Below, one piece after another: positions 1 to 42,319 of a stretch of 42,319 nucleotides of DNA. The notes below the pieces were generated by a model. The model made no database searches, had not been told where the DNA came from, and saw only the letters and a list, made by a program, of their open reading frames with translations. The DNA is taken from NCBI GenBank assembly GCA_025355875.1, contig JANXYV010000018.1:1-42319 (forward strand), written 5' to 3'. Numbering within the stretch: position 1 is the first letter of the stretch; each line of letters starts with the position of its first letter. The translations under genes and the position numbers were made by a program. The DNA is from Prolixibacteraceae bacterium. GTDB taxonomy: Bacteria > Bacteroidota > Bacteroidia > Bacteroidales > Prolixibacteraceae.

Positions 1-21
1 CTTCTCAATTTTTCCGATCAT
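1..21 (-). CDS. possible 5' end of a gene running off the left edge
   Basis: On the minus strand an ATG at 21-19 opens a frame that reads M-I-G-K-I-E-K to the window edge. The same frame stays open upstream to a stop near position 110 (…LAKNLAEMIGKIEK), so an earlier TTG start is also possible. Only seven codons lie in the window after the ATG, so no family can be named. It may be chance. Confidence 0.22.
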
Positions 22-360
22 TTCTGCAAGGTTTTTTGCCAAGTTATGAAAAAACCTGCAATTTATATGGCGAGAAAACAAGAACTTCTCAACAAATATC
101 TGTTAATAATCAGATCGTTAGAAATCATAAAACACCTTCCTTACGTTCGACTAATTACATTTGTGTGCATGACAATTATAACTATCCTAAATTAAGGATA
201 TAATATAAGTTTACATTTGTTTGAAGCCATCATTTTATAAATATTTCACTTAACTTTCTAGAAGAGAATGAAAGTATTCTGGGGGTCGGTTGATAGTTGC
301 ATCAACGATTAATTAAAGAGTAGACGAAAAATTTACATTTTTGTCAATAAGAAGTAATAT
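22..360. other. AT-rich region without a confident gene
   Basis: No convincing coding sequence is seen here apart from the short open frame at the left edge. Two plus-strand TACATTTG elements (156-163 and 212-219) match the Bacteroidota -7 consensus TAnnTTTG, but neither has a clear -33 TTTG at the usual spacing and no plus-strand gene follows. A short inverted repeat, GTTGAT/ATCAAC (289-294 and 301-306), lies downstream of the mgsA stop codon but has no U-tract on the mgsA strand. Confidence 0.5.
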
Positions 361-837
361 TCAATGGTTAAAGTCAACATTGCGCATTATGTAACCACTA
401 TAGTCTTTCAAAATTGGCTCATAATCTTGATGAAAAAGCTTTGAGGAGATTAGAAAATCAGCCGTTGAGCGATTTGTAGCTGTTGGTATATTATATAAAG
501 TTGAAATTCGTAATAGTGCTTTTACATCAACATCGTGAGGTTGAGGTTGCATTGGATCCCAGAAAAAAATCAACATATCCACCTTACCTTCACAAATCAA
601 TGCACCCAATTGCTGGTCACCTCCAAGCGGACCCGATTTTAAACGTTTGAGATCTGGTGGAATGACATCATTTTCACGACATTTTTCATTTAGTTTCGCT
701 TCGACCAAACTTCCAGTTGTTCCAGTGCAAATCAAGCTGTGAGAAATAAATTCCTTCCAATTCCATGAAACCCATTCAATCATGTCCATTTTTCGGTTGT
801 CATGTGCCACAATTGCAATTGCCTTTTTCTTTTTCAT
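361..837 (-). CDS. mgsA: methylglyoxal synthase
   Basis: Converts dihydroxyacetone phosphate to methylglyoxal and phosphate, a bypass that relieves sugar-phosphate stress. The 158 residues match the family's usual length of about 150. The N-terminal IAIVAHDNRK strand, the phosphate-binding TGTTG segment and the KSGPLGGDQQLGA block, which holds the catalytic Asp of GGDQQ, are all present, as are the FFWDPMQPQPHDVDVKALLR and NIPTATNRSTADFL blocks typical of MgsA. The start is an ATG at 837. A TAACTTTG -7-like element lies about 37 bases upstream. The gene stands alone, separated from the flavodoxin gene upstream by a terminator, so it probably has its own promoter. Identification is firm. Confidence 0.96.
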   Translation of the reverse strand: MKKKKAIAIVAHDNRKMDMIEWVSWNWKEFISHSLICTGTTGSLVEAKLNEKCRENDVIPPDLKRLKSGPLGGDQQLGALICEGKVDMLIFFWDPMQPQPHDVDVKALLRISTLYNIPTATNRSTADFLISSKLFHQDYEPILKDYSGYIMRNVDFNH

Positions 838-873
838 TCTACTATTTTTCCTTTTGTTGGTACATCAATCCGA

Positions 874-881
874 CAAAGTTA
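874..881 (-). promoter_or_regulatory. candidate mgsA promoter -7 element
   Basis: Read on the minus strand this is TAACTTTG, matching the Bacteroidota TAnnTTTG -7 element. It lies 37 bases before the mgsA ATG, giving a predicted leader of about 30 nt. The -33 element is weak (a TTAG about 22 bases further upstream). Confidence 0.45.
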
Positions 882-949
882 AACTTTAAGCATCGATCAG
901 AAGCTAAATTAAGGTTATTTTGAGGAATATAAAGAAAATAAATCAATAA

Positions 950-982
950 AAAGGGCATGAATTTCAAAATTTCATGCCCTTT
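950..982 (-). terminator. intrinsic terminator of the E2-E1-flavodoxin cluster
   Basis: A perfect 12-bp inverted repeat, AAAGGGCATGAA/TTCATGCCCTTT with a 9-nt loop, lies 18 bases after the flavodoxin stop codon. On the minus strand it runs into a T-rich stretch. It should end the flavodoxin transcript and insulate mgsA. Confidence 0.8.
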
Positions 983-999
983 CATTTGAAGGTTGTTTA

Positions 1000-1512
1000 T
1001 TACATGAAAAAATGTGCCTTCAGATCGTCTACCCAATTTGCTATTCTTTCTTTTGAAAGCTTTGCCTGCGTTTCCTGATCTAAAATTAAACCTAAAAATT
1101 TATTCTCTGACACAGCTTTTGATGATTCGAAGTTATATCCATCAATCGAGGTCTGACCAACAAGCTTTGCTCCTATTTTTTCAACTATTTCAGCCATAAT
1201 ACCAACTGCATCACCGAAATTTTCAGGATATTCAATTTGATTTCCAAGACCAAAAATGGCGATGGTTTTACCTGTCAGGTCAAGATCTTCAAGAGCAGGA
1301 ACAAATTCGTCCCAATAGTTTGGTAATTCCCCATCAAACCAGGTAGGCACCCCCATTATTAGATTTGTAAACGAAAGAAATAGCACTTCGGTTAACTCTT
1401 CAGCATTTACCGGCACAATATCGAAATCTGAACCGAATTCCGACATAATTTTCTCTGCTGCCTTTGCAGTTTTTGTTGAATTAAAACTATAAAATATGCC
1501 TGTTTTGTTCAT
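1000..1512 (-). CDS. flavodoxin, long-chain type
   Basis: FMN-binding electron carrier of about 170 residues. The GVPTWFDGELPNYWDEF loop, the TGKTIAIFGLGNQIEYPENFGDAVG segment (FMN-contacting loop of long-chain flavodoxins) and the C-terminal helix are recognisable. The FMN-phosphate loop reads YSFNSTKTAK, so the Gly of the usual T/S-x-T-G-x-T loop is absent. I place the start at the ATG at 1512 (MNKTGIFYSFNS), 11 bases after the E1 stop codon, rather than at the in-frame TTG at 1521. It is last in the E2-E1 cluster, directly before a terminator, which suggests co-transcription. A redox link to the dehydrogenase is inference only. Confidence 0.88.
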   Translation of the reverse strand: MNKTGIFYSFNSTKTAKAAEKIMSEFGSDFDIVPVNAEELTEVLFLSFTNLIMGVPTWFDGELPNYWDEFVPALEDLDLTGKTIAIFGLGNQIEYPENFGDAVGIMAEIVEKIGAKLVGQTSIDGYNFESSKAVSENKFLGLILDQETQAKLSKERIANWVDDLKAHFFM

Positions 1513-1523
1513 GTCTGTCAAGT

Positions 1524-3566
1524 TTAAAACGCCAAAACTTCTTTGGCAGCATTATAAATTTTATCTGTATTTGGTAATATCATTCTTTCAAACGAACGGT
1601 GAAATCCAACGGGAGTAAAAGATGAACCAACCCTTCTGACAGGCCCGTCAAGATATTCAAATGCTTCTTCCATGATCATTGAAGTCACTTCTGCGCCAAA
1701 ACCTGAGTGAACTTTATCTTCGTGTACCATCAAAACCTTTCCAATCCTTTTTACTGATTTCAAAATTGTTTCCTTATCCAGAGGAATCAATGAGCGAAGG
1801 TCAATTACTTCAACAGAAACTCCCTCCTGAGAAAGTCTTTCGGCAGCTTCGAGACACATATGGGTCGTATTTCCATAAGTAATCATGACTAGATCTTCAC
1901 CATCCCGGCGAATACGGGCTTTGCCGAATGGAACTTCAAAATCATCTGGAATTACGGCTGCAGCTTTTGGATCATTGTACAAAGCTTTTGGTTCCATAAA
2001 CATAGTTAACCCCCTTGACCGAATGGCAGTTCTCAATAATCCGGCGGCATCATCAGCAAACGATGGATATACGATCCGAACACCTGGTATAGATGCCAAA
2101 GATCCTTCAATATTCTGCGAATGGTATAGTCCACCGCCAATATAACCGCCCGACGCAAGTCGAATGGTCACATTGGGTGTGAATTTTCCATTCGATCGCC
2201 AATAATCGTGACTTGAATCTACATATTGCTCCATGGCAGGCCAAAAGTAATCCGCAAACTCTGCCCCCTCGATCACGATTCTAATTTTTTCACTGTATCT
2301 CGACATTCCGTTTGCCGTTCCTACAATAAAGTCCTCGGCAATTGGCGCATTGAAAACTCGTTTTGGCCCAAATTCCTGTTGCAGACCTTTTGAAACATTG
2401 AAGATTCCTCCTTTATCTTTATTGGCCATATCCTGACCCCACATGAAAGTATCAGGATTATTTCGGAATTCAGCTTTCAAAGTTTCATTCAACGCAGTAA
2501 TCAACTTCTTATTTTCACCGACTTCCTGATGAGTTCCATCAATATATTTTTGGGGCATGTAGGGTTCAGGCAGGACAAAATCCAGATAAGTGTCCGGATC
2601 TGGATCCGGAGCCTTTAAGGCCAACTTATGTGCTTCTTTCAATTCTACTTTAGCTTCATTTTCAATTGCTTCAAGCTCTTCAGCGGTAAACCGTTCATAA
2701 CGCATCAGCATCCGTTTAAACTTGAACAATGGGTCATATTCCTGTGCATAATTCCGTTCTTCCTCTGAACGGTACAACTCATGGCGGTCAGAATTGGAAT
2801 GCGAATGAATCCGGATACAGTTTGCCTGAACCATTACGGGCATACCTGTTTCCAAAGCATGCCGTTTTGCCTCGTGCATGGCATTCATTGAATCAAATAC
2901 ATCTTTCCCATTGCAATGAATGATAAGCAGATTCTTAAATCCGGTAAAATTATTGGCTACCTTTCGATTTGCTGTCTGGTCTTTTTTTGGTACTGAAATT
3001 CCAAAGCCATTGTCCTGAATGGCAAATATGACTGGCAATTTTTCTTTGGACGCTCCATTAATCGCTTCGTAAACAAACCCTTCAGAAAGTGAAGATTCGC
3101 CCTGAACACTTATCGCCACTGCTTTTTTGCCGTAATATTTAATAGCTCTGGCTACTCCAACGGCATGCAAGGTATGGTTTCCAGTTAGGGATGACACGTT
3201 GTGGATGTTCCATGCTGGTTTGGCATAATGGTTCGACATGTGCCGTCCTCCACTGGTTGGGTCGGTAGCCTTTGAAATTCCATTCAGGATGATTTCCTCA
3301 GCGGTCATTCCACAGGATAGTGCTGTGAGCATATCTCGGTAGTACATGAATATATGGTCAACTTCTTTTTCAAATGTTTGGCCAATTGCAAGCTGAATCC
3401 CGTCATGACCGGCATACGGAGCATGATACGACCAGCCAATGGCCTGCTTCAGGTAATTTGGGGCTTTTTCATCAATTGCCCGTCCTAAAGTCATCAATCG
3501 ATACCATTTTTCAAGTATTTCTTTGGGGGTTGTTTTTATCGAAAATACTTTTGGAAATGTTGTCAT
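1524..3566 (-). CDS. 2-oxoacid dehydrogenase E1, fused alpha and beta subunits
   Basis: Thiamine-diphosphate-dependent decarboxylating component of a pyruvate or branched-chain 2-oxoacid dehydrogenase complex. In the 680 residues, an E1-alpha half (about 1-330) is followed by an E1-beta half (about 350-680), two polypeptides in many other bacteria. The alpha half carries the YRDMLTALSCGMTAEEI and GGRHMSNHY blocks and the ThDP/Mg segment VQGESSLSEGF…QDNGFGIS. The beta half carries MWGQDMANKDKGGIF, FNAPIAEDFIVGTANGM and the C-terminal transketolase-like domain with VIDLRSLIPLDKETI and HEDKVHSGFGAEV. The E2 gene precedes it by 27 bases and flavodoxin follows. No E3 (dihydrolipoamide dehydrogenase) gene is in the window. 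The branched-chain versus pyruvate preference cannot be settled by eye. Confidence 0.93.
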   Translation of the reverse strand: MTTFPKVFSIKTTPKEILEKWYRLMTLGRAIDEKAPNYLKQAIGWSYHAPYAGHDGIQLAIGQTFEKEVDHIFMYYRDMLTALSCGMTAEEIILNGISKATDPTSGGRHMSNHYAKPAWNIHNVSSLTGNHTLHAVGVARAIKYYGKKAVAISVQGESSLSEGFVYEAINGASKEKLPVIFAIQDNGFGISVPKKDQTANRKVANNFTGFKNLLIIHCNGKDVFDSMNAMHEAKRHALETGMPVMVQANCIRIHSHSNSDRHELYRSEEERNYAQEYDPLFKFKRMLMRYERFTAEELEAIENEAKVELKEAHKLALKAPDPDPDTYLDFVLPEPYMPQKYIDGTHQEVGENKKLITALNETLKAEFRNNPDTFMWGQDMANKDKGGIFNVSKGLQQEFGPKRVFNAPIAEDFIVGTANGMSRYSEKIRIVIEGAEFADYFWPAMEQYVDSSHDYWRSNGKFTPNVTIRLASGGYIGGGLYHSQNIEGSLASIPGVRIVYPSFADDAAGLLRTAIRSRGLTMFMEPKALYNDPKAAAVIPDDFEVPFGKARIRRDGEDLVMITYGNTTHMCLEAAERLSQEGVSVEVIDLRSLIPLDKETILKSVKRIGKVLMVHEDKVHSGFGAEVTSMIMEEAFEYLDGPVRRVGSSFTPVGFHRSFERMILPNTDKIYNAAKEVLAF

Positions 3567-3593
3567 AGGGTGATATTTATATTTTGTTCTAGT

Positions 3594-4937
3594 TTATACT
3601 TCGCGATCAGCATTAAATTCTTCAAGAATATCGGCTATTCGCCTTAAAAAAGCGCCACCTAATGCTCCATCTATGATTCTATGATCATAAGATAGAGAAA
3701 GGAACATTTTGTGACGAACAACAATCGCATCGCCAGTTGGTGTCTCCATAACAGCAGGCTTTTTCTCAATACTACCAGTTGCTAAAATGGCTACTTGAGG
3801 TTGATTGATGATTGGAGTGCCGATCAAGTTACGAAACGAACCAAAATTTGTGATTGTAAATGTACCTCCCTGATAATCTTCCACGGTTAGCTTATTTTTT
3901 CGCGCAGCTTCGGCTAACTGATTCAGGCTTTTAACCAGTCCGACCAAATTCTTCTGCTCAGCATTTTTGATCACCGGAACTACCAGGTTCCCATCAGGTT
4001 TGGCAACTGCAATGGCGATGTTTATATCTTTATGAATGACGATTTTCTGGCCATCAACCGATGAGTTTAATAATGGAAATTCGGTGATTGCCCGTGCAAC
4101 TGCCTCCGTGAACACAGGCATATAGGTAATTTTTTCGCCATATTTTGCCTGAAATTCATCCTTCGACTTATTTCTCCATAAAACCAAGTTGGTAACATCC
4201 GCTTCAACCACAGAAGTAACATGAGGAGAAACATGTTTTGACATAACCATATGATCGGCAATAATCTTGCGTACCCGGTCCATTTCAATGATCTGATCAG
4301 ACGAACCAATGGAGGATAATACTTTTACAGGAGATATTGACTCTTTAATCCCCTTATCAGCAATTTTAGCTGCAGGACTAATTCTTTCGTTTTTAAGATC
4401 ATCCACATACGAAAGAATATCTTTCTTTTGTACTCGGTTATTTAAACCAGAACCCTTAATCATTTCTAATTCGGCCAGACTAATCTTTTCGGATTTGGCA
4501 ATCGACATGACTAAAGGTGAATAAAACCTTGTTGGTTTACTTTCATAGATTCCCGAATCAACACTTGGTTGGGTTATTTGTTTTGGCTCGCTTAACTGAA
4601 TTTTTTCTGTTGCAACATCCTTATTTTGCGCTGCTTTTTTTTGCACTTCAGGTTTAAATTCCTTATTTTGATTGAGTTTAATTAACTCATCTTCATCTTC
4701 AGTTTCGATAACTGCAACGATTTCGCCAACCGGAACTAAGGCATTAACCAGAAAAAATATTTTCTTAATAATGCCATCAACTGGTGAAGGAATTTCGGAA
4801 TCGACTTTATCGGTAGCCACCTCAAATAGCGGCTCATCTTCCTGAATTCGATCTCCTTCCTGAATAAACCATCTGGTAATAGTGGCCTCCTGAACACTTT
4901 CACCCAATTTTGGCATCTGGATTTTAAATTCTGACAT
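3594..4937 (-). CDS. dihydrolipoamide acyltransferase (E2) of a 2-oxoacid dehydrogenase
   Basis: Core acyltransferase that passes the acyl group from E1 to CoA via a lipoyl arm. An N-terminal lipoyl domain (about 1-78) has the lipoylation site in the VATDKVDSEIPSP turn. A Lys/Gln-rich linker follows, then a peripheral-subunit-binding domain (about 135-180, FYSPLVMSIAKSEKISLAELE) and a catalytic domain (about 210-447) ending in SLSYDHRIIDGALGG, with the HxxxDG active site. The length (447) is normal for a single-lipoyl E2. It is the first gene of the E2-E1-flavodoxin cluster. The 164-bp gap upstream is AT-rich and I could not place a convincing promoter in it. Confidence 0.94.
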   Translation of the reverse strand: MSEFKIQMPKLGESVQEATITRWFIQEGDRIQEDEPLFEVATDKVDSEIPSPVDGIIKKIFFLVNALVPVGEIVAVIETEDEDELIKLNQNKEFKPEVQKKAAQNKDVATEKIQLSEPKQITQPSVDSGIYESKPTRFYSPLVMSIAKSEKISLAELEMIKGSGLNNRVQKKDILSYVDDLKNERISPAAKIADKGIKESISPVKVLSSIGSSDQIIEMDRVRKIIADHMVMSKHVSPHVTSVVEADVTNLVLWRNKSKDEFQAKYGEKITYMPVFTEAVARAITEFPLLNSSVDGQKIVIHKDINIAIAVAKPDGNLVVPVIKNAEQKNLVGLVKSLNQLAEAARKNKLTVEDYQGGTFTITNFGSFRNLIGTPIINQPQVAILATGSIEKKPAVMETPTGDAIVVRHKMFLSLSYDHRIIDGALGGAFLRRIADILEEFNADREV

Positions 4938-5101
4938 AGTTCAAATATTATTTAACATTAAGGAGTAGTGTTTTCAGATAGTTAAACAAGGTTACCCTTG
5001 AAAAGTTCATATACTTTGTAACAATATGTCAGCAAAACAAAAAAGATGAACCCTAATCAGACCCATCCTTTACACAGAAGAAATACGATTAGTACCTTGA
5101 A

Positions 5102-6418
5102 CTACAATTTATTAGGCTTATAGTTAAACAAATCATTTTTTGGCCAGCCAGAAATCGATTTTTCAATTTTCCCCATCATATAATTGACATATGCCGGTAA
5201 TCGTGGGCCTTTCCAACTGCTTGAATTGATGATCACCACCCACGAAAAGCCATTACTCTGCCTCTTCATGATTGCGGAAGTTCCGGCCATGCTGCCAGTA
5301 CGAATCCAATCGCCATTTTCTTTCACTACTTTCCATCCAAGAGGACCTCGCAATTTATCATTCACAACCATTTGGTCGATTAAGCTTTGTGAAAACATAT
5401 CAGGCACACTCCTGAGCCCATCAATTAACACCATCAGTTTGGCAAGTTCTGCCGATGATGCAATCCAGCCACCAGCAGGTCCAAGCAATTCAATTGGATT
5501 TCCACCATAAGGCTTGGGAACCATTCTTCCTGACCCATCATAAGCAGGAACCATCGGACTTTCTTCAGATTCATAATATTTTACCTCATTCTGACGTCGG
5601 TCTGACAAATAGCTTCGCCCAATATGCATGTCAGTAATTCCAAAAGGTTTTAAAACCTCATTTTGGACAAATTCCTCGTATTTTTTCCCGGTAACTGCTT
5701 CAATAACTTTCCCCAAAAACATATAACCCATGTTTGAATAGGATGACCTGGTGCCTGGTTCGAAATGCAACCTTCTGCTGGCCACAAACCGACAGTATGA
5801 ATCCATGGTTGCTGCACCCGATTCACCGGTCTTCTCCAGAACTACAAGAGAATTAAAGGCTGGGTCACCATAACTAAGTGACCAACCACCTGCATGCGCT
5901 AAAAGATGTCGGATAGTAATATTATATAGTCGCTTATCAGCAACAGAATTAAAAACTGGATCTTTCAAAATTGCTTTGGGTCCAAAAACTTTTGATTCAA
6001 GTGAGATGGTTTTCTTTTCTACCAGTTTCATTATTGAAACAGCAGTAATAAGCTTACTGACACTGGCTATTCGGAATAAATTTCCCGGTGAAACCTGAAG
6101 TTTGGCATCTATATCTGCAAATCCAAACCCATGAGCAAATACCAATTTACCGTCTTTTACAATTGACATAGTCATTCCAGCCAAATTCCATTGCTGAAGA
6201 AACTCATTTGCTTCTTTTTCTATGAATTTGCTGCCTGCGAACTGCGATAAATCGTTGGTAAGTCCAAAGTTAATGCTTTTAGGGTCAGGTGTTTTAAGAG
6301 AATTGTAAATTGCACTGGTACCCGCAGGATTCTGACACTGAAATACTACCAACAAAAAAACAAAAGTATATTTTAGAATTTTTACAGTGCAGATATGTGA
6401 TTTGATAAAATTCAACAT
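5102..6418 (-). CDS. serine hydrolase lipoprotein, beta-lactamase / penicillin-binding fold
   Basis: Member of the class C beta-lactamase-like serine hydrolase family (esterases, D-aminopeptidases, PBP4*-like proteins). The N-terminus is hydrophobic and ends at VFQC28, a plausible lipobox, so it is probably a membrane-anchored lipoprotein. The nucleophile motif is S119-V-S-K122 and the second motif is YSNMGY (Y-x-N). The 438 residues fit the family. Its start codon overlaps the pyrD stop codon by 7 bases, so it is translated from the pyr transcript. The substrate cannot be told from sequence, and a pyrimidine-related role is not implied by the family. Confidence 0.88.
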
Positions 6419-7323
6419 TGTAAACTTCCAATTAAATCATTAACAGACTGAATTTTATGACGTTCCATGTAAGCGGATATACCGTCAATGATCTGAACAG
6501 GAATAGTTGGGTCAATAAAAATAGCAGTGCCAACCTGAATTGCAGACGCACCCGAAATCATAAATTCAAGGGCATCCGTTGCATTCATGATACCTCCCAT
6601 CCCAATTACTGGAATTTTTACGGCATTATATACCTGCCAAACCATCCGGAGTGCAATTGGCTTTATTGCCGGACCAGACAAGCCTCCTGTAATTGTTGAT
6701 AAAACAGGTTTTCTTGTTTCAGCATTCACAGCCATTCCCAGCAGGGTATTAATCAGCGACACACTGTCTGCACCCTGACCTTCCACTGCTTTTGCTATTT
6801 CAGCAATATTCGTCACATTGGGCGAAAGTTTCACTATCAATGTTTTGTCATAAACTTTTCGAACTGCCTTAACGACAGCCTCTGCTGATCGACAGCTGAT
6901 TCCGAAAGCCATACCACCCTCTTTTACGTTGGGGCAACTGATGTTTAATTCGATTGCTGGAATTTTGTCAAGTTCATTTAATCGTTCAGTCAATGCCACA
7001 TAATCTTCAATGGTTGAACCATTTACATTTACAATGATATGGGTATCCAAGTCTTTTATACGTGGGTAGATATTGAAAATAAAATTGTCGGCTCCTTTAT
7101 TCTGAAGACCGACTGCATTCAACATTCCTGACGGAGTTTCAGCCATCCGCGGGTAGGTATTTCCTTCCCGATGTTTGAGTGTGGTGCCTTTGACAACAAT
7201 TCCACCGAGCAATGAGAGGTCAATAAAATCGGCTATTTCTTCTCCAAATCCGCAAGTTCCGGAGGCTGTCAGAACTGGATTTTTGAAATCAAGTTCATGG
7301 ATTTTAATTCCTAGATTTACCAT
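6412..7323 (-). CDS. pyrD: dihydroorotate dehydrogenase B, catalytic subunit
   Basis: Class 1B FMN enzyme oxidising dihydroorotate to orotate in UMP synthesis. It works with PyrK, which passes electrons to NAD. The 303 residues show the N-terminal [13 protein letters not shown], the active-site loop [13 protein letters not shown] with the class 1 catalytic Cys, the Lys of [10 protein letters not shown], and the FMN-phosphate region [30 protein letters not shown]. It overlaps pyrK by 7 bases upstream and the serine hydrolase gene by 7 bases downstream, indicating tight translational coupling. Confidence 0.97.
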
Positions 7324-8096
7324 TTCAGGTCGTTTACATTAAATACCGGTCCGTCGGTACAAACACATTTGTGACCAGTTTTGGTATCTTCCACACAGCA
7401 GAGACAAACACCAAAACCACAGGCCATCATATTTTCGAGTGAAACTTCACAGAATATTCCTTTTTCAATTGCCACTTTACCAATTGCTTTCATCATCTGA
7501 TTGGGTCCACAGGTATATATTTTGTTATAATTCTCCAATTTCTCAGTGAATACTGGATGATTAGTCACAAAACCCTTTTCACCTAACGTTCCATCTTCAG
7601 TGGTAAAATGAAATTGTCCATAAGCCTGGTATGCTGAAATATCTATATGGTCTGAAATAGACCGGGCACCAATTAAAACGGAGACATTGGATGGAGCCAA
7701 TCCGCAAATTTTTGATAGGAACAACATTGGAGCGACTCCGCTACCTCCTCCAATTAATAAAATCCGATCTGATTTTTCCGGCAAACTAAAGGATTTACCT
7801 AACGGAACGATAGCGTTAATAGTTTCACCTTCCTTAGCTTCAGTCAATTTTTTAGAACCCCTTCCGAGTATCTTTACCAGAATTGAAATAATTTGTTTAT
7901 TAAAATCAACATCTAATATTGAAAAGGGCCGCCTAAGAAAAATTTCTGAAGCATCCTTAATTAAAACATTAATAAATTGGCCGGGAAATAGTTCAGGAAC
8001 CGGGATTGGAGACCGAAGTTTAAGTAAAAAATTATCCTTATTAAGTTGCTTATTATCAAGCAGTAAAAAGTCAATTACCGTCTTTCTCATGTACAT
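7317..8096 (-). CDS. pyrK: dihydroorotate dehydrogenase B, electron-transfer subunit
   Basis: FAD and [2Fe-2S] subunit that links PyrD to NAD. Residues 1-100 form the ferredoxin-reductase-like FAD domain (RRPFSILDV). An NAD-binding domain follows with [15 protein letters not shown] and [12 protein letters not shown]. The C-terminal cluster [11 protein letters not shown]…[10 protein letters not shown] gives the expected four Cys ligands of the PyrK iron-sulfur centre. The 259 residues match the family. Either the first ATG (8096) or the third codon (8090) could be the start. The HTH regulator gene ends 31 bases upstream, so the two are probably co-transcribed. Confidence 0.96.
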
Positions 8097-8127
8097 TGAT
8101 TTGACGGCAAATATAATTTAAAAAAAA

Positions 8128-8628
8128 TTATCGTGAAGGGCTATAAACCTTAAAAGTTTGATCTTTAAAAAAAACGACCATACGCTCAATCTGTTTTTCT
8201 GAACTAAAAAACTGATCCTGAAGCTCGTTCTGAACATTTTTCTTTTCTGAAATACTTGGATGATCGTGTTCGATTGGGGCATCAATTGAGTTTTCAATCA
8301 TTTCAGGCTTTTTTATTGGTATTTCCATCTTCAACTGTTCTTCCATCTTTTCGGGAATCGGACTTGGTGGAACAACTGGTTCTGTCAATTGGTCGAACAA
8401 TGTTTTTGATTTGACAGGAACATCGACCATATTCCCGGTTCCAAGAATCAACCATTTTGCATTGAGATCAGGATATATCTGCAGAATTTTTTCAATAAAC
8501 TGAAAACTCGGTTTATTTCTGGCCTTCAATACATGGGTTACATTTGATCGCTGCACACCAATTGAATCTGCAAGTTCTGAAGAAGTAATCCCTTTGTACT
8601 CCATAAATTTTCGTATTCTTTCTTCCAT
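8128..8628 (-). CDS. HTH transcriptional regulator (XRE-type) at the head of the pyr operon
   Basis: A 166-residue protein with an N-terminal Cro/C1-type helix-turn-helix (about 1-65: ITSSELADSIGVQRSNVTHVLKARNKPS), a Pro/Glu-rich linker (about 85-130) and a short conserved-looking C-terminal strand (IERMVVFFKDQTFKVYSP) that may be an oligomerisation tail. It starts at the ATG at 8628 and is followed 31 bases later by pyrK. Minus-strand and plus-strand TACATTTG elements face away from each other 24-86 bases upstream. Targets are unknown. Autoregulation or control of the pyr genes is an inference from position only. Confidence 0.85.
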   Translation of the reverse strand: MEERIRKFMEYKGITSSELADSIGVQRSNVTHVLKARNKPSFQFIEKILQIYPDLNAKWLILGTGNMVDVPVKSKTLFDQLTEPVVPPSPIPEKMEEQLKMEIPIKKPEMIENSIDAPIEHDHPSISEKKNVQNELQDQFFSSEKQIERMVVFFKDQTFKVYSPSR

Positions 8629-9412
8629 AGATATGTAAATTTAAAAATACACAAATGTAGTGACTTAATTACAATATGTGATTTACATATAGCAATTTAA
8701 TAATGTTACATTTGTACTATCGCATTCTAATTTCTTTGAGATAATGATTTAATAATTTGATTAATCACTTTCATTAAATTATATAATAAACTGTTATATA
8801 ATGATATAATCAAATACTATTGACTGGTTTTGTGTGAAATTGACAAGTGTAAATCAATTATTAAATTTAAGGTTCATTAAACCAACTATAATATACACTT
8901 ATTCAATACATTAATAACCATATTTTATATCCATTTTTTATTGCATATTTTTTGTTGGTAATGTGAATAGATTTGAGAATTTAATTTGAGAAATTGAAAT
9001 TCTTTGGATTCATATTTGCTATGCACATTGTAAATTCAAATATGTGAACGTAAATTAAGTAAATTTGCCTGTTGTCTTTTGTGAACTAGTAGTAGTCAAC
9101 TTTATGTGGATTTTTATATACAGTAGATTTACAAAGAAATAATCAGGCAATCGGGTACACTGAAAAAGATGAGTCTATTCCCCACTTCACCTGTTTGAAA
9201 ACAAATATTAAATTCTAATCCAGTCAAATGCCTATTCAAACCTTAGTAACAATTTTATTATCTGGCATATCACTCGAAATATTCAGCTTTCATAAAAATC
9301 GCAATCTGTGCAAATCTGGTCTGATGAGAAACAAATCGTGTACATTTTAGAGGTGTAAATTAAAATCGAAACTTTAATTGATTAATTTTCCTCGATTAAA
9401 AAAATCGAAGTT
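8629..9412. other. 784-bp AT-rich intergenic region
   Basis: No coding sequence of credible length is seen on either strand. The left end holds outward-facing TACATTTG elements (8652-8659 minus and 8707-8714 plus). Near 8776-8805 there is a direct repeat of TTATATAAT. A TAAATTTG element lies on the plus strand at 9060-9067. Just before the metallophosphoesterase start, TCGATT/AATCGA (9392-9397 and 9403-9408) could form a small hairpin in the leader. A small RNA cannot be excluded, but none is recognised. Confidence 0.6.
8652..8659 (-). promoter_or_regulatory. candidate -7 element of the HTH-pyr operon
   Basis: Reads TACATTTG on the minus strand, 24 bases before the HTH gene's ATG, giving a predicted leader of about 17 nt. 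The -33 element is not recognisable. An inverted copy at 8707-8714 makes the pair CAAATGTA…TACATTTG, which could be divergent promoters or an operator. Confidence 0.4.
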
Positions 9413-10633
9413 ATGAGAGGTATCCCTTCTTCATTTTTGCTCCTGTTTTTTGTTTTCATTGTTTTGGTTGAGCTTATCTCCTACTCCGGATTTCGCATCC
9501 TCATTTATCAGCCATCATCGAATGTTCGCCGATGGCTTCATATCACTTATGTTTTAATAAGCATGTTTGCAACTGGGTTATTGGTCTACTCATTTTCAAA
9601 TCCACAAGTGCTAAGAGAAAGTCGTAACTATTCTTTTTTTTACTTTGTAATTCTATTAAGTTTCCTGAATTTAATTCCTAAGATTGTTTTCGCCATGATG
9701 ACCTTGATTTCCTGGTTGTTCAGGTGGTTCTCAGGAAAACATTCGCAGTTATTGATCCTTGCCAGTTCAATCTTCATTGCCTTGGGAATTTGGGTTCTAA
9801 TTGTTTATGGAAATCTATTGGGCCGTGAAAACTTGAAGGTAGTTCAACACGACTTGTATTTTGGTGAATTGCCAGTACAACTCGATGGTTTTAAAATCGT
9901 TCAGCTTTCTGATATTCACTTGGGCAGCTTTAATAAGAATCCAAAAGTAATAATTGAAACAGTAAGGATAATCAATCTTATAAAGCCTGATTTGATTCTG
10001 TTTACCGGCGACCTGGTAAATAATTTCGCAGATGAAATCAATGGATTTGAACCCTGTTTCAGGCAGCTTTCAGCAAAGTATGGAAAATTTGGGATACAGG
10101 GAAACCACGATTATGGCGATTATTCCAACTGGCCTGATTCAGCAAGCAAAACAAAGAACCTGGAAAAAATCAGGGATGGTTTTGCAAATTCTGGATTTCA
10201 ACTTCTTTTAAACCATTGGACTAAAATTAATATTCGGGATACTTCATTTGCATTGATTGGTGTTGAAAACTGGGGGCATCCGCCTTTCCCTCAATATGCA
10301 AAACTCGATCAGGCTATGGCAGGTATTCCAAAAAATTATTTTCGAATTCTGATGACACACGATCCTGCTCATTGGAATTCAATCGTGGTCCCAAACACGG
10401 ATATTCCTTTAACTCTTTCCGGGCATACTCATGGAGCTCAATTTAGCGTCAAAATTGCAGGGATCGAATTTAGCCCGATTTACCTGAACCAAAAAAATTG
10501 GGGCGGATTATACAAAGAAAAAAATCAGTGGCTTTATGTAAATAGAGGACTTGGGACGATTGGATATCAGGGCAGAATTGATATGCGGCCCGAGATTTCG
10601 GTTCTAACTTTGCACCCCATTAAAAACCATTAA
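9413..10633 (+). CDS. membrane metallophosphoesterase (calcineurin-like)
   Basis: A 406-residue protein with four N-terminal membrane segments (about 5-30, 42-62, 74-103 and 113-138), followed by a calcineurin-type phosphoesterase domain. The dimetal motifs appear in order: VQLSDIHLG (D-x-H), FTGDLVN (GD), IQGNHDYGD (GNHD), MTHDPAHW (H) and LSGHTHGAQF (GHxH). This arrangement resembles YkuE/YpbG-type membrane phosphoesterases; some relatives act on UDP-diacylglucosamine or other lipid phosphates, but the substrate here is unknown. It starts at the ATG at 9413 just after a small hairpin. Its last 14 bases overlap the 3' end of the convergent gene. Confidence 0.9.
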   Translation: MRGIPSSFLLLFFVFIVLVELISYSGFRILIYQPSSNVRRWLHITYVLISMFATGLLVYSFSNPQVLRESRNYSFFYFVILLSFLNLIPKIVFAMMTLISWLFRWFSGKHSQLLILASSIFIALGIWVLIVYGNLLGRENLKVVQHDLYFGELPVQLDGFKIVQLSDIHLGSFNKNPKVIIETVRIINLIKPDLILFTGDLVNNFADEINGFEPCFRQLSAKYGKFGIQGNHDYGDYSNWPDSASKTKNLEKIRDGFANSGFQLLLNHWTKINIRDTSFALIGVENWGHPPFPQYAKLDQAMAGIPKNYFRILMTHDPAHWNSIVVPNTDIPLTLSGHTHGAQFSVKIAGIEFSPIYLNQKNWGGLYKEKNQWLYVNRGLGTIGYQGRIDMRPEISVLTLHPIKNH

Positions 10634-13526
10634 AGTTGATTGAAAAGAGCACGTTGAATTGAAAATCGTTGAATTCCGGACGGTAAATCGATCGGAAGCC
10701 CAGTTCAATCGGCGCAAAAAAACGCAATACATGCAGATCGGCTGTCAGTTCCAGGCCCATAGATTGTAATTTCATTTCTTTGGCATTTGGAAATATCACA
10801 CCGTTTTTATCAGTCAATGGCACCGATAGCCACGCCCAATCATAAAAGAAAGAGGATTTTATCCGCTTGATATAGGTCAGCTTTCCGAAACTAAAATCAG
10901 GATAAAAAAGTGGAATTTTGTAATCAGCTGCCAATGAATACATTTTGTTATTTTGATAGCTCTCAAATCCACGCGGAAAACGCACTACATCTGAAAAGCT
11001 GTAACTATTTGTAAAACTTTTTACCTGATAACCCTGATACACTCTCAATCCGGCATTTGCGCCCAATGCGGGAAAAAACAATACCGACTGAATTCCCGAA
11101 AGAGTTCCAATATCATTGTCACCAAACGGAGTATGCCGGTAAATAACATCCAGTTGTTGTCCCCATTTGGGTTGGATGGCCTGACCAGACTGACGTAGCA
11201 AATTATTCAGGTAAATCCTGTACGCCAATGTCTGGGAGTTTTTAGGATACAGATCAATTAATGAAGTATCCTTTCCTGAAACATTTTTTATCGAATATTG
11301 AACTTCCGGAATAAAGCTCCGTGAATACTTTCCTTTCGAAAAATTGAATGGCAGACGAACATCGAGATCCATCGATATTTCTTTCCAGACAAACCGATGA
11401 ATGGTCGTATCACGACTTATCACCTGACCGGATTGGTCAATTGTATTCGTAACCTGGTAATAATTTGAAGCTTCATTCCCGTCCGACACTTCGACATTGA
11501 ATTCCGGAAACCATCCGGAATAAGTATATCCGAGCCTGAATTTTCCAGTTCGGTCCGCAACATTGTAATCGTAACCCAACCGAGTTTCTGATGTACCGAG
11601 CAAGTTCTGCGAAAACAGAGAAACACCCGGCCTGATTTCATAGCTGTTAACGTCAATGTAGGCCGGTGCCCAACTGTGAAAGTTGAACAAATGTCCCAAC
11701 TTTGAATATTTTTTGATAGGATAAGTGACTGAATCCGGATTCGAAAAATCAGGAATGCCAATTTCCTGACCCGCCAGCGTATTTGCCAATGAATCGGTTT
11801 TTAACTGAATGTTCTGTACTTCACTTTTCCCTTTCGCTTCGGAAAGTTTCACAATTCCAAGCTGAAAGCCAGCGGCAGAATAATTGCTGAAAACAATCCG
11901 TTTACCATCTTCAGAGATGTCAGGATAATCGGCTCCAAACGGAACCGAAGCAATTTTGAAAATCTTCTTGCTTTGCAGATCCAGTCCATACAAATTATCA
12001 ATTCCTGAAAAATCGGATGAAAAGAAAAGCCGGCCTTTGGAAAAAACAGGATTTCTCAGGTTGGCAAATGTTGACTCGGTTAATTGAACAAACTTCCTGG
12101 TTTTCACGTCGACCGATGCCAGGAATTTACCTTTTCCAGAAAGACTCACAAAATAAAGAGTTTCTCCTTTTGCGTCCCAACAAGGAGTGAAAAAATACTG
12201 ATTATCAGTGGTATTAAACTGATCTATTAAAACTCCGGTTTTCAGGTCAAAAATTGAAAGAAAAACCCGGTTTGCAGGATCCACCTCGACTGCCGCAAAG
12301 GTTTTAAAATCAGGAGAGATGACTGGGCTGAACAATTTATTTTTGCTCTTAATTTCATTGATCTTTTTTGTTTCAATATTTAAAACCTGAATCACCGACC
12401 GATCGGCATGTGACCATCGAAGGTCGGCTCTTTGTTCGGCCCAGATAATCATATTTTTCAGCATCGAAACTGATTCATCGTAAATCGTTCCGGATGTGAA
12501 AATCACCTTTTCTGTCCGATCAGGATTAATCTGAACGAACCGGCCGATGTCATCTAACGAAGTACGGTAAGCGAGCAGGAAAGAATCTTTGTAAAACTCC
12601 GGATAAAGGTAATTACTGTACACCTTTGTATCCGGAGAAGCCTTTGAAATTGAATCAATTAAACGTGTCTGAAAACTTTTTCTCCAGGATTTATTAAGGT
12701 TATCGAAGATTCCAGAATACAGTTGCTGCGTAGATTTTCCGGTGTTTTTCTTCAGAGAAGAGTTTAATGGAGTGAGTGAAAGCGGACGACCTCCAATTGT
12801 TTTTAAAGCATCAGCCCAGATTTTCGATCCAAATTCTTCCCGACTTTTTCCAATCATCCAATAGCCTAACTGATAATGATCCGGAACAAAATCGCGGTAT
12901 GAACCCAGATAGGCTTTGTCGAACGAATACTTTCCTTTTTCCGCCAACTGAGCCCGGTATTCCATACTAAACGAAGCTTCCCTGCCACGACCTGACTTTG
13001 ATAAGGCAGTTTCGGTAACCACGGCATCGCCTTCCAGGAACCAGAACGGCAAATAGGCACCAACTGCAATGGCAGTGGATTGCTCACCAAAAATAATTTT
13101 GAGAAGTGTTGGCATTTCGCTTTGAATTTTATCGAGCTGCACCAAATGCCTGAATTCGTGCAGGCAAAGTTGCTCGATCCAGTCTTGAGAATAAATTTTC
13201 TGATTCGGTGTCGTGAAAAGCTCGATTCTCTTGGGCGCCCAGGCCACTAACCCGTTTGATGTGACCGTTCGGGTATGCAAAATCACAGATACTTTTCTGG
13301 GTTTGAAATTCAGGGTTTTTGAACCAAAACCATAAACTTTCTCAAGAACGAACGAAAGTCTTTGTGCCTGTATTTCAAACTCTTCAGGATAAACAATTTG
13401 AAAGTTTACTGTATTAATCTGTCGCCAAGCGATCGACGAAGGGTCTTGTCCGGTCTGAAAATACTGTGCCTTCGCATACAGTGCGTTTAGAATTATCAGT
13501 AAAATTAAGATTGAAGTTTTCTTCAT
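10620..13526 (-). CDS. secreted gluzincin-like / PD40 propeller / outer-membrane-barrel protein
   Basis: A 968-residue protein with a signal peptide (about 1-20, cleaved after AKA). Residues about 40-200 look like a peptidase-MA/gluzincin domain, with H123-E-F-R-H127 (HExxH) and a downstream FWFLEGDAVVTE segment that could supply the third, Glu zinc ligand. A TolB/PD40-type propeller follows (about 290-580) with repeats such as FSPVISPDFKTFAAV, LRNPVFSKGRLFFSSDFSGIDNLY and ADYPDISEDGKRIVFS. The last 350 residues are rich in aromatic alternating strands and end in VLFSINFNGF; a terminal Phe is typical of outer-membrane barrels. It is divergent from the VWA-lipoprotein operon. Family architecture is inferred by eye and the function is unknown. 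Confidence 0.8.
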   Translation of the reverse strand: MKKTSILILLIILNALYAKAQYFQTGQDPSSIAWRQINTVNFQIVYPEEFEIQAQRLSFVLEKVYGFGSKTLNFKPRKVSVILHTRTVTSNGLVAWAPKRIELFTTPNQKIYSQDWIEQLCLHEFRHLVQLDKIQSEMPTLLKIIFGEQSTAIAVGAYLPFWFLEGDAVVTETALSKSGRGREASFSMEYRAQLAEKGKYSFDKAYLGSYRDFVPDHYQLGYWMIGKSREEFGSKIWADALKTIGGRPLSLTPLNSSLKKNTGKSTQQLYSGIFDNLNKSWRKSFQTRLIDSISKASPDTKVYSNYLYPEFYKDSFLLAYRTSLDDIGRFVQINPDRTEKVIFTSGTIYDESVSMLKNMIIWAEQRADLRWSHADRSVIQVLNIETKKINEIKSKNKLFSPVISPDFKTFAAVEVDPANRVFLSIFDLKTGVLIDQFNTTDNQYFFTPCWDAKGETLYFVSLSGKGKFLASVDVKTRKFVQLTESTFANLRNPVFSKGRLFFSSDFSGIDNLYGLDLQSKKIFKIASVPFGADYPDISEDGKRIVFSNYSAAGFQLGIVKLSEAKGKSEVQNIQLKTDSLANTLAGQEIGIPDFSNPDSVTYPIKKYSKLGHLFNFHSWAPAYIDVNSYEIRPGVSLFSQNLLGTSETRLGYDYNVADRTGKFRLGYTYSGWFPEFNVEVSDGNEASNYYQVTNTIDQSGQVISRDTTIHRFVWKEISMDLDVRLPFNFSKGKYSRSFIPEVQYSIKNVSGKDTSLIDLYPKNSQTLAYRIYLNNLLRQSGQAIQPKWGQQLDVIYRHTPFGDNDIGTLSGIQSVLFFPALGANAGLRVYQGYQVKSFTNSYSFSDVVRFPRGFESYQNNKMYSLAADYKIPLFYPDFSFGKLTYIKRIKSSFFYDWAWLSVPLTDKNGVIFPNAKEMKLQSMGLELTADLHVLRFFAPIELGFRSIYRPEFNDFQFNVLFSINFNGF

Positions 13527-13558
13527 TCTGATGGTTCAAATGTATAAGGTTCCGGCTC

Positions 13559-13593
13559 CTTCCTTTCCTGACAATTTGCCGTCCAGGAAGGAA
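13559..13593. repeat. imperfect inverted repeat in a divergent intergenic region
   Basis: CTTCCTTTCCTG and CAGGAAGGAA form an imperfect 10-bp inverted repeat, with one extra T in the left arm and a 13-nt spacer. It lies between the divergent genes at 13526 (minus) and 13724 (plus). It could be an operator or an mRNA hairpin, and there is no other support. Confidence 0.3.
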
Positions 13594-13723
13594 TTAACCA
13601 GCCTCGCGAGAATCTAAAACTAACGAATTTATTTTAATTCGATTTAATGACCAGAAAGTTTCAGGAAGAAATGTCCTATTCATCCAAGTTTGCTAATTTT
13701 GACTCTTTCAAAAGAATTATACA

Positions 13724-15793
13724 TTGAATATTAGTTTTGATCACCACCTAGCAGGACTATTCATAACGTTGTCCTTTGTTGTTGCCGCAGCCAGCAGCTA
13801 TCAGTTGTATTACCTGAATCCCGAAAACGCAAGCCTGACCTGGCTTCAAAAGGGATTTCTTGTTGGGTTGCGTTTTGTTTCCCTTCTGCTGATTTTTCTA
13901 TTTCTGTTATCACCACTGGTCGAAAGCACAAAGAAAATCACCCAACTTCCGATTTTAACGGTTGCCTTTGATAATTCGCAGTCGATCAAAGATTACGGTT
14001 CATCAATCAATCAATTCGAAGAATCAATCCGGAAAAGGCTTGGCGAAGATTATCAACTTGAATTTGGGTCGTTTGGCGAAAAGATCGAAAACACAGATAA
14101 ATTTACCGGAACCGAGCGCAAATCCGACTACGGACAAATAATTAAATCACTGAAAAACAAGTCGATCAATCGGAATATAGGCGCCATGATTTTAATTGGC
14201 GACGGAATTTTTAATCAGGGTCAAAACCCTGAAAACCTGGTTTCAGGATTAAAATTTCCGGTTTACACGCTCGCCATCGGCGATTCCTCAAGAAAGACCG
14301 ATGCCTTGATCGGAAATGTAAAAACCAATAAAATAGCCTTTCTGAAAAACAAATTTCCAGTGGAGATTGAAATGAAATTTTCGAAGCTCAAGAATAAGCT
14401 AGGATATCTCGACATTGAACACAACCAAAAGCAAGTTTATTCAAGCACTATTGTGATTGGTTCTGACGATGAATTTAAACTGGAATTTGTGAATCTGGAA
14501 GCTACTGAAACCGGCCTGCAGCATTATAAAATCAAGATTCGTCCATTTGACGGTGAGATTAACCTGAAGAATAACGAATTTGAGTTTGTGATTCAAATCA
14601 TGGAAAACAAACAAAAGATCCTGATGCTGAGCGATGGTCCGCATCCTGATCTGGGAGCACTGAGCAACAGCATTTCTGAACTTCAGAACTATCAGGTTAA
14701 GTTACTTACTGGAAGTCAGGTTCCTGACAGTTTGAAAACCTACAGTTTGATTATCCTGAATCAGATCCCTTCGGCCAAAAATGTGGCCAGTAAACTTTTA
14801 ACCGAGATAAAAGCGAGCCGGGTACCGGTTTTGTTTCTGATTGGGCCAAACACCTTGCTCGACCAATTTAATTCGCTTGAAATAGGAATGAAAATAGCTT
14901 CCAGTCAGAATACGGAAGAAGTTCAGGCTTTGTTTAATAAAAACTTTTCCTTGTTTGTACTTTCCGACGAAACAAAAAATGCGCTGGAAAACTCTCCCCC
15001 ATTGCTTTCTCCATTCGGGAACACACAGTTGTCGCCGGCATTTCAAAACCTGGCGTTTCAAAATATCCGGAATATCCATACCAACAAAACGATGATGGCT
15101 TTCGGGAACGACAAAGGGCGGAAAATTGGATTTGTGGTTGGTGAAGGACTTTGGAAATGGCGTTTGTACAATTATCAAACCAGTGGAAATCATGATGCAT
15201 TTAACGAGTTGACCCATAAAATGGTGCAATATCTGGCCCTGAAGGAAAACGAAGACAACTTCAATGTCTATCATCCGGCTCTCTTTCAGGAAACCGACGC
15301 AATTGAATTTACTGCCGAATTGTATAACGACAGCTATGAGCTGGTAAACACGCCCGAAGTCAATATCCGGATCAAAGACGCAAATATGCATGAATTCACC
15401 TACCAGTTCGACCGGACTGATGATTTCTACCGGCTGAATGCCGGAAACCTGGAGCCTGGTGATTATACTTATGAGGCTGAAACCTATCTGGGAAGCCAGC
15501 ATTTTACTGAAAAAGGAAACTTCAGTATTGTTAAAAATGAACTTGAAAATCAGAACACACGGGCTGATTTTGGTCTTCTGTATCAGTTGTCGGAACAATC
15601 TGGCGGGAAGTTCTTTCCTTTTGCAGATTATGGCACATTACTTGATACAATCGTGGCTAACAAACGGATTACGGTTCAGCAGCATCAGCAAACCTTTCAA
15701 ACCGAATGGATCAATTTAAAATCTTTGTTTATTTTATTGATTTTGTTGCTGGGCCTTGAGTGGTTCTTCCGAAAATATTGGGGAATTTATTAA
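13724..15793 (+). CDS. membrane protein with von Willebrand factor A-like domain
   Basis: A 689-residue protein with two N-terminal membrane segments (about 9-28 and 44-66) and one at the C-terminus (about 667-685), in the style of Bacteroidota BatA/VWA membrane proteins. A VWA-like domain starts at residue 78, with a MIDAS motif D83-N-S-Q-S87 and a later IGDG. The central part (about 290-400) resembles a Rossmann/glutamine-amidotransferase-like fold, as in related proteins, without a visible catalytic triad. The reading frame has an in-frame TGA 24 bases upstream of 13724 and no early ATG, so TTG at 13724 is the likely start. TAATTTTG at 13694-13701 is a plausible -7 element. The lipoprotein genes follow by 12 bases, forming an operon. 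Confidence 0.8.
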   Translation: MNISFDHHLAGLFITLSFVVAAASSYQLYYLNPENASLTWLQKGFLVGLRFVSLLLIFLFLLSPLVESTKKITQLPILTVAFDNSQSIKDYGSSINQFEESIRKRLGEDYQLEFGSFGEKIENTDKFTGTERKSDYGQIIKSLKNKSINRNIGAMILIGDGIFNQGQNPENLVSGLKFPVYTLAIGDSSRKTDALIGNVKTNKIAFLKNKFPVEIEMKFSKLKNKLGYLDIEHNQKQVYSSTIVIGSDDEFKLEFVNLEATETGLQHYKIKIRPFDGEINLKNNEFEFVIQIMENKQKILMLSDGPHPDLGALSNSISELQNYQVKLLTGSQVPDSLKTYSLIILNQIPSAKNVASKLLTEIKASRVPVLFLIGPNTLLDQFNSLEIGMKIASSQNTEEVQALFNKNFSLFVLSDETKNALENSPPLLSPFGNTQLSPAFQNLAFQNIRNIHTNKTMMAFGNDKGRKIGFVVGEGLWKWRLYNYQTSGNHDAFNELTHKMVQYLALKENEDNFNVYHPALFQETDAIEFTAELYNDSYELVNTPEVNIRIKDANMHEFTYQFDRTDDFYRLNAGNLEPGDYTYEAETYLGSQHFTEKGNFSIVKNELENQNTRADFGLLYQLSEQSGGKFFPFADYGTLLDTIVANKRITVQQHQQTFQTEWINLKSLFILLILLLGLEWFFRKYWGIY

Positions 15794-15805
15794 CGGATTC
15801 ATAAG

Positions 15806-16861
15806 ATGGTATTCTTCAGAAAAATCATAAAATATCAGACAGCGCTTCTTTTCCTTACAGGAATCATGCTATTTTCATGCAAAAGCAGTTATGTTGCGCT
15901 TACCATAGAAAACTCGTTGCCCATCAAAGATGAACTCCCGGCCGATATACAAAGCCTGACCCTGATGAACCGCAGCATGAACTATCAGTTTGAAAACTAT
16001 CGCGAAGATTCACTGCAAAATTATTTTTACCGAAAAGGATATCAGCTTTCCAAAGTCGTGCTCGACAGTACTTCTGCCGATACCACCATCATGGCCCTGG
16101 CGGCTCTTTTGTATGAATCAGGCCGGTACGATGTAGTTGTTCCGGTCAAACGAAATCTGAAAAGAATCCTTTCGTACGAATTCCTTCCTGACACTCTCAG
16201 TCCCGATCGTGTCAGCCAAATTTGCTCGGATTACAACACCGATGCCGTGATGGTTTTGGAAAGGTTCTCGACAAAAACCATGGCCGATTATTCTTCCGAA
16301 AAATACATGGATGCCTCGACTGGGATCAATTATTCCTATTATGCTTCGCTGGATCTGAAATACGATGCCTTTTTCAGGATTTATAAGCCGGGAATAAAAA
16401 CTTTGGTTAAAGAAATTGAACTGATCGACACAATCAACTGGGAAAGCGCCGATAATTCACAGGAACGAATGCTCCGCAAAATGCCATCAATCAAGCAGGC
16501 CTTGATTAATGCCGGCATCAAGGTAGCACTCGATGTTGACGAAAAGATATCACCATCGTGGACCCGCGAAAAAAGAGGATATTTTATATTTAATGCCAAG
16601 GACGACCCGGGCCAGAAATACATGAACGAAAACAATTACGAAGAGGCTGGCAAATATTGGGATGAATTGGCCAAATCAAATGATAAAAAAATCAGGAGCA
16701 AAGCAGAATACAATCTTGCATTAATCAGCGAATTAAATGGTGATCTGGATGGGGCGATCGATTGGGGCGTAAAATCATTCTATTCATTTTACCGGTATCA
16801 GACTGAAGTATATATTAAAAAACTACAAGTCAGGAAAAAAAACCTTCAAATACCCCAATAA
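15806..16861 (+). CDS. lipoprotein, tandem paralogue 1 (DUF6340-like)
   Basis: A 351-residue putative lipoprotein whose signal peptide ends at MLFSC, giving a lipidated Cys near residue 25. The body has the IQSLTLMNRS strand and an internal SxTxADYSS region. A C-terminal helical-repeat-like segment reads NYEEAGKYWDELAKS…KAEYNLALISELNGDLDGAIDWGVKS, which resembles TPR and recurs in the next two genes. I associate this family tentatively with DUF6340, known mainly from Bacteroidota; its function is unknown. It starts 12 bases after the VWA gene and 1 base before paralogue 2, so it belongs to the same operon. Confidence 0.8.
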   Translation: MVFFRKIIKYQTALLFLTGIMLFSCKSSYVALTIENSLPIKDELPADIQSLTLMNRSMNYQFENYREDSLQNYFYRKGYQLSKVVLDSTSADTTIMALAALLYESGRYDVVVPVKRNLKRILSYEFLPDTLSPDRVSQICSDYNTDAVMVLERFSTKTMADYSSEKYMDASTGINYSYYASLDLKYDAFFRIYKPGIKTLVKEIELIDTINWESADNSQERMLRKMPSIKQALINAGIKVALDVDEKISPSWTREKRGYFIFNAKDDPGQKYMNENNYEEAGKYWDELAKSNDKKIRSKAEYNLALISELNGDLDGAIDWGVKSFYSFYRYQTEVYIKKLQVRKKNLQIPQ

Positions 16862-16862
16862 C

Positions 16863-17885
16863 ATGAAACAAAAGTCCCGCCTGCTTTGGATCATTTTGTT
16901 GCTGAGCTTTAGCGCGTGTGTGAGTTATGAAAAGTATTCCATCGAAGTATTCAAACCTGCCAGGTTTACTATTCCGTCCGAAATCCGCAAAATCGCGATC
17001 GTTTCACGCAACCTGAAGTATGTGAATGATACGTTACGAAACTTTCAGGTGAAAGACCATCAACTTTTCAAGGATAAGATTCATATCAATTTAGATAGTC
17101 TGGCCCTGGAAACCTGCTTCGACAGTCTTGCCAGCAAGTTGGCCGCACCAAACCGGTTCGACAGCATTCTGATTATACCGGTCGGCTTCATTCCTGAAAA
17201 GAGGGTAAAAGAGGTCAGGCCAAACCAGGCCGACTGGTACCGAAACCTGTCAACAAAAACCGGGACCGACGGACTGATTCTTCTGGATATGTTCTCGTAT
17301 TTTTACAGCTACTCGAGCGAAATTCCTTCTGCAAATGTGGTTACTTCAAATATCTGGTCGTTTTACGACGGAAAGAAACAGAAAATCACCGACCGTTTTG
17401 TTCAGATCGACACTCTGTTCTGGGACGGGACTGACGATTCCGGAAAATCGGAGAAAATCCTGATTCCAAAGAAGGAAGCTGCCATTCCGATTTGCGGTGG
17501 AGTAATTGGTTCAAATTACTCGAAACACATCCAACCTACATGGACGATGGTTTACCGTGAAATCATGACCTCAGGCAATGACGATTTTAAAAAGGCAGCG
17601 GCGCTTGCCCACAAAAACCAATGGGAAGAAGCAACGGCGATCTGGCAGAAATATGCGGAAAGTAAAAACAAGAATAACAAGATCATAGCCTCATACAACC
17701 TGGCCCTTTCCAGCGAGATGAGTGGAGATATTGATCAGGCTTTAAAGCTGACCAGTAAGGCTGCCAAAGCAAGTTCCGGGGCATTTCGTTCTTCAGAAAA
17801 TGAAGCCATCCGTAAGTATTCGGCCATTCTTTACCAGCGAAAAGTGGAGATAAACAAATTAAGTATTCAGAATGAAATGCCATAA
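16863..17885 (+). CDS. lipoprotein, tandem paralogue 2 (DUF6340-like)
   Basis: A 340-residue paralogue of its neighbours. The signal peptide ends at LLLSFSAC (Cys about 19), followed by a conserved block near the N-terminus (IEVFKPARFTIPSEIRKIAIVSRN). The C-terminal repeat-like segment reads NQWEEATAIWQKYAES…IASYNLALSSEMSGDIDQALKLTSKA. Only one base separates it from paralogue 1, and its last 14 bases overlap the start of paralogue 3, so translation is probably coupled. The role is unknown. A periplasm-facing or surface lipoprotein is the most that sequence supports. Confidence 0.8.
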   Translation: MKQKSRLLWIILLLSFSACVSYEKYSIEVFKPARFTIPSEIRKIAIVSRNLKYVNDTLRNFQVKDHQLFKDKIHINLDSLALETCFDSLASKLAAPNRFDSILIIPVGFIPEKRVKEVRPNQADWYRNLSTKTGTDGLILLDMFSYFYSYSSEIPSANVVTSNIWSFYDGKKQKITDRFVQIDTLFWDGTDDSGKSEKILIPKKEAAIPICGGVIGSNYSKHIQPTWTMVYREIMTSGNDDFKKAAALAHKNQWEEATAIWQKYAESKNKNNKIIASYNLALSSEMSGDIDQALKLTSKAAKASSGAFRSSENEAIRKYSAILYQRKVEINKLSIQNEMP

Positions 17886-18984
17886 AGCACTTTGGACACT
17901 TTTACTTCTTGATTTTGGCTTCACATCTTGCCTAATAACAGGTCAAATCAAGACTTTAAACATCGAAATTCTCAAGCCTGGAATCTTTAATGTCCCGAAA
18001 GAAAGTGATTTGGTAGTGATCAAGCGCGACTTATACCAGTCGGACACCTGTACTTTTCTTTTTTCCAATGGCATTCTGAATTATAAAGATCCGGTTAATG
18101 AATATGAAAATTATATGGACTCGAACCTCACATCGAACTCATATAAGAACCTGCCTATTATGCAGAAAGACACCTCGATCTCATACAAAAATCTTTCGGA
18201 TACCTGTGTGATGGAATTGATCAATTTTTTTAAGGAGGATGGGTATTTCAGGAAAGTAACTAAAGCAAGCGATTCGTTGAATAATCTCTTTAAAGTACCT
18301 GGAAAAATTGAAACTAAGGAAGATTTATTTGAAAAAACAGAGTCAGATGTTTGTGTTTTTCTTGATTTCCTTCATCTGAATACAACCTATAAGGATATTC
18401 ACAATTCAAAAAGTTTTCCCGATTCGTATTTCGGCTTTCCCTTCATTGCAAAAGCCAGTTTGCTTTGGACGATCTCCTTTAAAACTGACAGTCTGGTATA
18501 CTCCTATATCCATAAGGACACCCTTTTCTATGATCAGGAACAGATTGCCGCTTTGGGAAAGAACAAAAAAGATATTTTGGGCCAACTGTGTAATAATTCG
18601 AGCAAATTCCTTGGACGGTCGTTCGGGTCCAGGATGATTCCTAGCTGGTTGCCGGTTGAACGCCTTTATTACAGGTCGAAGAACCTTGAAATGATGAAAG
18701 CCGAAAAGTTTGCGCTTGACCAGGATTGGTTAAAAGCAGCCGAAATCTGGAATCAGCAAACTAAAAACAAAAACTATAGAATTGCCGCCAAGGCCAGTTT
18801 TAATATGGCCCTGGCCTGCGAAATGGAAGGAAAACCAGATGTCGCGATCACTTGGCTGGTTAAATCCTATTCGGTATTACCCAGGAATAATGAGGACCAC
18901 CGGGCTATCTGCCAGCAATACGTGAATATTCTGGCCCTTCGTAAAAAGGAAATTGAACGATTGGAAGAACAAATAAGCGATTAG
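17872..18984 (+). CDS. lipoprotein, tandem paralogue 3 (DUF6340-like)
   Basis: A 370-residue paralogue. The signal peptide ends at DFGFTSC (Cys20). The shared N-terminal block (IEILKPGIFNVPKESDLVVIKRD) is followed by a longer insert (about 60-110) than in paralogue 2. The C-terminal segment DWLKAAEIWNQQTK…KASFNMALACEMEGKPDVAITWLVKS matches the other copies. The start ATG lies inside the last codons of paralogue 2. The C-terminal 29 residues, from DHRAICQQY on, are the template that identifies the decayed fourth copy downstream. Confidence 0.8.
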   Translation: MKCHKALWTLLLLDFGFTSCLITGQIKTLNIEILKPGIFNVPKESDLVVIKRDLYQSDTCTFLFSNGILNYKDPVNEYENYMDSNLTSNSYKNLPIMQKDTSISYKNLSDTCVMELINFFKEDGYFRKVTKASDSLNNLFKVPGKIETKEDLFEKTESDVCVFLDFLHLNTTYKDIHNSKSFPDSYFGFPFIAKASLLWTISFKTDSLVYSYIHKDTLFYDQEQIAALGKNKKDILGQLCNNSSKFLGRSFGSRMIPSWLPVERLYYRSKNLEMMKAEKFALDQDWLKAAEIWNQQTKNKNYRIAAKASFNMALACEMEGKPDVAITWLVKSYSVLPRNNEDHRAICQQYVNILALRKKEIERLEEQISD

Positions 18985-19028
18985 GATATAAACACAACCT
19001 GCCAAAAATGTATTAAACCTTTTCCACC

Positions 19029-19425
19029 ATGATTTCAAGAAGAATTCTGCTCGTATTATTATCCTTTATTTGGCTGACTTCGTGTAAAATAACCAATAGT
19101 ATAAGAACTATCCGGATAGAAATCATGAAACCTGTGGATTCATTCACTCCGGAGCACGTAAAATCGATCGCCATATTCAACCGTGACTCCAAGAGTCAAC
19201 CTGGTACTTCATACAATTGTGGTGTTAGTAATTTTATGGGTGATACAACTCTCAATAAGATTGCACTTTCGAATTGCTGTGTGGATGGCCTGACCCGTTT
19301 TCTTGAACAGGAAGAATACTTTCAGAAAGTAAATACAACACAGAGCCAGTTGCACCGATTACATCAGGGTTTTAACCTTAAGAAAGGATGAAATTGAAAT
19401 GCTGGGAAAGCAGATAAGAAATTAA
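19029..19425 (+). pseudogene. decayed fourth lipoprotein paralogue with internal deletion
   Basis: The ATG at 19029 opens a 120-codon frame with a lipoprotein signal (IWLTSC), the family's IRIEIMKP block, and a match to paralogue 3 up to YFQKV (paralogue 3: YFRKV, residues 125-129). From 19336 the next frame (+1) reads QHRASCTDY and then VLTLRKDEIEMLGKQIRN, stopping at 19425. This aligns with the last 29 residues of paralogue 3 (DHRAICQQY…ILALRKKEIERLEEQISD). About 210 codons of the middle are missing and the two ends are out of frame. The frame-0 product ends in unrelated residues at 19391. This is a broken gene rather than a small protein, although the truncated lipoprotein could still be made. 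Confidence 0.85.
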
Positions 19426-19437
19426 AACCTAAAGGCT

Positions 19438-20265
19438 CTATTTTTTGCCTGTTACTACTTGATTCTGGTAAATCACCGGACCCTTCTTTATCGAATATAC
19501 AATCAGGAAAATTCCGGTTAAAATAAACGGAATGCTCAGCCATTGCCCCATATCCAGGCTCATTCCTTTTTCGAAGGCTTCCTGAACTTCCTTGATAAAT
19601 TCAATACAAAAACGGGTTCCAAAAACAAGCACAAAGAATACTCCGGTCAGAAGACCCTGATAATCTTTGGCTTTTGTTTTCCAGTACATGTACCATAATA
19701 CTCCAAACGTGAACAGGTAACTCAGTGATTCATAGATCTGGGTTGGATGCTTCGCAACGGGTTCATGATTGCGTTCGAAAATAAAACCCCAAGGTAAAGT
19801 TGTTGGATTACCATATATTTCAGAATTCATCAGGTTTCCCAAACGAATTAATGCACCCACAAAAACCGAAGGAACTACTATCCGATCCAAAACCCAGAGC
19901 AAATTTCGTTTCGATACCTTTTTGCTGAAAATAATCATGGCAATGATAATCCCCAGAACGCCGCCATGACTGGCCAGTCCTCCTTGCCAAACATAAAGTA
20001 TTTCGATCGGATGCTGCGAATAGTAATCCCAGCCGTAGAATAAAACATGTCCCAATCGAGCGCCTACTACCGTTGCGACAATCAGGTAAATAAACAAACT
20101 TTCGAGCCATTTCAGGTCTTCATTTTCATGTTTGAACATCTTTTCGACCTGGTTATACCCAAAAAGAAAACCAACAGCAAACATTAGTCCGTACCAGCGA
20201 ACATGGATGGGTCCGAGTGAAAAAATTTCAGGGCTAACGTTCCAGTGTATAAATGAAAGAAGCAT
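19438..20265 (-). CDS. lgt: prolipoprotein diacylglyceryl transferase
   Basis: Integral inner-membrane enzyme that transfers diacylglycerol from phosphatidylglycerol to the lipobox Cys of prolipoproteins, the first step of lipoprotein maturation. I start it at the internal ATG at 20265 (MLLSFIHWNVSPEIF), giving 275 residues. The longer frame from 20316 would overlap the toxin gene and adds an unlikely N-terminus. The Lgt signature is clear (LIRLGNLMNSEIYGNPT), as are HVRWYGLMFAVGF, GGLASHGG and KHPTQIYESLSYL. Several hydrophobic segments fit the seven-helix topology. It may follow the toxin gene on the same transcript. Confidence 0.96.
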   Translation of the reverse strand: MLLSFIHWNVSPEIFSLGPIHVRWYGLMFAVGFLFGYNQVEKMFKHENEDLKWLESLFIYLIVATVVGARLGHVLFYGWDYYSQHPIEILYVWQGGLASHGGVLGIIIAMIIFSKKVSKRNLLWVLDRIVVPSVFVGALIRLGNLMNSEIYGNPTTLPWGFIFERNHEPVAKHPTQIYESLSYLFTFGVLWYMYWKTKAKDYQGLLTGVFFVLVFGTRFCIEFIKEVQEAFEKGMSLDMGQWLSIPFILTGIFLIVYSIKKGPVIYQNQVVTGKK

Positions 20266-20290
20266 CTCGTAGTATTTTATTTCAGCTTGT

Positions 20291-20566
20291 TTATTTGAAT
20301 AAATCAGAATGAGCACCTGTTCGAGTCAACCAAATTTGATTGTCATCAAACAGAAATTTCCAAATGATCAACCAGTCAGATTTTATATGGGCCTCCCAAT
20401 ATCCGGAATAATTTCCGGATAATTTATGTGGGGAATATGATAATGAAAGTGTTCCAGTTTCTTCAAGCATTAAAATTGCTTCTTTTATCAGCTCCATTTC
20501 ATAACCTCTTTTCTGAAGAATTTTAATGTCTTTCCTGAATTTGTTTGTGAAAACGAGTTGAAGCAT
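20291..20566 (-). CDS. YafQ-family mRNA interferase toxin
   Basis: A 91-residue RelE/ParE-superfamily toxin of the YafQ type, expected to cut mRNA on the ribosome. The residues known as catalytic or substrate-binding in E. coli YafQ have counterparts: H47 (PHKLSG), H60 and D64 (EAHIKSDW), H86 and F90 (GAHSDLF). The toxin therefore looks intact. The antitoxin gene ends 36 bases upstream. The gene ends 25 bases before the chosen lgt start, so read-through into lgt is possible. Confidence 0.88.
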   Translation of the reverse strand: MLQLVFTNKFRKDIKILQKRGYEMELIKEAILMLEETGTLSLSYSPHKLSGNYSGYWEAHIKSDWLIIWKFLFDDNQIWLTRTGAHSDLFK

Positions 20567-20602
20567 AATCCAGGCAAGTTAATGTAATAAGCAATTCTTT
20601 AG

Positions 20603-20806
20603 TTAAATTATAAGCTTAGTAAACAATTCTTTTGAGTCCCCGGCTGTAGTTCCTTTTTTACGCTCAACATCCTCGATTGCTTTTCGGGTTTCAAAATTAG
20701 GTATAGATTCTTCAACAAGCTGTGTATCAACATTCATCTTTTTCAAAAGACGATGAAGAAGATTTTCTTCCGCCTTATTTTTTGGTCTGATTACTATCGT
20801 GGTCAT
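20603..20806 (-). CDS. antitoxin partner of the YafQ-type toxin
   Basis: A small protein preceding the toxin in antitoxin-toxin order. I start it at the ATG at 20806 (MTTIVIRPKNKAEENL), giving 67 residues. A -7-like element overlaps the alternative TTG start at 20827, so that start would lie outside the mRNA. The N-terminal TTIVIRP strand followed by a helix resembles a dimerising DNA-binding antitoxin domain. The charged C-terminal half (ETRKAIEDVERKKG) would wrap the toxin. It is not recognisably RelB/DinJ, and the assignment rests mainly on position. Confidence 0.75.
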   Translation of the reverse strand: MTTIVIRPKNKAEENLLHRLLKKMNVDTQLVEESIPNFETRKAIEDVERKKGTTAGDSKELFTKLII

Positions 20807-20824
20807 AGTTGAATTATTTTGATT

Positions 20825-20832
20825 CAAAGATA
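20825..20832 (-). promoter_or_regulatory. candidate -7 element of the toxin-antitoxin operon
   Basis: Reads TATCTTTG on the minus strand, 19 bases before the antitoxin ATG at 20806. It fits TAnnTTTG, but no clear -33 element is present. It sits in the 35-bp gap between secA and the antitoxin frame. Confidence 0.4.
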
Positions 20833-20861
20833 TAAAATTGCCAACTAAAAATCTGGCACTT

Positions 20862-24188
<3,327 letters not shown>

Positions 24189-24222
24189 TATCTAGTTTTT
24201 AAATGATCAAAAATTGAAGTCA

Positions 24223-24230
24223 CAAATGTA
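24223..24230 (-). promoter_or_regulatory. candidate secA promoter -7 element
   Basis: Reads TACATTTG on the minus strand and matches TAnnTTTG. It predicts a leader of roughly 25-30 nt before the secA ATG at 24188. The -33 region is T-rich rather than a clear TTTG. Confidence 0.5.
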
Positions 24231-24448
24231 GTTATAATGTTTAAAACTGGAATTGGTTTTTACGATTATCGTGCCAGCGGTTAAAACGATGAAAGACCGG
24301 TCAGAATTGCCTTTGTTGCACAAACAACTGACAATAAATCAGTAAAAGTCCATTTGGGAACTATTGAAGAATGCCATTTCTGGCAGGAAACAGCTCTATA
24401 TCCTGAATTTATGGACTATATTTGATCAATAACTCTAAATTGATCCAC

Positions 24449-24970
24449 ATGGAAATTAGTAAACTCATTGCCAACAGGTATTCGGTCCGGTCATATACCA
24501 GTCAACTGGTTGAACAAAGCCAGATTCTGGAAATTCTGGAAGCTGCCCGATTGGCCCCATCGGCATGTAATTACCAGCCATGGTATTTTGTGGTCCTGAC
24601 CGAAGCTGAAAATCTGAACGATTTCCATGAGGTTTATCCGCGAAATTGGTTCCGGGAAGCTCCGGTCTGCATCGTAATCTGTTCCGACCATTCACAATCA
24701 TGGAAACGGAAACCGGACGGAAAGGATTTTGCCGATGTGGATGTGGCCATTGCCATCGACCATTTGGTATTGAAAGCTACAGAACTAGGATTGGGAACTT
24801 GCTGGATTTGTAATTTCGATGTCCTTCTGGCCCGAAAAAAACTGCAATTACCGGCTCACATCGAGCCTGTGGCCATTGTTCCAATCGGATATACGAACTC
24901 AGTGGCACCTGTAAAGACCAGGAAATCCCTTTCAGAAATAGTTCGTTGGGAGAAATTTACAGGCCTTTAA
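24449..24970 (+). CDS. nitroreductase-family protein
   Basis: FMN-dependent NAD(P)H oxidoreductase of the nitroreductase superfamily. From the ATG at 24449 it has 173 residues (MEISKLIANRYSVRSY). A TTG at 24422 would add nine residues and overlaps a TATATTTG promoter-like element (24417-24424), which argues for the ATG. The FMN-binding N-terminal block RYSVRSYTSQLVEQSQILEILEAARLAPSACNYQP is typical, as is the later GLGTCWICNF region. The substrate is unknown. Its 3' end overlaps the convergent aminotransferase gene by 14 bases. Confidence 0.9.
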   Translation: MEISKLIANRYSVRSYTSQLVEQSQILEILEAARLAPSACNYQPWYFVVLTEAENLNDFHEVYPRNWFREAPVCIVICSDHSQSWKRKPDGKDFADVDVAIAIDHLVLKATELGLGTCWICNFDVLLARKKLQLPAHIEPVAIVPIGYTNSVAPVKTRKSLSEIVRWEKFTGL

Positions 24971-26105
24971 ACTCTTTGATATATTTCTCCAACCGGTTCA
25001 GACCTTCCATGATGTTTTCGAGCGAATTGGCATACGAAAAACGGAGGTATCCTTCACCGTTTTCGCCAAAGTCGATACCCGGAGTTATGCCAAGATGAGC
25101 CTTTTCAAGAATATCAAACGCCAGTTTGTACGAATCAGAAGAAAGGTGACGGGCATCCACGAAAATATAAAATGCCCCGGTTGGTTCAACAGTGATGCGG
25201 AAACCTAATTCGCGAAGACGACTGATCATGTATTTCCGACGCTCGTTATAGATGTTTTTCATGTTTTCAACATCGGAATCAGCCTCGCGCAAGGCTGCTA
25301 TTCCTGCCCGCTGGGCAACCGAACTTGCACAAATGAACAGGTTTTGCTGAAGTTTTTGCATTGGACGAACAAACTCTTCAGGAGCAATTACATAGCCCAA
25401 CCTCAGACCGGTCATGGCATACAACTTTGAAAATCCATTCAATACAAATGCATTACTGGTGTATTCAAGAATCGAATGGGCCCGTTCCCCATATACCAGA
25501 CCATGATAAATTTCGTCAGAAATAATAGGTGGAGAAAATCCGGCAATCGACTGCAGAGTTTCGGGCGAAAGTAAATTTCCGGTCGGGTTCATCGGACTAT
25601 TGATCATGATTGCTTTGGAGCGTTCAGTAATGGCCTTACAGATATTTTCGGGCCGGTACTGAAATCCATCTTCCTCGTAAACCGGCACTTTGACCATTTT
25701 CGCTCCGGAAAGGCTGATAAAATTCGGATAGCACGCATAACCGGGATCGGAAAGGATAATTTCATCGCCGGGATTACAAAGTGCATACAAAACCATCAGG
25801 ATTGCCGGTGAAGTTCCTGAAGTTACAAGGATCTGATCAGGAGAAATACGAACCTTGTAATTCTTCAGGTAGCTTTTGCAGATTTCCTCTCTCAGTTCCG
25901 GATCACCTAAACTATGCGTATAATGAGTCCGGCCTTGTTTCATCGCCTCCTCGGTTGCCTTTTTAACACAGGATGGAACATCAAAATCGGGTTCGCCAAC
26001 TTCGAGGTGAATGATGTTGACCCCCTTCTTTTCCAATACCGACGCCCTTTCCAGAACTTCCATGACAATAAAAGGGCTTATATTTTTCGCTTTTTCTGAA
26101 ATCAT
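24957..26105 (-). CDS. PLP-dependent aminotransferase, class I/II
   Basis: A fold-type I aminotransferase of 382 residues, related to aspartate/aromatic aminotransferases. Landmarks are EVGEPDFDVP, HYTHSLGDPELREEI, TSGTSPAILM, the NSPMNPTG motif, ISDEIYHGLVYG and the PLP-lysine region LNGFSKLYAMTGLRLGY (K227). The C-terminal part FRITVEPTGAFYIFVDAR…LRFSYANSLENI carries the carboxylate-binding Arg. Its amino-acid specificity cannot be read from sequence. It is monocistronic and convergent with the nitroreductase gene. Confidence 0.92.
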   Translation of the reverse strand: MISEKAKNISPFIVMEVLERASVLEKKGVNIIHLEVGEPDFDVPSCVKKATEEAMKQGRTHYTHSLGDPELREEICKSYLKNYKVRISPDQILVTSGTSPAILMVLYALCNPGDEIILSDPGYACYPNFISLSGAKMVKVPVYEEDGFQYRPENICKAITERSKAIMINSPMNPTGNLLSPETLQSIAGFSPPIISDEIYHGLVYGERAHSILEYTSNAFVLNGFSKLYAMTGLRLGYVIAPEEFVRPMQKLQQNLFICASSVAQRAGIAALREADSDVENMKNIYNERRKYMISRLRELGFRITVEPTGAFYIFVDARHLSSDSYKLAFDILEKAHLGITPGIDFGENGEGYLRFSYANSLENIMEGLNRLEKYIKEFKGL

Positions 26106-26246
26106 TTTGGTTTTTTATTTGGGAGTTCGAAAGTAATCAGAAAATCGCAATGGTGGCAACACACAAAAATATATTGTTCGAATTATGTTTTAAAAATGAA
26201 ATCTATTAATTTTACTGACTCTTGTGAAAATTTTAAGGAGCGCTGC

Positions 26247-27032
26247 ATGAAAAGGGCTTTATTCATTTGTGTTTTAGCTGTTTTGACGATTCAGCAGGCA
26301 TTTCCTCAAAAGAATGCCAAACCAATTATTTCGGCTCGTAATTTTAGCAGTTCATCCGAACTCTGGGAATCCATCGGGCTGGGAATCCTGAACTACCAGG
26401 CCGATGTCATGTACATTTACGGAAAACTTTATGTAACTCCCTCAATGCCTGACAGCGCCAACCACAAGTTGCCAACTCTTACCGAAGCTTACCTTTACCC
26501 GCTTTACAGTCAATTTAAGAAGAATAATGGTGAAATTCTACCTGGCTACTTAGGAGATATCTATCTGATCCTGGATTTCAGCGCGCAGCCTGTTCAGATA
26601 TACAAACAACTTGCGGCAGAGATGCGGCCTTTCTCAGATATGCTCACTTATCCTGAACATCAGGGAAAACTACGGATTCTGATTAAAGACAAAAACCAAC
26701 TCGACAAGATTGACGGGATTAAACCCAGTTTCCTGGGACTGGTAGGCCAATTGACAGATCTGGACAAAGATACGGATTCGGAGAAAATGCCTTTGATTGA
26801 GGTCGCTTTCAGCGAAATAACCTGCTGGAAAGGTTCCGGAAACATACCGTTTGAAGACTTTGTGAAAATCAAGGATCTGGTTACGAAAATACACGCCCAG
26901 AAAAAGAAGATCATTCTTTCAAACTGTCCGGTAAATAAAACAGTAGCTGAGTTGATCCAAACTTCAAAAGCCGATTTCATCAACACTCAGGAAGCCAATC
27001 AGATGGCCGGATTCTTTGAGGCAACCAAATAA
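26247..27032 (+). CDS. GDPD/PI-PLC-like secreted protein with a degenerate active site
   Basis: I start it at the ATG at 26247, where AAGGAG lies six bases upstream and the product begins with a signal peptide (MKRALFICVLAVLTIQQAFP), giving 261 residues. The longer frame from 26196 lacks these signs. The body resembles the TIM-barrel family related to GDPD and AIM6: TLTEAYLYPL, a YLILDFSAQP strand, a MRPFSDMLTY-type segment, LTDLDKDTDSEKMPLIEV and INTQEANQMAGFF. Where active members carry HxHND, an EAD motif and a VxHDL motif, this protein has ISARNF, QADV and VTPSM. The catalytic His and metal ligands seem to be gone. It is probably a secreted or periplasmic non-enzymatic relative; its function is unknown. 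Confidence 0.7.
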   Translation: MKRALFICVLAVLTIQQAFPQKNAKPIISARNFSSSSELWESIGLGILNYQADVMYIYGKLYVTPSMPDSANHKLPTLTEAYLYPLYSQFKKNNGEILPGYLGDIYLILDFSAQPVQIYKQLAAEMRPFSDMLTYPEHQGKLRILIKDKNQLDKIDGIKPSFLGLVGQLTDLDKDTDSEKMPLIEVAFSEITCWKGSGNIPFEDFVKIKDLVTKIHAQKKKIILSNCPVNKTVAELIQTSKADFINTQEANQMAGFFEATK

Positions 27033-27060
27033 TAGCAGGAGTTAAAAAGTGATCAGTGTT

Positions 27061-27114
27061 CAATCTCAATCTCAGTTTGAACTACCACTCAGCCATTCAG
27101 CCATTTAACCATTT
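27061..27114. repeat. short degenerate tandem repeats between convergent genes
   Basis: CAATCT occurs twice at 27061-27072. CAGCCATT occurs twice at 27090-27105, followed by the variant TAACCATT. The repeats fill the 84-bp gap between two convergent 3' ends. They may be slippage products; no function is evident. Confidence 0.5.
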
Positions 27115-27116
27115 AT

Positions 27117-29312
27117 TTAAGGAATATAGGCCACTTTTCCAACAATTGTATGACCGCCGGCCGAAAGATTGACCAGATAAATTCCAGGCCGTTGACCTTC
27201 AAAATTCAGTAGCAGATTGTTTGATCCGTTTGTAGATATCCGGATGTTTTGCTTTTTGCCAAGCAAATCGTAAACTGCAACTTCATCTTCACAATCAATG
27301 GAAAATACCGTTTTAACTGATAATAAGGAAGTTCCTGACATCGGATTCGGGAAAAATTTCGCCTCAGGTAAATCGGTTTTGAAATCTTGTAATCCATTCG
27401 GATCATCAATATTGCAGGCAATCAATTCAGTAAGCAAGGCAGAACCATTGCCAGTCAGGTTATGTGCATTATAGGTGCTCCATCCATTTTGATCCTTCAG
27501 ATAAAAACTATTCGTGACATCCGATTTTCGGTTTGCCAGGTATACTGCCAGAGTATCACCCGATTGCAGTTGTGAAATGTTGTAGGTAACGAAAAAATTT
27601 CCAACTGTTTTTACCGGGCTCTTAAACGAAAGGTAATTCATTGCATCGGGGTAGAACTTGTTGATTGGGAAACTCTCGGTGTACAGCAAAGTTTCCGGAC
27701 TATTTTTACCGCTGTATACCTTAATGTCGATGTTAGAGTTTGTAGAGCTTACTTTAAGCTTGGCGATACCCAATGAGACACCCTGTATTTCGCAATTTCT
27801 CGAAAATTTGTATTGCTCTGCAAACTCGATAAAACCGGCGCTGTTTGTGCCGCTCCAGTAGCCCTTTTTAGTCAGACCGTTCACAATCTGAACAACTGCT
27901 TGTGTATCTGTATTCATAAAATTTGTTGAGGGCTTGCAGAGCGTTTTTCCTGATCCGGAATACATCCCCGCTAATTTTACAACATTCGAATTTAACGGAT
28001 CGAGCCAGTATTTCAACTGTTGGTTTCTGGCAGAATAATGGTCCCAACTCAACGCAAATTTTTCATAATAGTCATTCTTACGGACGGTACAGTTAGCCGA
28101 TCCCCCGGTAAGAGAGCCAACTATTTCCTTGTTTTGGTCGAACAGGCCACCTCCGGATGATCCATCTTCAGTAACGCCATATTCCCAGGTCAGAATATTC
28201 CAATGTCCATTTTTCAAGTAAGCAGAACTAAACGTTTTGGTTATCGCCGGGTCAAGATCGATCGAAATCTTTTTAATATCGCCTAGCGGATGGTGAATGG
28301 ATACTGACGAAGTTGGAGGAAGGTTGACCCGGTTCCAGCCTGCCAGGTAAGTGCGGTAGTTATATGGAGGAATGGTGTTTAGCCGGACCAGAACGAAATC
28401 AAGACTATCCGAACTTGCTTTCAGGGAACTTCCTGACAAAGAATGGCTTACATCTCCATCGATGGAAGGACTGTTATAGTATGAACAGTATGGTGCTTCA
28501 TAGTTAAATAAAAAAATAGAAGACTGTGCTTTGGATTCAGTATTGATGCAGTGATTGGCAGTCAGAATATACGGGGAATTATCCATCGCCGTATTGTTAA
28601 CCATGGTTCCAGAACAGATTTCAGCACCTGCAATGATTATGCGGCAAACAGCATCCCGGATTTCCTCCGAGCCATTTGCCACATCACAATTAATATTGAC
28701 ATTGCAGGCGCCGGAAACTCCAAGGGGCCGGTGATCATTGTAAGTGATACCCAGAAAATCGTGGGAAATTTGGGTGATCAGAAATTCACCGGGGAAAGAA
28801 GCATTGACAGGCTCTTCATATTGCACAAGTAACTCGTCTCCTCCAACAGGTTCAATTGCAAGCACCTGGCTATCAGAATTATTGGCCGAAGTGTAAGCAC
28901 CCTTAATTTCACCTGTTTTTGTGCTAACCAAGAATAACCGTGCATGGTCGGGTAATCTAAAATGTTCAAGAATAAGGTTAATTGAATATGCTCCTGATGA
29001 TCTGATAAACAGTTGCCAAACATTAACTTCAGTGGTGTTGTACCATTTCCCGGAATTCTTTACTGAAAGCGATACCGGAAAGGAATAGGCAAACCTGATT
29101 TTTTTTAGTTGACTTTCTTCAGTCTGATTGTATTTCGAACGCATGGACTGATTGTCAACAGCCGGCATGACGATCCGGTCATCATAAGGCATAGCGGATT
29201 TTAACTTTTGAATTTGAATCGGAATGCCACCTTCAGAAATCTGCCCAAACACTGAAGCAGTGAATAGTATGGAAAGTATGAAGGTAACCGTATACGTCTT
29301 TCTGTAGCTCAT
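27117..29312 (-). CDS. secreted trypsin-like (Lys-C type) protease with T9SS sorting domain
   Basis: A 731-residue exported protease. A signal peptide (about 1-23) and a propeptide-like N-terminal region are followed by a chymotrypsin-fold domain (about 200-440). Its triad is H254 (ILTANHCIN), D305 (SLDFVLVRL) and S386 (EDGSSGGGLF), and it is Cys-rich like lysyl endopeptidases. Residues about 460-640 form a beta-rich region. The last 85 or so residues (AKFFPNPMSG…VYDLLGKK…GIYLVNL) are a type A T9SS C-terminal sorting domain, so export through the type IX system and surface anchoring or release are expected. Lys specificity is an inference from family resemblance. Confidence 0.92.
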   Translation of the reverse strand: MSYRKTYTVTFILSILFTASVFGQISEGGIPIQIQKLKSAMPYDDRIVMPAVDNQSMRSKYNQTEESQLKKIRFAYSFPVSLSVKNSGKWYNTTEVNVWQLFIRSSGAYSINLILEHFRLPDHARLFLVSTKTGEIKGAYTSANNSDSQVLAIEPVGGDELLVQYEEPVNASFPGEFLITQISHDFLGITYNDHRPLGVSGACNVNINCDVANGSEEIRDAVCRIIIAGAEICSGTMVNNTAMDNSPYILTANHCINTESKAQSSIFLFNYEAPYCSYYNSPSIDGDVSHSLSGSSLKASSDSLDFVLVRLNTIPPYNYRTYLAGWNRVNLPPTSSVSIHHPLGDIKKISIDLDPAITKTFSSAYLKNGHWNILTWEYGVTEDGSSGGGLFDQNKEIVGSLTGGSANCTVRKNDYYEKFALSWDHYSARNQQLKYWLDPLNSNVVKLAGMYSGSGKTLCKPSTNFMNTDTQAVVQIVNGLTKKGYWSGTNSAGFIEFAEQYKFSRNCEIQGVSLGIAKLKVSSTNSNIDIKVYSGKNSPETLLYTESFPINKFYPDAMNYLSFKSPVKTVGNFFVTYNISQLQSGDTLAVYLANRKSDVTNSFYLKDQNGWSTYNAHNLTGNGSALLTELIACNIDDPNGLQDFKTDLPEAKFFPNPMSGTSLLSVKTVFSIDCEDEVAVYDLLGKKQNIRISTNGSNNLLLNFEGQRPGIYLVNLSAGGHTIVGKVAYIP

Positions 29313-29332
29313 ATCCTGAAATCAGTCAGCAC

Positions 29333-29340
29333 CAAAAATA
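29333..29340 (-). promoter_or_regulatory. candidate -7 element of the T9SS protease gene
   Basis: Reads TATTTTTG on the minus strand, 21 bases before the ATG at 29312, so the predicted leader is short. No clear -33 element is present. Confidence 0.35.
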
Positions 29341-29435
29341 GATAAATTTATTTAACTCAGGTCATGTCAACAATTACAACTATTTTTGATTTCCAAGTTT
29401 GATGGAAATAATTCTGAAGCAGCGACTCTAGAACC

Positions 29436-30092
29436 ATGAAGTATATTGACATTCACACTCATACAATAAATGGAAGCGAAAATATTCAGATCCTGAATGT
29501 TTTTGCCCAGGCTCTGCCGGAAGCCGATTTAGCTAATCTATATTCAGCTGGTTTGCACCCTTGGCATATTGAAATGATTAACCAGGACAAATGTTTCCGG
29601 GCAATTGAGCGGTCTGCCGGATTAAGAAACATGAAGGCAGTTGGCGAATGCGGTCTAGACCGATCGATTATGACAGACTTTGCACTTCAGAAGAAGTGTT
29701 TTAAAAAGCAAATTGAAATATCAGAGCAGCATTCTAAACCTTTGATTATTCATTGTGTACGTGCATATTACGATCTGATAAGACTTAAAAATGAAACAAA
29801 ATCAGAGTTGCCCTGGATCATTCATGGTTATTTTGGAAACAAGACAATAACTCAGGCCCTGATTAATCATGGGTTCTGGTTTTCGGTCGGAGAATCCATG
29901 TTAAATGAAATCCCAAAGCATGAAATATTAAAAATAATACCGCCTGAACGCCTGTTTCTTGAAACTGATGACCGTGATATTTCAATTGAAAAAATATATT
30001 CGGTGGCTGCAGTAATTCTGAAAATCGACGAAGAACAGCTAGCAGAAGCGATTTACAACAATTTCATCCGTCTTTTCGGAAATGAAAAATGA
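29436..30092 (+). CDS. TatD-family metal-dependent hydrolase
   Basis: A 218-residue amidohydrolase-superfamily protein of the TatD DNase type. The metal-binding motifs appear in order: YIDIHTHT (HxH), VGECGLD (Glu), IIHCVRAYYDL (His), IHGYFGN (His) and FLETDDRD (Asp). It is shorter than E. coli TatD (about 260), because loops in the first half are short, as in many Bacteroidota homologues. TATTTTTG (29381-29388) is a plausible -7 element. The methionine operon begins about 30 bases after its stop codon, under its own promoter-like element. Confidence 0.9.
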   Translation: MKYIDIHTHTINGSENIQILNVFAQALPEADLANLYSAGLHPWHIEMINQDKCFRAIERSAGLRNMKAVGECGLDRSIMTDFALQKKCFKKQIEISEQHSKPLIIHCVRAYYDLIRLKNETKSELPWIIHGYFGNKTITQALINHGFWFSVGESMLNEIPKHEILKIIPPERLFLETDDRDISIEKIYSVAAVILKIDEEQLAEAIYNNFIRLFGNEK

Positions 30093-30120
30093 AAAAATTT
30101 TAAACAATTTTGGCGAAACA

Positions 30121-30150
30121 TTGTCTATTTTGAAAAACTGACTATGTTTG
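30121..30150 (+). promoter_or_regulatory. promoter of the methionine leader and operon
   Basis: TTG at 30121-30123, a 19-bp spacer and TATGTTTG at 30143-30150 match the Bacteroidota promoter pattern (TTG/TTTG, about 19 bp, TAnnTTTG). Transcription would begin near 30157, about 20 nt before the leader-peptide ATG. This is the best-formed promoter seen in the window. Confidence 0.65.
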
Positions 30151-30176
30151 TATTCGAATCTGTACCATTTTCAACA

Positions 30177-30272
30177 ATGAATCATTACTCAAAAAATAGC
30201 CCATTTCCAATTTTCCTTTCTTCAGGGAGCGGTGATTCTATGATGTCCATGATGTATATGATAATGCGCTAG
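30177..30272 (+). CDS. Met-rich leader peptide of the methionine operon
   Basis: An ATG at 30177 opens a 31-codon frame ending at TAG (30270-30272). Its last ten residues are MMSMMYMIMR, six of them Met, including two adjacent pairs; the middle of the peptide reads FLSSGSGDS. It sits between a good promoter and the aspartokinase gene, and its stop codon overlaps the 5' arm of a long RNA stem. This is the layout of amino-acid attenuators such as thrL, hisL and trpL: scarcity of the end-product amino acid stalls the ribosome on the regulatory codons and changes downstream RNA folding. That the peptide senses Met-tRNA is inference, but Met-rich codons in front of Met biosynthesis genes fit it well. 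Confidence 0.75.
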   Translation: MNHYSKNSPFPIFLSSGSGDSMMSMMYMIMR

Positions 30273-30310
30273 CCTTTGGGCGGTGTGATTAATCATGTTG
30301 TTTGAAGGCT
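30271..30310 (+). promoter_or_regulatory. attenuator-like stem-loop after the Met leader
   Basis: AGCCTTTGGGCGGTGTGA (30271-30288) pairs without interruption with TCATGTTGTTTGAAGGCT (30293-30310) around a TTAA loop. There are 18 pairs in RNA, 8 of them G-U. An alternative stem uses GTTGT (30297-30301) with ACAAC (30317-30321) and is followed at once by a T-rich tract (TATTTCTTTTTT, 30322-30333); the two cannot coexist. The first could therefore act as an antiterminator and the second as a weak terminator, or the first may act on lysC translation. Which one is productive cannot be settled without folding and RNA data. Confidence 0.55.
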
Positions 30311-30357
30311 GAACCCACAACTATTTCTTTTTTCAATTCCCATTTTAAACTTTGATC

Positions 30358-31710
30358 ATGTCAAATTGTGTCATACGATTTGGCGGAAACAGTTTATCCA
30401 AACTTCCGGTTCTGGAGGCCTTTTCAAGTCTTCTTAACGTATCTGGAAATCGTTTAACTGTGGTTGTTCCCGCCGTCCCAGAAATACAACAAATTATTGA
30501 GCAGGGCATTGACCTTCTGATTGGTAAAGCTGCAACTGCTGATTTGATTATTAATCAGGTAAATTCCATCATTGCTCAGAAATTGCAGGTTTTTAAGGTA
30601 GAAGAAGCTGACGAAAATATTAAAAATGAAGTGACTAACCTGAAAAATCTACTTCGGGGAATAGAGTTTACCGGTGATTTTTCAATTGCGCTCAAGGATC
30701 AGGTTGTCAGTTTTTCGGAGCGGATAACTGCTACCATCCTGCATCTGTTTCTGAAAAACAACCTTGTGGACTCAAACTTAATTTTGCCTGAAGAAATTGG
30801 GCTAAAGGTTACTGAGGAATATGGAAATGCGAGTATCCTTTTTGATGAATCATTGAAATTTAATGATTTACTTCCAACGGGAATTAATCTGGTTCCAGGT
30901 TCTTACGGAATTACTTTGGGCGGAAAAATTGCCCGGCTTGGAAGAAACTCTGCAGATTATTCGGCGGCAGGACTTGCAAGGCTTTGCGGCGCAGAAGTTC
31001 TCCAATTGTGGGAGTTGGATAAAGAATTCTTAACATCTGATGCCATATTCGTTGCCGATTCAAAGCTTATTCCTTTTCTGACTTATGCCGAAGCTTCCGA
31101 GTTATCCTATTTCAGCGAACTTTCCATTCATCCGCGAATTGTGGAACCATTGATTGCTACTCATATTCCGATTCATGTTTTCCGGCTTTTGGGTCAGGGA
31201 AAAGAATTGACAACAATTATCAATTCCGAATCGGTTATCTCTCCGAATGTGGTCAAGAGCGTGGTCCATACCGAAGAAATTGCTGTTTTGAAACTGAATG
31301 GGCCTGGAGTGGGCTTCAAACCGGGAATCCTTGCCAAGGTCACGACCGCATTTCATCATTCAGGAATAAATATTCGCTCAGTAATTACTTCCCAGGTTAG
31401 TATCAATATCATTCTGAATAAAAATGATATTGAAAAGGCCCGGACCATTTGTTCAAATTTGCCACTGAGCTCTGTCAGCGAGATCATTATTGAAAATCAG
31501 GTTTCGCTGATTGCCGTGGTTGGCCATGGTATGCAACAGCATCACGGAGTATCGGCCAAGCTTTTTACTGCAGTGGCCCAACATAAAATTAATGTATTAC
31601 TGAGTGGTTCAGGCGCATCTGATTTGGTGAGTTATCTCATTGTTGACCAAAAAGATACCCAAAAAGCCATCACCGAAATTCATAGAATATTTTTTAACCA
31701 GATTTTTTAA
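30358..31710 (+). CDS. divergent aspartokinase of the methionine operon
   Basis: An aspartokinase-family protein of 450 residues from the ATG at 30358. An amino-acid kinase domain (about 1-290) is followed by two ACT domains (about 300-365 and 375-450), which usually bind the feedback amino acid. The SFSERI, LGRNSADYSAAGLA and ELSYFSELSIHPRIVEPL blocks are family hallmarks. However, the N-terminal K-F-G-G-T-S is R-F-G-G-N-S here, and the conserved WTDVDGV is WELDKEF, so residues that contact nucleotide and aspartate in characterised enzymes are changed. It may be a weak or altered kinase, or a regulatory subunit. It is the first structural gene after the Met leader, with metY 18 bases downstream. 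Confidence 0.85.
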   Translation: MSNCVIRFGGNSLSKLPVLEAFSSLLNVSGNRLTVVVPAVPEIQQIIEQGIDLLIGKAATADLIINQVNSIIAQKLQVFKVEEADENIKNEVTNLKNLLRGIEFTGDFSIALKDQVVSFSERITATILHLFLKNNLVDSNLILPEEIGLKVTEEYGNASILFDESLKFNDLLPTGINLVPGSYGITLGGKIARLGRNSADYSAAGLARLCGAEVLQLWELDKEFLTSDAIFVADSKLIPFLTYAEASELSYFSELSIHPRIVEPLIATHIPIHVFRLLGQGKELTTIINSESVISPNVVKSVVHTEEIAVLKLNGPGVGFKPGILAKVTTAFHHSGINIRSVITSQVSINIILNKNDIEKARTICSNLPLSSVSEIIIENQVSLIAVVGHGMQQHHGVSAKLFTAVAQHKINVLLSGSGASDLVSYLIVDQKDTQKAITEIHRIFFNQIF

Positions 31711-31722
31711 CAATTAAAATAA

Positions 31723-33033
<1,311 letters not shown>

Positions 33034-33047
33034 TTTTGTGATCCTTT

Positions 33048-33083
33048 TTCAGGAATTTCAGTGAATCAGCTGAAATTCCTGAA
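33048..33083 (+). promoter_or_regulatory. perfect intercistronic hairpin between metY and metA
   Basis: A 14-bp perfect inverted repeat, TTCAGGAATTTCAG/CTGAAATTCCTGAA with an 8-nt loop, begins 14 bases after the metY stop codon and ends 20 bases before the metA ATG. No T-run follows on the plus strand, so it is not a standard terminator. It may set mRNA stability, partial termination or processing between the two genes. Confidence 0.6.
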
Positions 33084-33103
33084 TAAACCAAATAATTGAA
33101 ATC

Positions 33104-34030
33104 ATGCCAATTAACGTTCCTGATCAATTACCTGCAATCGAATTGCTGCAAAAAGAAAATATTTTCATAATGGACGAATCGCGTGCGTCGCACCAGGATA
33201 TCCGTCCATTGAAGATCATCATTGTGAATCTGATGCCTTTAAAAATCACTACTGAAACCGATTTGATCCGTCTTTTGTCGAATTCACCCCTTCAGGTTGA
33301 AATTGATTTTCTAAGAATGAAGGGACATGAATCCAAGAATACTCCTGACGTTCATATGAAGGCTTTCTACAAAACCTTCGATCAGTTGAAATCGAGAAAT
33401 TATGACGGCATGATTTTTACAGGAGCGCCTGTCGAAATACTTCCTTTCGAGGAGGTTACCTACTGGAAAGAGCTAACACAGATCTTCGACTGGTCGAGGA
33501 AACACGTCACCTCATCCTTGTTTATCTGTTGGGCAGCCCAAGCCGGAATGTTCCATTTTTATGGTGTGCCCAAATATTTGCTCCCAAAAAAAATGTTTGG
33601 AGTATTCAGACATTACAAATTGAATGACACACTTCCGATTTTCAGAGGATTTGATGATGAGTTTTATGTCCCGCATTCGAGGCACACCGAAGTTTTGGAA
33701 GACGATATCAAAAAAGTACCTGAATTGAAAATCATTGCAAAATCAGAGGAATCTGGAGTCAATATGGTAATGACTGAAGATGGAAAGCAAATCTTTATTA
33801 CCGGACATTCTGAATATTCCAGAAACACACTGGATACCGAGTATAAACGCGACCTGAAGAAAAAATTGCCGATTGAGCTTCCAATCAATTATTATAAGGA
33901 CGACAACCCGGAGAATGAGCCTGTGATGCGTTGGAGAGGTCATGCCAACCTACTGATATCAAATTGGTTAAATTACTATGTATATCAGCAAACACCCTTT
34001 AATCTTGAAAATCTTGATTTTGAGATTTAA
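33104..34030 (+). CDS. metA: homoserine O-acetyltransferase (MetA fold)
   Basis: Acylates homoserine to start methionine synthesis. The 308 residues match MetA, a class-I-glutamine-amidotransferase-like acyltransferase. The catalytic Cys142 (FICWAAQAG), His235 and Glu237 (ITGHSEYSR) fall at the same numbers as in E. coli MetA. Residue 111, in [10 protein letters not shown], is Glu. Published work on the family ties Glu111 to acetyl-CoA use and Gly111 to succinyl-CoA use. I therefore call it an acetyltransferase, which also matches the MetY substrate made next door. It is the last gene of the operon and ends at a bidirectional terminator. Confidence 0.94.
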
Positions 34031-34035
34031 CTGTT

Positions 34036-34062
34036 CAAAAAGTAACAAAAAATTACTTTTTG
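34036..34062. terminator. bidirectional terminator between metA and the OmpA-family gene
   Basis: CAAAAAGTAA (34036-34045) and TTACTTTTTG (34053-34062) form a 10-bp stem with a 7-nt loop. Runs of A and T at the stem base supply a U-tract in both directions. It serves the convergent metA and OmpA-family genes; the right arm contains the OmpA gene's stop codon. Confidence 0.7.
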
Positions 34063-35990
34063 ATGATCTTAAATTCGGTTCTCCGATTGAGCGACCGTCC
34101 TTCGGGCGTATCGTTTGAACTAACCGGGATTGAAAAGCCATAACCGGCATAAGTCATTCGGATTTCATCGATCCCTTTAAACTTCAGGTAATTATACACT
34201 TCTTCAGCCCTTGCCTCCGAGAGTTTCTGATTTAATTCCTGCGTTCCCACATTATCAGTGTGACCACTGATTTCGATGACCAGGGTTGAATTAAGTTTCA
34301 GAAATTCAATTAATTTCTCAAGTTCGACCCTTGATTCAGGCAACAGTTCATGCGAACCGGTATTGAAAAATACGTTCCGGAGTATCACCGAGCCTCCAAT
34401 TTTAATCTTTTTAAGCTTAATTTCGAGAATGTAAGGATCTATGATACCCATCTTTTCTTTCAGTTCAAAGTTCTGGGAATAAAACAAATAGCCTTGTGTT
34501 GAAATGTTAAAAGCATACTCTTTACCCAGCGGCAGGCACATCAGGAACTCGCCTTTTTCCCAGCAGGATTCACCTTTTATTGTTGTTGATGAATTGTCCA
34601 GATCAATGAGTTCGACCTTGGCACATATCGGAGCACCTGTTTCCTCATCGACGACTTTTCCTTTGATATAAGTGACTGGCGATGGCCGGGCCGATTCGTA
34701 CAATTCAAACGAATAGATATCCATTCCCTTTGAGCCGGGTCGATCGGAAGAATAATAGGCATTTTTTCCTGCAGCATCAACAACAAGACCTTGTTCGTCT
34801 TTGTACGAATTTATCGGATAACCAATATTCTGAGGTCTTGTCCAGGCTGAATCGTTCTTTTGTCTGGAATAGAAAATATCATATCCGCCTAATCCCGGCC
34901 AGTAATCAGACGCAAAATAGAGCGTTTTTCCGTCCGAATGAATAAATGGCGACATTTCATTTCCGGGGGTATTGATTGAATCACCTAAATTCACCGGATT
35001 GCCCCATATTGGTCTCCCCCATTCTGAAAATCCCTTTAAATTACACTTCCAGATATCCATTCCACCTTTTCCACCTTTCCGGTTACTGACAAAATAGAGC
35101 CATTCTCCATTGGCTGAAATCGACGGTTGAGACTCCCACGATGCTGAATTTACGGGTTCCCCGGCATTTTGAGGTACAGACCATTCGCCATTTTTATTGC
35201 GCGAATAATAGATGTCGCAACTTCCTCTTCCGTCACTACGGGTACAGGCAGTAAAAAAGAGCAATTTCCCATCTGTAGAGATGGATTGCGCCCCTTCATT
35301 ATATTTGGTATTGATCGATGATAATGGTTCACAAGGCTGCCAGACACCATCAATCAGATGTGAAGTATAGAAATCTTCCTGTGGCAAAGCCCGATGATCT
35401 CCCGTTTTAACCCCTGAGCCAACTAACCTGGTGAAAATGATAGTCTTACCGTCAACCGTGATACTTGGCCAATATTCATCATCTTCTGAATTGATATTTT
35501 TGCCCATATTAACCGATTTAAATGGCACCGGATGTTTTAATAACTTCACAGCTCCCTGACATTTTTCAAGGCTCTTCCTGGCACGGTCAGCAAAGGGAGC
35601 ATTTTCATCTGTACGCTGTAAATAAGCAACATATGAATCATTCGCCTTTTGATAGAAGCCTGAACGATAATAGGCATTTCCCAGAAGAAAATACAATTTG
35701 GGTTGATTGTCCGGATTGGTTTTTAAAGCTGCTTCAATGGCTTCAATTTGAGGGGCAACTGAATCCAGTTCCTGATAGATGTCCGACTTCATCAAATATG
35801 CATCCTGAAAGCCGTGATCGATTGCCAGCATTTCATCCAGAAGTTTCAAAGATTTGTTGAATTGATTGGCCTGATAGGCCGACTTTGCCTGATCAAAAAG
35901 TTTGGTAACCTTTTTATCTTCAGTCACAGAGTTTTGACTAAAACTCAGGCAATACGCAAGCATAAGAATGAGAAGAAATTGGTTTTTCAT
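34053..35990 (-). CDS. OmpA-family outer-membrane protein with TPR and PD40 repeats
   Basis: I start it at the ATG at 35990, where a signal peptide begins (MKNQFLLILMLAYCLSFSQ), giving 645 residues; the longer frame from 36050 adds a non-signal N-terminus. TPR-like helices (about 25-150) are followed by PD40/TolB-type repeats (about 180-430: SISTDGKLLFFTACTRS, SISANGEWLYFVSNRKGGKGG, IHSDGKTLYFASDYWPGLGG). A carboxypeptidase-regulatory-like beta domain comes next (about 440-520). The C-terminal OmpA domain binds peptidoglycan (IEISGHTDNVGTQELNQKLSEARAEEV…NRRTEF). This is a common Bacteroidota architecture, sometimes linked to gliding or T9SS proteins, and its specific role here is unknown. Confidence 0.9.
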   Translation of the reverse strand: MKNQFLLILMLAYCLSFSQNSVTEDKKVTKLFDQAKSAYQANQFNKSLKLLDEMLAIDHGFQDAYLMKSDIYQELDSVAPQIEAIEAALKTNPDNQPKLYFLLGNAYYRSGFYQKANDSYVAYLQRTDENAPFADRARKSLEKCQGAVKLLKHPVPFKSVNMGKNINSEDDEYWPSITVDGKTIIFTRLVGSGVKTGDHRALPQEDFYTSHLIDGVWQPCEPLSSINTKYNEGAQSISTDGKLLFFTACTRSDGRGSCDIYYSRNKNGEWSVPQNAGEPVNSASWESQPSISANGEWLYFVSNRKGGKGGMDIWKCNLKGFSEWGRPIWGNPVNLGDSINTPGNEMSPFIHSDGKTLYFASDYWPGLGGYDIFYSRQKNDSAWTRPQNIGYPINSYKDEQGLVVDAAGKNAYYSSDRPGSKGMDIYSFELYESARPSPVTYIKGKVVDEETGAPICAKVELIDLDNSSTTIKGESCWEKGEFLMCLPLGKEYAFNISTQGYLFYSQNFELKEKMGIIDPYILEIKLKKIKIGGSVILRNVFFNTGSHELLPESRVELEKLIEFLKLNSTLVIEISGHTDNVGTQELNQKLSEARAEEVYNYLKFKGIDEIRMTYAGYGFSIPVSSNDTPEGRSLNRRTEFKIIKK

Positions 35991-36215
35991 TTCAACCAGT
36001 GCTGAACAGATATAACGCAAAGAAGTATTAAAAATTACATTTCCTGTCAAGATTAACTGTAAAGCATAATAATCAGATTATCAGGAAATCGCGATAAATA
36101 TTTTTCCGCGGGAACCAATAAATATTTAATTTTTTTTTCATAATTTAACAATCGAAATGAAATATGAGTTATTAACTTTTAAAATTTTAATTATCAATCT
36201 TTTAGATTTTTCGAA

Positions 36216-36413
36216 ATGAAAACAAACAAGAATCTGAAAATTACAAAAAAAGGTATCGATCCTTTAAAAGCAGATGGTGATGCAATAAAAAACATCAAAT
36301 TGCTTAAGGATAAGAACTCTAAAAGAAGATTATCGATTTACGATGATTTTGCAGATGAAAATCTTGATGAACTAAATTTTAAATACAGGGACGATCAATT
36401 TGATGAAGAGTAA
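36216..36413 (+). CDS. small charged hypothetical protein
   Basis: A 65-residue ORF beginning at an ATG and ending 43 bases before a strong terminator. The N-terminal half is Lys-rich (KTNKNLKITKKGIDPLKADG) and the C-terminal half acidic (DDFADENLDELNFKYRDDQFDEE). It has no membrane segment, signal or recognised domain. Its isolated position, upstream AT-rich region and matching terminator support a real gene. No function can be assigned. Confidence 0.55.
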   Translation: MKTNKNLKITKKGIDPLKADGDAIKNIKLLKDKNSKRRLSIYDDFADENLDELNFKYRDDQFDEE

Positions 36414-36456
36414 CCAATAATCCATAAGCAATGCTTCCCAAGGGGTTTGCATTTGT

Positions 36457-36509
36457 ATAATATCAATAAAAAAGGATCAGATAAGCTGATCCTTTTTTAT
36501 TGATATTAT
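36457..36509. terminator. long bidirectional terminator
   Basis: A perfect 24-bp inverted repeat (36457-36480 and 36486-36509) with a 5-nt loop ATAAG. The core GGATCAG/CTGATCC is flanked by A6/T6, so it works as a U-tract terminator in both directions. It serves the small ORF (plus) and the DUF4251-like gene (minus), whose stop codon (36506-36508) lies inside the right arm. Confidence 0.85.
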
Positions 36510-37003
36510 CTGGACTTTGATAGTTTTTCAATTATACCGTAATATGTGATCAACTCCTCATTACTAAAGCTAATCTTGAGCGTGGCAAATCCATCTAAAT
36601 CCGCTGTCAGGTTGATGGTATATGATTCGAGATCATTTTTCAGATTAACATTTACTGTGTATTTTTTCTTTTTCTCGCTCCACGACATTTTAATATGCTG
36701 GGAATTTGTATCAATTCTGATTCCATTGGTTAACCGGTAATACGATTCGTACGATCTGCCGTAATAGGGCAAATTGGTTCGAATGTTCAGAGAGTCAAGA
36801 ATCATGTAATAACCGATCACAATTTGATCGATATTTCCGATGCTTGAACTTGCTGAACTTGGAGTAAATTTAAACCTTCCACTTTGAATGAGCTGAGCCA
36901 TTTCTAACTGCTGTTTGGCTTTTTTTTCTTTTTTGTCTGAGTACTGAAATCCGGTTAGAAACAGAGACAATACAACTAAAGTCAGTAAACTGTTCATTTT
37001 CAT
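36506..37003 (-). CDS. DUF4251-like secreted protein
   Basis: A 165-residue protein with a signal peptide (about 1-18, MNSLLTLVVLSLFLTGF). The region FKFTPSSASSSIGNIDQIVIGYYMILDSLNIRTNLPYYGRSYESYY and the later DGFATLKISFSNEELITYYGIIEKL match what I remember of the DUF4251 family of Bacteroidota periplasmic or outer-membrane proteins, whose function is unknown. M1 and M3 are both possible starts. It is monocistronic, with the long terminator at its 3' end. Confidence 0.8.
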   Translation of the reverse strand: MKMNSLLTLVVLSLFLTGFQYSDKKEKKAKQQLEMAQLIQSGRFKFTPSSASSSIGNIDQIVIGYYMILDSLNIRTNLPYYGRSYESYYRLTNGIRIDTNSQHIKMSWSEKKKKYTVNVNLKNDLESYTINLTADLDGFATLKISFSNEELITYYGIIEKLSKSR

Positions 37004-37089
37004 TTTTGCAGCTGTTTAGTTAGCAATTAAAGAAAGAGAAATCTAATATACTACAAAAATTCAATCTGCTTACCAAAACCACCGGCAAT

Positions 37090-38046
37090 TTATGTATTTA
37101 CAGTATTTTGAGAAGAACCGAGCTGAAAACACTTCAGATTTTCAACGGTGACGCTCATCAAACGCTGGCGGGCTTCGTAGGTAGCCCAAGCAATATGCGG
37201 AGTTATAAAACAATTTCTAGCGGAAATAAGCGGGTTCTCTGGTCTGGGAGGTTCCGTAGAAAGCACATCCAGGCATGCAGCTGCAATACGACCCTGACTT
37301 AATGAATTGGCCAAATCACATTCATTAACTAATCCTCCCCTTCCTGTATTGATCAGAACTGCGGTAGGTTTCATAGTCTGAAGTAGTTCCTGGTTTACAA
37401 ACCCACTGTTATCAATGGTAAGAGGGCAATGCAGGCTCACAAAATCACTTTCCGCAAAAACTTCGCCCAATTCTTTCTGAATAGTTCCATCAGGAATATC
37501 AGTTTTTACTGAGCGGTTTTGAAAGATCACTTTCATTCCAAACGCGAGAGCAATCTCAGATACTTTTCTGCCAATGCGACCAAAACCAACGATCCCGAGA
37601 GTTTTACCGGCCAGTTCGGTTTGCGGACTTTTCCAATAGGCAAAATCAGGATTCTTTGTCCAGTCACCATCTTTAACAGAATTCACGTGCAATTCAACAC
37701 GATTGACCACATTCAGAATATGCGAAAAAACAAGTTGTGCTACCGAATCAGTGCTATAGGCGGGAATATTGGTCACCACTATATTTTTTTTACTCGCTGC
37801 CTGAACATCCACCACATTGTATCCGGTTGCTGTGACTCCGATGTACTTTAACGCTGGCAGACGATCGATCATCAATTTGTCTATCACCACTTTGTTGGTG
37901 ATAATTACATCTGAATCGTTAATCCGGTCGAGAACCTCCGCTGGTTGGGTCCGATCGTAAATTTTGCATTCTCCCAAATTTCTTAATCCATCCCATGACA
38001 AATCGCCTGGATTCATGGCAAAACCATCTAATACAACTATCTTCAT
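37090..38046 (-). CDS. D-2-hydroxyacid dehydrogenase
   Basis: NAD-dependent dehydrogenase of the glycerate/phosphoglycerate/lactate dehydrogenase family. I start it at the ATG at 38046 (MKIVVLDGFAMNPGDLSW), 7 bases after the preceding stop codon, giving 318 residues. The upstream extension in the longer frame overlaps the neighbour. The Rossmann motif is GIVGFGRIGRKV. The catalytic residues appear in order: Arg in LINTGRGGLVNE, Glu in DVLSTEPP and His in ITPHIAWAT. It resembles glycerate dehydrogenase/hydroxypyruvate reductase most. It is last in the corrinoid methyl-transfer operon, though its link to that pathway is unclear. Confidence 0.9.
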   Translation of the reverse strand: MKIVVLDGFAMNPGDLSWDGLRNLGECKIYDRTQPAEVLDRINDSDVIITNKVVIDKLMIDRLPALKYIGVTATGYNVVDVQAASKKNIVVTNIPAYSTDSVAQLVFSHILNVVNRVELHVNSVKDGDWTKNPDFAYWKSPQTELAGKTLGIVGFGRIGRKVSEIALAFGMKVIFQNRSVKTDIPDGTIQKELGEVFAESDFVSLHCPLTIDNSGFVNQELLQTMKPTAVLINTGRGGLVNECDLANSLSQGRIAAACLDVLSTEPPRPENPLISARNCFITPHIAWATYEARQRLMSVTVENLKCFQLGSSQNTVNT

Positions 38047-38053
38047 GAATAAG

Positions 38054-38758
38054 CTATCCTTTCTGTTTTTTGAGTTGGTAGTTTCGGTGGAAACAATCGG
38101 TCTGACTGCATAAATCACAGGTGTATTCCCTGAATTTCACATCTTTGCCAATGCCAATAATACCACTTACCGATTTAATCGGGTACATTAATGCCGAGTC
38201 GGTCAGTCGAACTCCACAGCAGTTTTCCGGAAAAAAGGAAAACAGCTTGTGTTGGTCGGCCACGCTCCAATTGCAATATCCCGGACTGTAACGGTTTGTA
38301 CATACCTGGCCACTCGAATTTACCATTCGCTTGATTTCATTTTGCATCCGATCGGTAGCTGCTTCAACGATCATGGAGCCTAAAACATCGAAAACATAAC
38401 CTAAAGCCGGGTTTTCGCCGGTCAACATCTCCTGCGAGCGTTTACTGATTCCAGGTCCGGCCGTGCAAATAAACAAGGCAAAATTTTCTGAATTCCGCAA
38501 TTCTTTGGCTACCGTTTTGCCAATTTTTAATTCGATTCCTTCAATAATGATCAGGCTGTTGTCGGGTGCAAATCCACTCTTTTCAGAAAAAAAAAATGCT
38601 CCCCGAATTTCGCAGATTTTTTCAGCTTCCCGAAGCGCCTCAGCAACATATTCATCAAAGGGTTCCGGAAGTACACCATCCGGAAAACCAAGTATCGCCG
38701 AAAGATAATCCAAATCTAATGTTAGTTCATCGAGTGAATATGCGATTTCGTATATCAT
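38054..38758 (-). CDS. stand-alone MetH activation-domain protein
   Basis: A 234-residue protein, from the ATG at 38758, equivalent to the C-terminal S-adenosylmethionine-binding reactivation domain of cobalamin-dependent methionine synthase. That domain remethylates an oxidised cob(II)alamin. The SAM-binding R-x-x-x-G-Y motif is NRYSPGYCNWSVADQHKLF, and DSALMYPIKSVSGIIG is also typical. The C-terminus has an extra Cys cluster (YTCDLCSQTDCFHRN). It would serve as a reactivator of the operon's methyltransferases. Its ATG overlaps the CobW stop codon as ATGA, which indicates translational coupling. Confidence 0.9.
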   Translation of the reverse strand: MIYEIAYSLDELTLDLDYLSAILGFPDGVLPEPFDEYVAEALREAEKICEIRGAFFFSEKSGFAPDNSLIIIEGIELKIGKTVAKELRNSENFALFICTAGPGISKRSQEMLTGENPALGYVFDVLGSMIVEAATDRMQNEIKRMVNSSGQVCTNRYSPGYCNWSVADQHKLFSFFPENCCGVRLTDSALMYPIKSVSGIIGIGKDVKFREYTCDLCSQTDCFHRNYQLKKQKG

Positions 38759-39660
38759 ATTGTACAAAATTTATCAAATAGTTTTTGAAATGAAGTCTGT
38801 GCAGCGAAATTACCAATGATAACAAACTCAGTTGGCGCAACAAATTTTTCTACTTCCTGAGAGGTAAATTGACCGAAACATCCCTGCAAAAATAGCTTGG
38901 CTCCGGAAGTCAGGTTGATATATCCTTTGCAACGGATACATTCCTCCTGAAGAGATTTAAGGAATTCCTCCAGATTCTCAGCCGTAATCAGCCGGTTACT
39001 TTTTATAACCTGCGATTGCAAATCAGGCCTGGCATTTTCCGTCTTCTCGGTGGAAGGCCAGAATTTCATTACCTGCTTTCTTGACTCGAAAGATATCCGC
39101 GCAAAAGAACTCTTCTGAACATCGGCAAATGGGTTCATCTTCCGGATGAGATGATCCATTGAATCATTCTTAATTTCAGCAATATCTGTTTTGTTGATGA
39201 TGATCGTATCAGCAATTCGGATTTGATGATAGGCCCGTGTCTGAAATCCTATAATTTTGTGAAAATTAGCTGAATCTATCAGGCACCACACATGGTCCAG
39301 GTAAACTTTTTGTTTCAATTTGGGTGATTGTATAATCTGTCCGATGCTCAGTGGATCGGACATTCCTGAAGCTTCCATGATCACTTCGTCAGGTTGAACC
39401 TGATCGATAAATGCTGCAAGCGATTCGACAAAGCTACCAAGAAGGCAGACACAAAAAACCGAGCCGTTGTTTACTTCCAGAATCTCAAAATCCGGGTTTT
39501 TCTTTTGAATTTCAAAACTATCCACATTAACCTCCGAGAACTCATTCTGAATTATTCCAATCTTTCGCGTACCGGAAAATTCGTCGAGATAGTTTTTCAG
39601 AAAAGTGGTCTTGCCACTTCCCAGGAATCCGGTGATCATTTGCAATGGAATTGTGGACAT
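38755..39660 (-). CDS. CobW/P47K-family GTP-binding protein
   Basis: A 301-residue G3E-family GTPase of the CobW type, proposed in related systems to deliver metal ions or to aid cobalamin metabolism. Walker A is TGFLGSGKTTFL, followed by the NEFSEVNVDS block, the metal-site region NGSVFCVCLLGSF, Walker B with EASGMSDP, and the guanine-specificity INKTD. The usual CxCC motif is only C-V-C-L here. A shortened C-terminal CobW domain follows (about 215-301). It is coupled by ATGA to the MetH-activation gene and lies 52 bases after the homocysteine methyltransferase gene. A role in the corrinoid system is inferred from context. Confidence 0.88.
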   Translation of the reverse strand: MSTIPLQMITGFLGSGKTTFLKNYLDEFSGTRKIGIIQNEFSEVNVDSFEIQKKNPDFEILEVNNGSVFCVCLLGSFVESLAAFIDQVQPDEVIMEASGMSDPLSIGQIIQSPKLKQKVYLDHVWCLIDSANFHKIIGFQTRAYHQIRIADTIIINKTDIAEIKNDSMDHLIRKMNPFADVQKSSFARISFESRKQVMKFWPSTEKTENARPDLQSQVIKSNRLITAENLEEFLKSLQEECIRCKGYINLTSGAKLFLQGCFGQFTSQEVEKFVAPTEFVIIGNFAAQTSFQKLFDKFCTI

Positions 39661-39712
39661 GAAATTATTATCGGATAAATAATTGGTATTTGAAGCTTCT
39701 GGCGAAATGGAA

Positions 39713-40597
39713 TTACATGCTTTTCACAATGTGATGGACTTCAGCAATATGTGCTGGTGTGGTTCCGCAGCAGCCGCCAATGATGTTCGCGCCAGCCTCA
39801 ATAATATCCCTGACCCTGCCGGCCATGTCTTCCGGAGTTTCCGGGAAAGTGGTTTCTCCATCGCAATACTGCGGCATTCCGGCGTTGGCATGGATCAGAA
39901 TTGGAATCTCCCGATTGACTTGCCTGATTTCCTTGACAATGCCTATCATATCAACAATTCCATTCCCACAGTTGGCACCAATCACTGAAGCTCCTGTGTG
40001 AACGAGCGTTTGGGTCATTTCGGTTGGCGAAATCCCCATCATGGTTCGGTATTCTCCGGTAAGGATTTTATCAAAAGTCATGGTACAAATCACATCACAA
40101 GTTGTATTTTCTTTGGCAGCCTTCACAGCGATGCGTGCTTCTTCCAAATCAGTCATGGTTTCAATCACAATAGCATCTGCCCCACCCGTTTCCAAAGCGA
40201 TGGACTGCTTTTTAAAAGCATCGTAAAGTTCGTCTTCCGTAACTTCATCCATCATGAGCAATTTGCCGGTCGGGCCTACTGAACCTAAAACAATTCCGGC
40301 AGTTCCGGCAGCTTTTCGGCTGATTTCTGCGGCAGCTTTATTCAATTCGAAGACCTGGTTTTCAAGTCCATAGCCCATCAATTTAAACCAATTGCCGCCA
40401 AAGCTGTTGGTTTCAATCATGTCGGCTCCTGCTTCGACATAACTCCTTGCAATATCGAAAACATCGTCGGGTCGGCTCACATTCCATTGTTCAGGACATT
40501 CACCGGGTTGCAGTCCTTTTTTCTGGAGAAATGTTCCCCAAGCTCCATCCGAAACCAATACCCTGCCCTTTTTTAATTCCTGAACTATTTTGCTCAT
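39713..40597 (-). CDS. homocysteine S-methyltransferase
   Basis: A zinc-dependent methyltransferase of the homocysteine S-methyltransferase/BHMT/MetH-N-terminal family, with 294 residues. Landmarks are VSDGAWGTFLQKKGL, ETNSFGGNWFKL, GSVGPTGKLL and the zinc ligands C210 (IGANCGNG), C276 and C277 (GGCCGTTP). It would pass a methyl group to homocysteine, probably from a corrinoid carrier, because a stand-alone MetH activation protein is encoded nearby. The methyl donor is uncertain. It lies 88 bases after the UroD-family gene. Confidence 0.92.
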   Translation of the reverse strand: MSKIVQELKKGRVLVSDGAWGTFLQKKGLQPGECPEQWNVSRPDDVFDIARSYVEAGADMIETNSFGGNWFKLMGYGLENQVFELNKAAAEISRKAAGTAGIVLGSVGPTGKLLMMDEVTEDELYDAFKKQSIALETGGADAIVIETMTDLEEARIAVKAAKENTTCDVICTMTFDKILTGEYRTMMGISPTEMTQTLVHTGASVIGANCGNGIVDMIGIVKEIRQVNREIPILIHANAGMPQYCDGETTFPETPEDMAGRVRDIIEAGANIIGGCCGTTPAHIAEVHHIVKSM

Positions 40598-40685
40598 GAT
40601 TCCTGTTTTTATAATGTTTGCCTAAAGTTAACTGATTGTCTTTAATCAACTTTATGTACTCCCAACTTTTGTAAACTCTGAACTT

Positions 40686-42185
40686 TTAAATTTCTTTAAT
40701 CCATTCCTTGATGACCTCGAGCGAAGGAATGGCAACTTCCGATTTAAGTTTATAATTGACCATGACCACTGCCGGACCTTTCTTGATTCCAAAGGTAGCT
40801 ATTTGTGCTTTATCATGACTGACCGAGATGGAGGTTGATTTTCCCAATTCAGCTACGGCACGCTTCACACGCCGGGTAATTTCCCTGCACTCCGGCTCAT
40901 TTTCACCAAAAATCAGGATTTCACTGTGTTTCGATTTGATTTTCAGCTTCAGTTTCTCGTTGATCCGTTTTTGAATTGCCTCAATTAAAAGGTTTTGCGG
41001 CGGAATCTGCGAAACGAATACAATTTTCCCGTCGATACAAATGGTTGGTATATTTTTCACCATCAGCGACGACATGAACGATACGCCTTCCAACTTTTTG
41101 ATGGGATGTTCGCGCCATTCCACCACTCCTTCAAAATGAGGCGCGATTCTTTTTACGGCCTCCACCATATATTGACAAGGTGCGCAGGATTCAGAATCAA
41201 GGGTAACAATATCCACAATCACTTTGTCCGACTGCCCGTAATCCTTCATATTCAGGACATCCAGTTTGCTCTCTTTTTTCTCCAGATTCCTTGCTACTTC
41301 CTGAAGGTATTGACTGAAAACCAATTCAGAAACTGCCCGGATATTTTCGACCGGTGTTTGCATCGGCAAATCGCATCCAGGTGCAAGAATGAAACCCTGA
41401 TTGCCTCCCAAATCCAGACAAGCCAGCGCATCCTGTTTACAATCATCGGCATCTCCCATGAGCAAAACCACTGTTAATTTAAGGTTTCCGCCAAAACTGA
41501 TTTTTTTTGAAAGTGCAATTTCTTTTACAAAATCGAGCGGAATATTTTCGTCGATGGAAATATTATCAGGCCGGCATTCGCACATGGCTTCGATATTTTG
41601 CTGGGCATGGCCGCAAACGAAGAACGAACTCAGTTTTTCCTTCTTTCTTACAAAATCAAAAATCTGTGAAACGTAAGGTGTCACATAGGTTTCAAACGAA
41701 AGAGGATCGATCTGGCTGGTCATCGGGTCTACCACGGCAATCACATCACAGCCTGCATCCAGAAGCATTTCGGAGTAGCTGATGGCAACCTTGGTACAGA
41801 AATCCATTACTTCCATCACATATTCCGGATCTTCAAACAGTTTCATGAAGATTTCGGTTCCCAACAGGTGCAATGCCAGTGTGAAAGGTCCGGTGATCAG
41901 GCCATATAGGGCGATTTCAGGATTTTTGATCCGAAGCTCGCGGGTGGTTTCCAGAACAATCGGAATCCGGCCATCTTTTGCTGTAAGCACTTTCAGTGAA
42001 CTGAGCAGAACGCCTTCCGACAAAGGATGTGTAACCACGGCCGGTGGATTTTCTTTGGCCCAGTTGAGTTTACATCCCAAAATTTCGGCTTCCAACTGCA
42101 AATCGAAACTCACCGGAATTCCATCTGGCTTATAAAGTTCAATGGCTTTTGAAAGCCCGGCAATCATGTTCGGGGCCGACTTAAG
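40686..42185 (-). pseudogene. UroD-family corrinoid methyltransferase fused to two thioredoxin folds, 5' end lost at an IS110-like junction
   Basis: The open frame begins at an internal ATG (42167) and gives 493 residues. A UroD/MtaA/CmuA-type methyltransferase core (about 1-290) has PDGIPVSFDLQLEAEILGC, GLITGPFTLALHLLG, DPMTSQIDP, VCGHAQQN and GGNQGFILAPGC. A thioredoxin fold with C328-A-P-C331 (about 315-395) and a second without a Cys pair (about 410-493) follow. Coding-like sequence continues upstream of the ATG for about six codons (LKSAPN) to a TAG at 42189-42191, where the IS-like sequence begins. About 60 N-terminal residues of the family are missing, so the gene is probably dead or makes a truncated protein. 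Confidence 0.8.
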
Positions 42186-42220
42186 TCCCTATGTTTGTAA
42201 TGTGCACTTTTGCTAGAGTA

Positions 42221-42284
42221 GCATAAGTCTAAAGAGTATTATTTTTGATTAGGCAATTAACCAATAAAACTCAAAGACTTATGC
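42221..42284 (+). promoter_or_regulatory. inverted repeat enclosing the transposase start
   Basis: GCATAAGTCT (42221-42230) and AGACTTATGC (42275-42284) form a perfect 10-bp inverted repeat around 44 bases. The right arm contains the transposase ATG (42281-42283), so an RNA stem would hide the start codon. It may limit translation or be part of the element's structured end. Confidence 0.5.
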
Positions 42285-42319
42285 TTACACAAAACTCGGT
42301 ATTAGATTTTAAAGGACAA
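42281..42319 (+). CDS. IS110-like transposase, N-terminus only
   Basis: An ATG at 42281 opens a frame encoding MLTQNSVLDFKGQ, then the window ends. The LDFKGQ segment precedes the first catalytic Asp motif (GIDVHK-type) in IS110 family transposases, but that motif lies beyond the window. Identification rests on 13 residues and on the disrupted neighbour gene. Confidence 0.5.
   Translation, partial: MLTQNSVLDFKGQ

Follow-up and report, generated by a model that had tools for sequence, protein, structure and literature searches.

Current understanding assigns the sensing of methionine (Met) supply to SAM riboswitches, T-boxes or repressors. The SAM-I riboswitch, a known control of Met genes, binds S-adenosylmethionine (SAM) directly and does so with translation unnecessary, and some peptides, such as plant CGS1 and TnaC, stall their own ribosome. 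In Streptomyces lividans a Met-containing leader peptide, metL, has been proposed upstream of metNIQ, with no clear terminator (PMC8079986); going by the accessible part of that source, a Met attenuator is thus not wholly unprecedented, while the accessible part of another reports none in Actinobacteria (PMC1262725). The Bacteroid-trp RNA (RF01692) is listed for Bacteroidetes in a table within the accessible part of its source (PMC2864571). A literature search by title and the start of the abstract, with subscription papers mostly outside it, did not find a Met-codon leader in Bacteroidota.

We analysed a 42,319-nt stretch of DNA from a Prolixibacteraceae bacterium, here called the window. The original prediction had placed a short ORF ending in MMSMMYMIMR (six Met in ten residues) before a methionine biosynthesis operon, and its coordinates, its 31 codons and its end are exact in the sequence (Table 1). 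When the 265 nt 5' of the kinase were dinucleotide-shuffled 5000 times, the best short ORF reached at most four Met in ten residues and no shuffle matched the Met density of the window leader. Four sites in the genome match ATGATGWNNATGATG, and this ORF is the sole leader among them; the other three were ruled out as leaders since they are located within unrelated genes.

Table 1. Positions of the leader, its RNA helices and the operon genes in the window
Feature	Position	Strand	Details
Promoter, presumably Bacteroidota-type	30121..30150	+	TTG at 30121, 19-nt spacer, TATGTTTG at 30143-30150
Leader ORF	30177..30272	+	MNHYSKNSPFPIFLSSGSGDSMMSMMYMIMR and stop; 31 codons; stop TAG at 30270-30272
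Stem A, 5' strand	30179..30186	+	GAATCATT; starts in the leader start codon; from genus alignment
Stem A, 3' strand	30231..30238	+	GGTGATTC; immediately 5' of the Met run
Control region	30240..30269	+	last ten codons, six of them Met
Hairpin hp1	30272..30309	+	begins at the last stop-codon base; arms GCCTTT 30272-30277 and GAAGGC 30304-30309
Spacer, hp1 to aspartokinase	30310..30357	+	unstructured, G-poor; from folding and base composition
Aspartokinase	30358..31710	+	conserved ATG start; the mechanical ORF starts at TTG 30352
metY, O-acetylhomoserine sulfhydrylase	31729..33033	+	TIGR01326, above cut-off
metA, homoserine O-acetyltransferase	33104..34030	+	NF047918, above cut-off

The genes named for the operon, aspartokinase, metY and metA, also stood. 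The last two were recognised by curated models; the top NCBIfam matches of the first are all aspartate kinases, every one under its curated cut-off, and its Pfam AA_kinase and ACT domains score above cut-off. Further downstream on the minus strand (38054-40597) we noted genes that by eye resemble parts of a vitamin B12-dependent methionine synthase and a CobW-like GTPase. The well-spaced promoter claimed for the leader did not appear in an E. coli-type scan of the leader region, which gave no site on the plus strand, but the element TTG/19 nt/TATGTTTG, which we take from its consensus to be a Bacteroidota-type promoter, ends 26 nt before the ORF and is kept in relatives. Among 110 distinct leaders (described below), 101 have TANNTTTG, and in 96 of these 101 a TTG lies 16-24 nt 5' of it.

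All 19 relatives compared through the aspartokinase (mostly Prolixibacteraceae or Bacteroidetes MAGs, plus Gaoshiqia sediminis) carry a corresponding Met-rich ORF 5' of it; 18 of these ORFs start with ATG, and that of L023 starts with GTG. In each of them metY lies 3' of the aspartokinase, and metA is found in 16, the other three reaching the end of the available stretch. Across the family we collected 120 leader loci, 119 by pattern and one that the pattern missed (L156) by eye; merging nine repeat loci left 110 distinct leaders found by pattern, distributed over 17 of 23 genera. Leaders are 28-40 codons long in most genera read and shorter in g8 and g12. In the 109 leaders used for Met counts (L047 was excluded), Met occupies position -2 before the stop site in every case, -4 in 106, -6 in 70 and -9 in 86, and makes up one third of the last 12 residues. 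At least three Met are present among the last 12 codons in 99 of the 109; the mean is only 1.3-2.8 Met per last 12 codons in g8, g12, g16, g22 and g23.

The pattern's choice of hairpin favoured ATG and TAG, and an unbiased choice gave the identical site in 110 of 110 leaders. Roughly half of the leader loci entered the set through a match to R1, a covariance model that spans hp1 and the final 32 nt of the ORF and was made from 40 of the 60 loci then in hand; the 58 distinct leaders picked by the kinase alone were counted separately, and all 58 have ATG at the conserved site. R1 had matches in 112 of the 140 family genomes; in 109 the match was strong (E<=1.2e-8), with a single strong copy each; a strong match was absent in 31 of the 140, some of which are incomplete. 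Four genomes with a strong match (G082, G087, G089 and G095) have no aspartokinase match at 1e-40 and carry the leader directly 5' of metY-metA, which indicates that the leader tracks the Met genes, not the kinase. The pN/pS of the leader is 0.73 in g1 and g5 and 0.93 in g9 (ungapped ends), values that alone are weak evidence of translation. Conservation in close relatives, on which the original prediction had staked itself, was found for both the ORF and its Met run, and the conserved position and codon identity, together with the covarying stems described next, support the link of this Met-codon leader to Met biosynthesis.

The stems that the original prediction expected to covary were found as two helices, stem A and hp1. 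In hp1, 87.4% of cells over 15 pairs are paired and 8 of the 15 pairs show double changes; none of 500 shuffles was as high, and these shuffles, like the stem A permutations below, ignore relatedness, so that related sequences in them are not independent. The arms are nearly invariant across leaders, with a compensatory swap of both (GTCTTC/GAAGAC) in L047, and the weak points are the outermost pair, which 25 of 40 sequences do not form, and the eighth pair, which 12 of 40 do not form. Stem A joins the start-codon region to the first part of the Met run. Its sequence varies by genus, for example GAAUCAUU/AAUGAUUC in g1 and, by eye, CGACA/UGUCG or CGGCA/UGCCG in g5. Its strands pair at -16.1 kcal/mol with their own partner and at -11.1 kcal/mol across genera, own being better in 13 of 13 genera, a result not equalled in 5000 permutations. 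Nine leaders without TANNTTTG were excluded from this comparison, from the segment-pair scan, from the pairing calculation that accompanied the positional Met counts and from the masking below. Eight segment pairs with Rmid were left out because empty strings had produced an artefact, and among the 28 usable pairs only stem A and hp1 clearly stand out; the Met run and the hp1 3' arm (R2 x H3) gave a weak own-versus-cross signal in 5 of 13 genera. The whole window leader is no more stable than its shuffles (z 0.41).

The covarying helices, with the nearly invariant arms of hp1, would also suit a metabolite-binding RNA in which the Met-rich ORF is incidental. We regard such a riboswitch as highly improbable, given that the stem A sequence differs among genera and that the length of the Met region differs in multiples of three (18 of 22 g1 leaders measured, with one off-register and three giving no reading). 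In addition, no Rfam family reaches its gathering score in the window. The covariance models of SAM-I (RF00162) and of the T-box had no match at the window leader. At a permissive threshold Rfam returned matches at chance level only on the leader, which were rejected.

We then compared how the two helices fold around a ribosome imposed as a mask in 101 leaders. When the A site held the first Met codon, hp1 formed at 0.99 and stem A at 0.01; with the ribosome at the last Met codon the values were 0.05 and 0.39, and at the stop 0.00 and 0.42. Folding with the ribosome left out gave 0.99 for hp1 and 0.51 for stem A. The toggle is one of geometry, and its outcome is partly a consequence of the mask itself. 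A ribosome stalled on the first Met codons covers stem A and leaves hp1 free to form, and hp1 would therefore be the fold of the starvation state.

We consider it likely that the leader is a Met-specific, ribosome-mediated one, in which Met-codon sensing, as judged from the conserved codons and helices, is well supported. Very probably it lets stalled ribosomes signal Met shortage to the operon. Transcription would start just 5' of the leader, with the ribosome trailing RNA polymerase into it. When Met-tRNA is ample, the ribosome would reach the stop and cover the 5' arm of hp1, and stem A would re-form. When it is scarce, the ribosome would stall at the first Met codons, opening stem A and allowing hp1 to form. 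Most likely, then, aspartokinase-metY-metA are ON when hp1 is formed. Seven of the 110 leaders, from two genera, no longer have the stop at hp1; each of these ORFs comes to its end within hp1, so that an unstalled ribosome still disrupts it.

The opposite assignment, in which hp1 is itself an intrinsic terminator that a ribosome at the last Met codon prevents, would be classical attenuation of the thrL/hisL kind. The hairpin is strong and suitably placed, and a stall at the invariant -2 Met would mask its 5' arm. A stall at the first Met codons, though, would permit hp1 and turn the operon OFF on starvation, and the seven stop-less leaders would be read into hp1 under ample Met. It is the ribosome geometry and these stop-less variants that disfavour hp1 as a terminator. 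A U-tract was not found directly 3' of it either, in spite of U-tracts in attenuator-like Met leaders of the order's other families and in a Trp leader of the same genus, and we judge this assignment decidedly improbable.

The wider search for a terminator in the family came up empty. Scanning and folding found no intrinsic terminator with a U-tract before the first gene in the family leaders, and folding with segment-pair comparison found no conserved competing hairpin 3' of the leader. The hp1 3' arm with the spacer folds no better than its shuffles (-4.7 against -5.0, 110 leaders), and the segment pair H3 x D1 gave no own-versus-cross signal. The likeness to thrL or hisL in the original prediction therefore lacks support in the strict sense, and its interpretation as a whole was borne out for a Met-codon leader, conserved with covarying stems, but not for a terminator of that type. 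A small second hairpin about 10 nt past hp1 was seen clearly in g9 (-5.6 against -2.0 shuffled), where it takes the form TGCTC-N4-GAGCA with variants carrying compensatory changes, and is suggestive in g17 and part of g2.

The spacer between hp1 and the first gene is about 50 nt long in most genera and exceeds this length in g9, in g17 and in some leaders of g11 and g23. It is 48 nt with a folding energy of zero in the window, and g1 spacers after hp1 fold at 0 to -1.3 kcal/mol. Measured in 106 of the 110 leaders, spacers contain 7.3% G, against 13.1% 5' of 163 control ORFs, and C-G per 60 nt is 6.5 against 2.0 in the controls. This low-G composition is compatible with Rho loading, which it does not prove, and G-poverty may be a general trait of 5'-UTRs, even if here it exceeds the control. 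The weakest step of the proposed mechanism is its OFF output. In the absence of hp1 the transcript might be terminated prematurely, perhaps through Rho acting on a spacer that is poor in G and free of ribosomes, or alternatively the RNA might decay.

The same spacer bears on whether the leader acts on transcription at all. If hp1 or the stalled ribosome shielded the 5' end or altered initiation at the aspartokinase, control would lie in translation or mRNA stability, and both the empty terminator search and the spacer, which in most genera measures some 50 nt and in g1 is unstructured, would fit. Set against this, the kinase start codon in the window lies 48 nt past hp1 and is not sequestered, and nothing points positively to decay. 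We think this unlikely, while leaving it some weight.

The constancy of the peptide end raises another alternative to codon sensing, namely that Met or SAM causes a C-terminal M-x-M-R to arrest the ribosome that is making it. The M-x-M-[RQH]-stop end is indeed more constant than codon counting seems to require, although the conservation of AUG-CG-UAG may stem from the RNA and the residues between the Mets are variable. The leaders of g8 have mostly Thr in place of Met under the same hairpin. Such a swap of codons speaks for codon sensing and against an arrest peptide specific for Met, which we regard as improbable.

SAM-I riboswitches occur in 64 of 140 family genomes. The one found in the genome of the window lies on contig C44, before a gene that by eye is DUF39-like, with metH further on. 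In seven genomes from two genera (g8 and g17), SAM-I lies inside the Met-leader region itself. The leaders behind it in g17 contain Met and Thr codons, and those in g8 mostly Thr, four to five of them (MITMTTITRTSISML and stop), with the same TAGCCTTC...GAAGGC hairpin. A tandem of SAM-I and a codon-sensing leader in one 5' region was thus noted at L065, L068 and L119 (g8) and at L063, L064, L105 and L106 (g17).

Beyond the family, R1 matched 17 of 395 genomes of the class at E<=0.01, only the own genome strongly; the search scored 12 candidates per genome, so these counts say little on distant forms and are not evidence of absence. Eight of the 16 weak matches outside the own genome (E 5.7e-5 to 0.0095) were inspected (L074-L079, L081 and L084), and none was a Met leader before a Met gene. 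Because the aspartokinase matched at E<=1e-60 in only 1 of 295 genomes in the rest of the class, the own one, we used metY as the anchor instead. Of 159 genomes of the order, 59 had a metY match, including two from Prolixibacteraceae. At 11 of 60 metY loci, all from other families, a short ORF 5' of the gene reaches three or more Met in ten residues; the reverse strand gave 2 of 60, and of 1200 shuffles 0.7% did so. Not all of the 11 are convincing. SAM-I is present somewhere in the fetched stretch at 17 of 60 other-family metY loci, including L176 (MKSIHLADKNFIMPLMPMCMRR and stop) and L184. By eye, a hairpin stands at the stop in L176, L196, L203 and L205, as in the Prolixibacteraceae leaders. 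The leader of L186 (G572), 5' of metY, ends in TMPMCMCCCGNHS and a stop, with Met and Cys codons together.

Three of the metY loci, L224, L213 and L214, resemble textbook attenuators with U-tracts in sequence and folds. L224 (G548), whose leader reads MRFINNNTNSMMMGMMQMMMHIMLLYYPD and stop, and L213 (G622) have two tandem Met-rich leaders 5' of metY, each followed by a U-rich terminator-like hairpin, and GTATTACC near the end of the second leader is able to pair with GGTAATAC in the terminator loop. At L214 (G664), the leader 5' of metY (MSMMMVTCMRNRRSRV and stop) is followed by a terminator-like GCCGGCTTCC...GGATGCCGGC-T6, and GAAGCCGG/CCGGCTTC is a candidate antiterminator. The terminator pattern scan picked up only the first terminator of L224 and missed that of L214, where the stem is interrupted. 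In the window's own genus, a sub-threshold Bacteroid-trp match in the middle of locus L229 (G015) belongs to a WWW leader, MNQIMLTIWWWRKNFSQNRGRM and stop, with a U-tract terminator. Since terminator-bearing attenuators thus seem to be present nearby, the missing terminator of the Prolixibacteraceae leader looks like a real difference.

Overall, the element is real and conserved, and it is very probably a Met sensor. What appears new, as far as sequence comparison can tell, is ribosome-mediated attenuation in which Met would be the sensed residue, with no visible terminator and with a hairpin that begins in the stop codon. With such a conserved leader, charged Met-tRNA would be read directly by the translating ribosome. 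This suggests codon-sensing attenuation as an additional level of control over Met in Bacteroidota, either stacked on SAM-I or alone, and the leader offers an attenuator with no visible terminator whose output step is testable. A broader reading, which we put forward tentatively and would sooner doubt than assert, is that these leaders form a terminator-less class of attenuators in Bacteroidota. In such a class, the position of the ribosome on Met codons would toggle two helices, and a stop-anchored hairpin formed only in starvation would spare the transcript, for example from Rho. The scaffold might be retunable, with SAM-I and codon sensing in tandem in some lineages, the riboswitch missing from the leader in the other genera read, and Met and Thr codons switchable under a kept hairpin.

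Compared with SAM-I (RF00162), the element shares the control of Met genes, and in g8 and g17 the riboswitch stands upstream of it in the same leader; unlike it, SAM-I binds its ligand independently of translation and is missing from the window leader. The S. lividans metL proposal is alike in its Met leader peptide with no clear terminator and differs in being actinobacterial, in preceding a transporter operon, in having two internal Met in the 29 residues printed and in that the accessible part of the source gives no conservation of metL (PMC8079986). Bacteroid-trp is alike as a candidate RNA from the same phylum, going by the accessible part of its source. It had no match at the leader and none in the own genome at E<=0.1. 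Of its four sub-threshold matches in relatives three were read, and these are WWW leaders followed by U-tract terminators; it differs from the window leader in its Trp codons and its U-tract terminator.

Of the features of thrL/hisL-type leaders, we found product codons clustered in the leader ORF, control codons kept in relatives and linked to cognate genes, and conserved helices with a ribosome toggle by geometry under an imposed mask. For an antiterminator and a terminator that exclude each other, the comparison gave only the weak R2 x H3 signal. The U-tract intrinsic terminator before the first gene was not found, and for this reason we do not file the window leader as a classical member. 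It is like the thrL, hisL and trpL attenuators in its short leader ORF, its repeated end-product codons and its helices that depend on ribosome position. It is unlike them in that Met would be the residue sensed and no U-tract terminator was found, and in that here the hairpin begins in the stop codon and the second helix pairs the start region with the first control codons.
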